Assembly (NCBI GenBank): GCA_903911145.1
Contig: CAIWCD010000043.1
Span: forward strand, 1 to 56,403
Length of the DNA stretch: 56,403 nt
Reading direction: 5' to 3'
From: an uncultured delta proteobacterium
GTDB lineage: Bacteria > Myxococcota > Myxococcia > Myxococcales > 40CM-4-68-19
Shown: piece by piece, positions 1-56,403 of the stretch
Layout of the letters: every line of letters begins with the position of its first letter
Position numbering within the stretch: the first letter of the stretch is position 1
Notes under the pieces: generated by a model
Told to the model about the DNA's origin: nothing
Databases searched by the model: none
What the model saw: the letters and a program-made list of their open reading frames with translations, nothing else
Program-made: the position numbers and the translations under genes

Positions 1-105
1 CCGGGTCGCCCGTCTCATCCGCCAGCGCTCTCGAGCCTCGGCGCGCTGGCTACGCGAGGCTACTTTTCCGCCGCCGCGCCGCGTGTCACCCCGCGCTCAG
101 GATGA
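1..105 (+). CDS. C-terminal end of an unidentified protein (partial, cut by window edge)
   Basis: Frame 1 is open from the left edge to a TGA at 103-105. The tail reads ...GALATRGYFSAAAPRV... and cannot be assigned to a family. The main reason to think it is real is that its stop overlaps the ATG of the next small frame in an ATGA arrangement typical of translationally coupled genes. Only 34 residues are visible, so chance openness in GC-rich DNA is quite possible. Confidence 0.22.
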   Translation, partial: PGRPSHPPALSSLGALATRGYFSAAAPRVTPRSG

Positions 106-227
106 TCGCTCCGCCGCGGTTTGCGATGATCGCTTCCACCCTCTATGCGCTGATGGCCTTGCCTGGGTTTGCGCTCGCACTTCTCGTGGCGCTTCTGCAC
201 GCGGCCCGCAGCGGGCGCGGACGATAA
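102..227 (+). CDS. putative 41-residue single-pass membrane peptide
   Basis: A short frame starts at ATG 102, inside an ATGA overlap with the frame ending at 105, and stops at TAA 225-227. The product has one hydrophobic stretch (about residues 9-33, including LPGFALALLVALLH) followed by a basic end (RSGRGR), as expected of a small inner-membrane protein. The frame is also open upstream of the ATG to the window edge, so it could instead be the tail of a longer membrane protein. No family is recognised. Confidence 0.28.
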   Translation: MIAPPRFAMIASTLYALMALPGFALALLVALLHAARSGRGR

Positions 228-521
228 GAGGGGCCCTTCGCGCGATCACGGCTCGTGCAGTTGTTGTCGGACACAGACCCTGGTCCGATTCGATCGGCGG
301 GGTCCTACCGATCGAGATGAATCGGTTGAGGCGCGGATGCGAGTCCGGCACACACGCCGCCTTACCCGCTCGCAAGCATTCAATAGAATTGGAAGAATGC
401 CATTGGTGCGAAGAATCGCATACGTCCGCCTACAGCCGCGCACTCAAGCCGCGGAGCTTGCGATGTCAAGTCGCGTCACCCACCGTGACTCAAGAAACCG
501 CACCCGAATCCGAGGTTCACC
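228..521. other. non-coding spacer
   Basis: About 290 bases without a convincing gene. The frames that cross it are arginine-rich and look like GC-driven chance openness. It should hold the promoter of the lipoprotein gene at 522, but no clear -35/-10 pair or hairpin was found. Confidence 0.4.
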
Positions 522-1754
522 GTGCTGACTCGACTCCCGACCGCCGCGCTTCTTGCGCTCCTCGCAGTCGCCTGCGCGCCGCAAACCAACAGCCCGGACA
601 CCGAGTCGGCGAACGTCAAGTACACCAGCCGCGTTCACAAGATGCCCAGGCGGTATTCGGCACCGACCGCAGGGGCGAGCGGCGCGAAGCTCCAGTACTA
701 CGGTGGACATGTGATCTCAAACGTCACGATCTATGAGGTTCTCTATGGAGCCGGAACCTATGCGCCTGAGGTGAGCGGCTCTCAGATGGGAAATTTCTAC
801 TCTGCAGTCGTCCAGAGTCCGTACATGGATTGGCTCAGTGAATATGACACGACCGCAGTGTCCGTCGGGGGCAAGGCCGGAACCAACCAGCATATCGGCC
901 GCGGTAACTATGCCGGTCAGATCACGATCACCCCGAGCAGCAGCAGCGCGACGATCGATGACAGCGCGATCCAGGCGGAGCTGAATGGACAGATCAGCTC
1001 TGGAGCGCTGCCGACTCCGGATGCGAACACGATCTATATGCTGCACTTCCCCAAGGGCGTCGGAGTCACGCAGGGCGGGAGCGGCTCGTGCGCGGCGGGT
1101 GGCTTCTGCGCATATCACGGCACGTTCACGCGCAACGGTTCCAGCATCTACTATGGTGTTCTTCCGGATATGGAAGCGGGCTCCGGTTGCGACACGGGAT
1201 GCGGTGGAGATCCAACTCCGTTCAACAACCAGACCTCAGTGGCCTCACACGAGTTGATCGAGGCGGTCACGGATGCAGAGGTTGGACTCGCCACCACCAA
1301 TGGTCCGCCGCTCGCCTGGTATGATCAGAACAACGGCGAGATTGGTGACATCTGCAATGCGCAGCAGGGGGCGTTCGTCGGCGCTGATGGCGTGACGTAT
1401 ACCGTTCAGCAGGAGTGGTCGAACAGCCAGCAGGCCTGCGTCGATCACGGAGTCGGAGGGGCCGGTGGCGGCAGTGGCGGCGGCTCGGCAGGTGGCTCTG
1501 GTGGCGGCTCGGCGGGTGGCTCTGGTGGCGGCAGTGGCGGCGGTTCGGCGGGTGGCTCTGGTGGCGGCTCCGGTGGTGGAAGCGGCAACTCGTGCGGCCA
1601 CAATCTCTGCACGACCGGCGCGGCGTTGACCCCGTCTTGCGATCCCTGCGCGGCCCGGGTCTGCGGGGCTGATTCCTACTGCTGCGATACCGCCTGGGAC
1701 AGCACCTGCCAGAGCGAAGTCGGGTCGATCTGCGGTCAGACCTGCGGAGGGTAG
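522..1754 (+). CDS. secreted Zn-protease-like lipoprotein with Gly-Ser linker and Cys-rich tail
   Basis: This 410-residue protein begins at GTG 522 with a lipoprotein signal (hydrophobic core, then VACAP, Cys18), so it should be anchored in the outer membrane or exported. Residues about 45-310 form one domain containing SHELIEAVTDAE near residue 243. This HExxE-like motif recurs in bacterial secreted proteins with a zincin-like look, but the second metal-binding His of a classic HExxH is absent, so proteolytic activity is uncertain. A low-complexity GGSGGGSAGG linker (about 1456-1590) follows, then a roughly 50-residue Cys-rich module (CGHNLC...CCDTAWDSTC) of a type common at the ends of myxobacterial surface proteins. 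The 3' end overlaps the convergent alkB-like gene by 19 bp. The assignment as a secreted surface protein is firm; the enzymatic role is open. Confidence 0.8.
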   Translation: MLTRLPTAALLALLAVACAPQTNSPDTESANVKYTSRVHKMPRRYSAPTAGASGAKLQYYGGHVISNVTIYEVLYGAGTYAPEVSGSQMGNFYSAVVQSPYMDWLSEYDTTAVSVGGKAGTNQHIGRGNYAGQITITPSSSSATIDDSAIQAELNGQISSGALPTPDANTIYMLHFPKGVGVTQGGSGSCAAGGFCAYHGTFTRNGSSIYYGVLPDMEAGSGCDTGCGGDPTPFNNQTSVASHELIEAVTDAEVGLATTNGPPLAWYDQNNGEIGDICNAQQGAFVGADGVTYTVQQEWSNSQQACVDHGVGGAGGGSGGGSAGGSGGGSAGGSGGGSGGGSAGGSGGGSGGGSGNSCGHNLCTTGAALTPSCDPCAARVCGADSYCCDTAWDSTCQSEVGSICGQTCGG

Positions 1755-3304
1755 AGCGCCCGCATTCCACTGTTCGCGTTCGCCTTCATCGCAAGTGCGC
1801 GCTCCGCGTCGGTCGCATAGACGCGGTCCCACGCGAGCACCTTCGGCGTCATGATGAAATTCCAGAGCGGCGGAACCAGCGCGACCACAAGCGTCGTCAG
1901 ATACCCATTCAGCATCATCGGCGCGTCCGGGTAAGGTCTGAGATCAGGGTAAGGTACCTCTCCCTGCGCGTGATGGTGCGAGTGCCGCGTCAGGTTGAAC
2001 ATCGTCCAGGAGCTGATCCGTCGGTTGGTATTCCAGGAATGGTGGGGCTGCACAGGTGTCGCCGGGTCGCGGACCATCCCATAGTGTTCCATGTAGTTGA
2101 CGATCTCGAGCAGCGCCTTGCCCCATAGGGCGCAGGCCACGAAGAATCCCACCGCGCGCAGACCGCCCATGGCGAAGGCGAGGCACACGAGAATCAGGCT
2201 CAGGGCGTGCCCGCGGAGGAATCGGTTGTTCCATCCCAAGGGAGCCAACTGAAGCTTTCTCAATCGCTCGGCCTCGAGGTGCCACGCGCTGAGATTTCCT
2301 CTCCAGGTCGACGTCACCATATGTGCATAGACGTTGCGGCCGCGCGGCGCAGTGGCGGGATCTTCGCTGGTCGAAACGTAGCGGTGATGGCCGTAGACGT
2401 GCTCGATGGCGAAACTCGTGTCGAAGCTGAAGGCCAATAGGCAGCGGCCAATCAACATCGAGATCTTGTCCCAGGTGCGGTGCGTGAGTTCGTGGGCGGG
2501 GATCGTTCCAACCATGCCGATCATCAGGCCGGTCATCACCCATGCCGAAACGTGATGTCCGAACGCGGTCGCATCGCGAGCGGAGATGACGTCGTAGCCG
2601 GTGAGACGGGCGACGAGCGCGCCGAAGCCGAGAGGGTCGCCCGAGGAGACGCTCCAGACGGAAGCGAAGACGATCAGCGAGAGCAGAGGCAGGGCCATCC
2701 AGAGTTGGGCCGTGAGGATCTGGGGATGGCGATAGATCGGCGTGCTGGTGTCATCGCCGAGGAAGGCATCGCCAAGAATATAGGCGGTGAGCACCGAGAG
2801 GAGTCCCGCCGTGGTGTAGCGCCCGCCCGCGAGCAGCGCGGTCGCGGCGAAGAGGCCGATGAGGTGGAAGAGGAAGTATTTCAGGTAGTCGAACAGGCCG
2901 GCCTCTGCGGCCGCTGCGGTTGGTGCCGCGGGCGTTGTCGCGCTCGCGCGAGCGGCCTGCGGGACGATGCGGTTGCTTGCACGCACGCGTGCGGGCCGCT
3001 CAGACATCTCCACTTCCACGCGAACGTCTCCGCGCGGAACGCTCTGGCACGCGAGGATGTACCCGGCCTTCAACTCCTCATCGCTGAGCAGGTAGCTTGC
3101 CTCGGTCAGCTCGCTGACCTCGCCTGAGACGAGCTTGCACTTGCACGTCCCGCAGCCGCCGACGCGGCAGCTGTTGGGGAAGTCGATCCCCTCGCGCAAG
3201 GCTGCTTCGAGAAGCGTTTCGCTACGCTTGGACGCCACGCGGCGGCCGTTGATCTCGATGATCAGCTCGCGCTTTGCTGTCGAGTGCTGTTCCGCTGTTG
3301 CCAA
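1736..3304 (-). CDS. ferredoxin-AlkB fusion (alkane/fatty-acyl monooxygenase family)
   Basis: The 522-residue product joins an N-terminal plant-type [2Fe-2S] ferredoxin (Cys46, Cys51, Cys54 and Cys86) to a membrane di-iron hydroxylase. The hydroxylase part carries the AlkB-type histidine motifs HELTH (271-275), EHVYGHH (301-307), NYMEHYG (403-409) and RHSHHHA (440-446) among several membrane helices. Enzymes of this family insert oxygen into terminal methyl groups of alkanes or acyl chains at the inner membrane, taking electrons from a rubredoxin or ferredoxin; here the electron carrier is built in. The start is TTG 3304, placed by a GGAGAG ribosome binding site just upstream. It is divergent from an AraC-type regulator, which probably controls it. 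The substrate cannot be read from sequence. Confidence 0.9.
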   Translation of the reverse strand: MATAEQHSTAKRELIIEINGRRVASKRSETLLEAALREGIDFPNSCRVGGCGTCKCKLVSGEVSELTEASYLLSDEELKAGYILACQSVPRGDVRVEVEMSERPARVRASNRIVPQAARASATTPAAPTAAAAEAGLFDYLKYFLFHLIGLFAATALLAGGRYTTAGLLSVLTAYILGDAFLGDDTSTPIYRHPQILTAQLWMALPLLSLIVFASVWSVSSGDPLGFGALVARLTGYDVISARDATAFGHHVSAWVMTGLMIGMVGTIPAHELTHRTWDKISMLIGRCLLAFSFDTSFAIEHVYGHHRYVSTSEDPATAPRGRNVYAHMVTSTWRGNLSAWHLEAERLRKLQLAPLGWNNRFLRGHALSLILVCLAFAMGGLRAVGFFVACALWGKALLEIVNYMEHYGMVRDPATPVQPHHSWNTNRRISSWTMFNLTRHSHHHAQGEVPYPDLRPYPDAPMMLNGYLTTLVVALVPPLWNFIMTPKVLAWDRVYATDAERALAMKANANSGMRALYPPQV

Positions 3305-3380
3305 GGTCTCTCCGTCGCACGCCGTCGTCCGGCGGTTGAGTCTGACTCAAAGAGTACGGCGGAGTGTGGTGCCTGTGCAG

Positions 3381-3415
3381 GTCATTCATTGACATCAATG
3401 GGTCATTTAATGACA
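3381..3415. promoter_or_regulatory. paired operator-like repeats between alkB-like and araC-like genes
   Basis: Two near-identical 13-bp elements, GTCATTCATTGAC (3381-3393) and GTCATTTAATGAC (3402-3414), lie 21 bp apart start to start, about two helical turns. Each is itself close to an inverted repeat (GTCAT...ATGAC). They sit in the roughly 120-bp divergent spacer, just upstream of the preferred regulator start at 3428. Direct repeats on one face of the helix are the usual form of AraC-family sites, so autoregulation and control of the hydroxylase are inferred. Confidence 0.55.
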
Positions 3416-3427
3416 CTCGATCGATCA

Positions 3428-4465
3428 ATGCCGACCCCTTCTGCGACGCTTCCTCTCCAGTACATCCGGCTCATCGGAGACCAGCTCGAGCGCATGGGCG
3501 TTCGGGTTGCGGGCTGGCTGGCCGCGAGCGGTCTCACTCCGCGCTGGCTGCGGGATCCGCGCTCGACGATTGAGTTCGCGCAGTTCCGCGAACTGGTCAT
3601 GCGCGCGGTCGCGATGTCGAACGAAGAGGCCCTTGGACTGCTCGTCGGGGAGAGGCTTCTCGCGAGCACGCACGGCCTGCTCGGCTACGCGGCGCTCAGC
3701 AGCGGGACGACCCGGCAGGCGATCGAGGTGTTCGAGCGTTTCACGCGGCTGCGCGCGCCGTTTCTCGACGTGGGCCACACCGTGCGCGCAGGGAAGGTGC
3801 GCGTGCAGATCGTCGAGGCGCTCCCTCTCGGCGAAGTGCAGCGCAGCGTGCTCGAGGCCGTGGTGCTCAGCGTGAAGAACCTGCTCGACTCGATCTCGCT
3901 GGGCACCTTTCGCGTGGTGCGTGTGAGCTTCCCCTTTCCCGCGCCGCCGTATGCGTCGCTCGCGCGGGAGATGTTCGACTGCGATGTTGCCTACGGGCAG
4001 TCGTGGACGGGCCTGACGATTCCGGAGAGTGCGCTCGATGTTCCGTTGCGCATGGCAGACCCGAATGCATTTGAAGAGGCCGCCGCGATCTGTGAGCGCG
4101 AACTCGAGAAGCTGCGCGCCAACGAATCGCTGGCCGCCAGAGTCCGTCGCCTGCTGCTGGAGAAACAGAACGGCTTTCCCTCGCTGCACCTGACCGCGCG
4201 CCTCTGCCACCTGACCGCGCGCACGCTGCACCGCCGGTTGCTCAACGAGGGAACGTCCTATCGCGCGCTCCTCGAAGATATCCGCGAGACGCTCGCCATC
4301 GAGCATTTGCGCCACGGACATTTCAGCATCAAGGAGATCGCCTTCACGCTGGGATATTCCGACGTGGCGAACTTCCGGCGCGCATTCAAGCGCTGGAAGC
4401 GGGTGCCACCTTCGGTGCATCGCGAACTCGCCGAACGACGAGCGCGCAAGGCGAAGTCGCGCTGA
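3428..4465 (+). CDS. AraC-family transcriptional regulator
   Basis: From ATG 3428 the product is about 345 residues. Its N-terminal roughly 200 residues resemble the ligand-sensing domain of the AraC subfamily with an arabinose-binding-like N-terminus (GLLGYAALSSGTTRQAIEVF). Its C-terminus has the two helix-turn-helix motifs of AraC proteins, with the characteristic second one FSIKEIAFTLGYSDVANFRR followed by FKRWKRVPPSVHR. In-frame ATGs at 3398 and 3410 are possible, but they would place the coding region over the repeat pair at 3381-3415. The divergent neighbour is the ferredoxin-AlkB gene, which suggests an AlkS/AlkR-like role in sensing a hydrophobic substrate; that role is inferred from context. 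Confidence 0.88.
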   Translation: MPTPSATLPLQYIRLIGDQLERMGVRVAGWLAASGLTPRWLRDPRSTIEFAQFRELVMRAVAMSNEEALGLLVGERLLASTHGLLGYAALSSGTTRQAIEVFERFTRLRAPFLDVGHTVRAGKVRVQIVEALPLGEVQRSVLEAVVLSVKNLLDSISLGTFRVVRVSFPFPAPPYASLAREMFDCDVAYGQSWTGLTIPESALDVPLRMADPNAFEEAAAICERELEKLRANESLAARVRRLLLEKQNGFPSLHLTARLCHLTARTLHRRLLNEGTSYRALLEDIRETLAIEHLRHGHFSIKEIAFTLGYSDVANFRRAFKRWKRVPPSVHRELAERRARKAKSR

Positions 4466-4575
4466 GAGCTTTCTGGTGTGAGCTGCTCAGTGGAAATGAG
4501 CTGGACGTCGAGGCAGCAGTTGTCTCCCCTCGCGCCTGGTGGGATCTTCCACTGCTCTCTTCCTCGAGGTGTCTT

Positions 4576-5889
4576 GTGGCTCGCCGATCTGCACCGAACT
4601 CCCGCCGCGTCATCGCTGATCTCGAGGAGCTCGCGCGTCTCACCTCGGACGAGAAGGGCGCGCAGCGCGTCGCGTGGGGACCTGTGTGGCGCAAGACGCG
4701 CGCATGGTTCGAAGAGAAGGTGAAGCGCGAGCTTGATCTTCCGACCTATCGCGACGCCGCGGGCAATCTCTGGGTGACGCTCGAAGGCGAGTCGAGGGAG
4801 AGCATCATCATCGGGAGCCACCTCGATTCTGTTCCGGCGGGTGGCTGGCTCGACGGATGCCTCGGCGTGCTTGCGGGTCTCGAGGTGCTGCGCCGCTTCA
4901 AGGCCGCAGGCCGCCCGCCCCTCACGATTCATCTCGTCGATTGGGCAGACGAGGAGGGCGCGCGCTTTGGTCGCTCGCTGCAGGGGAGCGCGGCGTCGGC
5001 AGGCTCGCTCGATCCGGTCGGCGAACTCGGCCATCTCGTCGATCGCGACGGCGTCACGCTGCCTGGTGCAATGAAGGAGAACGGCCTCGATTACCGCCGC
5101 ATGCTCGAGGCGAAGACGTGGCTCGACGGGCTCAAGGCGCGCGCCTATCTCGAGCTGCACATCGAGCAGGGGCCGGTGCTCGAGGCGATGAAGAAGCCGG
5201 TGGGCGTGGTGCTCGGCACGAAGGGTGTCGAGCGGTTCATGGTGCGTTTCCAGGGGCAGGCCTCTCACGCGGGCGCGACGCCGATGCGCTTGCGGCAGGA
5301 CGCGTTTCTCGCTGCCGCTGAGTTTGCGATCGCGACGCGCGATCTCGCAGTTCGCTTGAGTGGCCCGACGCCGCGCACGCGCGTGGTTGCAACGTGCGGT
5401 GTCGTGAAGGTGGGCCCGAACTTCGTGACTGCAGTTCCTGGTTGGACAGAGTTGTCGCTCGATCTGCGCGCGCTCGACGCGAAGGTGCTCGCGAAGCTGC
5501 TCGCCGGATCGCGCAAGGCCGCAGCAGTGGCCGCGAAGAACTGCCACGTCACCGTCGAGTGGTCGCCGCTGCTGCGCATCCCTCCGCGGCTCTTCGACGA
5601 GGAACTTCTCGCGCTCTGCCGCACCGCTGTGCGCGAAGTTTCCGGCGCTGCGCCCGAGTTGCCAAGCGGCCCGCTCCACGACGCCGCCGAGATGGCCGAT
5701 GTCATGCCGACCGTGATGGTGTTCGCGCAATCGTCGCCCGGGATCTCGCACTGCAAAGAGGAGGACACGCCGCGCCCCGCGCTCGACAAGGCGATCCGCG
5801 CGTTCCTTCTCCTCGTGGACGCAACTGTGCTGCGGCTCGCCCCTCGCGCGCCGGCCAGGACTGCGCGCTCCACCTCGCGAACACCATGA
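4576..5889 (+). CDS. M20-family Zn hydrolase, N-carbamoyl-amino acid/allantoate amidohydrolase type
   Basis: The 437-residue product starts at GTG 4576 with GAGG seven bases upstream. It has the di-metal signature of the hydantoinase/carbamoylase branch of peptidase family M20: GSHLDSVPAGGWLDG (His82, Asp93), DWADEEGARFG (Glu126-127), LELHIEQGPVLE (His195) and a C-terminal ISHCKEED. Members hydrolyse the amide or carbamoyl bond of N-carbamoyl-L-amino acids, allantoate or beta-ureidopropionate in the cytoplasm. No hydantoinase or allantoinase gene lies nearby, so the exact substrate is undecided. The last residues (APARTARSTSRTP) overlap the start of the downstream glycosylase gene in an ATGA junction, which points to a two-gene transcript. 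Confidence 0.88.
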   Translation: MARRSAPNSRRVIADLEELARLTSDEKGAQRVAWGPVWRKTRAWFEEKVKRELDLPTYRDAAGNLWVTLEGESRESIIIGSHLDSVPAGGWLDGCLGVLAGLEVLRRFKAAGRPPLTIHLVDWADEEGARFGRSLQGSAASAGSLDPVGELGHLVDRDGVTLPGAMKENGLDYRRMLEAKTWLDGLKARAYLELHIEQGPVLEAMKKPVGVVLGTKGVERFMVRFQGQASHAGATPMRLRQDAFLAAAEFAIATRDLAVRLSGPTPRTRVVATCGVVKVGPNFVTAVPGWTELSLDLRALDAKVLAKLLAGSRKAAAVAAKNCHVTVEWSPLLRIPPRLFDEELLALCRTAVREVSGAAPELPSGPLHDAAEMADVMPTVMVFAQSSPGISHCKEEDTPRPALDKAIRAFLLLVDATVLRLAPRAPARTARSTSRTP

Positions 5890-6485
5890 ACCTCCTGCTT
5901 ACGGAGATCCGCGGTTGCACGCACTGCGCGGGGAAGCTCCCCTTCGCACCGAAGCCGATTCTCAACTTCGAATCCGCCGCGCGCATTCTCATCGCGGGGC
6001 AGGCACCTGGAGTGAAGGCGCACGATTCCGCCACGCCGTGGAACGACGCGAGTGGCGAACGGCTTCGGCAATGGCTGGGGATTGAACGGGATCGATTCTA
6101 TGATCCAACCCTGGTCGCGATTGTCCCCATGGGTTTCTGCTATCCGGGAAAGGGACGCGCAGGAGACCTTCCTCCGCGCGAGGAGTGCGCCGCGCTCTGG
6201 CAGGAGAAGATTCACGCACAGCTGCGGAAGATCAGATTGCGGATCGTGATCGGCGAGTATGCGCAGGCGCACTATCTCCCCGAGCGCGGCGCGAACCTGA
6301 CTGAGACGGTGCAGTCTTGGAGACTGCGCCCGCCGGGGACCCTCGCCCTGCCGCATCCGTCACCGCGAAACAACCTCTGGTTGAAACGCAATCCCTGGTT
6401 TGAAGAGGAGCTCCTCCCCCACGTCAGGGCCGAGGTGCAGCGAGCACTCGCGCAGCCGGGCGGTGCGCGACCAGGCGTTCGTTAG
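5886..6485 (+). CDS. uracil-DNA glycosylase superfamily protein
   Basis: This 199-residue protein has two hallmark motifs of the UDG superfamily: AGQAPG (37-42), the water-activating loop region, and LPHPSPRN (155-162), the minor-groove loop with the conserved His-Pro-Ser. Cysteines occur as C11-x2-C14 and C85-x15-C101, a spacing compatible with the Fe-S cluster of family 4/5-like glycosylases. It would excise uracil or a related base from DNA. The start at ATG 5886 overlaps the previous stop. The stop codon overlaps that of the convergent histidine kinase gene within four bases. The superfamily is reasonably sure; the exact substrate is not. Confidence 0.82.
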   Translation: MNLLLTEIRGCTHCAGKLPFAPKPILNFESAARILIAGQAPGVKAHDSATPWNDASGERLRQWLGIERDRFYDPTLVAIVPMGFCYPGKGRAGDLPPREECAALWQEKIHAQLRKIRLRIVIGEYAQAHYLPERGANLTETVQSWRLRPPGTLALPHPSPRNNLWLKRNPWFEEELLPHVRAEVQRALAQPGGARPGVR

Positions 6486-8422
6486 CGTTCCGGGGCGGTC
6501 GAGTGAGCTCGGCGCATCACCCGTCGCAGCGTCGCGACCAGTCGCGCCGGGGAGTACGGTTTCGGGAGCACCGCGTCCGGCTCATCGACGGGTTGCGGCT
6601 CGTTGTCGAACCGGATGGATCCGTACCCGCTGGTGAGAACCACAGGCACGTTCGGATCGATGCGGCGCAGCTCCTTCATGGCCTCGATGCCATTCATGCG
6701 TGGCATCGGGAGGTCGAGCAGCACGACGTCGATCGGCGCAGATGGCGACCGGAACAGTTCAAGCGCTTCCGCTCCATCGCGCGCGACGATCACCGTGAAT
6801 CCGAACTCCCGCAGCAGCAGCTCGGTCGAGATGCGCACGTTTTTTTCATCGTCGACGAGGAGCACGACCCCGCTTCCGCGCAGCTCGTCTTCAGGCTCGG
6901 ATGTCGCGCCGAGGGGCTCGTTCGTGGAGGCGGGAAGAAAGACGCGAATGCGGGTGCCCTGCCCGCGGATGCTGTCGACCGCGATTGCTCCGTCGTGACT
7001 GCGCACGATGCCGAGGACGGCCGCCATTCCCAATCCGCGGCCGACGAATTTCGTCGTGAAGAACGGCTCGAACATCTGCGCGACCGTCGCCGCATCCATT
7101 CCAATGCCGTCGTCTTTCACCTCGAGCCAGACGTAGGTTCCAGCCTTCTGCGAACTGCCTGATACGCAGCGAGCGAACGCGGTCGCATCGTAGGTTCCCA
7201 TTCCGGTGGAGACCTCGACGGTCCCTGCGGGGTTCGCGATCGCCTCTGACGCATTGAGGACGAGGTTCATCACAATCTGGCGGATCTGGGTCGCGTCGCC
7301 GAAGAGAGTTGCAAGCCCGGGTGCAAGCTCGCGCGCGAGCGTCGCCTTCCTGGAGATGACCGCCTCAAGCATGTTCGCCATCTCGTCGACGAGTTCGCTC
7401 AGCTCCACGGGCTTGCGCTCGAGGCGCACCTTGCCTGCATACGCGAGCATCTGGCGGCAGAGATCGGCGGCGCGCTCAGCGGCGAGCGCGATGGAGTCGA
7501 GGTGGGCAGTGGCTGTCGCGGCGAGGTTCGCGCCGCGCTTGGCGAGCGCGACCTCATTCGTAATCACCGTCAGGATGTTGTTGAAGTCGTGTGCCACGCC
7601 TCCAGCGAGCACCCCGAGGCTCTCGATCTTCTGCACCTGCTGGACGCGATCCGCGAGGGCGCGTTGCTCGGCCTCGCTCTGCTTGCGATCGGTGATGTCG
7701 CGGATGACCGTGACGCGCGTCGGCCGCCCCTGGTGAGAGAGCGTCTTGCCGCGCACCTCAGCGATGAACGTGGTGCCATCCCGGCGGCGCGCGATTCCCT
7801 CGTAGGGCTCGGTGCTGCCTCTTCGGACGTTCTCCGCGACGACAGCGTGCGATTCGGGCGCTGTCAGGTCCATCAGCGACGCGCCAACCATCGAGTCCGG
7901 GGTGTAGCCGTACATCGCTGCGCCGGCTTCGTTTGCGAGGAGGATCTTGCCGTCCGCGTGAACAAAGACACCCTCGAACGCGGCCGACGAGAGCGTGCGG
8001 AATCGCTCCTCGCTCGCCGTCACCGCGCTGAGCGCGTCGTTCCGCTCGGAGACGTCGGAAATGAACGCGATGTTGAGTGGGCCGTCCGCCACGGCCACAC
8101 GCGTCGTGGTCACGTCGAAGGGGAATTCTGTGCCGTCCTTGCGCAGCCCGCGAGACTGGTACCGATACGGGCGGCGGTCTCCGTGATCGCGCTGGGTGAC
8201 CAGTTCGCGGACCTGCGCCCGGTGCGACGGCGCGATCTGCTCGAGCAGCGGCGTGCCGCGCAGCTCTTCTGCACTCGCATATCCGAATAGGCGAATATAG
8301 CTCGGGTTGACGTCGAGAATGATTCCGTTGCGAGAGAACCCGATCGCCACAGGAGACTCGTCGAACAACGTCGGGAGCCAGCCATGCACCTCGACCGGAT
8401 CTCCTGCTCCTGCCGCAGACAT
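6482..8422 (-). CDS. PAS-PAS hybrid sensor histidine kinase with C-terminal receiver
   Basis: The 646-residue product has two PAS domains (about 15-130 and 140-255), a HisKA dimerisation helix with phospho-acceptor His278 in GGVAHDFNNILTV, a HATPase_c domain (about 385-500 with DDGIGMD and GRGLGMAAV), and a receiver domain (about 516-640) with Asp524/525, phospho-Asp570 in LLDLPMPRMNG and Lys621. There is no membrane segment, so it should act in the cytoplasm. The HDFNN-type kinase with a fused receiver often works in phosphorelays. No response regulator gene adjoins it, so it is an orphan, as is common in myxobacteria. ATG 8422 is preceded by AGGAGGG. Confidence 0.93.
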   Translation of the reverse strand: MSAAGAGDPVEVHGWLPTLFDESPVAIGFSRNGIILDVNPSYIRLFGYASAEELRGTPLLEQIAPSHRAQVRELVTQRDHGDRRPYRYQSRGLRKDGTEFPFDVTTTRVAVADGPLNIAFISDVSERNDALSAVTASEERFRTLSSAAFEGVFVHADGKILLANEAGAAMYGYTPDSMVGASLMDLTAPESHAVVAENVRRGSTEPYEGIARRRDGTTFIAEVRGKTLSHQGRPTRVTVIRDITDRKQSEAEQRALADRVQQVQKIESLGVLAGGVAHDFNNILTVITNEVALAKRGANLAATATAHLDSIALAAERAADLCRQMLAYAGKVRLERKPVELSELVDEMANMLEAVISRKATLARELAPGLATLFGDATQIRQIVMNLVLNASEAIANPAGTVEVSTGMGTYDATAFARCVSGSSQKAGTYVWLEVKDDGIGMDAATVAQMFEPFFTTKFVGRGLGMAAVLGIVRSHDGAIAVDSIRGQGTRIRVFLPASTNEPLGATSEPEDELRGSGVVLLVDDEKNVRISTELLLREFGFTVIVARDGAEALELFRSPSAPIDVVLLDLPMPRMNGIEAMKELRRIDPNVPVVLTSGYGSIRFDNEPQPVDEPDAVLPKPYSPARLVATLRRVMRRAHSTAPER

Positions 8423-8595
8423 TTGGGGTCACCCTCCTGAGGCTGGCGCGGCCGATCGCGCGACGAGGGCGGGGACTCTAGCCCGAGCCTCGTGCACTGT
8501 CAGTGCTTGTCCGATCGGCGCGACGCGGCCCTGTTGTATTGTCGAATGCTTCGGACCCGAATCAGATCTGCACACCCATTCGAGGAGTCAACCGC

Positions 8596-10116
8596 ATGGC
8601 CCACCCGGCGCAGATTGTCATCTTTGGCGCGAATGGCGACCTCACCTCGCGCAAGCTCGTTCCCGCGCTGGTGAGCCTCGCGCGAAGCAAGAAGCCCGAA
8701 GAGGGTTTCGTGGTGATCGGAGTCTCTCGCACTCTCAAGACCGACGCGCAGTTCCGCGAGGAGCTTCGCGCCGCGATGCCAGCGGATCTGGTCGGTGCGT
8801 TCGATGAATTCGCGCAGCGCATCTACTACCAGGCCGGCGACGTCTCGAATGAACGCGACCTGGCAGCGCTGTCGGCGCGATTGAACAGCATGTCATCCGG
8901 GCAGGAGGGCGGCCGCCTCTTCTATCTCGCGCTCAAGCCGGATCTCTTTGCGCCGACCGTGCAGCACCTCAAGAACGGCGGACTCCTTCATATGAAGGAA
9001 GCGGAGACGAGCTCCTGGCGCCGCGTGGTCATCGAGAAGCCGTTTGGGCACGACTTGAGCAGCGCGACCTCGCTGAACCGCGCGCTGCATGAGCATCTGA
9101 GGGAAGATCAGATCTACCGGATCGATCACTACTTGGGAAAAGAGACGGTCCAGAATATTCTTGGTTTCCGATTCCACAACGCGATCTTTGAACCGGTCTG
9201 GAATCGAAACCACGTCGAGCTCGTGCAGATCACCGTCGCCGAGGATCTGGGGATGGAGAGCGGGCGGGGCGGCTATTACGACACGACGGGCGCGCTGCGG
9301 GACATGCTGCAGAACCATATGCTTCAGGTGCTGGCGCTGATTGCCATGGAGCCGCCGTCTACGCTTCATGCCAAGAGCATCCGCGGTCAGAAGGTCAGTG
9401 TACTGCAGAGTCTCTATGCTCCGGATCCGCAGACGGTCAGCAAGCACTCGATTCGGGCGCGGTATACCGCGGGTGCAATCAATGCCGAGCCGGTGCCGGG
9501 ATATCGCGAGGAACAGGGAGTTGCCGCGGATTCTCAGACAGAGACGTTTGTGGCGGTCCGCGCGGAGATCGACAACTGGCGCTGGGGTGGCGTCCCGTTC
9601 CTGTTGCGCCACGGTAAGAGGTTACCGAAAAAGTTTACCGAGGTGCAGGTGCAGTTCAAGACGCCTCCGCTGCAGCTGTTCAACCATCCCGAAGGAGTGA
9701 CCGACGAGGAGTTCCGTTTGAAACTCCGCGATGGATCGCTGTGTCAGATGCGCCCGAACGTGTTGACGCTCTCGATCCAACCGCGCGAGGCCATCACGCT
9801 CTCGTTTGGAGTCAAGACGCCGGGAAACAACATGGTGATGGCGGGAGCAAAGATGTCCTTCGACTATCGCGATCGATTCGGGCAATCGACCGCGCCCGCC
9901 TATGAGCGCCTCCTCCTGGATGCGCTGACGGGAGACGCGACGCTGTTTCTTGGCGCCGACGAGATCGAGGCCTCCTGGCGATTTGCTGACGCCTTCGCGC
10001 AGGCCTGGGCGAAGCCTGACTGTTCGCCAATTCTGGAATACCCCGCCGGCAGTTGGGGACCGCCCGAGGCGGACGATCTATTCCACGGCTGCGAAGGCGG
10101 TTGGTCTCGAGGCTGA
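8596..10116 (+). CDS. zwf: glucose-6-phosphate 1-dehydrogenase
   Basis: The 507-residue product matches the usual length of Zwf. It has the NADP-binding fingerprint GANGDLTSRKLVPAL (11-25), EKPFGHD (147-153), the active-site signature RIDHYLGKE (175-183, substrate-binding His178 and Lys182) and the catalytic-base His241 in QNHMLQ. It oxidises glucose 6-phosphate to 6-phosphogluconolactone at the entry of the oxidative pentose phosphate pathway. ATG 8596 has GAGGAG at a good distance; upstream in-frame codons to 8503 lack family similarity. No 6-phosphogluconolactonase or gnd gene is adjacent. Confidence 0.96.
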   Translation: MAHPAQIVIFGANGDLTSRKLVPALVSLARSKKPEEGFVVIGVSRTLKTDAQFREELRAAMPADLVGAFDEFAQRIYYQAGDVSNERDLAALSARLNSMSSGQEGGRLFYLALKPDLFAPTVQHLKNGGLLHMKEAETSSWRRVVIEKPFGHDLSSATSLNRALHEHLREDQIYRIDHYLGKETVQNILGFRFHNAIFEPVWNRNHVELVQITVAEDLGMESGRGGYYDTTGALRDMLQNHMLQVLALIAMEPPSTLHAKSIRGQKVSVLQSLYAPDPQTVSKHSIRARYTAGAINAEPVPGYREEQGVAADSQTETFVAVRAEIDNWRWGGVPFLLRHGKRLPKKFTEVQVQFKTPPLQLFNHPEGVTDEEFRLKLRDGSLCQMRPNVLTLSIQPREAITLSFGVKTPGNNMVMAGAKMSFDYRDRFGQSTAPAYERLLLDALTGDATLFLGADEIEASWRFADAFAQAWAKPDCSPILEYPAGSWGPPEADDLFHGCEGGWSRG

Positions 10117-10125
10117 GCTGCTTCG

Positions 10126-10575
10126 CTATTCAGCTTCGATGAACGTACCGTCTTCCGCGAACGTCACTTCGTGGCGCTTCTTGCCGTCCTGAAACACCAC
10201 CTCGAACGAGACCTTGTTATCCGCGGCAGTCAGCTTGTTCGCCTTCGACGGCGCTGCCTTTGGATACTTCGCCGAGAAGGTCTTCATGACGGCCGCAGGA
10301 ACGGCCGCGATCTCAACGGACTCCTCCGTCTGCACGATCTTCCCCTCGGGCGTGACATCGATTTCGATCTTCGCGCCTTTCACCTCGAGCTTGACCTCGA
10401 ACTGCGTCACGCCGTGGTCGACTTCCTTCTTGCACGAGGTGATCGTGCCCTCGGCATAGGCCTTCTTCGCGGCGCCGGTCACCAGGCCAGGGCAGACGGT
10501 GCCCGTGCCCTTGGCCTGAACTCCGGTTGAGGCAACTCCGCTGATGGCAGCGATCGCGAATAACAAGTGACGCAT
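10126..10575 (-). CDS. secreted PepSY-like protein
   Basis: This 149-residue protein has a signal peptide ending near VQAKG. Two related halves follow, each with a basic/acidic beta-hairpin pattern (KKAYAEGTI...EVKLEVKG and FSAKYPKAAPS...FEVVFQDGKKRHEV). This organisation is typical of PepSY-like (PF11396-type) periplasmic proteins, which are small binding or inhibitory domains of uncertain ligand. ATG 10575 has GGAG eight bases upstream. The ORF is convergent with zwf nine bases away and divergent from the MacB-like gene. Confidence 0.8.
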   Translation of the reverse strand: MRHLLFAIAAISGVASTGVQAKGTGTVCPGLVTGAAKKAYAEGTITSCKKEVDHGVTQFEVKLEVKGAKIEIDVTPEGKIVQTEESVEIAAVPAAVMKTFSAKYPKAAPSKANKLTAADNKVSFEVVFQDGKKRHEVTFAEDGTFIEAE

Positions 10576-10700
10576 GGGATGGGCTCCGGTTGTCGATGTC
10601 GAGCTTGGTTGTCTCGCATAGATTTCTGAGAAGACGATGAGCGCCCGATGATACGGAGTGCGCGCGCATTGACCGAACAGCGGCGCGAAGACGAGGTCGA

Positions 10701-11963
10701 TTGGCCGGCAACCCCACAGCGAGCAGACCGGATTGGCTGCTCTGGTTCCACCTGTTCTTCGTCGAGGCCGGCAGCGCGCTCGCGCGCAACAAGTTACGCA
10801 GTGCGCTCGCCGCGATCGCAATCACCATCGGAATTGGCGCAGTCGTCTGTGTCGTCGCGCTCGGACGGGCCGCATCGGTCGAGGCGGAAGAGGCGCTGCT
10901 GAATCTGGGCGATAACTTTGTCCAGGTTGAAGCGGGCTCGCGCTCTGCCAACGGCGTGCGTACTGGCTCACACGGAACCACGACGCTGACGGCCGCCGCC
11001 GCCGACGCGATTCTGCGCGAGGTCCCGTTGATTACCCGCGTGACACCCAATGTCGACTCAAGTGCGCAGGTGATCTTCGGCGACCGCAACTGGCATACCC
11101 GCATTCGCGGTGTCGGCCCGGACTATCTCGAGATCAAGCGCTGGCCGATCTCGGCTGGAGCGCCCTTTACGGATGAAGACGTCCGCAATTCGAACAGCGT
11201 CTGTTTAATCGGCGAGACCGTGCGCGAAAAGCTCTTCGCCGAGGAGGAGCCGATCGGCCAGATGATTCGAATCAATGCGCAGCTCGTACGCGTCGTCGGA
11301 CGATTGCAGCGCAAGGGCCAATCAGCCTCCGGTCAGGATCAGGACGACGCGCTGCTCGTCCCGTGGACGACCGTGCAGAACAAGATTCGCGGTGCGCGCC
11401 AATTCTGGGTGGACGACATCTTCGCGTCGGCAATTTCGCCTGAGGCCGTCAATCCTGCGATCGATCAGATCATCGCGTTAATGAGGCAGCTTCACCATAT
11501 CGAGCCCGGGCAGGACGACGATTTTAATATCCGCAGGCAGGACGAATTCATTAAAGCGCAGATACAGACGAGCCATACGCTCGAGCAGTTTTTAATCTCC
11601 GTCGCTTGTATTTCCCTGCTGGTCGGCGGGATCGGAATCATGAATGTCATGCTGGTTTCGGTGGCCGAACGCACGCGCGAGATCGGTCTGCGGCTTGCTG
11701 TCGGCGCGACGGCAAACGCGGTCCAGTTGCAGTTTCTCGGCGAGGCGGTGGTGCTCTCTCTGCTCGGCGGGATTCTCGGAATTGCGCTCGGCGTCGGCGG
11801 TTCGCTGCTGCTGAGTCGATCAACCGGTTGGCCGATCCAGATCCCCACCGACGCGCTCTTCATCGCGCCGCTCTTCTCGGCCAGCGTCGGTCTGATCTTC
11901 GGCTTCTATCCCGCGCGCCAGGCGTCGCGCCGCGATCCGATCGAGGCGCTGCGCCACGAGTAA
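10701..11963 (+). CDS. MacB/FtsX-type ABC transporter permease
   Basis: The 420-residue protein has the MacB/LolC topology: one N-terminal helix (about 30-55, IAITIGIGAVVCVVALG), a periplasmic MacB_PCD domain, and three C-terminal helices. The C-terminal part includes GGIGIMNVMLVSVAERTREI, the conserved loop RLAVGA and the end GFYPARQASRRDPIEALRHE, all diagnostic. Such permeases couple ATP hydrolysis to periplasmic work or export of peptides, siderophores or lipoproteins. The start is TTG 10701 behind GAGG. No ATPase or membrane-fusion gene is adjacent, so its partners must be encoded elsewhere. Confidence 0.93.
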   Translation: MAGNPTASRPDWLLWFHLFFVEAGSALARNKLRSALAAIAITIGIGAVVCVVALGRAASVEAEEALLNLGDNFVQVEAGSRSANGVRTGSHGTTTLTAAAADAILREVPLITRVTPNVDSSAQVIFGDRNWHTRIRGVGPDYLEIKRWPISAGAPFTDEDVRNSNSVCLIGETVREKLFAEEEPIGQMIRINAQLVRVVGRLQRKGQSASGQDQDDALLVPWTTVQNKIRGARQFWVDDIFASAISPEAVNPAIDQIIALMRQLHHIEPGQDDDFNIRRQDEFIKAQIQTSHTLEQFLISVACISLLVGGIGIMNVMLVSVAERTREIGLRLAVGATANAVQLQFLGEAVVLSLLGGILGIALGVGGSLLLSRSTGWPIQIPTDALFIAPLFSASVGLIFGFYPARQASRRDPIEALRHE

Positions 11964-11982
11964 TCGTTCGCGACTGCTTGTC

Positions 11983-14007
11983 TTAATAAGAGGCCAGCGA
12001 GCCGATATTCGAGAAGTTGACCGACGCGCCGGCGGCATTGAAGGCCGGATTCGCATAGAGCTGCGCGCCGGCGTCGTCATAGAAGGTCTCCGTTACGCTC
12101 GCCCCGGACACCGTGACGATCATGAAGCCATATCCCTGGTGTGAATACGGGCCCTGGCAGCCGGAGAGCGAATAGAGCGCGGTACCGCCGCCGCCGGAAA
12201 CGATATATCGAACGCCATTCACCGGGGCCCAGAAGATCAAGTCGTGATCGTGCCCATTGAAGCTGCTGGTGACGGTGTTCTGCTCGAACATCGATTGGAA
12301 GGCCGTCTGGAGCGCTGTGCTGCTGCCGTGGCTGCCGCACGAATAGAGGCCTTGATGTTGGAAGGTGAAGAGAGGCCCGCCCTTCAAGGTCTGCAGCGCG
12401 GTACTCACCCAGCTGTTCTGCGCCGTCCCCGCGGCATAGGCGCTGTTGGGGTTGATCGCGACGAATCCGGCGTTGCCATAGACCAGCGCAAAGTAGGAGT
12501 CGGAGCCGGACGACGACTGCGGCGAGACGTTGTAGTTGCTCCAGCTTGAATAGGCGTCGTGATTGCCCATCGCGGCATAGTAGGGGACGTTGCGGAACAT
12601 CGCTGATCCGGCCTTGTAATAAGACTGCCAGGCTGCATCGGCGCCGTTCGAATTGTTGTTATCCCCGGTCGCGACATAGAAGCGCGGGTTCTTGGCGAGG
12701 ATTGCATTGGACACCTTCGTCCATTCGGTGTCGTTTCCGCGCGAGTCGCCGCCGACCGCGAAGCTGAAGGACGTCGGGCTGGTTGCATAATCGGGGGCGG
12801 TATAGAAGCAACCCGTCGCGATCGAGCTGCCTGCCGTGACCTTGTACATATATTGCGTATTCGCCGTCAGCCCGGAGAGCTGGATGACATGGCGGGTGGC
12901 AGCGCTCGAATCCTGCGCGGTGGTTGAATAACCGGACGTTCCGTATTCGACCTTAGCGACGATCGATGCGCTGCTCATGAAGAAGACGACCACGCCCGTC
13001 CGCGTCAGCGCGTGAAGCGAGGGCTCCTTGAGGAAATTATTGGTGCTGGTGCCGGTCGCGGTGCAGCTGGCGCTCGCGCCCTGAACCGTCACGGTGGTGG
13101 TTACAGCGGTCGAAGCGAGACCGTGCGAGTCGGTGACGATGAGCGAGAACGCCAGCGTCGCGGCGGAGCCCGGAGCGGTGAAGGTCGGCTTGGCGACGCT
13201 GCTGCTCGATAACGTCACGGAGGAGCCGGCGGTCTGCGTCCATGCATAGGTGATTGAATCGCCATCTGGATCGGACGAGCCCGACCCGTCGAGTGTGACC
13301 TGCGCTCCGCTATTCACCGTCTGATTGCTTCCCGCGCTGGCATTCGGCGCGTGGTTGGTTGCGACGGATTGAACGGTGACGGTGGTGGTGGCCGCAGACG
13401 ATGCGAGGCCGTGGCTATCGGTGACGACGAGCGAGAAGACGAGCGTCGCGGCCGAAGATGGCGCGGTGAAGGTCGGGCTCGTCGCGCTGCTGCTCGAGAG
13501 GGAAACCGAGGCGCCGGAGCTCTGGCTCCAGGAATAGGTGATTGAGTCTCCATCCGGGTCTGAGGATCCAGATCCGTTCAGCGTCACGTGCGCGCTGGTA
13601 TTGACGGACTGGTCGTTGCCGGCATTGGCGCTGGGTGCGTGGTTGCCTCCCACCGCGAGCGGATTCACCGTGACGTTGGTGGTCGCCATGCTGCTGAGCG
13701 TGCCGTCGCTGACCGTGAGCTGGAAGGTCAGCGTGGTCGCCGTCGAGGTATTGGGCGCGACAAAGTGCGCGTGCGAATTGGTGGCCCCGGTGAGCGAGAC
13801 CGAACTTCCGACGGTCTGGCTCCAGGCATAGGTAAACGGCTTACCGCTCGCGTCGCTCGAACTCGATCCGTCGAGCGTCACGTTATCGCCCGACGTGACC
13901 GTCTGATCGGCGCCGGTGGCGGCTTCGGGTCCCTGGTCGACCACCGGGTTCTGCGTGCAACCCGCGAAGGCGACAACGCCCAGAAGCACCGCGCTCGAGA
14001 TCCGCAT
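11983..14007 (-). CDS. lipoprotein with PKD-like repeats and purple acid phosphatase-like domain
   Basis: The 674-residue product begins at ATG 14007 behind AAAGGAG. It has a lipoprotein signal (LLGVVAFAGC), then three PKD/REJ-type Ig domains of about 95 residues each (repeated unit GSSDPDGDSITYSWSQ), then an Fn3-like domain typical of purple acid phosphatases. Last comes a calcineurin-like phosphoesterase with the metal motifs GGDSRGN, ATGDNNN, MGNHDAY, FQHQGLYSC and FNGHDHD. It should be a surface or periplasmic phosphohydrolase presented on Ig spacers. Phosphate scavenging is the plausible role but the substrate is not shown. It is convergent with the MacB-like gene. Confidence 0.9.
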   Translation of the reverse strand: MRISSAVLLGVVAFAGCTQNPVVDQGPEAATGADQTVTSGDNVTLDGSSSSDASGKPFTYAWSQTVGSSVSLTGATNSHAHFVAPNTSTATTLTFQLTVSDGTLSSMATTNVTVNPLAVGGNHAPSANAGNDQSVNTSAHVTLNGSGSSDPDGDSITYSWSQSSGASVSLSSSSATSPTFTAPSSAATLVFSLVVTDSHGLASSAATTTVTVQSVATNHAPNASAGSNQTVNSGAQVTLDGSGSSDPDGDSITYAWTQTAGSSVTLSSSSVAKPTFTAPGSAATLAFSLIVTDSHGLASTAVTTTVTVQGASASCTATGTSTNNFLKEPSLHALTRTGVVVFFMSSASIVAKVEYGTSGYSTTAQDSSAATRHVIQLSGLTANTQYMYKVTAGSSIATGCFYTAPDYATSPTSFSFAVGGDSRGNDTEWTKVSNAILAKNPRFYVATGDNNNSNGADAAWQSYYKAGSAMFRNVPYYAAMGNHDAYSSWSNYNVSPQSSSGSDSYFALVYGNAGFVAINPNSAYAAGTAQNSWVSTALQTLKGGPLFTFQHQGLYSCGSHGSSTALQTAFQSMFEQNTVTSSFNGHDHDLIFWAPVNGVRYIVSGGGGTALYSLSGCQGPYSHQGYGFMIVTVSGASVTETFYDDAGAQLYANPAFNAAGASVNFSNIGSLASY

Positions 14008-14097
14008 TCGACGGCTCCTTTCAAAGAGTGATGAAGCGGTTAGCACGACCTTCGAGCCACGCGAGTCCGCCGGGTTACCTATGCGATAGTGGAGCGC

Positions 14098-15657
14098 ATG
14101 CGTTGGCGACTTGCTCTTGTGGCCGCGGCGGTGGCCTCCCACGCGACCGTTCTCACTGGCGGTTTCATCTGGCTCGACCACGGTGACCTCGAGCAGCGCG
14201 CCGCTCTCGCCCGCTTCCCTGATTGGCTCGGCCTCTTTCTTCGCGGATATGCCCATACCGGCTTCTATCGGCCGATTACCTCGTTATCGCTCTCGCTCGA
14301 TGGTCTGATTGGCAGCCCGCTTCTCTTTCACGCGGAGAGTCTCGGTTGGCACGCGGCAATGGCTGTGCTCTGCGCAGTGGTCGCAGAGGAGCTTGGCCTC
14401 AACCGCCGGGCCGCGCTGGTGGCGGCCGTGCTTTTCGCCATGCACCCGGCCACGTCGCTCGTCGCCGATGTAATCACCTATCGCGGTGACGCCATCGCAG
14501 CGGTCTTCCTGCTCGGTTTCCTGGTCGCCTATATGCGCGGATATCGAGCGCTGGCATTCCTCTGCGCGCTGCTCGCTCCGCTCTCGAAAGAGACCGGCTT
14601 CATCTTCGTGCCGCTCTGTCTCCTCGCCATCGAGTTGACTCCTCCGCGCAGTCTCCTGCATCGCCCAACCCGTGATCGCGCGATGCCGTTCGCTGTGGGC
14701 GCGGCTCTCCTCGTCGCCGGTGGAATGCGAATCGCATTCGCTCCCGCGTGGCGCGCGCATCTCCCGCCGCTCGCGTTCGGCGAGGCGATCGGGTCGCGAT
14801 TGGCAGCGTTGGCGAAGAGTGCCGCGGCGATCGTATTGCCGATCGATCGCTCCATCTGCGACGCGTTTCCCGTCACGCCTCTGATCTCCGCACAGGCGCT
14901 CGCGGGCCTCATCATCGCTGCGGCAGTGATCTGGCTCGCCGTTCAGCGTCGCGGGCCGGCGCTCCTGCTCGCCGCGACGTTGCTGCAATCGCTCGATCTC
15001 GTCGCGGCGCCGCGATTCTGGTCGCCCCATTACCTCTATCTGCCGCTGGCATTCGTGGCGATGCTCGTCGCAGAATTGCTCGATCGTCGTGGTCCTCGCG
15101 CGCTCGCCATGGGCGCATTTCTCGCAGTCCTTCTCGGCGCGCTCACGCTGCACGACGGCCTTCGCTATCGATCCGATGCGTCGCTATTCACGTTCGAGAC
15201 GGCAGCGCATCCGCAATGTCGCGAGGCCCATTTCTACCTCGGCGAATCTGAGCGGGAAGCCGGCGATCTTGAGGGCGCGGCCAATGACTACCTGCTCGCG
15301 GCGACGACCACACCCGGCATTCTCTCGTATGTCGACGAGGCGGCCGCGTTGCAGAACCTCGGCATCGTCCGGCTCGAACAGTCCCGAATCGCAGATGCTG
15401 AGAGTGCGTTCCGTTCAGCACTGGCGCGGGTTTCCGATGACGATGCACGCCGTCGATTGATGCATGACCTCGCGCTGGCCGCGGCAGCGCTCGGTGACGA
15501 TGCAGAGGTCGTGCGCCTGCTCGTTCCCGAAACCGCACGCATGAATCCGCTGCCGATGTCTGTCATCGTTCTCGCCAAAGCGTTGCACAATCTCGGTCGC
15601 GAAGATGAAGCCAGAGCGCTGCTGGCGCGGCTCAAACCGGAAGGACCTGTTCCATGA
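14098..15657 (+). CDS. TMTC-like polytopic membrane protein with TPR tail
   Basis: The roughly 519-residue product has about ten hydrophobic helices in its first 360 residues and a soluble C-terminus with tetratricopeptide-like helices (AHFYLGESEREAGDLEGAAN, LGIVRLEQSRIADAESAF). The early motifs GFIWLDHGDLEQ, GFYRPITSLS and FAMHPATSLVADVITYRGD match the GT-C-fold, TMTC-like family of putative protein glycosyltransferases, where the acidic pair in the first loop is catalytic. ATG 14098 is preferred (GGAG just upstream) over GTG 14089. Its stop overlaps the next start (ATGA), so the following lipoprotein is translationally coupled. Confidence 0.8.
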   Translation: MRWRLALVAAAVASHATVLTGGFIWLDHGDLEQRAALARFPDWLGLFLRGYAHTGFYRPITSLSLSLDGLIGSPLLFHAESLGWHAAMAVLCAVVAEELGLNRRAALVAAVLFAMHPATSLVADVITYRGDAIAAVFLLGFLVAYMRGYRALAFLCALLAPLSKETGFIFVPLCLLAIELTPPRSLLHRPTRDRAMPFAVGAALLVAGGMRIAFAPAWRAHLPPLAFGEAIGSRLAALAKSAAAIVLPIDRSICDAFPVTPLISAQALAGLIIAAAVIWLAVQRRGPALLLAATLLQSLDLVAAPRFWSPHYLYLPLAFVAMLVAELLDRRGPRALAMGAFLAVLLGALTLHDGLRYRSDASLFTFETAAHPQCREAHFYLGESEREAGDLEGAANDYLLAATTTPGILSYVDEAAALQNLGIVRLEQSRIADAESAFRSALARVSDDDARRRLMHDLALAAAALGDDAEVVRLLVPETARMNPLPMSVIVLAKALHNLGREDEARALLARLKPEGPVP

Positions 15658-16529
15658 GAGCGACGATGAGCAAGACGATCCTGGCAGCTGCGCTCGCGAT
15701 GGTCGCCTGCAAACCAGCGGCGCCACCAGCGTGGCCTGCGAACCTCGTCGTCGATCTGCAGGCACTCTCCATTTCGCGCTGGCGCGGCGACGAACCTCCT
15801 CGGACGCTGCAGGCGGCGAGGACGAAATCCGGAGTGTGGCGCACCGAGGCACCTCGCCGCGGCGAGGCCGATCCGGATGCGATCGACAAGCTGCTCTTCG
15901 TGCTCGCGAAGCCTGCGATCATCTCGGCGCGGCCAGAGGGGAAGAGCAAGGCCGACGAGGCCGTCTCATTTGAGATCGCGCTCGTGAAGTCCGACGGGAC
16001 GAAGCGTAGGCTGACTGTCTTGCGTGCCGCGCTCGGGCAGCCCGTCCCGGTGCGGCTGGAGGGCGCGGGAGAGTTCCTCATCTCGCCGGTGGAGTTTGCG
16101 AACAAGATCCCCGACCCATCGGAATTCCTGCCGCCGAGCTTGTGGCCGACCGAGGCCGGCGCGGGCGCGACGCTGGTGGTGAAAGGCCGGGTTGATTACA
16201 GCCTCAGAGGGATCAGCGCCGAGGATTGGGTGAGCGTCGATGGACGAAAGGCGGCTCACGATCTGGATGACGTCGTCGGTGTGATCATCGGGAGGCAGGC
16301 CGTTTCACATCCAGAAGCGGCTCCGCTCTCGGCGTTCGGGCTCGACAAGCCGGTCGCGGTTGCCACGATGTGCATCAAAGGTGATTGCCGCGAATTCAAG
16401 TTCGGCTCGACTGAGCGCGAGGGCAAGACGACGCGCTATGCAGTGGGTCCCGATCAGGATCCGATCGAAATCAGTGACCAGTCCTGGCGGCTGCTGGTCG
16501 ATGGTCCATTCGCGACGCAGCCCAGGTGA
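15654..16529 (+). CDS. DUF4340-like lipoprotein
   Basis: This 291-residue protein starts inside the stop of the TMTC-like gene and has a short lipoprotein signal (AALAMVACKP). The body shows a repeated pattern: a lysine-rich prediction strand, comparison of values (FEIALVKSDGTKRRLTV, CIKGDCREFKFGSTEREGK) and a closing DPIEISDQSWRLL. This pattern is seen in DUF4340 proteins that accompany gliding or ABC-type envelope loci. The exact role is unknown. Coupling to the membrane glycosyltransferase-like gene suggests a shared envelope job. Confidence 0.72.
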   Translation: MRATMSKTILAAALAMVACKPAAPPAWPANLVVDLQALSISRWRGDEPPRTLQAARTKSGVWRTEAPRRGEADPDAIDKLLFVLAKPAIISARPEGKSKADEAVSFEIALVKSDGTKRRLTVLRAALGQPVPVRLEGAGEFLISPVEFANKIPDPSEFLPPSLWPTEAGAGATLVVKGRVDYSLRGISAEDWVSVDGRKAAHDLDDVVGVIIGRQAVSHPEAAPLSAFGLDKPVAVATMCIKGDCREFKFGSTEREGKTTRYAVGPDQDPIEISDQSWRLLVDGPFATQPR

Positions 16530-16647
16530 GGGCCGCCGACTCTCGCCGATCGCCCACATAGACAGCCGTCCGATGCGCGTGGAGACCGTCTGCTGCGACT
16601 CTCCTCGTGCTCGACTGCTCTGCCGCATGCTGAAAGCTGGTTGCCAA

Positions 16648-17796
16648 ATGAAGACGACTGCCGTGCTGGTGTGGTGCTCGCTGCTGGGAATTCTTGTTTC
16701 CGCCTGCTCCAATCCCGGAGCACAGGTCTGCACGCAGAGCTCAGACTGCGCCGCAGGGTCCACCTGCCTCAACGGTGAATGCTCGACCTCTTCGAGCGCG
16801 CTTGCGTTCGACCCGTCGGCCATCGAGGTGGTGGGATTCGCAGGCTCTGCGCCGAGCGCCGCACAGGTCGCGCTGACGTCGACGAGTACGGTTGGATTTG
16901 CATACACGGTTTCGTGCGACAGCGGAGTTTCGACGACGCCGACAGGAGGCACGGTCAGCGCGTCGTCGAGCGCAACCATCACGCTGCAAGCTCCCGTGCA
17001 GAACGTCGCCGGCATCGTCACCGCCTCGTGTGTCGCCGCGTCGGTCCACGACTCAACCATCCGCGCAGGGATGCAGCTCTTGATCGTCTCGGATCCAGGC
17101 AACTCAGGCGGTGGAAGCGGCGGTGGCTCTGCGGGAGGGAGCGCAGGTGGGTCGGGTGGCGGCTCGGCGGGAGGATCGGGCGGCGGCTCTGGTGGCGGTT
17201 CTGGTGGCGGCTCCGGTGGATCGACTGGCGCTCTGCACTGCGCGGCCCCTGCAACGTTCAAGACGGGCAATGGTGGAAGTTGCGGAACCTGGAGATGGTC
17301 GATCAAGACTGGCCAGGACTCGGCGGCGGCTGCGTTGATGAGCCAGGCCCCGACGCCGATCGACATCAAGACGCTCGGCGGTTTTCCGGTTCCAACTGGC
17401 GTTCTCCAGTCGCTGCCGCGCTCTGCCGAGGAGAACACGCTCTACATTCTTCGCAACGTCACTGTCGTGGAAACCAAGCTCGAGCCCGACAGCGACTACC
17501 ATATGCCCCTCAAGGATGCGGCCACGGGCGCGACGATGGAAGCCGAAATTCCATATCCTCCCTGCGCCAAGACGACCTCCGTTACCTACTGCGCCGATAC
17601 GCATGCGCGGCATACCCTGGAAGCCCTGTTGACGCCGACCGGCAGCTACCAGCAGGTCAACAAGGTCGCGACCATCATCGGCCCGGCGCTCTTCGACATG
17701 CTGCACGGATCGGCGAATGCGGCGCCGAACGGAATTGAAATTCATCCCGTGCTTGCTCTCTGCTTCGGACAGGATTGCGATCCGCTCGCGAATTGA
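16648..17796 (+). CDS. surface lipoprotein with Ig-like domain, Gly-Ser linker and OB-like C-terminal domain
   Basis: From ATG 16648 the product has 382 residues. A lipoprotein signal (LLGILVSAC) leads to a small Cys knot (CTQSSDCAAGSTCLNGEC), an Ig-like beta-sandwich (about 55-140), a GGSGGGSAGG linker (about 17107-17226) and a roughly 185-residue C-terminal domain. That last domain (GTWRWSIKTGQDSAAA, NTLYILRNVTVVETKLEPDS, EIPYPPCA, GIEIHPVLALCF) recurs in myxobacterial surface proteins and reads like an OB-fold. No catalytic residues were identified. An in-frame ATG at 16627 is an alternative start. Confidence 0.75.
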   Translation: MKTTAVLVWCSLLGILVSACSNPGAQVCTQSSDCAAGSTCLNGECSTSSSALAFDPSAIEVVGFAGSAPSAAQVALTSTSTVGFAYTVSCDSGVSTTPTGGTVSASSSATITLQAPVQNVAGIVTASCVAASVHDSTIRAGMQLLIVSDPGNSGGGSGGGSAGGSAGGSGGGSAGGSGGGSGGGSGGGSGGSTGALHCAAPATFKTGNGGSCGTWRWSIKTGQDSAAAALMSQAPTPIDIKTLGGFPVPTGVLQSLPRSAEENTLYILRNVTVVETKLEPDSDYHMPLKDAATGATMEAEIPYPPCAKTTSVTYCADTHARHTLEALLTPTGSYQQVNKVATIIGPALFDMLHGSANAAPNGIEIHPVLALCFGQDCDPLAN

Positions 17797-17822
17797 GCGC
17801 AGTTGCATCCGTTCAAACCAGC

Positions 17823-18593
17823 TCAAGGCAGGTAGATATTGCAGGAGAGGATGCCGCCATCGATTGCGCAGGCCGGTGCCTCTGCACAGGCCGCATCGGT
17901 CAGATAGCAGCCGCAGCTTGCGGTCGCTGAGCAGCCCAGTGTCGATGCGCAGGAGTAGTCGGTTTCGCACGGTGTTCCGACGACTCCTCCGCAACGGGTC
18001 GCGGCGATGCAGATCTCGTCGACTCCACACGTGGCGCAGCCGCACGGGGCCGTGCCTGCGTCGGCGCTTCCTGCGTCGGCCGCGGGATAGCAGTGGCCTC
18101 CCTGGTCGACCGTATCGAGGTTGCAACTCCCGTTGCAGCAGTCTGAGCTGTTCAGGCAGGAAGCGCCGTCCTTCGCGCAGAAACCTCCATCAACGCTCCC
18201 GCCGTCGGCCGCGCCGCAGCTCGTGCACAGGCAGATTGGGCAGAGGCCAAGCGACGCAGCCGTGGTGAGCGTGCAGCTCTCATCGCAGGAGACGAATGGG
18301 CACATCACCGTCGGCAATCCGGCGCAGACCCCGTTGTTGCAAGAGGTCCCGGGACAGTCGGTGTCGTCGGCGCAAGTGCATGCACCCATCTCACAGTTGC
18401 GATGACACTGGCCCGGTGATGCCGTGAATTCCCGACTGTCGGATCCACAGCTGGTGAGCGGCGCGGCGCAGTAGGCGTTCGCGCCGCAGTCGGAGTCCTG
18501 GTTGCACGCGCCGGGAAGCGTGAAGAGGCTGCCGGGGCCGCACCCCGCGAGCATGGAGAGAATCAATCCGGCAGCGGGTGCGAGCATCTTCAT
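17823..18593 (-). CDS. cysteine-rich lipoprotein
   Basis: The 256-residue product starts at ATG 18593 behind GGAGGAG. It has a lipobox (LSMLAGC) and then five or six disulfide-rich modules of the 'CNQDSDCGANAYC' and 'CLNSSDCCNGSC' type, with Asp/Ala-Gly rich stretches (AADAGSADAGTA). Such Dickkopf-like Cys-rich repeats are frequent in Myxococcota surface lipoproteins. The protein is probably exposed and disulfide-stabilised, with a binding or structural role. It is convergent with the OB-like lipoprotein gene. Confidence 0.78.
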   Translation of the reverse strand: MKMLAPAAGLILSMLAGCGPGSLFTLPGACNQDSDCGANAYCAAPLTSCGSDSREFTASPGQCHRNCEMGACTCADDTDCPGTSCNNGVCAGLPTVMCPFVSCDESCTLTTAASLGLCPICLCTSCGAADGGSVDGGFCAKDGASCLNSSDCCNGSCNLDTVDQGGHCYPAADAGSADAGTAPCGCATCGVDEICIAATRCGGVVGTPCETDYSCASTLGCSATASCGCYLTDAACAEAPACAIDGGILSCNIYLP

Positions 18594-18828
18594 ATCTGAC
18601 TCCTCCGCGCGAGGCGGAATGGGGCGTTGTCAACCATAGGAACGCGAGCCCTCCAGACGTGGCAAAACGTTGCGCGAGGAAAGAAGTGCGGGCCGAAGCG
18701 GCAGCAACGGAGTAAGGGTTGACCTCAGACATCCTGAGTCTGTCCCGGGCAACTTCTGAAGCTCGAAGGGGCTACCACTCAGGGCAGTTCAAACAGGCGC
18801 GCCACCCAGCGCCGTCGCAGGATTCCTG

Positions 18829-20448
18829 ATGACTACCTTGTTGCGCGCAATGAAGCCGATCCTCTCAGCCTTCGTTCTGCTCTGCAGCGCAACGCTCGTT
18901 GCCTGTGGACCTTCCGATCCATGCAGTGGAAATGGCGACTGGTACTACCATTGGAACTGCAACGGAGACTCGGAGTGTCTGGCAACAAACCCCAACGGCA
19001 CCCCGACGGGTTCCAATGACGAGGGCAACCAGATCTCCTGCACGCAGGTGATGCAGTTCGGCACCCAGTTCTGGGGCTCGGCGGCCTCGCAGTCATGCGA
19101 CCAGCTGCCAGGCGGGGATGCGTGCCGCGGCCCGACGTACTCTGTGACCTACGATGGAAATGGCAATACGGGCGGGACCGTTCCTATCGATCCAACTCAA
19201 TACACAGCCGGGCAGAGTGCGACCGTTCTGGGCAACAGCGGCTCTCTTGTGCGGACTGCCTACTCCTTCTCAAGTTGGAATTCCAAAGCGGATGGTTCCG
19301 GACACGCCTGGTCCGTTGGGCAGGTATTCCAGATGGGCGCCGCCAATGCGGTCCTGTTCGCTTCATGGAGATCCAACCAGTCGGGTGGAGGCAGCGGCGG
19401 TGGTTCAGCGGGCGGCAGCGGCGGCGGCTCGGGCGGAGGCAGCGCGGGCGGCGCTGGTGGCGGCAGCAGCGGCGGCTCAGCCGGAGGCACTGCTGGCGGC
19501 TCGGGTGGTGGCTCGGGTGGAGGCAGCGCGGGCGGTTCAGCGGGCGGCAGCGGCGGCGGTTCGGGTGGCAGCAGTGCCTGTGGAACGGGCTGGTCGACAG
19601 TGGCATCGATGCCCACTGCGCGCAGCGACCTGGCCGCCGGCGCGGTCGGGAACATCATCTACGCACTGGGCGGGCAGAACTCGGCAGTCCTCAATACGAA
19701 TGAGGCCTATGACACCGTCGGCAACAGCTGGTCGACGAAGGCTCCCATGCCAGTCACGCGCAAGAACTTCGGCGTCGGCGTCGTCAATGGAATCGTCTAC
19801 GTGATCGGTGGTGTCTCTGATGGCAACGGAACCAACTGTGTCAGCGAACTCGACGCGTACGATTCTGTTCATGACACCTGGTCGACCAAGGCTGCGCTTC
19901 CCACGCCGAGGGATGGTCTGCAGATCTCCGTCTCCGGTGGAATCCTCTATGCAATTGGCGGGACTCCCTGCACCTCTCCCGCGCAGTGGCTGACCACCGT
20001 CGAGGCCTACGATCCAGTTGGGAATAGCTGGTCGACCAAAGCGGCATCACCAACCGGGCATGACTTTGGAGCAGCGACAGACCTGAATGGGAGTGTCTAC
20101 CTGCTCGGTGGAACGACCACCGCAACGACCGTCCCGACTGGGATTCTGGAGGCGTTCGTTCCAACCTCGAACAGTTGGGCAACCAGGCTGTCGATGCCCA
20201 CCTCGCGCACGAGCCTCGGCGTCGGAGCGCAATGCAATCACCTCTACGCAATTGGTGGTTCGAACAGCCAGGGCAATGCCGTGTCTACTGTCGAGTCCTA
20301 TAATCCGACGACAAACTCCTGGAGCACGCAGCCCTCGCTGCCGACAACCCGCACGCTGTTCGGCACGGCGGTCGCCAATGGAGGCATCTTCGTTCTCGGT
20401 GGAGCGGGCGCAACGGGGATCGTATCCACGGTGGATGCCTTCCGCTGA
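18829..20448 (+). CDS. kelch-repeat surface lipoprotein with InlB-type repeat
   Basis: This 539-residue protein has a signal with lipobox (TLVACGP), a Cys-rich N-terminal segment, and a Listeria/Bacteroides InlB B-type beta-grasp repeat (YSVTYDGNGNTGGTVP ... GHAWSVGQVFQ). A long GGSGGGSAGG linker (about 19381-19572) follows, then six kelch motifs (for example NIIYALGGQNS, DTVGNSWSTKAPMP, NSVYLLGG-type) that should close a beta-propeller. Kelch propellers bind proteins or glycans; galactose-oxidase-type catalytic residues are not apparent. ATG 18829 has AGGA at six bases. Confidence 0.88.
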   Translation: MTTLLRAMKPILSAFVLLCSATLVACGPSDPCSGNGDWYYHWNCNGDSECLATNPNGTPTGSNDEGNQISCTQVMQFGTQFWGSAASQSCDQLPGGDACRGPTYSVTYDGNGNTGGTVPIDPTQYTAGQSATVLGNSGSLVRTAYSFSSWNSKADGSGHAWSVGQVFQMGAANAVLFASWRSNQSGGGSGGGSAGGSGGGSGGGSAGGAGGGSSGGSAGGTAGGSGGGSGGGSAGGSAGGSGGGSGGSSACGTGWSTVASMPTARSDLAAGAVGNIIYALGGQNSAVLNTNEAYDTVGNSWSTKAPMPVTRKNFGVGVVNGIVYVIGGVSDGNGTNCVSELDAYDSVHDTWSTKAALPTPRDGLQISVSGGILYAIGGTPCTSPAQWLTTVEAYDPVGNSWSTKAASPTGHDFGAATDLNGSVYLLGGTTTATTVPTGILEAFVPTSNSWATRLSMPTSRTSLGVGAQCNHLYAIGGSNSQGNAVSTVESYNPTTNSWSTQPSLPTTRTLFGTAVANGGIFVLGGAGATGIVSTVDAFR

Positions 20449-20551
20449 GCCGACGCAGATCCGTTGATCGGAGGGCGGATTCGGCCGGCGCATGGGGCCT
20501 TCCGCTCGTTATCGTATGGTCGTTCGCCTGCTCCGACGAGATCGTTCCTAT

Positions 20552-21841
20552 ATGAATTCTCGGTCGACCGCTGCGCTGCTCTTGACCTGCACGGCCTTCG
20601 CCTCGCTCGCCGGCTGCGGCGGCGCTCCGGATCCAACGGAAGACGAGCTGCGTGCGCCGCGTGCACTGGAACTGACCGCAGGTGACGCCGTGGCTCGCGC
20701 ACAGCTCTGGGTCAATGCCCAGGTTCCCTACTGCCAGAGTCCCAACGGTAAGCCTGATGCAGATCCTGCGTGCGCTTCAGTCTGCACACGCCCGGTCAAT
20801 CCTGATTGGGATCCCTATCGCTCCGACTGCTCCGGATTCGTCTCCTGGGCGTGGGGACTCGCCGCGCCAGGGCATTCGACCGATCAGTTCGCTCCTGCAA
20901 AGACAGACATCACGGCCGTGATCGACGGCAACTCATTGCAACCCGGCGATGCACTCAACATCCCCGGCGATCATATGATCTTCTTTGTTGCCTGGATCAC
21001 CGCGGGTTCCCACGCGACGTTCATGGAGGAGCCTGGGTGCAGTGCCTCTCCCAACTATGCACACGAATTCAGCTCGGCTGTTGTCATCAACGGCTCGTCC
21101 GTCACGGTGGCCTATGAGGGCAAGACCTTCACCGCGATTCGATACCAGGGACTCTCCGCAAGCGCCGATGCAGGGACCTCCACATCACCAGACGCGGGCA
21201 CGAGTTGCGTGGTGCGGACGACGAATACGCCCGGTGTCTGCATCTCCACGTCGGCATGTCAGGCATTGGGAGACCACACCTCGACGCCCGGATATTGCCC
21301 GGGCGCCGCCAACATCGAGTGCTGCACGCCGATTCCCTGCCCGGATAGTTCACACTGCGCGGCGAGCACGCCGGTCTGTGACTCCTCAACCGGAGGCTGC
21401 CGCGCATGCAATGCTGATGGTGAATGCGCTACCGGTGTCTGTGCGCTCGCGCCTGCCGATCCAAAGCATGGACAGTGCGTCCAGTGCGTCAGCGATGACC
21501 AGTGCCCGTTCATGAGCTACTGCAACGTCTCCTCAGATCGCTGCGCGGCGTGCACGGCCGGCAATCCGGCGTGCCCCTCCAGCCTGAACGACGCAGGGGT
21601 GCAGATCTCAGACGCCGGCGCGCAAGTCTCAGACGCTGGGGCACAAGTCTCAGACGCGGGCTCACCGGATGAGGACGCGGGATCTCCTCATGAAGACGCT
21701 GGTACGGGCAGCGAGGACGCCGGAACGCAGTTGCACCCCGGCACTGCGGGTGGCTGCGCGAGCGGAGGAGGCGACCTCGCTCTCTTCGGAATTCTGGTTG
21801 GATTCCTATTCCGTTTTCGGCGCCGCGCAGAGCGAGTCTGA
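20552..21841 (+). CDS. NlpC/P60-like lipoprotein with Cys-rich module and MYXO-CTERM-like tail
   Basis: From ATG 20552 the product has 429 residues. A lipobox (FASLAGC) leads to an NlpC/P60-type cell-wall hydrolase-like domain with nucleophile Cys93 in YRSDCSGFVSWAWG and His141 in IPGDHMIFFVAW. A disulfide-rich region (about 215-350) and tandem 7-residue SDAGAQV repeats (DNA about 21606-21660) follow. The end GGCASGGGDLALFGILVGF plus RFRRRAERV fits a MYXO-CTERM sorting signal: Cys, hydrophobic helix, basic cluster. It would act on peptidoglycan or peptides and be shown at the surface. A third catalytic polar residue was not securely placed. Confidence 0.82.
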   Translation: MNSRSTAALLLTCTAFASLAGCGGAPDPTEDELRAPRALELTAGDAVARAQLWVNAQVPYCQSPNGKPDADPACASVCTRPVNPDWDPYRSDCSGFVSWAWGLAAPGHSTDQFAPAKTDITAVIDGNSLQPGDALNIPGDHMIFFVAWITAGSHATFMEEPGCSASPNYAHEFSSAVVINGSSVTVAYEGKTFTAIRYQGLSASADAGTSTSPDAGTSCVVRTTNTPGVCISTSACQALGDHTSTPGYCPGAANIECCTPIPCPDSSHCAASTPVCDSSTGGCRACNADGECATGVCALAPADPKHGQCVQCVSDDQCPFMSYCNVSSDRCAACTAGNPACPSSLNDAGVQISDAGAQVSDAGAQVSDAGSPDEDAGSPHEDAGTGSEDAGTQLHPGTAGGCASGGGDLALFGILVGFLFRFRRRAERV

Positions 21842-21848
21842 GATCCAA

Positions 21849-22997
21849 CTACCGGACAATCACCCGGTCGCTGGCAAACTTGAAATAGCTCGAGTAGGTG
21901 GCGGCGTTGAGACAGGCCTCAAGATTGCTGACCACCGTTCCATTCTTATCCTTGCAGGTGTCGATGGAGGTTCCGCTCGAGGCGGAGAGCGTGTAGGGCG
22001 CTCCGGCGCCGGCTGCAGGCTGCGCGGCATCGACCTGATCCGGCTGCGTTGGCGTCACGACGTGAACTGAGCCGAACGCAACGCAGCCACTCACAATCAA
22101 GTCGAGCGCGGTGCTGGTGGAGGTCAAGCCCGCGCAGCTGCTCACGACGATCGAGGGAAGCAGCGCTTTCGACAGCGATGCTGCCGCGACGTTTCCACAG
22201 AGCGTTGCCGCGCCGCTCGATTGTGTCGCGCCGAGGCTCGAGAAGGTCTGCAGCGAAGGCGCGACATGCTCAGAGGGAAGATGTCCGGGGTTTCCACCGT
22301 TGGTAGATTCCAGTGGCGTGGAGAGCGTCCCGATCGGGGCATTGAGCGACGCGTGGGAAACAGACATCGCCGTGACCGCGCCGCCGAGCGAGAGGTTGAG
22401 ACTGACCGATCCCGGGCCCGCAGTCAGGGTGTGATTGGAGATCGAGGCGGGCAGTTGCGCGAGCGGCTCACCCGAGGCGGCGACAGTGATCTGATCTGGC
22501 TGGTACCACCAGTCGAGATCGGAGGTGCCGTCGTAGCCCGTGCCGGCATCGGTGGATTCCACACGACCGCCGAGGACGCCCAGCGTGATTCCACTCTGGT
22601 CGACTCCCGTCACATCCGACGCACCGAGAAACTCGAGCAGGATGGTAATCGAGCCGTCCTTGATGCCCTTATCGAGCGCAGTCTGGAGTTGCGACTGGGC
22701 GAGAGATTGAACCACGGCATTGCCGAGCGCATTCGTGGTGCAGGCGGAGTCGGTTGCAAACTGCAGCTTCAGCCAGTTGACCCGCTGGCTCTCTTCCAAT
22801 TGGCAGGTCGCGCTGCAGCCGTCGAAGCTGGCCGTGTTTCCATCGTCGCACTGCTCGCCGGGATCAAGAACACCGTTTCCGCAGTTCGTGTTGGTTGCCC
22901 CGGATGATCCGGAACAGGCAGCAACCAGCGCTGCGGAGAAGAGGACGGCCAGCAATCGAACGCTGCCGAGGGCATCGACGCGAGTTTTCAGAGACAT
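21849..22997 (-). CDS. lipoprotein with DUF4215-type Cys repeat
   Basis: The 382-residue product starts at ATG 22997 behind AAGGTG. After a lipobox (ALVAACSG) it carries one myxobacterial Cys-rich repeat, CGNGVLDPGEQCDDGN ... GCSATC (about 38-70). The roughly 300-residue beta-rich remainder has no recognised motif (VNWLKLQFATDSACTTNALG, GSITILLEFLGASDVTG). The DUF4215 repeat is a surface-protein hallmark in this phylum. The 3' end lies 8 bp from the stop of the convergent NlpC-like gene. Confidence 0.8.
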   Translation of the reverse strand: MSLKTRVDALGSVRLLAVLFSAALVAACSGSSGATNTNCGNGVLDPGEQCDDGNTASFDGCSATCQLEESQRVNWLKLQFATDSACTTNALGNAVVQSLAQSQLQTALDKGIKDGSITILLEFLGASDVTGVDQSGITLGVLGGRVESTDAGTGYDGTSDLDWWYQPDQITVAASGEPLAQLPASISNHTLTAGPGSVSLNLSLGGAVTAMSVSHASLNAPIGTLSTPLESTNGGNPGHLPSEHVAPSLQTFSSLGATQSSGAATLCGNVAAASLSKALLPSIVVSSCAGLTSTSTALDLIVSGCVAFGSVHVVTPTQPDQVDAAQPAAGAGAPYTLSASSGTSIDTCKDKNGTVVSNLEACLNAATYSSYFKFASDRVIVR

Positions 22998-23100
22998 GCC
23001 AGGCACCTTACTGTCCCGCCTCGTCCCCGCACTCAGGCAGATGTCTGGTGGGACCAACCGCATCGAGCGCGAGGGCAGGAAGGCATCAATCGCCTGCCTG

Positions 23101-24285
23101 TCAGTTGTTCAGATAGTTCCACGACGCGCCGTCAGGCCTCGACCCGGCCGGGTCTGGCGCCTGCGCATTGCTGTCCTTGCCGGCCATTCGCATCCGGTCG
23201 GAGATGGCCTTGATGAGCTTCTGCTCGTCGCCTGTCGCGCTCGAATATTTGTAGGGCGCTCGATTGAGCGCGTCGGTCGCCTTCTCCATATCGTCGCCGG
23301 AGGGATGGCCGTTGGTATCCCAGCGCACGGCGAACTCTGTGTAGTAGGAGAAGATCTCGTCCGCAAAGTGATTGCTGCTGTTGTCTGGCGTCGGATTCGC
23401 CTGGTGGAACGGAAAGCGCAGGTAGTGGCCATATCCGTGCGCGAGCGTGCAGACCATATCGAGGGATTTCTGGATTCCGGTTGCACTGATTCCGAACCCA
23501 ACCGTGTTGATTCCAATCCGCCGGTCCCGGTAGACGAGATCGCCGACGTTGGAATGTGCAGAGACAATCGGGTCGGTGCCATCGACCAGGATCATGATGG
23601 CCGTCATGCCGGTGCAGTACCCGTCGAGCGTATTCTGCATGATGGTCTTCACATCCGGAGTCTTCGCGTGTGCGTAGACCTTGCACATCGCGCCGATGAT
23701 GCGCACCAGACAGCACTGGGCGTTCTTGACGTCCTTGTTCGACATCTTCGAGAGGTCGGGAGTCAGGAACGACGCGCTCGGCATATAGCGGGAGAGCTCG
23801 TTGATGACCGGTCCCGACGCCGACCGCATCGATTCAAGAATCGACAACTGGATCGCCGGTTCCTTGAATGCATCGGACATGATGATCGTGTTGCACGAGC
23901 CATCGCGGGTCGCTTTGAGCTGGCCGTTGTCGGTATTTACAAAGTTGAGAAACATTCCCTGATCGCCGGCGCTGAGCGCCTTGAACTGGGGAGAGTCTCT
24001 CCATCCCGACCCGGCGGATGAGCCTCCTGCCAACTGCACGACCGAGCCGGGATTCGCGACATAGTAATCGGTCTCGAGGGCTGTACCGGTGCCGTCGGCG
24101 CTCGAGTACGCGGCAATCACGTAGATCGAACCATCCTGGAACGAGGAGTTGGGGACGGTTGCCTTCAGCCCGGGAAACATCGATGGCGACCCTTGTCCTC
24201 CGAGCGTGACGGAGATGCTGCCCGCCGGCTTGGAGTAGGAGATGACCACGTTGCCTGCGCTGCGCGAATAGGTGAAATTCGACAA
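23101..24285 (-). CDS. signal-less two-domain protein of unknown function
   Basis: The preferred start is TTG 24285, five bases after GAGGG, giving 394 residues; reading further upstream would overlap the divergent gene. There is no signal peptide. The first about 95 residues are a beta-sandwich-like domain (VVISYSKPAGSISVTLGG). The rest is alpha-rich with ILVDGTDPIVSAHSN, then AHGYGHYLRFPFHQ and FADEIFSYYTEF. The HGYGH spacing followed by an acidic helix resembles a zincin site that has lost the catalytic Glu, but this is only pattern similarity. It is divergently paired with the mucin-like gene, which also lacks a signal peptide, across an inverted repeat. Confidence 0.7.
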   Translation of the reverse strand: MSNFTYSRSAGNVVISYSKPAGSISVTLGGQGSPSMFPGLKATVPNSSFQDGSIYVIAAYSSADGTGTALETDYYVANPGSVVQLAGGSSAGSGWRDSPQFKALSAGDQGMFLNFVNTDNGQLKATRDGSCNTIIMSDAFKEPAIQLSILESMRSASGPVINELSRYMPSASFLTPDLSKMSNKDVKNAQCCLVRIIGAMCKVYAHAKTPDVKTIMQNTLDGYCTGMTAIMILVDGTDPIVSAHSNVGDLVYRDRRIGINTVGFGISATGIQKSLDMVCTLAHGYGHYLRFPFHQANPTPDNSSNHFADEIFSYYTEFAVRWDTNGHPSGDDMEKATDALNRAPYKYSSATGDEQKLIKAISDRMRMAGKDSNAQAPDPAGSRPDGASWNYLNN

Positions 24286-24343
24286 GTGTCCCTCGATCGG
24301 GATCTGGAAACGAAGTGGGTGGTGCGACGCGGCGTGAGTTGAG

Positions 24344-24368
24344 CACTTGCCTATAGTGCAAGCAAGTG
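24344..24368. promoter_or_regulatory. 7-bp inverted repeat in divergent promoter
   Basis: CACTTGC (24344-24350) and GCAAGTG (24362-24368) form a perfect inverted repeat around an 11-base spacer. It lies between the signal-less gene starting at 24285 and the mucin-like gene starting at 24505. Its position fits a dimeric repressor site controlling both, though a chance palindrome cannot be excluded. Confidence 0.4.
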
Positions 24369-24504
24369 GCGCCTTCGATCGGCGGTGCCGCAGAGCGCCC
24401 CGGCGATTGTCGGGGCGGGGTGGCGAATCGAGCGAACCACCGATTCGCTGCAATGCGCTAGGATGCCCGGGGTCTTCCGCCCCCATCGGGCAAGGAGCAG
24501 CAAC

Positions 24505-26127
24505 GTGGCAACCGGCACGCTGACGACGACGACTGCCGCGCCGACGACGACGACTGCTGCGGCGAAGAGCACGACCTCCCCGGCGACCACCACCACCGCG
24601 GCGCCGAGGAGCACCACCGCTCCGCCGGCCACGACCAGCGCGGCTGCGAACAACACGACCGCTCCGCCAGCCACGACCAGCGCGGCTGCGAACAACACGA
24701 CCGCTCCGCCAGCCACGACCAGCGCGGCGCCGGGAGGATCGACGACCAGTGCTCCCTCGGCAGCCACGACGGCCGGTGGCGCTCCGACGACGACCACTGC
24801 GGCCGCTTCAGGCGCGCCCACGTTTGCCGAGGGCTCGGTGACCGTCGCCATCGATCCGGACGACGGCACCGTGCAGAACCCGCGATCGATCCAGGTCTCC
24901 AAGGACGCGAAGCTGACGCTGAGCTGGAACGCCACCGGCGCCGCTTCCGTGAACATCGATCCCGGTGCGCTCACCGGCCTTCCCGCGTCGGGTTCGCAGG
25001 AGATCGCGACGCAGGATGCGACGTTCACGCTCGTCGCGATTGCAGATGGCGGCGCGAAGTCCGATCCCTACTCGCTCGACATCCACACGCACGACGCGGG
25101 AACTGTCGTCTCGCCGCACGTCGAAGTGGGCGCCGGAGTCGCGGCAGTGCTCTCGTTTCTGGCCAGCAAGCCGAGCGGCGAGGCGATCACCTCGGCCCAG
25201 GTCGGCGAGACGATCACGCTGACGGCGACGCTCTCGGAAGCGACAGAGGCCGCGAACATCAATGGACAGAGCGCCGATCTCACCGTCTTGACGAACGGCC
25301 AGAAGCAGGCGGTCACCACGGTGGCCATCGACGCCAGTTCGGACGGCAACTTCAAGTGCGAGGCGCTCAAGGACGGCGCGGTCGTGCAGGAGCAGAAGCA
25401 GCACATCGATATCGTTCCTGCTGGCGCCTCCGCGAGTACCACGACGCACGCGCCGGACGGCAACACGACGCAGTCGCCCGGGAACAACACGACGCTCGCG
25501 CCGGATCACACCACGACCCACGCGCTCGATCAGACGACGACGCACGGGCCCGATCACACCACGACGCATGCTCCGGGCACCACCACGACGCATGCGCCTG
25601 CCACGACCACGACGCACGCTCCCGGCACGACCACCACGCATGGCGCCTGGACGGCCGCCTGGAGCGTGGAGACGATCAAGCAGGATGGAACCGCAGAGAT
25701 GGTTCTGACCGCGCCAGGCCTGGCCGCGGGCACCTCCGTCGTCTTCGAGATCTCGCTCGATGGCGGAGGCACGGTTGGTCAGATCACGGCGACCTCGGAG
25801 AGTGGCAAGGCGACGGCGCAATGGTCGACCTGGTTCAAGCCTGAGTTGGTGACTGATCAGCAGACGGTTGGTGATGGCGCCCAGTTCAAGGCGGTGAAGT
25901 TCGCCTTCAAGGCATCAGCGGGCGGTCAGGATGCGACGACGACTGCGCTGATCACCTATAGCGACAAACTTGCAACCACGGTCGTGGATGCGGACAAGAA
26001 ACCTCAGAGTAAGACGCAGGTGATCATCGTCTCTCCGTGGGGAACCATGGTTGCGACCACCGACGACAACGGTCTGCTGAGTGTGGAAGGTCTGCCGCCG
26101 GGTGGGTTGCACCTGACGATCGATTGA
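24505..26127 (+). CDS. mucin-like Thr-rich protein without signal peptide
   Basis: The start is GTG 24505, seven bases after AAGGAG, giving 540 residues that open directly with ATGTLTTTTAAPTTTT, so no secretion signal is visible. Residues about 1-110 are Thr/Ala/Pro repeats. Residues about 110-305 contain two Ig-like beta domains (VTVAIDPDDGTVQ, VGETITLTATLSEATEA). A second Thr/His/Pro repeat (units such as TTTHAPGT, about 25440-25640) follows, then an Ig-like and a carboxypeptidase-regulatory-like domain (MVATTDDNGLLSVEGLPPGG). The layout suggests an extended rod or fibre, or a glycosylation target, exported by an unconventional route. No function is known; the divergent neighbour is the other signal-less protein. 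Confidence 0.72.
   Translation: MATGTLTTTTAAPTTTTAAAKSTTSPATTTTAAPRSTTAPPATTSAAANNTTAPPATTSAAANNTTAPPATTSAAPGGSTTSAPSAATTAGGAPTTTTAAASGAPTFAEGSVTVAIDPDDGTVQNPRSIQVSKDAKLTLSWNATGAASVNIDPGALTGLPASGSQEIATQDATFTLVAIADGGAKSDPYSLDIHTHDAGTVVSPHVEVGAGVAAVLSFLASKPSGEAITSAQVGETITLTATLSEATEAANINGQSADLTVLTNGQKQAVTTVAIDASSDGNFKCEALKDGAVVQEQKQHIDIVPAGASASTTTHAPDGNTTQSPGNNTTLAPDHTTTHALDQTTTHGPDHTTTHAPGTTTTHAPATTTTHAPGTTTTHGAWTAAWSVETIKQDGTAEMVLTAPGLAAGTSVVFEISLDGGGTVGQITATSESGKATAQWSTWFKPELVTDQQTVGDGAQFKAVKFAFKASAGGQDATTTALITYSDKLATTVVDADKKPQSKTQVIIVSPWGTMVATTDDNGLLSVEGLPPGGLHLTID
24619..24728 (+). repeat. 42-bp tandem repeat within the mucin-like gene
   Basis: Two complete 42-bp units (24619-24660 and 24661-24702), differing at one base, and a third partial unit encode APPATTSAAANNTT. 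Near-identity at DNA level points to recent duplication or slippage, so the copy number may differ between strains. Confidence 0.75.
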
Positions 26128-26194
26128 TCTCAGACCACGCTCCGTCCTGGTTGCATTGACACTCCGCGCTCCCCGATCCAACTGTTCGCAGACG

Positions 26195-27655
26195 ATGGAT
26201 GGCAGCACTCCTCGCGCAGAGCGCATCACGAGCGCCGGGACGGCGAGTGCGCGCAACGCCACGCCTCGGTCCTGGCGCGGGCCGGCCACCCGTGCGACGG
26301 CGATCTTTCTTCTGGGCTTCGCCTGCCTTGTCGTGACTCCGCCATTTCAAACACCGGACTCAGGAAATCATCTGGGCCGCGCGTTTCAGATCAGCCAGGG
26401 GATCCTGATCGCCGAGCAGCGTGGGCAGCAGACCGGAGGCCTCGTTCCGCAGGCCCTGGTGGCGGATATCGGGCAGTACGGTGATCTTCCCTTCCAACCC
26501 GAACACCGGATCTCGTTCCAGGTATGGAGAGATCGACTGCGCGCAAGCGGGCACCTCACGAATGATGCCTCGGTGCCTCTGGTCTTCATGAATTTTCCAA
26601 ACACATCGCGATATCTTCCTGTCCCGTATCTTCCACAGGCGCTTGGTCAACTTGTCGCGAGATCACTGCGCGCGCCCGATCTGATCGCCATCTATCTCTC
26701 CGGACTCTTCGCGCTGATCTCTTCGTCATTGCTGCTGCTCGCTGCGTTTCGTGCGCTCGACTTCTCCTCGCGGATGACGACGATCTGTTTTCTCGTTGCC
26801 GGGATGCCGATGTCTGCGTTCCTGCTGGGCTCGATCAGTCCGGACGGACAGACGCTTGCGCTCGCGCTGCTCGCCTTCGCCCTTGCCCACCGCGTACAGC
26901 ACAAGCCCGACGCTCGGACGCTGGCCGCGTTGGTTGTGGTCTCCTCGCTGCTCGGCGCCTGCAAGGGGCTCTATTGCATCGTGCCACTCGGCCTGCTTCC
27001 TGTTGCACTTTCTGGCCTGGTGCGCCGAGGTGAGCGCGTCGCGGCGTCTCTGTTTGCAGCATGCGTCGCAGCCTGCGCGATCCTTCCCACTCTGATCTGG
27101 AGCCTTCTCACGCGCGGCCAGTACAACGCCCTGAATCCAGATCCGCGCATCGATCCATCAGAGCAAATCCATTTCCTGCTTACCCACCCGATCACCGGGT
27201 TTGTACTCCTCGCGCGCGACTTCCTGTCGAGGGCCCCAAACCTTGTGCATTCCATGATCGGCGTCCTCGGGTGGCTCGATACACCGCTGCCGCATTGGTT
27301 GGTGATTCTCTATGCAGGGGGCATGACGCTGCTGGTGCTCTTTGCTGCGGAAGGGAAGGGGAGTTCCACAGCGCTCTCGATCCGGGTGTGGATGGCTGGA
27401 TCCTGCCTCGCTTTTGCCTTCGCCATGAGTCTCATCAGTTATCTGACCTGGACTCCTGTGGGCGCGAACGCAGTGGAAGGATTGCAGGGTCGTTACTACC
27501 TGCCGATCATGCCTCTGCTGTTGAGCGCGGCGCCGGTCATGGTGTCGCCGGTTCAGCGCTGGGTTCGCGCACGAGAAGCCGCTCCGATCCTGCTCTGGCT
27601 GATCTCTTCGTCGACGTTGATGGTGAACCTGCTCCACCGGTATTGGCAGCGATAG
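26195..27655 (+). CDS. DUF2142-like polytopic membrane protein
   Basis: About 486 residues from ATG 26195 (TTG 26156 is an alternative start). The first hydrophobic segment is followed by VTPPFQTPDSGNHLGRAFQI, close to the PPFexPDExxHfxra signature of DUF2142 membrane proteins. About eleven further helices follow, and the C-terminus has EGLQGRYYLPIMPLLL, the conserved QGRYxxP motif of the family. These are GT-C-like membrane proteins often found with polysaccharide genes. The role is inferred as an envelope glycan transferase. No sugar-nucleotide genes are nearby. Confidence 0.83.
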   Translation: MDGSTPRAERITSAGTASARNATPRSWRGPATRATAIFLLGFACLVVTPPFQTPDSGNHLGRAFQISQGILIAEQRGQQTGGLVPQALVADIGQYGDLPFQPEHRISFQVWRDRLRASGHLTNDASVPLVFMNFPNTSRYLPVPYLPQALGQLVARSLRAPDLIAIYLSGLFALISSSLLLLAAFRALDFSSRMTTICFLVAGMPMSAFLLGSISPDGQTLALALLAFALAHRVQHKPDARTLAALVVVSSLLGACKGLYCIVPLGLLPVALSGLVRRGERVAASLFAACVAACAILPTLIWSLLTRGQYNALNPDPRIDPSEQIHFLLTHPITGFVLLARDFLSRAPNLVHSMIGVLGWLDTPLPHWLVILYAGGMTLLVLFAAEGKGSSTALSIRVWMAGSCLAFAFAMSLISYLTWTPVGANAVEGLQGRYYLPIMPLLLSAAPVMVSPVQRWVRAREAAPILLWLISSSTLMVNLLHRYWQR

Positions 27656-27905
27656 GAGCGGTATTCCGAGCAGCATCAGTTGCGGCTAAGACCATCGTCC
27701 GCGTCTCGCAAAGGAACAGACGGACACAGGTCGTCGTGATTGGAGATTCTCCTTGCGCGCACGACTCTCTATCGATGAGAGTTATCGAGGGGGGACAGAG
27801 CATCATTCGATCGGCGAATAGCGCAGACAATGCCGGTGCCGCCCTGAATTGAACCAGGGTTGTTTCTCACCCAAGAAACCACCACCGCAGAAGGGAAGAT
27901 TGACT

Positions 27906-28721
27906 ATGAAGATTTCGATGAAGCTGGGTCTGTTTCTGATCGGCGTGTTGGTCTTGTTTGTCGGATTGGCCGGGAGCCTGATTCGACAAGCCGAGGCCGT
28001 ATCGGCCGGCTATGACGCGCTCCTCGCGCGGCCCGTGCAGGCGTCCGACCGCGCCCGCGTGATGCAAGTCGATTTCAAGAAGCAGGTGCAGGAGTGGAAG
28101 GACATCCTGCTGCGCGGTTCCTCGCCTGCCGATCTCGAGAAGTACACGCAGAACTTCCACGCCCAGTCCGCGGCGACCGACCGCGACGCTGCAGCGCTGC
28201 TGTCCGAGCTCGACGATTCCCAGGCGCGCCAACTGGTCACGGAGTTCACCGCGGCCCACGCGACGCTGAATGCAGTCTATGAAAAGGCATACCAGGCCTA
28301 TGTGAGCGGCGGCTTCGATTTCAAGGCCGCCGACGCGATGGTCCGCGGGCAGGATCGCGCACCGACTGATATCTGCGATCGCATTGTTGGTCGATTGGGT
28401 GCGTATGTCTCTGAGTCGGTGGCAACACAGCAGGCTGCTGCCGCGGTCGCACGCAAGACGTCGCTCATTCTCGCGGGCGTACTGCTTTTCATCCTCTGGG
28501 CGATCGGTTCCATCATCGTCAAGAGCATCCTCATCCGCCTCAAGACTCTCAAAGGGGTATCCGATCGGCTGGCGAGCGGAGATATCGATGGCCTGTCGAT
28601 CGATATCTCCGGGCGTGACGAGATCGGCGATTTCGGGGAGAGCATGAAGGGCGTTGTGGCGGCGGTCGAGGAGTTGATGTCGATGAGCGGCAGCGGAAAA
28701 GATTCACAGGCCCGCGCTTAA
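27906..28721 (+). CDS. two-helix sensory receptor with HAMP domain and no output domain
   Basis: This 271-residue protein has the front end of a chemoreceptor: TM1 (about 6-26, LGLFLIGVLVLFVGLAG), a roughly 155-residue four-helix periplasmic domain, TM2 (about 187-210, LILAGVLLFILWAIGSIIV), and a HAMP domain (SILIRLKTLKGVSDRLASGD ... RDEIGDFGESM). It then ends in a few residues where a methyl-accepting signalling domain would normally begin. The stop is clean and a well-spaced gene for a 62-residue protein follows 24 bases on. It is therefore more likely a natural stand-alone sensor than a truncation. The signal may pass through HAMP to a separate partner. Confidence 0.82.
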   Translation: MKISMKLGLFLIGVLVLFVGLAGSLIRQAEAVSAGYDALLARPVQASDRARVMQVDFKKQVQEWKDILLRGSSPADLEKYTQNFHAQSAATDRDAAALLSELDDSQARQLVTEFTAAHATLNAVYEKAYQAYVSGGFDFKAADAMVRGQDRAPTDICDRIVGRLGAYVSESVATQQAAAAVARKTSLILAGVLLFILWAIGSIIVKSILIRLKTLKGVSDRLASGDIDGLSIDISGRDEIGDFGESMKGVVAAVEELMSMSGSGKDSQARA

Positions 28722-28745
28722 CCAACTCAGAGAAGGAATCATCTT

Positions 28746-28934
28746 ATGGGAACCAAACTCGCGGCCTTTTATGAGCAGACGGCGAAGGAGTTCGGATCAA
28801 CCGGGCGGGTCAAGCTGGCGCTGTTGACCAAGCTCTCCTCCGCGAAAGCGCTGGAGGCGCCGGACACGCCGGAAGCGATCAAGCTGTTCGAGGAGTCGCT
28901 CGAGCAGTTGCGACGGACGATGCCACCGCGGTGA
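28746..28934 (+). CDS. 62-residue helical protein paired with the HAMP receptor
   Basis: The ATG at 28746 is preceded by AAGGAA. The product is soluble and alpha-helical (MGTKLAAFYEQTAKEFG, VKLALLTKLSSAKALEAPDT, AIKLFEESLEQLRRT), with no membrane segment. It is 24 bases behind the HAMP receptor on the same strand, so the two are probably co-transcribed and may interact. No family is recognised. Confidence 0.7.
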   Translation: MGTKLAAFYEQTAKEFGSTGRVKLALLTKLSSAKALEAPDTPEAIKLFEESLEQLRRTMPPR

Positions 28935-29165
28935 GAACGGATCGGCCTGCGCGCCTGCGGGTGAACTCTCTCCGGCGCGTGAGTCGATGTGACAAACTCC
29001 CGGTGCATGAACTGCGTCTGCGTGGATGGAGTGCGCGGTGGACGTGGAATGGCGGGGAAGGTAAGAGCAGTCTCCTGCATCTTCCAACCAGCGGGACCTG
29101 AAGCACTCCCTTGAGGGGGCAGTTGCTCGGCGCGCGCCAGTTCGTCTCCCTCACGGGAGAGACGC

Positions 29166-30119
29166 ATGAGATCAACCGGTTCGATTCTGCGGGCGGCCGC
29201 GCTCAGCGCGCTGTGCATCCTCTTGAGCGCCTGCGTTGCGACTCTGCCGAGCGAGCGCACCAGCCGGGCGCTGGTGCGCGATCTGGAGAAGATTGTCGAC
29301 TCTCGGGAGCAGATCAAAGGATGGGTCGTTGACGATGCGGAGATCCAACTCGTCATCAACGATGCCATGCTCTCCGTCTGCCGCGTCCCTCCGGAGGAAC
29401 GTGCCGCCGCGCTCGAGTGGTTGGGCGCGGAGATCAAGCGCGAGGATGGTCCGGTCGCCGCCGCGTGGCTCAAGCATGGGAAGATCCGGAATGACATTTC
29501 CAATCTCGTTCTCCTGAGTCGCGCGCGCGCGCTTCTCGCGGAGGCTGAACTCTGGGCGAAGGATGGAAAGTGTCCGTTCTGGATCGAGCCCGCAGAAGAT
29601 TTCGATGGCCGGCAATCCTTCGCGCACCGGCTGATCTTTGCGGGAGAGGGAGGAGGGCGATTCAGTTTCGGTCTGGAGAAGACAGGCTCGCACCCGACAG
29701 TGATTGGAATCGGCGCAGGCGGGGCCGGACGATTCATGGGCGGGTATGGAATCTCAGACTCGCTCGCGTTGCTGATCGGCGGAGAGATGGCGCTCGGAGG
29801 CAGGCTGACTGCACCCGGCGGCGTGGTGGTGACTGCCACCGGACTGGTTGCAGTGCGCGCGATTTTCCTGTCCGGATATCTGGAATTCGAGACCGGACCT
29901 CAGGAATATTTCAACCAGACGACCGGCCAGAATCAGATCGGGTTTCATGGCGCCGTCGGGGTTGGAAGCATGTCCCTGCGCTCGTTCGGTGGGTTCGTCT
30001 CAGGCTCTGTACTCTCGGTGAGCTACGACTATACCTACGGGCAGGACAGCACCGGAGAGCGGACCCATTCCAACCTGTTCACACTCGGGGTGCGGGCGAC
30101 GTACGCATTTTCCCGTTGA
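29166..30119 (+). CDS. lipoprotein with helical N-domain and glycine-rich beta C-domain
   Basis: The 317-residue product starts at ATG 29166 behind GGGAGAG and has a lipobox (LCILLSACVA). Residues about 25-150 are helical (EKIVDSREQIKGWVVDDAEI, EERAAALEWLGAEIKREDG). The C-terminal half (about 160-317) alternates Gly and hydrophobic residues (IGIGAGGAGRFMGGYGIS, VGVRATYAFSR), as in an outer-membrane-associated beta structure ending in an aromatic-x-x-Arg motif. No known family or catalytic site was recognised. Confidence 0.75.
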   Translation: MRSTGSILRAAALSALCILLSACVATLPSERTSRALVRDLEKIVDSREQIKGWVVDDAEIQLVINDAMLSVCRVPPEERAAALEWLGAEIKREDGPVAAAWLKHGKIRNDISNLVLLSRARALLAEAELWAKDGKCPFWIEPAEDFDGRQSFAHRLIFAGEGGGRFSFGLEKTGSHPTVIGIGAGGAGRFMGGYGISDSLALLIGGEMALGGRLTAPGGVVVTATGLVAVRAIFLSGYLEFETGPQEYFNQTTGQNQIGFHGAVGVGSMSLRSFGGFVSGSVLSVSYDYTYGQDSTGERTHSNLFTLGVRATYAFSR

Positions 30120-30137
30120 GCGCGGTACAGTCGCGCG

Positions 30138-30572
30138 ATGGCACTCCCTCGCGCTCTCTGTGGCGGCTTTCCGCGCGCGCAGAATCGAGTCATCGAGCTT
30201 CATGACTCGAAGCTGCGCTCGTGGGAGCGGATGCCTGCGGGTGAGCTTGTGCTGCGCCTTTCTGCTGTCGTCCATGTGAGCGCGGGCGCGCCTGGCGTCG
30301 CTGCGGGGACGGTCTGGGCGCAGGAGATCTCGCTGCGCATCGCCGCGGCCTCGCTCGCGCAGGAACCGCTCGGCCCGCTCTGGATCGATGACGGGTGGCT
30401 TGAGATCGGCGAGCAGCGTCTTGAATCTCTGCTTCCCTTCCCATTGGAGAAGCAAGGCCCTGTGCGCATCAGATTGTTCGGCGGTGAAGGCGAGCTCTGC
30501 GCGACCGGCGACGGCGTGATTCTCGAGACGCTGGGTGAACCGACCTTCATCGAGCGATTCGAGAAGGCCTGA
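30138..30572 (+). CDS. hypothetical protein, 144 residues
   Basis: An open frame from ATG 30138, 18 bases after the preceding lipoprotein stop, encodes a soluble protein with alternating short strands (RVIELHDSKLRSWERM, GPLWIDDGWLEIGEQRLESL, VILETLGEPTFIERFEKA). No signal peptide or membrane helix is seen, and there is no recognisable family. Its amino acid composition looks protein-like rather than Arg-rich, which argues for a real gene. Confidence 0.6.
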   Translation: MALPRALCGGFPRAQNRVIELHDSKLRSWERMPAGELVLRLSAVVHVSAGAPGVAAGTVWAQEISLRIAAASLAQEPLGPLWIDDGWLEIGEQRLESLLPFPLEKQGPVRIRLFGGEGELCATGDGVILETLGEPTFIERFEKA

Positions 30573-30596
30573 CCGCGCCAATCAAACGGCGTCGTC

Positions 30597-31451
30597 TTAG
30601 ATCCCGTGCGCTGTCGCAAAGGCGATCCAACCAACCATGATGGCGAAGAAGTAGGCCGCTCCCGCGAGCACGACGACGCGCGAGCGGCGAAGTTCGGGGT
30701 GCAGATGTCCCGAGCGCAGGATGTAGACAGCGAGGCCGAACTTGCTGAGCGAGGCGCCATCCCTCATGGCGCTCTGGACGATGCGCATCAGATGCGTGGT
30801 CATTCCCCAGAGAGGTGGGAAGAAGAGAAGCAACTCGATTCCTGAGACCACCCAGGCGACAGGAGCGCCGAACGGCTGTTCCCCGAACGCCTGGGCCTGC
30901 ACGGCGCGCACGTCGTCGAAGAAGTTCACGCCGAGCACGATCGCCGTGAAGAGGACGGCGAGTCCGCGCCCGACCTGATCGAGCGTGAAGAGCGGCCCGG
31001 TATCGCCCTGCTTCCGGCGACGGATGCGCAGCTCGCCGAGCAGCGCGGGGAGCACGAGCAGCGAGAACAGGACCCACCCTCCGATATGAATCGGGTGCAC
31101 CTCAGTCTTGATGCGCGTGGCGTCGAGCTTCCCATCCGGCCAGCAGAGAGATGGATCGCCTGGGAGATACCGGATTGGAAAGGTCTCGCCGGGCGAGAAG
31201 GGAGCATCCTGAATACGAGAGTCCCAATCGAATGCAGTGCCGTTGACGTCATACCGGTAATGCGTGAACCGATCTCCGTTTCGCGCAGACACGTCGATCA
31301 CTGTCGCGGCAGTGATCTTCCCATCGGCCAGCAGCGCGGCCAGGCGCGAGACGCGATGTTCAGCGAGCGCAGTCGCCGCTGCGAGCAGGCCGATGCCCAG
31401 GACGAGCACGAAGGCCTGGCTGCGGCGGGCGCTTGCCTCCCATGGTTCCAT
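30597..31451 (-). CDS. DUF3592-like membrane protein
   Basis: From ATG 31451 (GGAG upstream) the 284-residue product has an N-terminal helix (FVLVLGIGLLAAATALA). An extracytoplasmic beta domain follows with the DUF3592 pattern THYRYDVNGTAFDWDSRIQD ... GETFPIRYLPGDPSLCWPDG. Three or four further helices complete the protein. Members are membrane proteins of unknown function. It is convergent with the 144-residue hypothetical. Confidence 0.78.
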   Translation of the reverse strand: MEPWEASARRSQAFVLVLGIGLLAAATALAEHRVSRLAALLADGKITAATVIDVSARNGDRFTHYRYDVNGTAFDWDSRIQDAPFSPGETFPIRYLPGDPSLCWPDGKLDATRIKTEVHPIHIGGWVLFSLLVLPALLGELRIRRRKQGDTGPLFTLDQVGRGLAVLFTAIVLGVNFFDDVRAVQAQAFGEQPFGAPVAWVVSGIELLLFFPPLWGMTTHLMRIVQSAMRDGASLSKFGLAVYILRSGHLHPELRRSRVVVLAGAAYFFAIMVGWIAFATAHGI

Positions 31452-31509
31452 TGCTCCACTGCTCCAACGGTAAGTGGTTCCTCGCCGATTCGTTCCAGGC
31501 CAGTGAATC

Positions 31510-31812
31510 CTACTCGTGCTCGCTCGCGCCGCGCAGATGATTCCAGGCCTTCTTCGCGCCTTGCCCGACATCCTTGAGCACCGACCTGGCGCGCGCGCCG
31601 ACGCTCTTGCCCGTCTCCTTCGCGTCGCCGCGGACGTCCTTGGTGTCGTCCTTGACCTTGTGTCCGAGCTCCGCGGCGTCCTTGCTGACCTTCTTGCCGA
31701 ACTCGCCGGTGTCTCGCCCGACCTTCTTGATCGTCGGCCCGACCTCGTCCGCGCCCGCTTCCAGACTGAGCACGAGGATGGAGAGCGCGACTGCGCGCGT
31801 CTTGGAATTCAT
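31510..31812 (-). CDS. small exported helical repeat protein
   Basis: The 100-residue product has a signal peptide (VALSILVLSLEAGA) followed by an amphipathic helix built from a degenerate 11-mer-like Lys/Asp/Gly repeat (KKVGRDTGEFGKKVSKDAAE, GHKVKDDTKDVRGDAKETG). This resembles LEA- or apolipoprotein-like proteins and YtxH/CsbD-type stress proteins. A periplasmic protective or membrane-binding role is plausible but unproven. The longer frame upstream is Arg-rich and not credible. Confidence 0.65.
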   Translation of the reverse strand: MNSKTRAVALSILVLSLEAGADEVGPTIKKVGRDTGEFGKKVSKDAAELGHKVKDDTKDVRGDAKETGKSVGARARSVLKDVGQGAKKAWNHLRGASEHE

Positions 31813-31938
31813 ACCGCTACGTCTACCAACAGCCCGCGCGGCATCACAAGCGCCGCCGTCGGTCGACGGATCCTCATCCTCTGACTGGGGTAGAAGGTCT
31901 CGCCTGCTCTCAAGCGAGGCGACTGGCGGCGAGGACAC

Positions 31939-32697
31939 TTGATCAAGCAGGCGATGGTTATCGGTATCGTTGCACTCTGCGTGGCCGCTGGTGCGCGAGC
32001 ACAGACCGATGAAATCCAGGTCTACGACGCGGCGATCGCCAAGCCTGGCGAGCTGGCGTTTACGCTCCACTCGAACTACATCGCCAGCGGCCGCAGCAGT
32101 GCAGCGTTCGCTGGTGGCCTCGTGCCGGACAAAGCGATGAACGGGGTGACCGAATGGGCGGTCGGCGTGACTCCCTGGCTTGAACTTGGCGCCTATGCTC
32201 CAGCCATCGCCACGCTCGATCGCAATCAACAGGTCTGGTTTGACGGAGTGAAGCTGCGCGCGCTGATCGTCGCGCCTGACGCGGCCAAGCGGCTCTTCTT
32301 CTTCGGTTGCAACTTCGAACTCGGTTACAGCCGGCCGCACTGGGCGCCGCAGCCGTGGCAGCTCGAGGTGCGCCCGATTCTCGGGGTCCACATTGGATCC
32401 TGGGATCTGATTGCGAACCCGATCCTCGACCTGCCCTTGGGTTCGACGGTCGAATTCGCGCCGTCCGCGCGCGTGGTCACGCATCTCTCAGAGGCGTGGA
32501 GTGTCGGCGGCGAACTCTACGAGGAGTATGGCCCGATCACGCATCCCTCAGCGCTTACGGATCAACTCCAGGAACTGTTCGGCGTGGTCGATTACAGTTC
32601 GCCTGCAGTGGCTGTGGAGTTCGGCCTTGGAATCGGGCTGACTGCGCACGGCTCCGATGCTCTGACTTTCAAGGTCATCGTCACACCATTCCCGTGA
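31939..32697 (+). CDS. outer-membrane beta-barrel-like protein
   Basis: The 252-residue product begins at TTG 31939 (GAGG upstream; ATG 31954 is an alternative). It has a signal peptide cleaved near ARAQ. The mature part alternates amphipathic strands (GELAFTLHSNYIASG, AVGVTPWLELGAYAPAI, VEFGLGIGLTAHGSDALTFK), and its pattern recalls transporter-like barrels of the phenol-degradation MetA type. Divergent from the helical repeat protein. A porin-like or structural role is inferred. Confidence 0.72.
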   Translation: MIKQAMVIGIVALCVAAGARAQTDEIQVYDAAIAKPGELAFTLHSNYIASGRSSAAFAGGLVPDKAMNGVTEWAVGVTPWLELGAYAPAIATLDRNQQVWFDGVKLRALIVAPDAAKRLFFFGCNFELGYSRPHWAPQPWQLEVRPILGVHIGSWDLIANPILDLPLGSTVEFAPSARVVTHLSEAWSVGGELYEEYGPITHPSALTDQLQELFGVVDYSSPAVAVEFGLGIGLTAHGSDALTFKVIVTPFP

Positions 32698-32805
32698 CGC
32701 TCATGAACAACTCTTCGCAACTTCAAACCATGCGGTTGGAGTCGCGCCGCTTGGCTTCTGGATAGGTGATTCGAGTCGGACCGTTCTTCTCAGGAGGCTG
32801 TGGTC

Positions 32806-34476
32806 ATGCACGTCTCTCCCCGCCGCATCTTCACCACCGCCGCCATACTTGCGATCGCGCTCAGGTCAGGTGGCTGCTCGACGCGCCGAATTCCCGAGAG
32901 TGGCTCTGATGGCGGTTCTGACGCTGGCGCGGATGCCGGCACCGACGCGGGCACGGATGGTGGTTCCGATGCGGGCGCAAGCTTCGACGGCGGCTCTCCG
33001 ATCGGCGGCGACTCGGTGTTGATGCATCATAAGAATCCGAATCGCGACGGCGTCTATATCGAGAGCGCGCTCACTGTGTCTGCGATCTCTACCCTTCATC
33101 GGGACACCAGCTTCGTGACCAGCGGCATCGTTGGAAATGTCTATGCGCAGCCTCTGTTCGTCGACAACGATGCCGGGCCCGATCTGGTGATCGTCGCGAC
33201 AGAGGCTGATCAGATCTATGCGCTGAACGCCGCCACTGGCGCCGCGGTCTGGACTGTCGATGCGGGCACGCCGGTGCCTCTTGCGACGCTGGCGACGTGC
33301 GGCAACATTGATCCGGTCGGCGTCACCGGCACTCCCGTGATCGATCCGATCACGCGCACACTCTTCTTCGACGCAGAGTTGATTCCGGCCAGCGGTGTTC
33401 CCACGCATCGGGTCTTCGCGCTCTCGGTCGACGACGGCTCGTCGCGCCCCGGTTGGCCGGTTGATATTCCGTCCAACGTGCATAGTGGCAGCATTGATTT
33501 CATCTCCAATGTGCAAGGCCAGCGCGGCGCGCTCGCTGTCGTTGGTGGCCGCGTCTATATTCCCTATGGCGGTCGATTCGGCGATTGCGGCGACTACCAC
33601 GGCTGGGTGGTTGGTATCTCGATCTACAACCCCAGCGATATCCAGGTCTGGTTGACCCCGACACATGGCGGCGGCGCCTGGATGCCGGGCGGGATCGCCA
33701 CCGATGGGACCGATCTCTTCATTGCCACTGGCAATACCTTCGGCGCGTCCGCGACCTGGGGTGGCGGCGACGCGATGATCCGGCTTTCTCCCGAGAGCGG
33801 TTTGAGCATGAGCGGCTACTTCGCCCCGGCGAATTGGAAGACGCTCGATAATGAAGATCTGGATATGGGCACTGCGCCGGTGCTCTTCGATCTGCCGGGC
33901 TCGACGCCGAGCGCGCTGGCGATCCTGTTCGGGAAGGATACGAACGCCTATCTGCTCGATCGAAATTCTCTCCCAGGCACTGGCGCGGCCCTCGGCGGGA
34001 ATGTCTCGCTCTGCACGCCGACGAGCAGCGGGGCCTGCGCGACGCGTGCGAGCGTGGCCACGGCGGAGATCATCTCGGCCGCGGCGCTCTACACCACGGC
34101 GACGGCAACCTACGTCGCCGTCAAGGCTCCCGGCGCGTCGTGCACAGGCGGACTGACCTCGAGCGATCTCCTCACGCTGCGGATCGTTCCGGGGTCGCCA
34201 CCGACGCTCGCACCCTCGTGGTGCGGCCGTGGCGGGCTCGGTTCACCGATGGTCACCACCAGCGATGGCCACGCTGATGCCATCGTCTGGACGCTCGGCG
34301 CACAGAGTGATTCGCGGCTGCACGGCTTCCTTGGCGACACCGGCGCGCCGGTCGCGTTCACCGCCAGCACCACCGCCTATCCGGGTATGCGCGCGTACAA
34401 CACGCCGATCGCTGCGAAGGGAAGAATCTTCGTTCCCGTCGACGGACCCACGGGCGTGATCGCGTTCAGCCCGTGA
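32806..34476 (+). CDS. PQQ-like beta-propeller lipoprotein
   Basis: The start is ATG 32806, eight bases behind AGGAGG (GTG 32800 would be too close). A hydrophobic leader ends in RSGGC, an imperfect lipobox. An Asp/Gly/Ala linker (SDGGSDAGADAGTDAG) precedes a propeller of PQQ-like blades (AQPLFVDNDAGPDLVIVATE, DQIYALNAATGAAVWTVDAG, ATDGTDLFIATGNTFG). Residues for a PQQ enzyme active site were not found, so a binding or scaffold role is more likely than dehydrogenase activity. About 556 residues. Confidence 0.84.
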   Translation: MHVSPRRIFTTAAILAIALRSGGCSTRRIPESGSDGGSDAGADAGTDAGTDGGSDAGASFDGGSPIGGDSVLMHHKNPNRDGVYIESALTVSAISTLHRDTSFVTSGIVGNVYAQPLFVDNDAGPDLVIVATEADQIYALNAATGAAVWTVDAGTPVPLATLATCGNIDPVGVTGTPVIDPITRTLFFDAELIPASGVPTHRVFALSVDDGSSRPGWPVDIPSNVHSGSIDFISNVQGQRGALAVVGGRVYIPYGGRFGDCGDYHGWVVGISIYNPSDIQVWLTPTHGGGAWMPGGIATDGTDLFIATGNTFGASATWGGGDAMIRLSPESGLSMSGYFAPANWKTLDNEDLDMGTAPVLFDLPGSTPSALAILFGKDTNAYLLDRNSLPGTGAALGGNVSLCTPTSSGACATRASVATAEIISAAALYTTATATYVAVKAPGASCTGGLTSSDLLTLRIVPGSPPTLAPSWCGRGGLGSPMVTTSDGHADAIVWTLGAQSDSRLHGFLGDTGAPVAFTASTTAYPGMRAYNTPIAAKGRIFVPVDGPTGVIAFSP

Positions 34477-34480
34477 CGCA

Positions 34481-34552
34481 TTAGAACTGTGCGGAGAGTT
34501 GAATCCCCCGCGCGTTGATTTCCGAGGGGATGATGAGCCGGACGCGATTGCG
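34481..34552 (-). pseudogene. possible 3' remnant of an outer-membrane protein
   Basis: Directly after the lysozyme stop, 23 further codons in the same frame read RNRVRLIIPSEINARGIQ... and end in an alternating pattern closed by a C-terminal Phe (LSAQF). This is the usual terminus of an outer-membrane barrel. It has no start of its own. It may be the scar of a deletion that joined two genes, or chance. Confidence 0.2.
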
Positions 34553-35719
34553 TTAATCGCGCTTGTTCCGCGCTCGCACCGCGATCAGGCGTCGGCGCGA
34601 AATCGCGGAGAGCGCGATGAGCGCTGAGCAGAGCAGCATCATGCCGGCACCGGGCGCGGCGCTATTGCAACCACCGGGAGTGGGAGTTGTCGCGATGCAT
34701 TGACCCGCGGCATCCACTGTTCCTGATGCGCATTGGCCACCGCCGGCGCTGCCGCCTGCTGCACCGCCGCCGCTTCCACCTGCGGCACCACCACCGCTGC
34801 CGCCTGCTGAACCGCCGCCGCTGCCGCCTGCTGAACCGCCACCGCTGCCGCCTGCTGAACCGCCGCCGCTGCCGCCTCCGGAGCCCTGCACGGTCAGCGC
34901 CTTGAGTTCATCGAGCGTGCCGTTGAACACATCGAGATCCGTCGCACTGCTGGTGACTCCGCTGACCGATCCGCTGGCGCTCCACTGCCAGATCGTCCAG
35001 CTCGTCCACGGCGAGAGAACGCTCGGGCAGAGATTCGCGGGAGGCAAAGGACCCGTTGTCGTTGCGCTCGACGGATAGGCCGCCTGCCAAAGCGGATACG
35101 AGCTCGCCGAACTCGGGTTGCCGAGGCAGTTCCAGAACGCGGGATAGGTATAGACAATCGGGGTAATGCCCGTGCGCGATTCAATCTCCGCGATGAAGTC
35201 GAGCGCCCGCTGGACCTGCGTGCTGATCGCATAGCAGCCCGAGATGGACGCGTCGCTGCTCGCGCACTCGCTGCCGCCGTGGCAGTCGTCGACCTCCCAA
35301 TCGAGCATCGGCGGCAGATCGCCGGGCTGCAGCGTGCCGACCTGCGCGAGGAATGCATCTGCCTGCGCTGCGCCGCTGTCCTGCGGCCGAAAGAAATGGT
35401 ACGCGCCGCGGATCACGCCGGCGGCCTTCATTGCGCTCCAGTGCGAGGCGAAATCGGGATCGGTATAGGTGAGGCCTTCGGTCGCCTTCGCATAGGCGAA
35501 CGCAAAGCCATCGGCCTTCACGGCATTCCAATTGATCGCACCTTGCCCATGGGAGACATCGAGGCCGGCGACCATCGGACCCTGCGTGCAGGAGAGCGCG
35601 GGGCTGACCTTTTCTTCGTGCGGCGCGAGCCCTCCGCCCTGGGGCGCGTCGACGCCGCCGCAACTGAACTCTGCGACGAGAGAGATTGCCAGGAGCGGGA
35701 GTCGGACTGCGTGGCGCAT
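34553..35719 (-). CDS. GH25-family lysozyme lipoprotein with MYXO-CTERM tail
   Basis: From ATG 35719 (GAGG seven bases upstream) the 388-residue product has a signal ending at FSC (Cys20). A GH25 muramidase domain (about 48-270) follows with Asp54 in AGLDVSHGQGAINW and the catalytic pair Asp140/Glu142 in PPMLDWEVDD. A GGSGGGSAGG linker (DNA about 34734-34890) leads to a C-terminal GGCNSAAPGAGMMLL helix and SRRRLIAVRARNK, a MYXO-CTERM sorting signal. It would cleave the glycan of peptidoglycan of prey or self after surface display. An Lgt paralogue lies immediately upstream on the same strand. An in-frame ATG at 35731 is an alternative. Confidence 0.92.
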   Translation of the reverse strand: MRHAVRLPLLAISLVAEFSCGGVDAPQGGGLAPHEEKVSPALSCTQGPMVAGLDVSHGQGAINWNAVKADGFAFAYAKATEGLTYTDPDFASHWSAMKAAGVIRGAYHFFRPQDSGAAQADAFLAQVGTLQPGDLPPMLDWEVDDCHGGSECASSDASISGCYAISTQVQRALDFIAEIESRTGITPIVYTYPAFWNCLGNPSSASSYPLWQAAYPSSATTTGPLPPANLCPSVLSPWTSWTIWQWSASGSVSGVTSSATDLDVFNGTLDELKALTVQGSGGGSGGGSAGGSGGGSAGGSGGGSAGGSGGGAAGGSGGGAAGGSAGGGQCASGTVDAAGQCIATTPTPGGCNSAAPGAGMMLLCSALIALSAISRRRLIAVRARNKRD

Positions 35720-35857
35720 CGACAACCTCATGCGGCGGCGAAAGTGGCGTACCGGATCGGCCGATTCGAATGAACGACTCTGCAGCATGTTCGAATCAAC
35801 ATGACATGAAATCGCTCGCGTCATCTATGCGACCCACCGCGCTCGCCTGCCTACGAA

Positions 35858-36619
35858 TCAGGCGTCGGAACGGGGGTCTCTCTTGATGGCAATCAAGCAG
35901 GCGAGGCCAAGAAACGTCGTGCCGAATGCCGCGAACTGCCCTGGGGTCCATCCCCAATAGCGGATATCTCCTGTGCGCAATTCGTCGAGGGCGAATCGAA
36001 CCGGGCCATAGAGCGCGAAGAAGAGGCCGAGGAAATAGCCACTCCTGCGCGGCATCTGATCAAGCCAGAGAAAGAGCGCCGCGAGCGCGACGGTATAGAT
36101 GAGCTCAAGCAGGCCGAGGTCGAGGCGTGGGCCGCCCGGGAACTCGACCGCAAAGAAGCTGCTCGAGGCAATTCCGAGATGATCGTGGACGAGCGCGCAG
36201 CCGGCGCGGCCGAATATCCAGGCGAATGGAAACGCGAACGCGACGATATCGAAGTATCGATAGATATCAGCGCGCGAGAGCTTCATTCGGCGCGCGGTGA
36301 TCAGCCCGCCGATCAAGCCCCCAGCGATCCCGCCGAACGACGACATCGCTCCCCACACTCGAAGAAGCACGAGCGGGTTCGTGCGCACCAACTCCGGTTG
36401 ATATGCGAGCATTGCGAAGACGTGCGATCCAACTCCTCCGCAGAGCACCATCCAGAGCGTCAGGTTGAGTGCCCGCTCGCGCTCCCATCCCAGCCGCGCT
36501 GCGCGCTGAACGACGATCGCGCAGCCGCTTGCAGCCGCGGCCACCGCGAGCAGGTCAAACGCTGGCAGCACCAGGGGGCCAATGTGCAAGGTCGGCGCTG
36601 GTAGATAAGGCAGAGTCAC
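35858..36619 (-). CDS. Lgt-like prolipoprotein diacylglyceryl transferase paralogue lacking key residues
   Basis: The 253-residue polytopic protein follows the Lgt fold: LVLPAFDLLAVAAAASG, MSSFGGIAGGLIGG, FGRAGCALVHDHLG, LDELRTGDIRYWGWTPGQ. In E. coli Lgt the second block is MSFHGGL and the third GRLGNFINGELWG. Here the essential His103 position is Phe, the Asn/Glu positions read Cys and Asp, and the Tyr26 position is Phe, while the Arg after Gly is kept. It is therefore a divergent paralogue that either works on another substrate or is inactive. GTG 36619 has GAGGTGGAG upstream. It sits directly before a MYXO-CTERM protein gene. Confidence 0.82.
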   Translation of the reverse strand: MTLPYLPAPTLHIGPLVLPAFDLLAVAAAASGCAIVVQRAARLGWERERALNLTLWMVLCGGVGSHVFAMLAYQPELVRTNPLVLLRVWGAMSSFGGIAGGLIGGLITARRMKLSRADIYRYFDIVAFAFPFAWIFGRAGCALVHDHLGIASSSFFAVEFPGGPRLDLGLLELIYTVALAALFLWLDQMPRRSGYFLGLFFALYGPVRFALDELRTGDIRYWGWTPGQFAAFGTTFLGLACLIAIKRDPRSDA

Positions 36620-36858
36620 CGCTCCACCTCATGCCGCATTCGGCGGGCAATTGCACGACGCAGGCGACCATCGCGTCTTCACGATTCACGTCGAGCTGAC
36701 CGAGCAGGGATTCCGGCCCGCACCCGACAGCGCAAAGCGCTGGAAGGTGCTGAAGTCGATTCAATGCGAGTCGAAGCAATAGGCATTTCTAATGAATGAC
36801 GGGCAATCAACGATGCGCCGCCCGCGCTCGCCATCGACTGGACGCGGCCGTGGCGAGT

Positions 36859-37140
36859 TCAAGGACGTGAGGACACCGGCGCCAATGCGCGGTCTAACTT
36901 CTCCCACGCCGTCTCAAACGACGTCTTGGCCGCGCCCCACTGATCCTCGTGCGCGCTCTTGAGCAGTTCGAACTCACGCCGCGCCTCATCGTGAAGCGAC
37001 TGTGCGGCAACAAACTCCTGATCCGCGGCTTCACCCGCCTCGACAGCTGCCTGCATGCGAGTCGCCATCGCGAGGATCTGCGATTGCACCGCGACGAATC
37101 GCTCAGCAGCTTTTGTTTCGTAGAACTCCCGGATCGTCAT
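36859..37140 (-). CDS. 93-residue coiled-coil protein
   Basis: The small soluble product is almost entirely helical with heptad-like spacing (MTIREFYETKAAERFVAVQ, ADQEFVAAQSLHDEARREFE, AAKTSFETAWEKLDRALA). No membrane segment or signal is visible. The composition is protein-like, so it is likely real. Function unknown. Confidence 0.6.
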   Translation of the reverse strand: MTIREFYETKAAERFVAVQSQILAMATRMQAAVEAGEAADQEFVAAQSLHDEARREFELLKSAHEDQWGAAKTSFETAWEKLDRALAPVSSRP

Positions 37141-37395
37141 TCTGCCTCCATGGCGCGCTGCCTTTGCATCGACTCAAATGCACTCCCCATGCCGCCAGTG
37201 CACTCGTGCGCGAATGCCTCCGCGCGCTGGTCAGGCGGATTGGGTTTCGCTGCGCAATCGAAGCTGCCGCACGTTCACAAACGTCCGCGACCAGCACGGC
37301 CTGCGTTTGGCCGACTTCAATTCCAATCGGTTTGATCCATAGTCCGTGCAGGCGATGGCGGTCGGCCCTCTGCGCCAACCGCGGCGAGGTGCAAC

Positions 37396-38247
37396 GTGAA
37401 GGACGCGCTCGTTGAGCGGCTGTGTCAGCCAAAGGAGATCGCGTTTGTCGAGGCGACCGACGAGGTCGTCGAAGGCTATGATCTGCGATCGTCGGGGAAC
37501 CAGTTCCACAGCAAGAGCGTCTACGTTTCCACGGGAGCTGATTACGAGCCCAGGCCCGCATCGCTTGTCATAGGCAAGGTCATCGCAGCCGGTGCGCGCG
37601 AGCCATTCCTTGGCTGCGAACTCCGCTGCGATCGGATTGAAAGCGCGCTCAGTGTCGCGGTCTATTCCTCCGCGGGTGACGCGAAGTCGCGGCGGCTCGT
37701 CTCGAGGAGCGGCGCGACAGCGAGCGCGGATGAAGGCAGCTTCGCCTGGTTCGGTCCTGTCGAACTTATCGGTACAGCCTGGAGTGAGAGCGACCTGCCG
37801 CAGTGCCAGGTGATTACCGTGGAGCGACTTCGGCACTATGCGCGCACGCTGCCCGTCCGCGAGGCGCGCGCACAACTGAAGGATGCACTCGAAGCGGCGC
37901 ATACCCGGGAATCACTCAAGCAGGAGCTTCCCATGCGGCTGGCCGAAAGCCTTACCCCGAATCTTGCCGAGGCCTTTCACGCCTGTCTCGCGACGACCTC
38001 CGACTTCTACAAGAGCCACGGACTCGACACGATGCTGCGCGATGTCTTCGACGCTGGCCTGCTTGCGGCCTGGGTTGAATACGGTTCACAACTGCCGCCA
38101 ACGCTGACCGCCGTGCAGCGACTCGAGAAGGCCAGAGCGCTGAGCAGGAAATCGTATGAGCGCCACGGATTCGATGTCCGGGAGCGCGGGATTAAAGAGG
38201 AGAGCCGCGCCGCGCTCTTCGTGTTCATCTCGCAGGCCGTGAAGTAG
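37396..38247 (+). CDS. hypothetical protein, 283 residues
   Basis: The start is GTG 37396, preceded by GAGG at six bases. The N-terminal half is beta-rich (IAFVEATDEVVEGYDLRSSG, SLVIGKVIAAGAREPFLGCE) and the C-terminal half helical (REARAQLKDALEAAHTRESL, AVQRLEKARALSRKSYERHG). No signal or membrane helix, and no family recognised. It stands alone between gene-poor spacers. Confidence 0.68.
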   Translation: MKDALVERLCQPKEIAFVEATDEVVEGYDLRSSGNQFHSKSVYVSTGADYEPRPASLVIGKVIAAGAREPFLGCELRCDRIESALSVAVYSSAGDAKSRRLVSRSGATASADEGSFAWFGPVELIGTAWSESDLPQCQVITVERLRHYARTLPVREARAQLKDALEAAHTRESLKQELPMRLAESLTPNLAEAFHACLATTSDFYKSHGLDTMLRDVFDAGLLAAWVEYGSQLPPTLTAVQRLEKARALSRKSYERHGFDVRERGIKEESRAALFVFISQAVK

Positions 38248-38424
38248 GGAGGGGCGTCTGCGCTGCGGATGTCATGAAGCGCATCGCGGCGCCAATGGTC
38301 GGCGGTCTACTTCCTCTGCAAGAGGCGGACGCTGATCACCCCTCGTTCCTGAACCAGGATGTTCTCCCGTCACGCGCGTGTGGCACGGACCTCGCACCAA
38401 TCATGGGGAGGAGAACTCCAACCC

Positions 38425-38742
38425 ATGCGCATCCTGATGAATACCGCTCTAATCTGCATCATGATCGCCTCCCTCGTCGCGTGCGGAGGGACCAACCAGA
38501 ACTCCAGCGGGACCATCACCATCTATAACTCGTCGTCCTATGTGCTCGATGAGATCGACGTCGCTCCGGTCAGCCAGCTGAGCTGGGGGCCGAACCTGCT
38601 CTCCGGAGTTCTCTATCCGGGCGAGCAGCTGACCATCTCGGTCGCCTGCGATACCTACGACGTGCAGGTCTGGGATCAGCACAATCGCAACTGCGTTCTC
38701 AGCGGTCTGGATCTCTGTTTCTCAGACCACTCTGGACGGTAG
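38425..38742 (+). CDS. small lipoprotein, C-terminus frameshifted
   Basis: From ATG 38425 the product has a lipobox (IASLVACGG) and a single beta domain of a recurring small periplasmic family (ITIYNSSSYVLDEIDVAP ... WGPNLLSGVLYPGEQLTI ... CDTYDVQVWD). It stops at 38742 with DLCFSDHSGR. Reading from 38730 in another frame, LWTVDNYTLRNCGY (to the TGA at 38772-38774) supplies a much more natural end for this domain: CFSD followed by LW...C. One base therefore appears to be missing around 38726-38730. The gene is either a recent pseudogene or carries a sequencing error. Confidence 0.7.
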   Translation: MRILMNTALICIMIASLVACGGTNQNSSGTITIYNSSSYVLDEIDVAPVSQLSWGPNLLSGVLYPGEQLTISVACDTYDVQVWDQHNRNCVLSGLDLCFSDHSGR

Positions 38743-38818
38743 ATAACTACACGTTGCGCAACTGCGGATACTGAGATCGTTGTAACAGGGGACGCGTGCT
38801 GCGCCCCCCCAGGCCAGA

Positions 38819-39439
38819 CTATTTCTGTCCGTAGTCCGCCTTTGCCTTATCGACGCACGCGTCCTTCGTCGCGCCCGCGAACGTCTCGCACTTCGTCTTT
38901 GCCACTGCGTAATCGGCGTCGCGCTTCTCGGTCGCTGCATCCTTGCGTGCAACCGCGACCTCTTCCTTCGCCTTGGTATTCGCGTCGGCCTTCGTCTCAT
39001 TGGCCGCGCTGTTCGCCTTCCACGTCTTCATCTGGGTCTTGGCGTTGGCGACCGCGTGCACCTTGGAGGCCTTCGCCTCTTCGACGCAGACATCTTTGTC
39101 AGTGCCCGCCTTGTCATTGCAGCGCGCCTTGGCGACGTCGTACTCGGCGTCAGCGCGGGCGACGCGGCTCTTGAAATGATGCTTGGCGGTCGGTTCGTAA
39201 CGCTCCTCGAGATCGGCTTTGGCGATCTTCTCGTCCCCTTCGCACTGCTCGACACAGACCGACTTCGCGTTGTTGGCGAGGGCGTCGCACGCCTTCTTGT
39301 TGACCTCGTGGTTGGATTTAATCGCGCCCTTGGCCGTCTCGTATTCGGCCTTCGGGATCGCCTGCGCCTGCGTCGCCGTCGAGAGGCCGAGGCAAGAAGC
39401 AACGGCGAGGACACCGAACTTGAGATTGTTCATCATCAT
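38819..39439 (-). CDS. exported Ala/Lys-rich helical protein
   Basis: The 206-residue product has a signal peptide (CLGLSTATQAQA) and a long helix-rich body with paired cysteines at regular intervals (ACDALANNAKSVCVEQC, CNDKAGTDKDVCVEEAKA, CETFAGATKDACVDKAKA). Similar periplasmic proteins with repeated 'C-x(9-11)-C' blocks occur in many proteobacteria and have no assigned function. ATG 39439 has AGGAG five bases upstream; two further ATGs follow in frame. Confidence 0.78.
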   Translation of the reverse strand: MMMNNLKFGVLAVASCLGLSTATQAQAIPKAEYETAKGAIKSNHEVNKKACDALANNAKSVCVEQCEGDEKIAKADLEERYEPTAKHHFKSRVARADAEYDVAKARCNDKAGTDKDVCVEEAKASKVHAVANAKTQMKTWKANSAANETKADANTKAKEEVAVARKDAATEKRDADYAVAKTKCETFAGATKDACVDKAKADYGQK

Positions 39440-39678
39440 GGAGACTCCTGGTTTGTTGGGGATCAGTGCTGGCCGCCAGCGCAGTGCACGCTCGGTGCCA
39501 CGGCCGGCGGCGTCCTCGCAGTCGTGCACGTTGTCTGCGCGGCCTTCGACGGGAGGCGAGTGTGGCGTTCGTGGCAGATGGGCGCGCGGCGGATTGAGAG
39601 TGTGCGCGCGCAGCCGATGAGAGCGTTCGCGATGCGTTCGCGGACGGTCCGGACGATTGCCTTCTTCGCAGTCGGCGC

Positions 39679-41565
39679 TTACTGCTTGATGTAATCGTGC
39701 GAGTCGCCGCCGAAGTTGAGCGTGTTGCCCACGATCGCAAATGTGGTCGTGTACGGAGAGATGATCCCTCCACATTCCGGCGGTGGATTTGGCGTCGTGA
39801 TGGTGATCGAGTTCCCGCTCGTCGTGTAGTTGCCTGCGGCCGTGCAGTGCCCCGATGCCGATGGAGTCCCGTCGGTATAGACGTCGTGGACGCTGTCGCT
39901 GTAGCTCTCGGAGCCATCGGCGTTGAACGTGTAGGTGATTACAAACGTAGTCGTGTCGGCGCCGCTGGTGCTCGTCCCAGCCGCTTTCCAGCTTCCGACC
40001 GGCGAGCCGCCACCTCCACCTCCGCTCCCGCCACCAGCACCGCTTGCGGGGATGGTTTCAGCGATCGCGGACGCTCCGCCAACGAGCGCTCCGCTGGCGT
40101 TCGACGCGAGCAATGCCAGCGGGTCCTGGCAATCGGCAGAGGATACCGGCGTCACCTCCAGCGTGTAGTCGGCAGGCCCGTCAGCGACTCCGTATCTGCA
40201 GCCGAGTTGGAAGATCGCCTGTCCAACGAGGAGGCCATCGCGGATTGCGTGGCTGCAACGGGCGCTGCTGCTGCACCGTTGGTCCGCGCTGCAGACCGAG
40301 AAACAGAACGCAGGTTGGCATCCGCTCGGGTCCGACCATTGAATCGCTTCGTTCACTACGGAGGACGTGCTGGTCAGGTGCACCGGGTCGGGCTGGTTGG
40401 TGATTGCAGGTGGACCCTTCGTCGGTCCGCCCGAGGAGATGCCGCCAATGGCCAGATACGTTCCGGTCGGGCCCTGCACCGTCTTCCACGACGACCCATC
40501 CCAATGACGCAGATCCTGGCCGGCCATCCAGAGATCGTTCTTGCCTGCAGCGAAGAGCCGCCCGCCCTGCAGAAGCGTCGTGAACGTGGGTTGCAACGCC
40601 CAGCCGTTTCCATCGTCGTGCGCGAGGAGCGAGCCGCCGATGTTGTATCCAGCGAGCCAGACATCGTCCGCCCCGGTGCCGGCGAGAGACATCGTCGAGT
40701 AGTCACAGAGGCTCTGCGCGATCTGACTTGCACTCAGGTTCTTGGACCAGGCTGCCCCATTCCAATGAAAGAGCGACGTGCTGGCAGAGATGTTCCCGCT
40801 GCCGTAGCAGCCCTCGCCGGTGACTGCCCAGATATCGCTCGCGGAGGCTCCCCAGATGTCGGCGAACCCTCCGATCGGGCCGGCGTCGCTGCCACCGATG
40901 TTGACCGGGCTCCAGGAGCCGCCGTCGTAGTGATAGGCGGTTGCGGTGCCGAGAAATTCTGCGGTCGAGCCGACGGCCCAGATGTCGTGGCCTGACGCGC
41001 CCCAGAGTGCGCTGAGCGTTCCGCTCGGAGCGAGTTGCGAGAAGGCCGACCAGCTCCCGCTGAAATGTGCCACTTGCCCCAGCGCGGTAACGGCCCAGAG
41101 ATCGCTGGGAGAGTCTCCCCAGATTCCGACGATGGAATCACCCGCGCCTCCGTCAGGAATTCCAGAGGGTGTGGCCACGGCCCAGGTCGTTCCATTCCAA
41201 TGAAGAAGTACGTCTGAGCTTCCTCCTGCCCAGGCGTCGCTCGCGCTGTTGGTCCAGATTGCGCTGAGCGCGCTGGCCGGTGCGGGATCGGGATATGCGG
41301 TCCAGCTCAGGCCATTCCAGCCGGCGATGAGGCCGGCATCGTTGGCAACTCCGACGGCCCAGAGCGCAGGAGGGACGGCCGTGGGCGACAGCTTCGCGCG
41401 CTCGATCGTCTGCAGCGCGAGCGCACCTGCGTCCTGCTGCACGGTCAGGTTGGACAGCACGCAGTCGAGGTCCGCAGCGGCGCACGCGCGATTGCTCTGC
41501 GGCTGGCTGCTGCAGGCGAGCGACGACGCAATACCCGCCGCCAACGTCACTCGTCGCAGAGTCAT
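39679..41565 (-). CDS. beta-propeller lipoprotein with lipocalin-like C-terminal domain
   Basis: From ATG 41565 the 628-residue product has a lipobox (IASSLACSS) and then about eight repeats of the type SASDIWAVTGEG ... LFHWNGAAWS (WG-x-S-x-x-DIWAVG unit). These form a propeller common in myxobacterial surface proteins. After GGGSGGGGGG comes a roughly 110-residue beta-barrel-like domain (GSWKAAGTSTSGADTTTFVI, TLNFGGDSHDYIKQ) resembling lipocalin-like/DUF domains. The ribosome binding site at 41565 is weak. Function unknown; likely a surface binding protein. Confidence 0.78.
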   Translation of the reverse strand: MTLRRVTLAAGIASSLACSSQPQSNRACAAADLDCVLSNLTVQQDAGALALQTIERAKLSPTAVPPALWAVGVANDAGLIAGWNGLSWTAYPDPAPASALSAIWTNSASDAWAGGSSDVLLHWNGTTWAVATPSGIPDGGAGDSIVGIWGDSPSDLWAVTALGQVAHFSGSWSAFSQLAPSGTLSALWGASGHDIWAVGSTAEFLGTATAYHYDGGSWSPVNIGGSDAGPIGGFADIWGASASDIWAVTGEGCYGSGNISASTSLFHWNGAAWSKNLSASQIAQSLCDYSTMSLAGTGADDVWLAGYNIGGSLLAHDDGNGWALQPTFTTLLQGGRLFAAGKNDLWMAGQDLRHWDGSSWKTVQGPTGTYLAIGGISSGGPTKGPPAITNQPDPVHLTSTSSVVNEAIQWSDPSGCQPAFCFSVCSADQRCSSSARCSHAIRDGLLVGQAIFQLGCRYGVADGPADYTLEVTPVSSADCQDPLALLASNASGALVGGASAIAETIPASGAGGGSGGGGGGSPVGSWKAAGTSTSGADTTTFVITYTFNADGSESYSDSVHDVYTDGTPSASGHCTAAGNYTTSGNSITITTPNPPPECGGIISPYTTTFAIVGNTLNFGGDSHDYIKQ

Positions 41566-41727
41566 CAACGTGGCCGTGAATCTCCCGCGAGCAGGCCGCG
41601 GGCTGCGCTGTAGATCAGCTCTGCGGATCTTCCCATCCATGTCTGCACAGCTCATGTCGCGGAAGATGCGCGGCGACAGGCCCGGAGTCAACGCGCGAAC
41701 CAACTCGCGCGGCGTTCGTGTCGGCGG

Positions 41728-43029
41728 TCAGGTCGTCTGGTTCGCGCGACAGCAGAGCAGCGAGTGGGACAATCCGAGGTCGTGCCACTCCTCGCTGACC
41801 GAAAGGCCCGCCTGCGCGAGGAGATTGCGCATTCGCTCGGAGTGATACATGCGGCTGTTCCCATTCGCGATGCAGGCGAAATAGATCGACGTGGCGATGA
41901 CGCAGTATCGAGAAGCTTCGTACCGCTGGCGATTCCAGAACGTCTCGAGAATGAAGACGCGCGAGTCCGGTCGCATCGCCCGGCGCACCTTGGAGAGGAT
42001 TTCGACGACCTGAGATTCGGAGAAGCAGTCGAGGAATTGACTCATCCAATAGACATCTGCGCCCGCCGGGAGTTCGCTGCCGTTCTCGAGGAGATTGCAG
42101 GCGTGGAAGCGCAGTCGACCATTTGCAACCCACGCGGCCTGTTCCTCCGCGGCCATCGCGATCTGTCCCGGCAGGTCCACGATCGTCTGGGTCAGTCCGG
42201 CATGCGCGCGCAGGCACTGCTCTGCCCACCGTCCGGTATTGCCGCCGATATCAACGAGAGTCGCGACCGGCTGATTAAATACGTGACGGTCACAGGTATC
42301 GAACACGTTGTCGGAGTAATGGTGGTCGAAGGCAAACCAGGCCTCTTTCACCTCGGGCGAGAGGCCGGACAGGCCCTCATAGACGGTATTCCACTTTCCC
42401 AACTCTCTTAACCCAGCCGGCATTCCACTCTTCAGCGCGTCAGCGAGGTGGAATGCGCCGCGGTAACAGACGTGGTGGCTGAACTCCGTGTTGACGCGGG
42501 TGAGCGGGTCCTTGAGGAAATAGACCCCCATCTTGGTGATGGTGAATCTACCCTCGTGATAAGCGCAGAGCCCTGACGCATATCCCGACTCAAGCAGCAA
42601 CTCCGCGGCGTAGAGCGAGGTCTGGCACGCGAGGCTCGCCTCGGATGCGAGCACCCCATCCGTACCGGCCCGATAGGTCCAGTCGAGCAGTCCGCTATCG
42701 CGCAGCGCACGCGCGGCCTGAAACATCAATGGAGCAAAGGCGAGCTTCTGCGCCTCATATCGAGCGAGCTCTGCGGATACGAGCGGGTCCGCGACTCGAC
42801 CTCTGCGTGCGGTGCCGCCGCGACTCTTCCGCGCACTCTCGTCATTCATCATGAGGGCATTGCTCGCTTCCTTGCGCGCGACAGTAGCCGCAAGGAACCT
42901 CTCTGGGGACGGGGCGCGGCGATGCGTCGCTGGCCAACGACGCTGATCTCCATCGATGGAATGGAGCGTCTCGCCGCGGAGATCGATTTCGATCTCAACC
43001 CTGTCCGTGAATGCGTGCGCGTTGCTCAT
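41728..43029 (-). CDS. SAM-dependent O-methyltransferase-like protein
   Basis: The C-terminal about 190 residues contain the Rossmann methyltransferase fold: VATLVDIGGNTGRWAEQCLR (motif I), TIVDLPGQIAMA, GADVYWMSQFLDCFSESQVV and VFILETFWNRQRYEAS. The preceding helical region (AFAPLMFQAARALRDSGLLD) fits the dimerisation domain of plant-type and hydroxyneurosporene-type O-methyltransferases. ATG 43029 has AAGGG at a good distance, giving 433 residues with an unusual 59-residue N-terminal extension; ATG 42852 is the alternative matching family length. The substrate is unknown, perhaps a natural product or pigment. Confidence 0.85.
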   Translation of the reverse strand: MSNAHAFTDRVEIEIDLRGETLHSIDGDQRRWPATHRRAPSPERFLAATVARKEASNALMMNDESARKSRGGTARRGRVADPLVSAELARYEAQKLAFAPLMFQAARALRDSGLLDWTYRAGTDGVLASEASLACQTSLYAAELLLESGYASGLCAYHEGRFTITKMGVYFLKDPLTRVNTEFSHHVCYRGAFHLADALKSGMPAGLRELGKWNTVYEGLSGLSPEVKEAWFAFDHHYSDNVFDTCDRHVFNQPVATLVDIGGNTGRWAEQCLRAHAGLTQTIVDLPGQIAMAAEEQAAWVANGRLRFHACNLLENGSELPAGADVYWMSQFLDCFSESQVVEILSKVRRAMRPDSRVFILETFWNRQRYEASRYCVIATSIYFACIANGNSRMYHSERMRNLLAQAGLSVSEEWHDLGLSHSLLCCRANQTT

Positions 43030-43387
43030 GAGAACCCTTCAATTGAATCGCTGCTTGCGGGTAATCAGGAACAGACCTGCATAGAAGGCCCCGGCCGGCG
43101 ATCTCTGCAGCGCGACCGCGCCAACGCGCGCACTTCACCCCGTGCCGTCCGTTGCGTCACGCAGTTAGATCTCTTCGCGCGGTGGCGCGTTGAGACCGGA
43201 AGAGGGAGGCAGGCTCCCTGACTTTCGGAGGTTCACAATGACGCACGCGCCGCCGCGTCGATGGCGGGCATAGCGCGGTTCAGAAACCAATCACTGCCGC
43301 ATGAACCCGCGCGATCCGCTCGCTGCGGTCGAAGCACCGGTGCGTCCGCAATCAATCAACATTCAGTTCACCAGCGAAACGGTCCCT
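43030..43387. other. intergenic region with a tiny leader-like ORF
   Basis: This roughly 360-base spacer between divergent genes has no full-size gene. It holds a short hairpin (GGGAG 43204-43208 with CTCCC 43214-43218). Just after it is an 11-codon frame at 43238-43273 (MTHAPPRRWRA) with a strong GGAGG six bases upstream. That could be a leader peptide for the AgmX-like gene, but chance is possible. Confidence 0.3.
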
Positions 43388-44719
43388 ATGCCGAAACCTG
43401 TTCAACCGTCCAAGAAGGCCCTCCATGTTGGCGTGGTTCAAGAGGGCCGCTTCATCGAGGATCGCTGGTTCCTCGACCAGCATCCGATCACGGTTGGGAC
43501 GGCGGCGAAGAATACATTCGCGATGCCGCTCTCCGCGCTCGGCATCAGCCAGCCGCTCTTCACGCACAACAAACAGGGGCAGCTGCTGCTGCATTTTAAT
43601 GAGAACGCGCGCGGTAGGATCACGATCAACAATCGCGACTATGCGCTCGAGGACGCGCGCCGCGAGGGACTGGCAATCGCGAACGCCGGCCATTTCGAGA
43701 TCCCGTTCACCGAGTCGATGCGCGGCCGCATTACGCTGGGCGAAGCCTCTTTCGTCTTCAACTTCTCGTCTGCGCCGCCGAAGCCTTCAACGCCAAAGCT
43801 ACCGAGGGAGATCCGCGGGACGATCTGGAACATCACCGACCACACCTTCATGTCGGTGCTCAGCGTCAGCATGGTGATTCATACCTTTCTTGTCGGAACG
43901 ATCTCCCGCCGCGACCTGCCGCCTGAGACTCCGTTGTTCGACCAGACAGACGATTCTCCCTGGCAGAAGTTCATCTTTCCCGACAAGCCGCCCCCCGAAA
44001 AGGAGGAGCCGAAAGTTGAGCAGCTCAAGGACACTCCCGTTGCGAAGAGCTTGAAGATGGACACGAAGACGGAGCCCGCGATGGATTCTGTCGAGCATAA
44101 GCGCGACGTGCAGAGGAAGGTCGCGCAGACGGGACTTATCCATTTAATCGGCGCTGTCAGCGGCAGCGGCGGCGCGCTTGGCAACGTGTTCGCGTCGACA
44201 GACAGCTTTACCAACGACATCAGCGCCGCGCTCAAGGAGGCCGGCAACAACCTGGCGATCGCAAGCACAGGGGCTGCCCCGACGCGGCGAGGAGAAGACA
44301 GCGGGAGCGTCGCGCAGATCGGCTCCGTCATTGGCACGCGCGGCGCCGGACCGCTGAAAGTGCACGAGAAGCAGGACGTCGCGGTAACGGCCGGTGTCCT
44401 CGTCGACGATGCGGAGATCGACTCTTCGACTGTCGACAAGGACGCGCTCTTCCGCGTCATCAGGCAGCATCTGCCCTCGGTGAAGGGCTGCTACGAAGCG
44501 CAGCTCAAGCGGAGTCCGATGCTGCGGGGCAAACTGGTCATGCACTTCACCATCGCAGCCAGTGGCCACGTCACCGATGTTGGCGCCGACTCGAACAGCA
44601 TGGGCTCTGACGAGGTCGAGGCCTGCATCATCCGCCTCATCAAGAGCTGGGTATTCCCGTTCAAGCCCGAGTCCGACACGACCGTTTCCTTCCCGTTCCT
44701 CTTCACGCCGGCCAATTAG
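43388..44719 (+). CDS. AgmX/PglI C-terminal domain protein
   Basis: About 443 residues from ATG 43388 (ATG 43301 is an alternative). The N-terminal domain (FLDQHPITVGTAAKNTF, RGRITLGEASFVFNF) is the cytoplasmic sensor-like domain usual in this family. A single helix (MSVLSVSMVIHTFLVGTI) follows, then a Pro/Glu/Lys linker (PPPEKEEPKVEQLKDTP). The C-terminal AgmX/PglI TonB-like domain has VIRQHLPSVKGCYEAQLKR and EVEACIIRLIKSWVFPF. AgmX-like proteins span the inner membrane and reach into the periplasm in myxobacterial gliding/energy-transducing machinery. No ExbB/ExbD genes are adjacent. Confidence 0.88.
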   Translation: MPKPVQPSKKALHVGVVQEGRFIEDRWFLDQHPITVGTAAKNTFAMPLSALGISQPLFTHNKQGQLLLHFNENARGRITINNRDYALEDARREGLAIANAGHFEIPFTESMRGRITLGEASFVFNFSSAPPKPSTPKLPREIRGTIWNITDHTFMSVLSVSMVIHTFLVGTISRRDLPPETPLFDQTDDSPWQKFIFPDKPPPEKEEPKVEQLKDTPVAKSLKMDTKTEPAMDSVEHKRDVQRKVAQTGLIHLIGAVSGSGGALGNVFASTDSFTNDISAALKEAGNNLAIASTGAAPTRRGEDSGSVAQIGSVIGTRGAGPLKVHEKQDVAVTAGVLVDDAEIDSSTVDKDALFRVIRQHLPSVKGCYEAQLKRSPMLRGKLVMHFTIAASGHVTDVGADSNSMGSDEVEACIIRLIKSWVFPFKPESDTTVSFPFLFTPAN

Positions 44720-44911
44720 AGCACAGCTCATAACCTCTCCCGTCGCCCGGCCGACCGGTGGCCGCCGCCTCGCCGCGTCTTCGTGATCGAGCACGCCACC
44801 TGCGCGCAGAACGTGCTGCCGACGTTCGGCGACCGCAAGCCGCGAGCTTGAACGGGTTGAGCGCGAGCTTTACGAGGGCGGCCTCGCCACGCTCGACGAG
44901 ATGGTGCTGAA

Positions 44912-44929
44912 ATAAGACCAACGTCTTAT
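44912..44929. promoter_or_regulatory. perfect 7-bp palindrome upstream of the cytochrome operon
   Basis: ATAAGAC (44912-44918), a 4-base CAAC loop and GTCTTAT (44923-44929) form a perfect inverted repeat about 50 bases before the cytochrome b561 start. AT-rich against its surroundings, it could be an operator or a small hairpin in the 5' leader. It overlaps the stop of a short open stretch (ERELYEGGLATLDEMVLK) that has no start and looks like a gene remnant. Confidence 0.4.
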
Positions 44930-44980
44930 CGTATTGGAGGGGTGGTCCGGCAAGTGCATCAGGCAGGGACAGGAGAAACT

Positions 44981-46012
44981 ATGAAACCCGTCAAGGTCTG
45001 GGATCTCTCTGTGCGCAGCTGCCACGCTCTATTTGGTCTCCTGATCCTCGGTGCGTTTCTCACCTCGGACGACGACGGCGATTCGCTGCTGCATATGCGC
45101 CTCGGCCTGGTGCTCCTCGCGGTCGTGCTCTTTCGCGTGGTCTGGGGTTTCGTCGGCAGCAGGCACGCGCGATTCACCGACTTCGTCCGCGCTCCTGGTG
45201 TCGTCATCGAGGCGTTGCGGCAGATGGTGCGCGGGCGTCCGGCGCACGTCGTCGGGCACAATCCTGTGGGTGCGGTGATGGTGCTCGCGCTGCTGGTGAC
45301 GATGTTTCTGACCTGTGCAACCGGCGTCCTCATCGCGTTGGGCCCGGAGTGGAGCGGTCCTCTCGCGCTGGGCAAGGGTGCGGCGTCGTCGCTGCGCGAA
45401 CTCCACGAGATCTCCGCCTGGGCGCTGCCCGTGTTGCTCGCACTGCACGTAGCGGGCGTGATCGTGTCGTCTCTCCTCGAGAAGCAGAACCTGATCGCCG
45501 GAATGATCACCGGATACAAGCGCGGGCCCGAGGAGGGCGCGGTCGATCGGCTGCCGCCGCTGCGCGCGCAGCCGGTTCGGCTTGCGACCGCCCTGCTGGT
45601 GGGGCTGGCGGCGCTCCTGCTGATCTGGCGGTTTCTGCCGACCGGAGCAGCGGAGGCCGCCACCATTCCTGCGGGGGGCCTGCTGGGCCGATATGAGCAG
45701 CGCGCACGTGCAGAGGAGCCGGGCTTTCGCGGCTTCGACGGCGCCCGCGGGCGCGCGCTCTACTTTGGTGAGCACGACAGCAGCAGCGGCAAGGTTTCGT
45801 GCGCAACGTGCCACACCCAGGATCCACGACAGAGCGGCCGCTCGCCGGTCGGGCGCGTGATCGAGCCTCTCGCGCCGTCGGCCAACTCCGCGCGCTTCAC
45901 AGACGCGGCCAAGGCCGACAAGTGGTTCGACCGCAACTGCAAGCAGGTGCTCGGGCGCGCCTGTACCGCCAGCGAGCGCGGCGACTTCGTTACCTGGCTC
46001 AGCTCTCTCTAG
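44981..46012 (+). CDS. cytochrome b561 fused to SHP-type cytochrome c (DUF1924)
   Basis: The 343-residue product starts at ATG 44981, six bases after AGGAG. Residues about 1-218 are a four-helix di-haem cytochrome b561 of the Ni/Fe-hydrogenase type, with candidate haem histidines (His15, His93, His142, His156) and WDLSVRSCHALFG at the N-terminus. Residues about 235-343 are an SHP/DUF1924 cytochrome c with one CATCH haem site (274-278). It ends KWFDRNCKQVLGRACTASER, where Asn319-Cys320 matches the Asn haem ligand and adjacent Cys of sphaeroides haem protein. In other bacteria b561, SHP and DHC are separate genes of one operon. Here b561 and SHP are one chain, and DHC follows. Confidence 0.9.
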   Translation: MKPVKVWDLSVRSCHALFGLLILGAFLTSDDDGDSLLHMRLGLVLLAVVLFRVVWGFVGSRHARFTDFVRAPGVVIEALRQMVRGRPAHVVGHNPVGAVMVLALLVTMFLTCATGVLIALGPEWSGPLALGKGAASSLRELHEISAWALPVLLALHVAGVIVSSLLEKQNLIAGMITGYKRGPEEGAVDRLPPLRAQPVRLATALLVGLAALLLIWRFLPTGAAEAATIPAGGLLGRYEQRARAEEPGFRGFDGARGRALYFGEHDSSSGKVSCATCHTQDPRQSGRSPVGRVIEPLAPSANSARFTDAAKADKWFDRNCKQVLGRACTASERGDFVTWLSSL

Positions 46013-46041
46013 CCCGCGATTTTCTCTCGACGGAGACCACC

Positions 46042-46560
46042 ATGCGACCTTCATTCCAGACATCACTCGTCCTCTCGTTGTCGGCGCTGCTGCTGCTCCC
46101 TTTCGTGGCGCGCGGTGACGACGATCGCGAAGAGGGCGAGAGCCGCGCGCTCCCGGCCGCTGTGCGGGCGACGCCGCAGTGGAAGCAGTACGCGAGCGAG
46201 TGCGGGAGCTGCCACCTTGCGTTCCCTCCGCAGATGCTGCCTGCCCGCTCGTGGACCGCGCTGCTCAACGGGCTCTCGAACCACTTCGGGCAGAACGCCG
46301 AGCTGGGTGCTCCCGAGCGCAAGCAACTCGGCGAGTTCCTCTCTGCCCACGCCGGCCGCGATGTGAGCGGGCCAGCGCCGCTGCGCATCACCGAGCTTGC
46401 CTCCTGGCGGCGGGAGCATCGGGAGCTGGCCGACACGGTCTTTCTACGCAAGGCGGTCGTGAGCCGGGCGAACTGCGCTGCGTGCCATCCGGGCGCCGAG
46501 CGCGGCGCCTTCGGCGAAGACCAGGTCAAGGTCCCGCGCGATGGCCCGCCCGGCCGCTAA
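46042..46560 (+). CDS. diheme cytochrome c (DHC family)
   Basis: The 172-residue product begins at ATG 46042 with GGAG upstream and a signal peptide ending near VARGDD. Two haem-attachment sites are present, CGSCH (54-58) and CAACH (145-149), in the arrangement of diheme cytochrome c DHC: SECGSCHLAFPPQMLPARSW and SRANCAACHPGAERGAF are typical. DHC passes electrons to SHP, consistent with its place 29 bases after the b561-SHP gene. The physiological acceptor (oxygen, NO or other small ligand on SHP) is not settled for the family. Confidence 0.92.
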   Translation: MRPSFQTSLVLSLSALLLLPFVARGDDDREEGESRALPAAVRATPQWKQYASECGSCHLAFPPQMLPARSWTALLNGLSNHFGQNAELGAPERKQLGEFLSAHAGRDVSGPAPLRITELASWRREHRELADTVFLRKAVVSRANCAACHPGAERGAFGEDQVKVPRDGPPGR

Positions 46561-47671
46561 CGTGAACGGCCCGCGCGCGAAACCCACGGCGCGCAGCGCC
46601 TCGAGTGGCGCGCCCGTGCTCCGCTGGCTCACGCTCGCTCTCTGCCTCTCGGTGGCGATCGTGCTCGCGCCGCTCACGGCGCCGCTCGTACTTGCGGTCT
46701 GGTTCGCCGATCTCCTCCGGCCCGCGGTGCGCAAGGTCGAGCGCCTTTTCGGTGGGCGCAAGCGCGCCGCCGGCGCTCTGTTGGTCCTCGTTTCTCTCGT
46801 GGTCGTTCTCCCTCTTATCGGCATCGGCTTTCGGTTCGCCGGCAACGTGAGCGAGTTTCTCGCGCAGCTGAGAGCCGCGCTCGCAGGACAGGGCTCGTTG
46901 GACAGCGCGCTGCTCGGAGGCGGCACCGTGGGCGCGCATCCGGAGCTGCCCGGCTGGAGACAGATCGACTGGGCAACGTTGGCGCGGCAGCATGGAAGCA
47001 ACGTCTGGGGCGCGCTCAGCGCGGTCGCGCGGGCTTCGACGAGCGCGGCCATCGGGGCGCTCGTCTTCGTCGCTGCCCTCTATACCTGCGCCGTGGATGG
47101 TGAACGGGCCTACGCCTGGCTCGAGGAGCACGCGCCGCTTCCACCGGCGACGCTCGCGCGCTTCGCCAGCGCGTTTCGCGAGACCGGGCGTGGGTTGATC
47201 GTCGCGGGTGGCGGTACCGCTCTCGCTCAGGGAGCGTTGGCCACGGGCGTCTATCTCGCGGTGGGGATCCCGCGCGCACTCCTGCTCGGTCCGCTCACGG
47301 CGGTGTGCGCGATCATTCCCTTCGTCGGCACCGGGCTCGTCTGGATCCCGCTGGCGATCACGCTCCTCGCGAGCGGCCACCCCTGGCGCTGCGCCGTGGT
47401 CGTGCTCATGGGAGTCGTCGTCCACACGCTGGTCGACGATCTCTTGCGTCCGCTGCTCGCCCGCTTCGGTAAGCTCCAGCTGCCCGCGTTCGTGGTGCTG
47501 GCTTCGATGCTCGGCGGCGCCATCGCCTTCGGACCTGTGGGCGCGCTGCTCGGACCGCTGCTCGTCCGCCTCTGCGTCGAGGCACTGAACCTGGTTGACG
47601 CCCCGCAGATCGTCTCCCCCTCGCCGTGTGCCGCGCCTCTCGAACCGGAACCTCGCGAGCGACGCTCGTGA
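46541..47671 (+). CDS. AI-2E family permease
   Basis: The 376-residue polytopic protein overlaps the DHC gene by 20 bases, so it is co-transcribed. It has the PF01594 pattern: paired N-terminal helices (ALCLSVAIVLAPLTAPLVLA), a periplasmic segment, then FRETGRGLIVAGGGTALAQG, LLGPLTAVCAIIPFVGTGLV and the end FVVLASMLGGAIAFGPVGAL. Family members include TqsA exporters and Na+/H+ antiporters. Its function with cytochromes is unclear. The C-terminal about 35 residues are low-complexity. Confidence 0.9.
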   Translation: MARPAANVNGPRAKPTARSASSGAPVLRWLTLALCLSVAIVLAPLTAPLVLAVWFADLLRPAVRKVERLFGGRKRAAGALLVLVSLVVVLPLIGIGFRFAGNVSEFLAQLRAALAGQGSLDSALLGGGTVGAHPELPGWRQIDWATLARQHGSNVWGALSAVARASTSAAIGALVFVAALYTCAVDGERAYAWLEEHAPLPPATLARFASAFRETGRGLIVAGGGTALAQGALATGVYLAVGIPRALLLGPLTAVCAIIPFVGTGLVWIPLAITLLASGHPWRCAVVVLMGVVVHTLVDDLLRPLLARFGKLQLPAFVVLASMLGGAIAFGPVGALLGPLLVRLCVEALNLVDAPQIVSPSPCAAPLEPEPRERRS

Positions 47672-47725
47672 CCGCTCGTGGTGTCGCGCGGTTGTCTCCC
47701 TGCCCGAATCCCAGGAGGCGTCGCG

Positions 47726-47824
47726 ATGGAGAAGCTCGCAGGTAGATTCGAGCAGCTGGCAGTCAGCGCGCTCATGCTGCTGCTGACCGTGGCGACGTTT
47801 GCGCTGAGAAAGCGCGCCGCCTGA
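47726..47824 (+). CDS. 32-residue single-pass membrane protein
   Basis: ATG 47726 follows AGGAGG at seven bases, one of the best ribosome binding sites in the window. The product has an amphipathic start (MEKLAGRFEQLAVSA), one hydrophobic helix (LMLLLTVATFAL) and a basic end (RKRAA), like a small subunit of a respiratory or transport complex. It is 54 bases behind the AI-2E-type gene on the same strand, so it probably belongs to the cytochrome operon. Confidence 0.6.
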   Translation: MEKLAGRFEQLAVSALMLLLTVATFALRKRAA

Positions 47825-47910
47825 ACAGCTCACGCGGTGGAGCGGCTCTTGAAGTTCCTATCCGCCCGACCTTGACGCCAGGAAGGAACACGGCAGCGCC
47901 GACAGTCGCG

Positions 47911-48378
47911 TTACTCGCACCCCACCGCGGGCGTGCTGCCGGCTGAGGTTACAGCCTGGCAATGCTTGCCGCCCACGCAGTCGAGAGAGTCTACCCAGTG
48001 GCCGCCCGTGCACGTGAGCACGGCGAGCGATTGCGTTCCGTCCGCGCCGTCCACCTCGCAGGCCATGGCACGCTCTGAGACGCAGGCGGAGTTGAGGCTC
48101 GCCCAATCGGCTCCCTGGTTGCACTGCACCTGCGTGGAGTCGTTGGCCACGTGCTCGCAGCTGCTGGTGCAGGTCATCACCTGCACATAGGAAGCATTCG
48201 CGCCGTCCAGGCAGTGGAGGACCGGGATGCCCGCCTGGCCGGTGACCGCCGCTCCGCAGACCAGAACGCCTGGCGTGCACGCGGCTCCAACGACGGCCGG
48301 GCCGCTTCCGCCGCAGCCAGCGCATAGAAGGAGAACGAGTCCAATCCACGGAGTCGACTTTGTAGAGCGAGGAGACAT
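47911..48378 (-). CDS. cysteine-rich lipoprotein
   Basis: From ATG 48378 the 155-residue product has a lipobox (LVLLLCAGCGG) and about ten spaced cysteines in a repetitive pattern (GIPVLHCLDGANASYVQVMT, CTSSCEH, LAVLTCTGGHWVDSLDCVGG), suggesting two related disulfide-bonded units. The longer upstream frame is not needed. Function unknown; probably surface-exposed. Confidence 0.75.
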   Translation of the reverse strand: MSPRSTKSTPWIGLVLLLCAGCGGSGPAVVGAACTPGVLVCGAAVTGQAGIPVLHCLDGANASYVQVMTCTSSCEHVANDSTQVQCNQGADWASLNSACVSERAMACEVDGADGTQSLAVLTCTGGHWVDSLDCVGGKHCQAVTSAGSTPAVGCE

Positions 48379-48614
48379 TGGCGAGTCCGCGGTGAGGAGA
48401 ATGGAGCTCACGGTATACGACCCGCCAGCAGGAGATGAACGATTCGATTCCGTGCGAGCGGCGGCTTCAACCGGGCATTGCGCCGAACGTGAGCGCACGT
48501 TGTCGACGACCTGTACTGCGGATGACGAGGTCGGGACTTCTGCTTTCAGACGCGAAAGACGAACCAGTTGTCGCCGCAACGAGGAGATCTGCTCCCGCCT
48601 CGGATGGAATTGCG

Positions 48615-48830
48615 GGGGGCTACTGGGAACTCGATCGCCACGACAAGAAACTCAAGGCGGTCGTGACTGCCGGGCAGAGTGATTCGGAGTTTGTCGCCAT
48701 GACGATGGCCTCGCAAGCTTTCCGCGGCTGGTGTCCGCAAAGCGCGCGGACACCAGCCGCGATGGCATTTCCCGTTCTTGACGATCGCGGGCCGCTGGTC
48801 GCCGTGTTCGAACTGTTCTCGAAGAAGCAG
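48615..48830 (+). pseudogene. GAF-domain fragment
   Basis: Within a gene-poor stretch of about 700 bases (48379-49076), one frame reads GYWELDRHDKKLKAVVTAGQ then AAMAFPVLDDRGPLVAVFEL. These are the opening and closing strands of a GAF sensor domain, with the middle shortened. No start, no flanking kinase or receptor part, and it runs directly into integrase-like sequence in another frame. It looks like a scar of a sensor gene. Confidence 0.4.
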
Positions 48831-48838
48831 CGCATCTC

Positions 48839-49043
48839 TCTCCCGTGGATCTGCGCCGCACGTTCGGGGCGCGCCTTCGCGCTGCCGGTGTCGCCGTGCC
48901 CTCCCTCGTGGCCGCACGCAGACAGCCAGATGGCCGCGAGCAGGTCTACGCGAAGCTTCCGCTTGCGCTCCTGCGCGACCGCCTCGCCGCCGAGATTTCG
49001 TGGGACACCGGTGGGACAAACAGCTGCGCAACGGCGGGAAACA
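48839..49043 (+). pseudogene. tyrosine recombinase (integrase) C-terminal remnant
   Basis: The frame reads VDLRRTFGARLRAAGV, the box II region of phage-type integrases (normally HxLRRT; here His is Val). After a degenerate stretch comes GREQVYAKLPLALLRDRLAA, where Tyr (codon about 48947) stands in the catalytic-Tyr context. The LGH motif is missing and there is no N-terminal domain. Next to a tRNA-like sequence, this fits the end of a decayed integrative element. Confidence 0.5.
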
Positions 49044-49076
49044 GCGGGCCCGGTGAGACCGCTAACCCCTTGAAAC

Positions 49077-49151
49077 TGGCTCCTCGGGTTGGATTTGAAC
49101 CAACGACCCGCGGATTAACAGTCTCTGCACCGAACTATCCAGCTCCCCGGA
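49077..49151 (-). tRNA. degenerate tRNA-Asn(GTT)-like sequence, likely att-site remnant
   Basis: On the minus strand the 3' half is a perfect tRNA-Asn: loop CTGTTAA with anticodon GTT, the T-arm GTTGG-TTCAAAT-CCAAC, acceptor strand CCGAGGA, then G and an encoded CCA. The 5' half does not match it. The acceptor 5' strand TCCGGGG has two mismatches in the middle, and only two of five anticodon-stem pairs form. A 3'-half copy beside an integrase remnant is the usual footprint of integration into a tRNA gene. It is unlikely to be a working tRNA. Confidence 0.55.
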
Positions 49152-49256
49152 ATGACGACAGAATGCGTCCGCTGAGGAAGGCGACTGTAGCGCCGGTGCA
49201 ACAGCAAGGCCCTCGCGGCCGCCGCTGAGCGTCGCCAGACCGCTGCCGGGAGCCCA

Positions 49257-49613
49257 TCAGCGGTCTGGCGTTCCTTCTCTCTCGAGCAGCGCCCGGAGCG
49301 CAAGAGCCAGGTCGGGCAGGTTTCGTTCGGCAGTATCGAAGACGATGCGAACGCTGGTTTCGAAGTATTGATGCGCGAGCACGTTGCGCATTCCGACGAT
49401 GTCCGCCCAGGGGATCTGCAAGTGGCGAACGCGAACCTCGGGAGGCACGTGCCGCGCAGCCTCCCCGATGACAAATAGGTTGTGCTCCACTGCATCGATT
49501 GCTTTCTGATCCGCCGCGAACTGTTCGTGGCTCAATCCCGCCGTGTACTCGGCGATCCGATCGATGGCGGAGAGGATGTCGCTGATGCGCAGGCGCCAGT
49601 CTCTAGGCGACAC
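49257..49613 (-). CDS. HepT-like HEPN ribonuclease toxin (DUF86)
   Basis: The 118-residue protein has the HEPN/DUF86 fold with the Rx4-6H catalytic motif RNVLAHQYF and an upstream conserved helix (VEHNLFVIGEAARHVPPEVR). HepT toxins cleave RNA and are silenced by MntA, which modifies a nearby Tyr. It starts at GTG 49613 and overlaps the MntA gene by 11 bases in the usual antitoxin-first order. Confidence 0.9.
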   Translation of the reverse strand: MSPRDWRLRISDILSAIDRIAEYTAGLSHEQFAADQKAIDAVEHNLFVIGEAARHVPPEVRVRHLQIPWADIVGMRNVLAHQYFETSVRIVFDTAERNLPDLALALRALLEREGTPDR

Positions 49614-49893
49614 GCTGGGCTTCTCTCAAGATGCGATCGCGGAGCTGCTGTTTGATCCCATCGGCAGGCACGAGATCGACCGTGCGGTCCAGGATTGTCC
49701 CCAGCAGTCGCTGGAGGCGCACAAACTCGAACAGCCCGACCGGGCCGTCGAACTCCACCAACAGATCCACGTCGCTGTCCTGCCGAGCCTCTCCGCGCAC
49801 CGTCGAGCCGAAGAGCGACAGCGAGCGCACAAAGAACGCCCGCAGCTCGTCGCGATGCTCGGCCAGCCGCCGCACCACCTCTTCACGGTCCAC
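49603..49893 (-). CDS. MntA-like minimal nucleotidyltransferase antitoxin
   Basis: The start is GTG 49893, about five bases after AAGGAGG, giving 96 residues. The GSx10DxD nucleotidyltransferase motif is intact: LFGSTVRGEARQDSDVDLLV. MntA neutralises HepT by adding AMP to the toxin. The gene is directly followed by the hepT-like gene. Upstream of it is the cut-off VapC remnant, so this module appears inserted next to an older toxin-antitoxin locus. Confidence 0.9.
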   Translation of the reverse strand: MDREEVVRRLAEHRDELRAFFVRSLSLFGSTVRGEARQDSDVDLLVEFDGPVGLFEFVRLQRLLGTILDRTVDLVPADGIKQQLRDRILREAQRVA

Positions 49894-49954
49894 AAGAGCC
49901 TCCTTTCCCCAGCACTCTAACATCCGAACGGGAAGCATCGACTATCTGCGCGAG

Positions 49955-49996
49955 CTACGTGGATATCAGCACCTTCGTGTCGAGAACGATTCTCAC
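49955..49996 (-). pseudogene. VapC (PIN-domain toxin) remnant of 13 codons
   Basis: A GTG overlapping the stop of the antitoxin gene (GTGA) opens MRIVLDTKVLIST and ends at TAG 49955-49957. This matches the first strand of PIN toxins (MRIVLDTNVLIS), where the Asp is the first metal ligand. Everything after is missing; the MntA/HepT pair begins about 60 bases on. The antitoxin is thus left without its toxin. Confidence 0.65.
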
Positions 49997-50268
49997 TGGT
50001 GGCGTCGTCCTGCGCGCGCCGCCTTGATCTCAGCGTCGATGTCAGCGGACGAGAGCTTGTCGAGGCCACGGGCCTTTGAGCGCTCCTCCGCCTGGCGTAG
50101 TGCGTGGAACGCCCGGGCGCGCGGCAAGCGCGACTCCTCGAGCGCGGTTCGGAGCGCGAGCGCGCGCAGGTACGTACCAACACCAAGCCCTTCGCGGTCT
50201 GCCTGGGCCGCGATCGTCTCGTGCTCTTCCTTGCTCAATCGGATTTGAAGCGTCAGGCTGCGGGCCAT
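49993..50268 (-). CDS. VapB-like ribbon-helix-helix antitoxin (orphan)
   Basis: From ATG 50268 (GGGAGG six bases upstream) the 91-residue product opens with an RHH DNA-binding motif (SLTLQIRLSKEEHETIAAQA, then EGLGVGTYLRALALRTALEE). Its C-terminal half is a toxin-wrapping tail (LDKLSSADIDAEIKAARAGR). It should bind its own promoter, where a palindrome lies at 50287-50301. Its stop overlaps the start of a truncated vapC, so it is now an orphan antitoxin. Confidence 0.8.
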   Translation of the reverse strand: MARSLTLQIRLSKEEHETIAAQADREGLGVGTYLRALALRTALEESRLPRARAFHALRQAEERSKARGLDKLSSADIDAEIKAARAGRRHQ

Positions 50269-50286
50269 GCGGCACCTCCCGTGTGT

Positions 50287-50301
50287 ACGTACATTGTACG
50301 T
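50287..50301. promoter_or_regulatory. palindromic operator candidate of the vapB-like gene
   Basis: ACGTAC-ATT-GTACGT is a perfect 6-bp inverted repeat about 20 bases before the antitoxin start. Antitoxins of this type bind such sites for autoregulation. Confidence 0.55.
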
Positions 50302-50489
50302 GTGCGTCCCGGGAAGCGCAACACCCTCTCTGCCGTCAACGGGGACCGATGCCGGGCAGCTGATTTCGGACCCATCGTCTGACTCTGTAGTACGATGCAT
50401 AGACAGAAGGCGACGTCCGATGGTACAAGCAAAAGCGATATCGGTCGCAAAGACCCATCCGATATCGGAGCAGAACTCAAGAGGTGAAC

Positions 50490-51845
50490 ATGAACTCCGC
50501 CCCCGCCAAGACTGATGAAAACGCCGCTCGGGCGGCACCTCCGCCTCGAGCTGGAAACGGCGGACAAAATGCTCCGGCCCCTCTCTCCCAACGACGAGAT
50601 AGAGGGGCCGGAGCATTTTGTCCTGAGAGGGAGTCGGAGGTTCAGGGTGATGAGGACAGTGGTGGGGCGGGGGCGGAGGGTGAAAAGGAGATCGGTTCTT
50701 GGAGGGGAAGGTTGACAGCCAGGGATCGGGAACTGGTGGGTCATATGGGGTTGGTCAGGTATCTAAGAACAAATCAAATTACAGAAATGGTGTTTCAGGG
50801 AAGAGCGCAGTCGGTGGTTTCAGCAAGGCTTGGGGAGTTGTCGCAGCGTCATGGAAATACGAGAGCGTTGCTGAAGAAGCTCTGGTTCGTGAGCAGCGAA
50901 GGAAAGCGGGTGCAGGTCTGGTCGTTGACGCCGTCTGGATACGCGCTGGCAGAGGAGGTTCTGGGTCGGGAGTTGAAGATTCCAAGGCATGATGTTGCGT
51001 CGCAGTTTCTGGAGCACGCGACGGGTGTGAACGAGCTGTACGTCGCACTGACGAAGACGCGCGAGACTCCGCGAGTCGGAACCGCGGTCGATCGCCGAGG
51101 CAAGCCTGCGAACGACTTCGCGCGATTGCCGACGGCATTTCGCTGGCGGCCGTCGGAGGAACTCGATCTTCCGTTTCAAGAGTTCGTGCCCGAGGAGAAC
51201 CGGCAGTACGAGCGGCGTTTGCAGCCTGATGCGCTGCTCGAAGATCCAGCGCGGAAGGTCCGATATCTGATCGAATACGAGACAGGCAGCGCATCGGTGC
51301 GCAACGCGCAGCATAAGTCGGCGACGTTGACCAAGCTGATCCGGTACGTGCAGTTCTTGGCCGTTCCCACCGGGCGCGGCGGAACGTTCTACGACCGCCA
51401 TTTCGGCGATCAGCTCAAGCCCGTCCTGCTCTTCATGACCCGCACGACGGCGCGGCGGGATAGCATCAAGGAAGCAGTGAAGGAGTTTCTTGAGGAGCGG
51501 ACACATCGCATCGAGGTTCGCGTTGCGACCGTGGAGGAGATCGGCCGGGAGCTTCGCGTGCAGCTCCTCCGAGAGAACGCACAAGCGCCAGCCGCGGCGC
51601 CGGCTCCGATTCCCGGCATCCAAGCTGGTCCGCCACGGCCTCCGCCGGGCTGGGCGATGCTATCGCCGAGGGAGATCACCCTGCTGCACGGTGTCCTGTT
51701 GGAGACGATTCACACGCTCAAGATGGTGCGGCATACGGTGCGAGAAGGCAGGCCCGTCGTGATGGAGCCGCGGTATCCGCAGAACATCGAGCCGGCCGAG
51801 CAGTTGCTGCGCAAGTTTGTCGAACAGAAACCCAACGGTTCATAA
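50490..51845 (+). CDS. replication-relaxation family protein
   Basis: From ATG 50490 (GAGG five bases upstream) the product has 451 residues. The first about 75 are low-complexity. A winged-helix region (LTARDRELVGHMGLVRYLRT ... VQVWSLTPSGYALAEEVLGR) and the replication-relaxation core (RRLQPDALLEDPARKVRYLI, EYETGSASVRNAQHKSATL) follow. This family is carried by plasmids and integrative elements. A second start, TTG 50712 behind GGAGGGG, would skip the low-complexity part and place the 23-bp inverted repeat at 50562-50623 in the leader. It forms an operon with the small RHH-like gene 12 bases on. Confidence 0.82.
   Translation: MNSAPAKTDENAARAAPPPRAGNGGQNAPAPLSQRRDRGAGAFCPERESEVQGDEDSGGAGAEGEKEIGSWRGRLTARDRELVGHMGLVRYLRTNQITEMVFQGRAQSVVSARLGELSQRHGNTRALLKKLWFVSSEGKRVQVWSLTPSGYALAEEVLGRELKIPRHDVASQFLEHATGVNELYVALTKTRETPRVGTAVDRRGKPANDFARLPTAFRWRPSEELDLPFQEFVPEENRQYERRLQPDALLEDPARKVRYLIEYETGSASVRNAQHKSATLTKLIRYVQFLAVPTGRGGTFYDRHFGDQLKPVLLFMTRTTARRDSIKEAVKEFLEERTHRIEVRVATVEEIGRELRVQLLRENAQAPAAAPAPIPGIQAGPPRPPPGWAMLSPREITLLHGVLLETIHTLKMVRHTVREGRPVVMEPRYPQNIEPAEQLLRKFVEQKPNGS
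50562..50623. repeat. perfect 23-bp inverted repeat
   Basis: Arms 50562-50584 and 50601-50623 are exact reverse complements (beginning GGACAAAATGCTCCGGCC) around a 16-base loop. It lies within or just before the replication-relaxation gene. It has no U-tract, so it is not a standard terminator. An origin, transfer or protein-binding structure of the mobile element is possible. Confidence 0.85.
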
Positions 51846-51857
51846 CCAGGAGTTGCA

Positions 51858-52106
51858 ATGGCAAATCGTGTCAGCAGTGTCAGCGAGGCATACCAGCTCT
51901 TCAATGTGCGGCTGCCGCTCGGCGTGCTCGAGCGCATTCACGCGTATGTGGACCATTTGAACAGCATGCAGCCGGGGATCGATGCGAACGCCAGCATGGC
52001 GGCGCGGATGCTGCTCATGCGCGCGCTCGAGCAGGTCGAGGCGGAGATTGGAACGGCGAAGGGGCCGAAATCGGGAGCGCGGGAGCCTATTCGAGGCAAG
52101 AAGTAG
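51858..52106 (+). CDS. small ribbon-helix-helix-like protein
   Basis: The 82-residue product starts at ATG 51858 behind AGGAG and follows the replication-relaxation gene closely. FNVRLPLGVLERIHAYVDHL and NASMAARMLLMRALEQVEAE read like an RHH DNA-binding dimer (strand, then two helices), as in CopG/MobC-type plasmid proteins. It likely controls or assists the upstream gene. The basic tail (GPKSGAREPIRGKK) fits nucleic acid binding. Confidence 0.7.
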   Translation: MANRVSSVSEAYQLFNVRLPLGVLERIHAYVDHLNSMQPGIDANASMAARMLLMRALEQVEAEIGTAKGPKSGAREPIRGKK

Positions 52107-52284
52107 AGAGCAATGGCGATTGCTGGTGATGGTGAGCCGATAGGACGGACAAGGCGCGATCTTACGTCTGATAATTTCTCTTCCGTCAACTTGACTCCCC
52201 TCGGTCACGCCGCGCGGAGCCTGCCGGCACATAGCGCGAGGCCCGCGCAGCGCGTGAGCGCAGGCGTGTAGTGCTCCCCTGAAA

Positions 52285-53115
52285 TCAAGCCACGCGTGAA
52301 ACTTCCTGCTGCCGATATTCGCGTGGGCTCTGATATCCCAGCGCCGAGTGAGGTCGCTCTTCGTTGTACCAGCCGATCCAGCGGGTGACCGCGGCCTTCG
52401 CTTCTCGAAAGCTCGCGAAGTTCTGCTGCCAGGTGCACTCCTCCTTCAGCGTGCGGAAGAAGCGCTCGATCATCCCGTTCTGCTCCGGCGTATATGGCGT
52501 GATGTATTCCTGCGACAGGTTGTAATCGCGGCACGCGGCGCGGAATCTGCGGCTCTGGAAGATCAGTCCGTTGTCGCTGCGCACGACTGGCGTAATGCCC
52601 TCGGGGCGAAGCGTTCCGAACCGAGCAATGCAGGCTTCTTCGAGAGCGCGCTCTGCCTCTTTCGCGCGCCCGCGAAGGGCGAACTCGAAACCAATCAGCT
52701 CGCGGTCGTGGCAATCGATCACCGCTGCCAGATGGCCCCAGCCGTCTCGGCCGCACGGGATATGCGTGACGTCCATCGCCCAGCGCGCGTTGCTCTTCGC
52801 AGCGCGGCTCGTGCGCACCTGCACACGCGGGCGCGGTGTCGTCCGGCGCTGGTGCACAAACCAGCGCTTCAATCGCAGCACGCGATAGACCGCCTTCCGA
52901 TTTACCTGCACCCCATTGACTCGCAGCATCGCCCAGATGAATCGATATCCATAGGTCGGGTGCTGCTCGATTAATCGCCGAATGCGTTCAACCAGCAGCT
53001 CGTCCATGACGGGCAATTGCACGGGTCCATCGGTTTCGGGACGCATCGACGAGCGCGGCACGCGGAGAATTCGACAAACCGCGCGCTCTGAGAGATCGAC
53101 CAGTCCTTCTCTCAC
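52285..53115 (-). CDS. IS3-family transposase OrfB (DDE integrase core)
   Basis: The 276-residue product has the HTH_21 segment (IRRLIEQHPTYGYRFIWAML) and an rve DDE core: ARWAMDVTHIPCGRDGW (first Asp), VVRSDNGLIFQSRRF (second Asp) and EQNGMIERFFRTLKEECTW (Glu). The tail YNEERPHSALGYQSPREYR is typical. It starts at GTG 53115, overlapping the orfA stop by four bases (GTGA). It is therefore likely made by translational coupling rather than a slippery frameshift. All three catalytic residues are present, so the element may be active. Confidence 0.93.
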   Translation of the reverse strand: MREGLVDLSERAVCRILRVPRSSMRPETDGPVQLPVMDELLVERIRRLIEQHPTYGYRFIWAMLRVNGVQVNRKAVYRVLRLKRWFVHQRRTTPRPRVQVRTSRAAKSNARWAMDVTHIPCGRDGWGHLAAVIDCHDRELIGFEFALRGRAKEAERALEEACIARFGTLRPEGITPVVRSDNGLIFQSRRFRAACRDYNLSQEYITPYTPEQNGMIERFFRTLKEECTWQQNFASFREAKAAVTRWIGWYNEERPHSALGYQSPREYRQQEVSRVA

Positions 53116-53447
53116 TCGTCGGACGTCCCCTGGCCGAAAGGGAGGTATGGCTTCACCGCCTCTCGCAGAACGTCGTTCTCCAGCACCAGCTCGCCGACCT
53201 TCTGTTTCAGCCGCTTAATCGATTCCTCCTTCTGGCCCTCCTCGTCCTTCGGCCGAGAGCGCAGTGCATTCTCCGCCGCCGCGAGGAATCGCTCCTTCCA
53301 TTCCTCGACCTCGGCCACCGTCAGCCCGTGTTTCCGCGCCGCCTCCTGCGCCGAAGTCTCGCCCTTGATGACGCTGATCACCAGCGCTGTCCGCCGCTTC
53401 GCCGTCCATCGCTGCACGTCCTCGACCGCCTTCTCGTCCTTCGCCAT
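53112..53447 (-). CDS. IS3-family transposase OrfA
   Basis: The 111-residue product has a helix-turn-helix (ALVISVIKGETSAQEAARKH, GLTVAEVEEWKERFLAAAEN) and a C-terminal leucine-zipper-like helix (IKRLKQKVGELVLENDVLRE), as in OrfA proteins that bind the IS ends. It directly precedes and overlaps orfB. Confidence 0.9.
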   Translation of the reverse strand: MAKDEKAVEDVQRWTAKRRTALVISVIKGETSAQEAARKHGLTVAEVEEWKERFLAAAENALRSRPKDEEGQKEESIKRLKQKVGELVLENDVLREAVKPYLPFGQGTSDE

Positions 53448-53615
53448 GCTGCCTCCCGTGCCGAGCTTAACTCGGTCTTATGGGTGGCCCGACTTCAGAG
53501 GGGAGCAAGATAGGCGAGCCGAGTCGACGGAAAATCCAGTTATCAGACCCGAATCGCCTCGTGAACGCCCTATCGCCAACCGTTTCGTGTCAGAAAATTC
53601 GGCGGCACAGTACGC

Positions 53616-56403
53616 TCATTGGCAGCCACCGAGCAGGACGAACATCTTGTTCGCGGTTGCATCGCCGAAGATCAGGTCCGGGATCCCATCGCCGTTCACG
53701 TCGGCGATGGCAACTCCAAGCAGGTTGGATGCCCCGGTGATCGTGTGCGTGGAGGCAGTAAAGGCTCCGTCGCCTTTACCTTGATTCAGCAACAACTCAT
53801 ATGTGCCGGTTCCATAGATCGGCGCGATCAGATCGGCATACCCATCGCCGTTAAGATCCGCACTCGCCATATAGAGGAGATAGGGAGGGGAACTGTTCTC
53901 CACGGTATATGACGTCGCAGTGCCGAACGTTCCTCCGTCGGCACGGTTCAAGAGCACGGACACCGCGCCGGGACTCAGTTCGTCCGTTGTCGCGAGATCG
54001 GGCCAACCGTCGCCGTTGTAATCTCCGACGGCGGGCATATATGGGGCGTTGCCGGAAGTATACGTGACCTGCGGCGCGAATCCCCCGTCCGCCTTGTTGA
54101 GCAGAACGCCAAGTGTTGTTCCTCCCGAGCCCCAGTTTGCCGCGACGATGTCCGACCAGCCGTCTCCGTTGAAATCACCGACGGCAATCGCACCAGCTGG
54201 GTCGGTAATGGAATAAGTGGCTGCGCCTGAGAATGAGCCTTGGGCTCCGGAGGCAAGAAACACCAGTACATGGGATTGATTATTGCCGATGGCCAGGTCC
54301 ATCCTGCCGTCGCGGTTGAAGTCGGCAATGACAAGGCCATTTGGCTGGCCTCCGGCGTTCAATGTTGTTGGCGTCGAGAGGCCACCATCGCGGTTATTGA
54401 GAAACAACGAGATGGTCTGTGAGCTCGCATTGGTAATCGCCAGATCTTGATACCCGTCACCGTTGAGATCGGCGCTCGCGATAAATACCGGTGCGACTCC
54501 CGTCGCGTATGTCACCGCGGCCCCACCGAACAGATTTCCGGCATCTCCCGTGTTCCTATAGATCTGTACATTGTTGTCGGTCTGATTCACGAGCGCGATA
54601 TCAGGAAGACCGTCGTTATTGATGTCAATGATGGCCGGCTGGCGAGCGCCCTGCCCGGCGGCATAGCTAGTGGTTGTGTAGGACAGCGTACTGCAGGACA
54701 AGCAGCTCCCTTTGAAACAATCGGGCGTCGACCCTGTGCAGCTATTGCTGCAGCTTCCACACGTTGCGGGGGCGGTGAAGGAGACGCAGGTGTTGTTGCA
54801 GATCTGCGTCTGGAGCGGCGCGCAGACCGGCGGAATGTCCGCGACGACGATGCTGAGGATTGCCTGCGTCGAGCCTCCAGAGTTGGTGGCAGTAACCGTG
54901 TAGTTGGCCGCGACCGCGTCGACCGTCGGCGTACCTCCGATTGCTCCGGTCGTCGTGTCGAAGGTCATGCCGGTCGGTAGCGTCGTGCCGATCGCATAGG
55001 AAGTGACGGCTCCCCCCGAATGCGTCGGTGCCGCCAGGGAACAGGGCAAACTCTTTTCGCAACTCAGCGTGCTGGAGGAATACGTGAGCGTCGCGGGCGC
55101 GACATCGTTGATCGCAATCGACAGCAAGGCCGTCGTCGTACCTCCGCTGTTATGCGCAGTGACCGTGTAGTTCGCCGCGCTGGCGATCAATCCCGATGTT
55201 CCACTGATGGCGCCGCTGCTTGAATTGATCGCAAGTCCATTGGGGAGGCTCGGGCCGATCGTGTAAGAGACCACCGTCCCGCCTGCATGCGTGGGTGCGT
55301 TCAGAGAGCAGGCCACATTCACGGTGCAGCTCAAGGTATTCGACGAATACGTGAGAGAAGAGGGCGCGACGTCGTTCACCGCCACAGTAATGCTGGCCGT
55401 CGTCGAACCGCCGCTGTTGAGCGCCGTTACCGTGAATGTCGCGCTGCTCGATAGAACGCTGGGCGTGCCCGAGATCGCGCCTGTGCTCGTGCTGAAGTTC
55501 ATACCAGTCGGAAGCGCGTTGTTGATTGAATAGGAGACAACCGGCCCACCGCCGCTGATCGGTGCGGCGAGCGAACAAGGAGATGAGAGTGTGCACGTCA
55601 GCGAACCGGACGCATAGGTCAACGACTGCGGCGGCACATCGACCACAGTGATATTCACCTGCGTCTGCGCCGAACCACCGCTGTTGTGCGCTGTCACTGT
55701 GTAACTGAACGACGTTGCGAGCGCTGTCGGAGTGCCGGAGATAGCACCGCTGGTGGTATCAAACGTCAGCCCGGCCGGCACAGCGGTATCGATCGAATAG
55801 GAGACCACCGTCCCACCTGCGGACGTCGGTGCGGCAAGCGTGCAGCTGGCTTCCAGCGTGCAGACCAACGGGGCCAAATATCGCAGCGTATTGGGAGCGA
55901 TGTCATTCACGGCAATGGAGACGACAACGGTCGCAGTTCCGCCACTGTTGTGTGCCGTTACCGTGTAGTTCGTAGCTCCGGAAACGACTGTCGGTGTTCC
56001 ACTGATGCCACCGCCGGTGGAATCGAGCGTAAGTCCATTGGGTAGAGCCGGGCCAACCGAATAGGAGATAACTTGTCCTCCTGTGTGTGTGGGAGCCAGG
56101 AATCCACAAGAGCCGCCGATCTGGCAGACCAACGTATTGTTTCCGTACGCCAGAGCGGACGGCGCGATGTCATTGACCGTCACCGCAATGCTGGTCGTCG
56201 TTGAACCGCCGCTGTTGAGCGCCGTGACCGTGAATGTTGCGCTGCTCGCCAGCACGCTGGGTGTTCCCGAGATCGCACCGGTGCTGGTGCTGAAGCTCAG
56301 GCCAGCCGGCAGCGTGTTGTTGATCGAATAGGACACGACTGGCCCGCCGCTGCTGGTCGGCGCGGAGAGCGAGCAGGGAGAGGACCGCGTGCACGTCAGT
56401 GCG
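53616..56403 (-). CDS. large surface protein with putative Ig repeats, Cys module and VCBS/FG-GAP repeats (partial)
   Basis: The frame is open to the right edge, so only the C-terminal about 929 residues are seen. From the edge come about six He_PIG-type Ig repeats of about 90 residues (unit SYSINNALPTGMNFSTSTGA, ISGTPSVLSSSATFTVTA). A Cys-rich module (PLQTQICNNTC, CGSCSNSCTGSTPDC) and seven VCBS/FG-GAP repeats with DxNxDG calcium-binding loops (DINNDGLPDIALVNQ, DLNGDGYQDLAITNA, DVNGDGIPDLIFGDA) follow and form a propeller end. This is typical of large secreted adhesion-like proteins. The internal ATG at 56336 lies within a repeat and is not the real start. Confidence 0.9.
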   Translation of the reverse strand, partial: ALTCTRSSPCSLSAPTSSGGPVVSYSINNTLPAGLSFSTSTGAISGTPSVLASSATFTVTALNSGGSTTTSIAVTVNDIAPSALAYGNNTLVCQIGGSCGFLAPTHTGGQVISYSVGPALPNGLTLDSTGGGISGTPTVVSGATNYTVTAHNSGGTATVVVSIAVNDIAPNTLRYLAPLVCTLEASCTLAAPTSAGGTVVSYSIDTAVPAGLTFDTTSGAISGTPTALATSFSYTVTAHNSGGSAQTQVNITVVDVPPQSLTYASGSLTCTLSSPCSLAAPISGGGPVVSYSINNALPTGMNFSTSTGAISGTPSVLSSSATFTVTALNSGGSTTASITVAVNDVAPSSLTYSSNTLSCTVNVACSLNAPTHAGGTVVSYTIGPSLPNGLAINSSSGAISGTSGLIASAANYTVTAHNSGGTTTALLSIAINDVAPATLTYSSSTLSCEKSLPCSLAAPTHSGGAVTSYAIGTTLPTGMTFDTTTGAIGGTPTVDAVAANYTVTATNSGGSTQAILSIVVADIPPVCAPLQTQICNNTCVSFTAPATCGSCSNSCTGSTPDCFKGSCLSCSTLSYTTTSYAAGQGARQPAIIDINNDGLPDIALVNQTDNNVQIYRNTGDAGNLFGGAAVTYATGVAPVFIASADLNGDGYQDLAITNASSQTISLFLNNRDGGLSTPTTLNAGGQPNGLVIADFNRDGRMDLAIGNNQSHVLVFLASGAQGSFSGAATYSITDPAGAIAVGDFNGDGWSDIVAANWGSGGTTLGVLLNKADGGFAPQVTYTSGNAPYMPAVGDYNGDGWPDLATTDELSPGAVSVLLNRADGGTFGTATSYTVENSSPPYLLYMASADLNGDGYADLIAPIYGTGTYELLLNQGKGDGAFTASTHTITGASNLLGVAIADVNGDGIPDLIFGDATANKMFVLLGGCQ

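Follow-up and report, generated by a model that had tools for sequence, protein, structure and literature searches.

In all likelihood, the locus at positions 44981–47824 of the DNA stretch analyzed here (56,403 nucleotides in total, termed the window) is a myxobacterial SHP (Sphaeroides haem protein) operon, in which a tethered SHP would be fed by quinol, a dihaem cytochrome c (DHC) would serve as electron relay, and a permease appears to have replaced the regulators. The first gene encodes cytochrome b561 and SHP in one chain. This fusion is the usual form of SHP in Myxococcota, where it is present at 12 of 13 loci. The gene that follows DHC starts at the position that a response regulator gene occupies in related loci, however it encodes an AI-2E permease. 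The features of the locus, all on the forward (+) strand, are as follows.

44981–46012, +, cytochrome b561-SHP fusion gene, one uninterrupted frame of 343 aa
45800–45814, +, CATCH haem c attachment motif, fusion residues 274–278, from the sequence
45935–45940, +, N319-C320, the Asn sixth-ligand position and the first disulfide cysteine, from alignment to Rb. sphaeroides SHP 1dw0
46042–46560, +, DHC gene, 172 aa, PF09626 (E-value = 2.2e-34)
46541–46560, +, overlap of 20 nt between the DHC and permease genes, both frames read as open
46541–47671, +, AI-2E (UPF0118) family permease gene, 376 aa, PF01594 (E-value = 1.7e-31)
47726–47824, +, open reading frame of 32 aa with one predicted transmembrane helix and a perfect AGGAGG seven bases before the ATG

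Architecture of the b561-SHP open reading frame

The translated sequence displays two conserved domains by Pfam analysis. The cytochrome b561 domain (Ni_hydr_CYTB, PF01292) encompasses residues 6–178 (E-value = 3.5e-24) and the DUF1924/SHP domain (PF09086) is at residues 248–340 (E-value = 4.5e-34). Sequence matches to the PDB show similarity of the SHP half to the solved Rhodobacter sphaeroides SHP, 1dw0 (E-value = 3.2e-22), and to the solved Methylophilus cytochrome c″ (E-value = 5.2e-16), and of the b half to the E. coli hydrogenase-1 cytochrome b (E-value = 2.4e-6). As judged from sequence, DUF1924 is the SHP family, and 1dw0 and the Methylophilus protein are its nearest solved structures.

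The window fusion was aligned with five relatives from the collection scan. W315, N319, C320 and C328 of the SHP unit, and H15, H38, H142 and H156 of the b561 unit, are invariant in this six-sequence alignment; C328 is the second disulfide cysteine and the partner of C320. The haem-binding residues C274, C277 and H278 are invariant in the alignment and also in all SHP rows counted. The C-terminal half thus displays the fold, the CxxCH motif, the Asn-Cys pair, the second disulfide Cys and the Trp of the SHP family, and the N-terminal half the four-helix unit with histidine ligands for two b haems that is typical of PF01292. The presence of a b-type cytochrome and SHP in a single frame, with DHC apart, makes the gene a CytB/SHP chimera, and the adjacent positions of cytochrome b, SHP and DHC are those of an SHP operon.

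An AlphaFold2 model of the fusion, which was built from six sequences and is of moderate confidence (pLDDT 71.7, pTM 0.54), shows five membrane helices at about residues 9–28, 32–59, 95–120, 132–167 and 196–218, and a hydropathy scan agrees. The fifth helix (196–218) lies between the b561 and SHP domains. By Foldseek, the modelled SHP part compares well with 1dw0 (TMt 0.76); the match of the modelled b part to the cytochrome b of formate dehydrogenase-N is weak (E-value = 0.087, TMt 0.57). The odd number of helices, together with a short positively charged N-terminus on the inside, suggests that the SHP domain is periplasmic and that the c-type haem would be attached there.

The DHC sequence has a signal-like helix at its N-terminus and two haem motifs, CGSCH and CAACH. 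The PF01594 match covers residues 29–350 of the permease and is therefore near full-length, which places the protein in the AI-2E family. An earlier note on this DNA had read b561 and SHP as one chain with CATCH and Asn-Cys at the ligand site, followed by DHC and by a permease that overlaps it; each of these readings holds. The note also named a frameshift or assembly error between b561 and SHP as the event that would undo the fusion. Such an error was checked for and is excluded, since 11 other Myxococcota loci likewise encode b561 and SHP as a single chain, at 47%–63% identity.

Distribution and phylogeny of the fusion

A PF09086 search that covered 195 Myxococcota genomes shows strong matches at 12 loci in 11 genomes, the window included. 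Eleven of these loci are b561-SHP fusions and the exception is L028. A further fusion, L056, is found in a Kofleriaceae MAG, which gives the total of 12 fused loci out of 13 with the window counted. The L028 locus has a b561/DHC chimera together with separate SHP and DHC genes, and is a second locus in genome G047, which also carries the fusion locus L019. Weak DUF1924 matches are present in frames of 414–589 aa in three other Myxococcota genomes (L029, L030 and L031), and these are probably other c-type cytochromes.

The fusion had been presented in the earlier note as a departure from a norm of three genes. This does not stand, as it is the normal form in Myxococcota and had been published before: Meyer et al. 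(2010; PMC2909971) described a CytB/SHP chimera with DHC separate in Rhodospirillum rubrum and Magnetospirillum magnetotacticum. As in the window, a single chain holds both cytochrome b and SHP in these chimeras, and DHC is a separate gene of the same operon. The SHP operon of Rb. sphaeroides (CytB/mDHC chimera, SHP, sDHC) also resembles the window locus in its components, its Asn ligand and its disulfide, however there cytochrome b is fused to DHC and in the window it is fused to SHP (PMC2909971).

SHP is found in 43 of 274 genomes sampled from the class of a Thiobacillaceae MAG and in 11 of 337 sampled from the class of an Alphaproteobacteria MAG. Almost all loci read in these two samples have SHP as a gene of its own, and fusion of cytochrome b to DHC is frequent among them; L156, an alphaproteobacterial locus, is the one b561-SHP fusion. 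The L153 locus, from the sample of the Thiobacillaceae MAG's class, displays SHP and DHC in a single frame of 337 aa (positions 1343–2353, minus strand), in which a shortened SHP leads directly into the signal-like helix of DHC. This is either another kind of fusion in the SHP module or an assembly indel.

In a tree of the SHP domain, all 12 myxobacterial fusions form one clade (support 97/81) apart from L156, and the branches starred in the tree require the fusion label to change at least twice; the tree is based on a short alignment and does not settle the deeper branching order. Since the myxobacterial clade is supported and is separate from the sampled alphaproteobacterial fusion, the b561-SHP fusion appears to have evolved at least two times. 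The ligand residues differ as well. All myxobacterial fusions have the Trp/Asn pair and L156 has Arg/Asp, which is the pattern reported for Rhodospirillaceae (PMC2909971). In R. rubrum SHP, Asp replaces Asn and the Trp is lacking (PMC2909971). Unlike R. rubrum and L156, the window and the other myxobacterial fusions thus have both Trp and Asn, and they branch elsewhere. With Trp/Asn and Arg/Asp on separate branches, there were probably two origins of the fusion with different ligand types.

Proposed electron route

SHP has been described as the only known oxygen binder among c-type haem proteins, with a role that is not yet settled (PMC2909971). It binds both O2 and NO, and NO dioxygenase activity has been reported; the proposed electron route is quinol-CytB-DHC-SHP, in which the reduction of SHP by DHC has been demonstrated for Rb. 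sphaeroides (PMC2909971). In Allochromatium vinosum, the DUF1924 gene, two DHC genes, a cytochrome b561 gene and a two-component regulator of the SHP cluster are strongly induced with pyrite as compared with sulfide (PMC11267869). Expression of the SHP module in that species is thus sensitive to redox or metal conditions.

In the window locus, the b561 unit would hold two b haems through its four conserved membrane histidines and draw electrons from quinol to the periplasmic side. The fifth transmembrane helix would bring the chain to the periplasm, where the C-terminal SHP domain would gain its c haem. Periplasmic DHC is expected to relay the electrons, and SHP would therefore be held beside its donor. 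Reduced SHP would then drop the Asn ligand and bind O2 or NO, and the SHP chain would most likely function as an NO dioxygenase or oxygenase that is fed by quinol. The genes are presumably co-transcribed. A promoter and terminator scan shows no sigma-70-like site, and terminator-like matches are below chance.

The presence of b561 and SHP in a single chain, with both domains set at the periplasmic face by the tether, may suggest direct reduction of SHP by the b561 half with DHC dispensable, which would make the fusion a self-sufficient quinol:SHP reductase. The earlier note similarly deduced a direct path from membrane quinol to SHP. This is improbable, however, as a separate DHC gene is kept in every fused locus and electron transfer from DHC to SHP is the step demonstrated in Rb. 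sphaeroides (PMC2909971). For these same two reasons the fusion may be a mere tether that places SHP beside the electron chain.

The permease in the regulator position

In 10 of the 10 other complete fused Myxococcota loci, a response regulator and a sensor kinase are directly 3′ of DHC. This regulator pair is the majority form in SHP operons and is neither universal nor required for membership; it is absent after the window DHC. The Archangium sp. MAGs L052 and L053 are like the window in having the fusion (63% identity), DHC and the same overlap position after DHC, however a response regulator and sensor kinase are found where the window has the AI-2E permease.

The position of the overlap is conserved. 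In L018, L022, L024 and L027 the DHC and response regulator genes share 20 nt, from the regulator ATG to the DHC stop, and the permease ATG of the window is at the same place. The DHC of these four loci has a C-terminal extension that matches that of the window, e.g. PRDAPPPR in L018 and PRDGPPGR in the window. The regulator pair of L018 has its best NCBIfam matches, which are below the cut-off, to CzcR/CzcS-type heavy-metal subfamilies. When the first permease codons beyond the overlap are compared with regulator DNA for residual response regulator sequence, in-register identity is slightly raised, but 8 to 42 of 299 frame-kept shifts do as well at 36 nt.

The simplest reading is that the operon descended from a regulator-bearing form and that the regulators were then replaced by the permease. 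Where the relatives' operon ends with the response regulator and sensor kinase, the AI-2E permease would here take up the same translationally coupled slot. The permease does occupy the regulator position in this assembly, which is the only one in which the DHC-permease junction has been seen.

The 66 other SHP loci were read with profiles for b561, SHP, DHC, AI-2E, response regulator and sensor kinase. The AI-2E profile recovers known AI-2E loci, and with it no AI-2E gene (0/66) is found within the stretches examined. An apparent AI-2E neighbor in L028 has no AI-2E profile match and resembles an EamA-type transporter by inspection. The nearest relative found of the window permease, only 40% identical, is in another myxobacterial genome and outside any SHP locus. 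The earlier note was thus correct that the permease association is unusual, but it missed the regulator-position context. A genome search that it proposed shows that the fusions recur and that a linked AI-2E gene and the small open reading frame do not, the latter as seen at the other Myxococcota SHP loci.

Members of the AI-2E family have been shown either to export AI-2 or to function as Na+(Li+)/H+ antiporters (PMC7221264, PMC5379678, PMC9134010), and SHP operons elsewhere may hold transport genes such as czcD (PMC2909971). The permease may accordingly be viewed as a functional partner of SHP that would move a substrate or ion (an AI-2-like signal, Na+/H+) tied to SHP redox, with the 32 aa protein as accessory subunit. 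The 20 nt overlap implies translational coupling of DHC and permease, and both lie within one G+C-rich island. However, the lack of an AI-2E gene at the other SHP loci and the lack of conservation of the 32 aa sequence make this partnership unlikely. AI-2E genes are also present in 56 of 60 genomes of the order, so that a chance neighbor is easily obtained. A more specific proposal, that the regulators were swapped for a translationally coupled permease that works with the tethered SHP and couples a quinol-driven, O2/NO-dependent reaction to export of a substrate or product, is more doubtful still.

The least credible alternative is an assembly chimera, where an SHP-DHC fragment was joined to a permease that does not belong to it and the regulators exist after all: the DHC-permease junction is in just one genome, however the DHC and permease frames are both open across the overlap exactly at the relatives' regulator start, G+C is equal on either side of the junction, and a full-length counterpart of the SHP-type kinase is not found elsewhere in the 99%-complete source genome, where the best kinase match is to the kinase core alone (36%).

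The 32 amino acid open reading frame

This is the sole Shine-Dalgarno-led open reading frame of 25–60 aa in the window that has a membrane-grade hydrophobic stretch, and it may therefore be a gene. No convincing relative is found in 11 genomes of the family, and no relative is seen at other Myxococcota SHP loci. The tiny membrane protein of the earlier note is thus present as an open reading frame with a predicted transmembrane helix and Shine-Dalgarno sequence, but it is not conserved in the genomes and loci searched.

Base composition and chromosomal surroundings

The G+C content of the cassette is 0.693 and the mean of the window is 0.637 (SD 0.019, equal-length stretches). All three cassette genes are raised, with DHC at 0.703 and the permease at 0.708. 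No SHP match is found in any other genome of the family among the sampled Myxococcota genomes. The base composition and this absence are consistent with transfer of the entire cassette, together with the permease, from a myxobacterium of higher G+C content. Loss of SHP elsewhere in the family, instead of acquisition, may also account for the absence.

Several genes of mobile type are nearby, at window positions 49257–53115.

49257–49938, −, HepT and MntA-like pair
50484–51845, +, replication-relaxation protein
52285–53115, −, IS3-type transposase

A degenerate tRNA-Asn-like sequence is at about 49080–49155 on the minus strand. It has a GTT anticodon, a T-arm and CCA, and the acceptor pairing is poor by eye; it is not called by ARAGORN or Rfam. 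It is possibly the remnant of an integration site. Rfam shows no match at E-values up to 1 within 43000–50000. Between a GltG-like gene and b561, at about 44755–44916, the sequence resembles a decayed gene end (ELYEGGLATLDEMVLK*) that is interrupted upstream. A methyltransferase at 41728–43029 (minus strand) strongly resembles the FlxJ family, with a score of 432 bits that falls below the 560-bit cut-off.

Significance

If the assembly holds, the replacement of regulators by a permease represents a clean gene swap at a conserved overlapping start. The myxobacterial fusions are single membrane proteins with the canonical Asn ligand, and they appear to have evolved apart from the Asp-type alphaproteobacterial chimera. 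They would make the proposed quinol-to-SHP chain testable with one purified protein and DHC.
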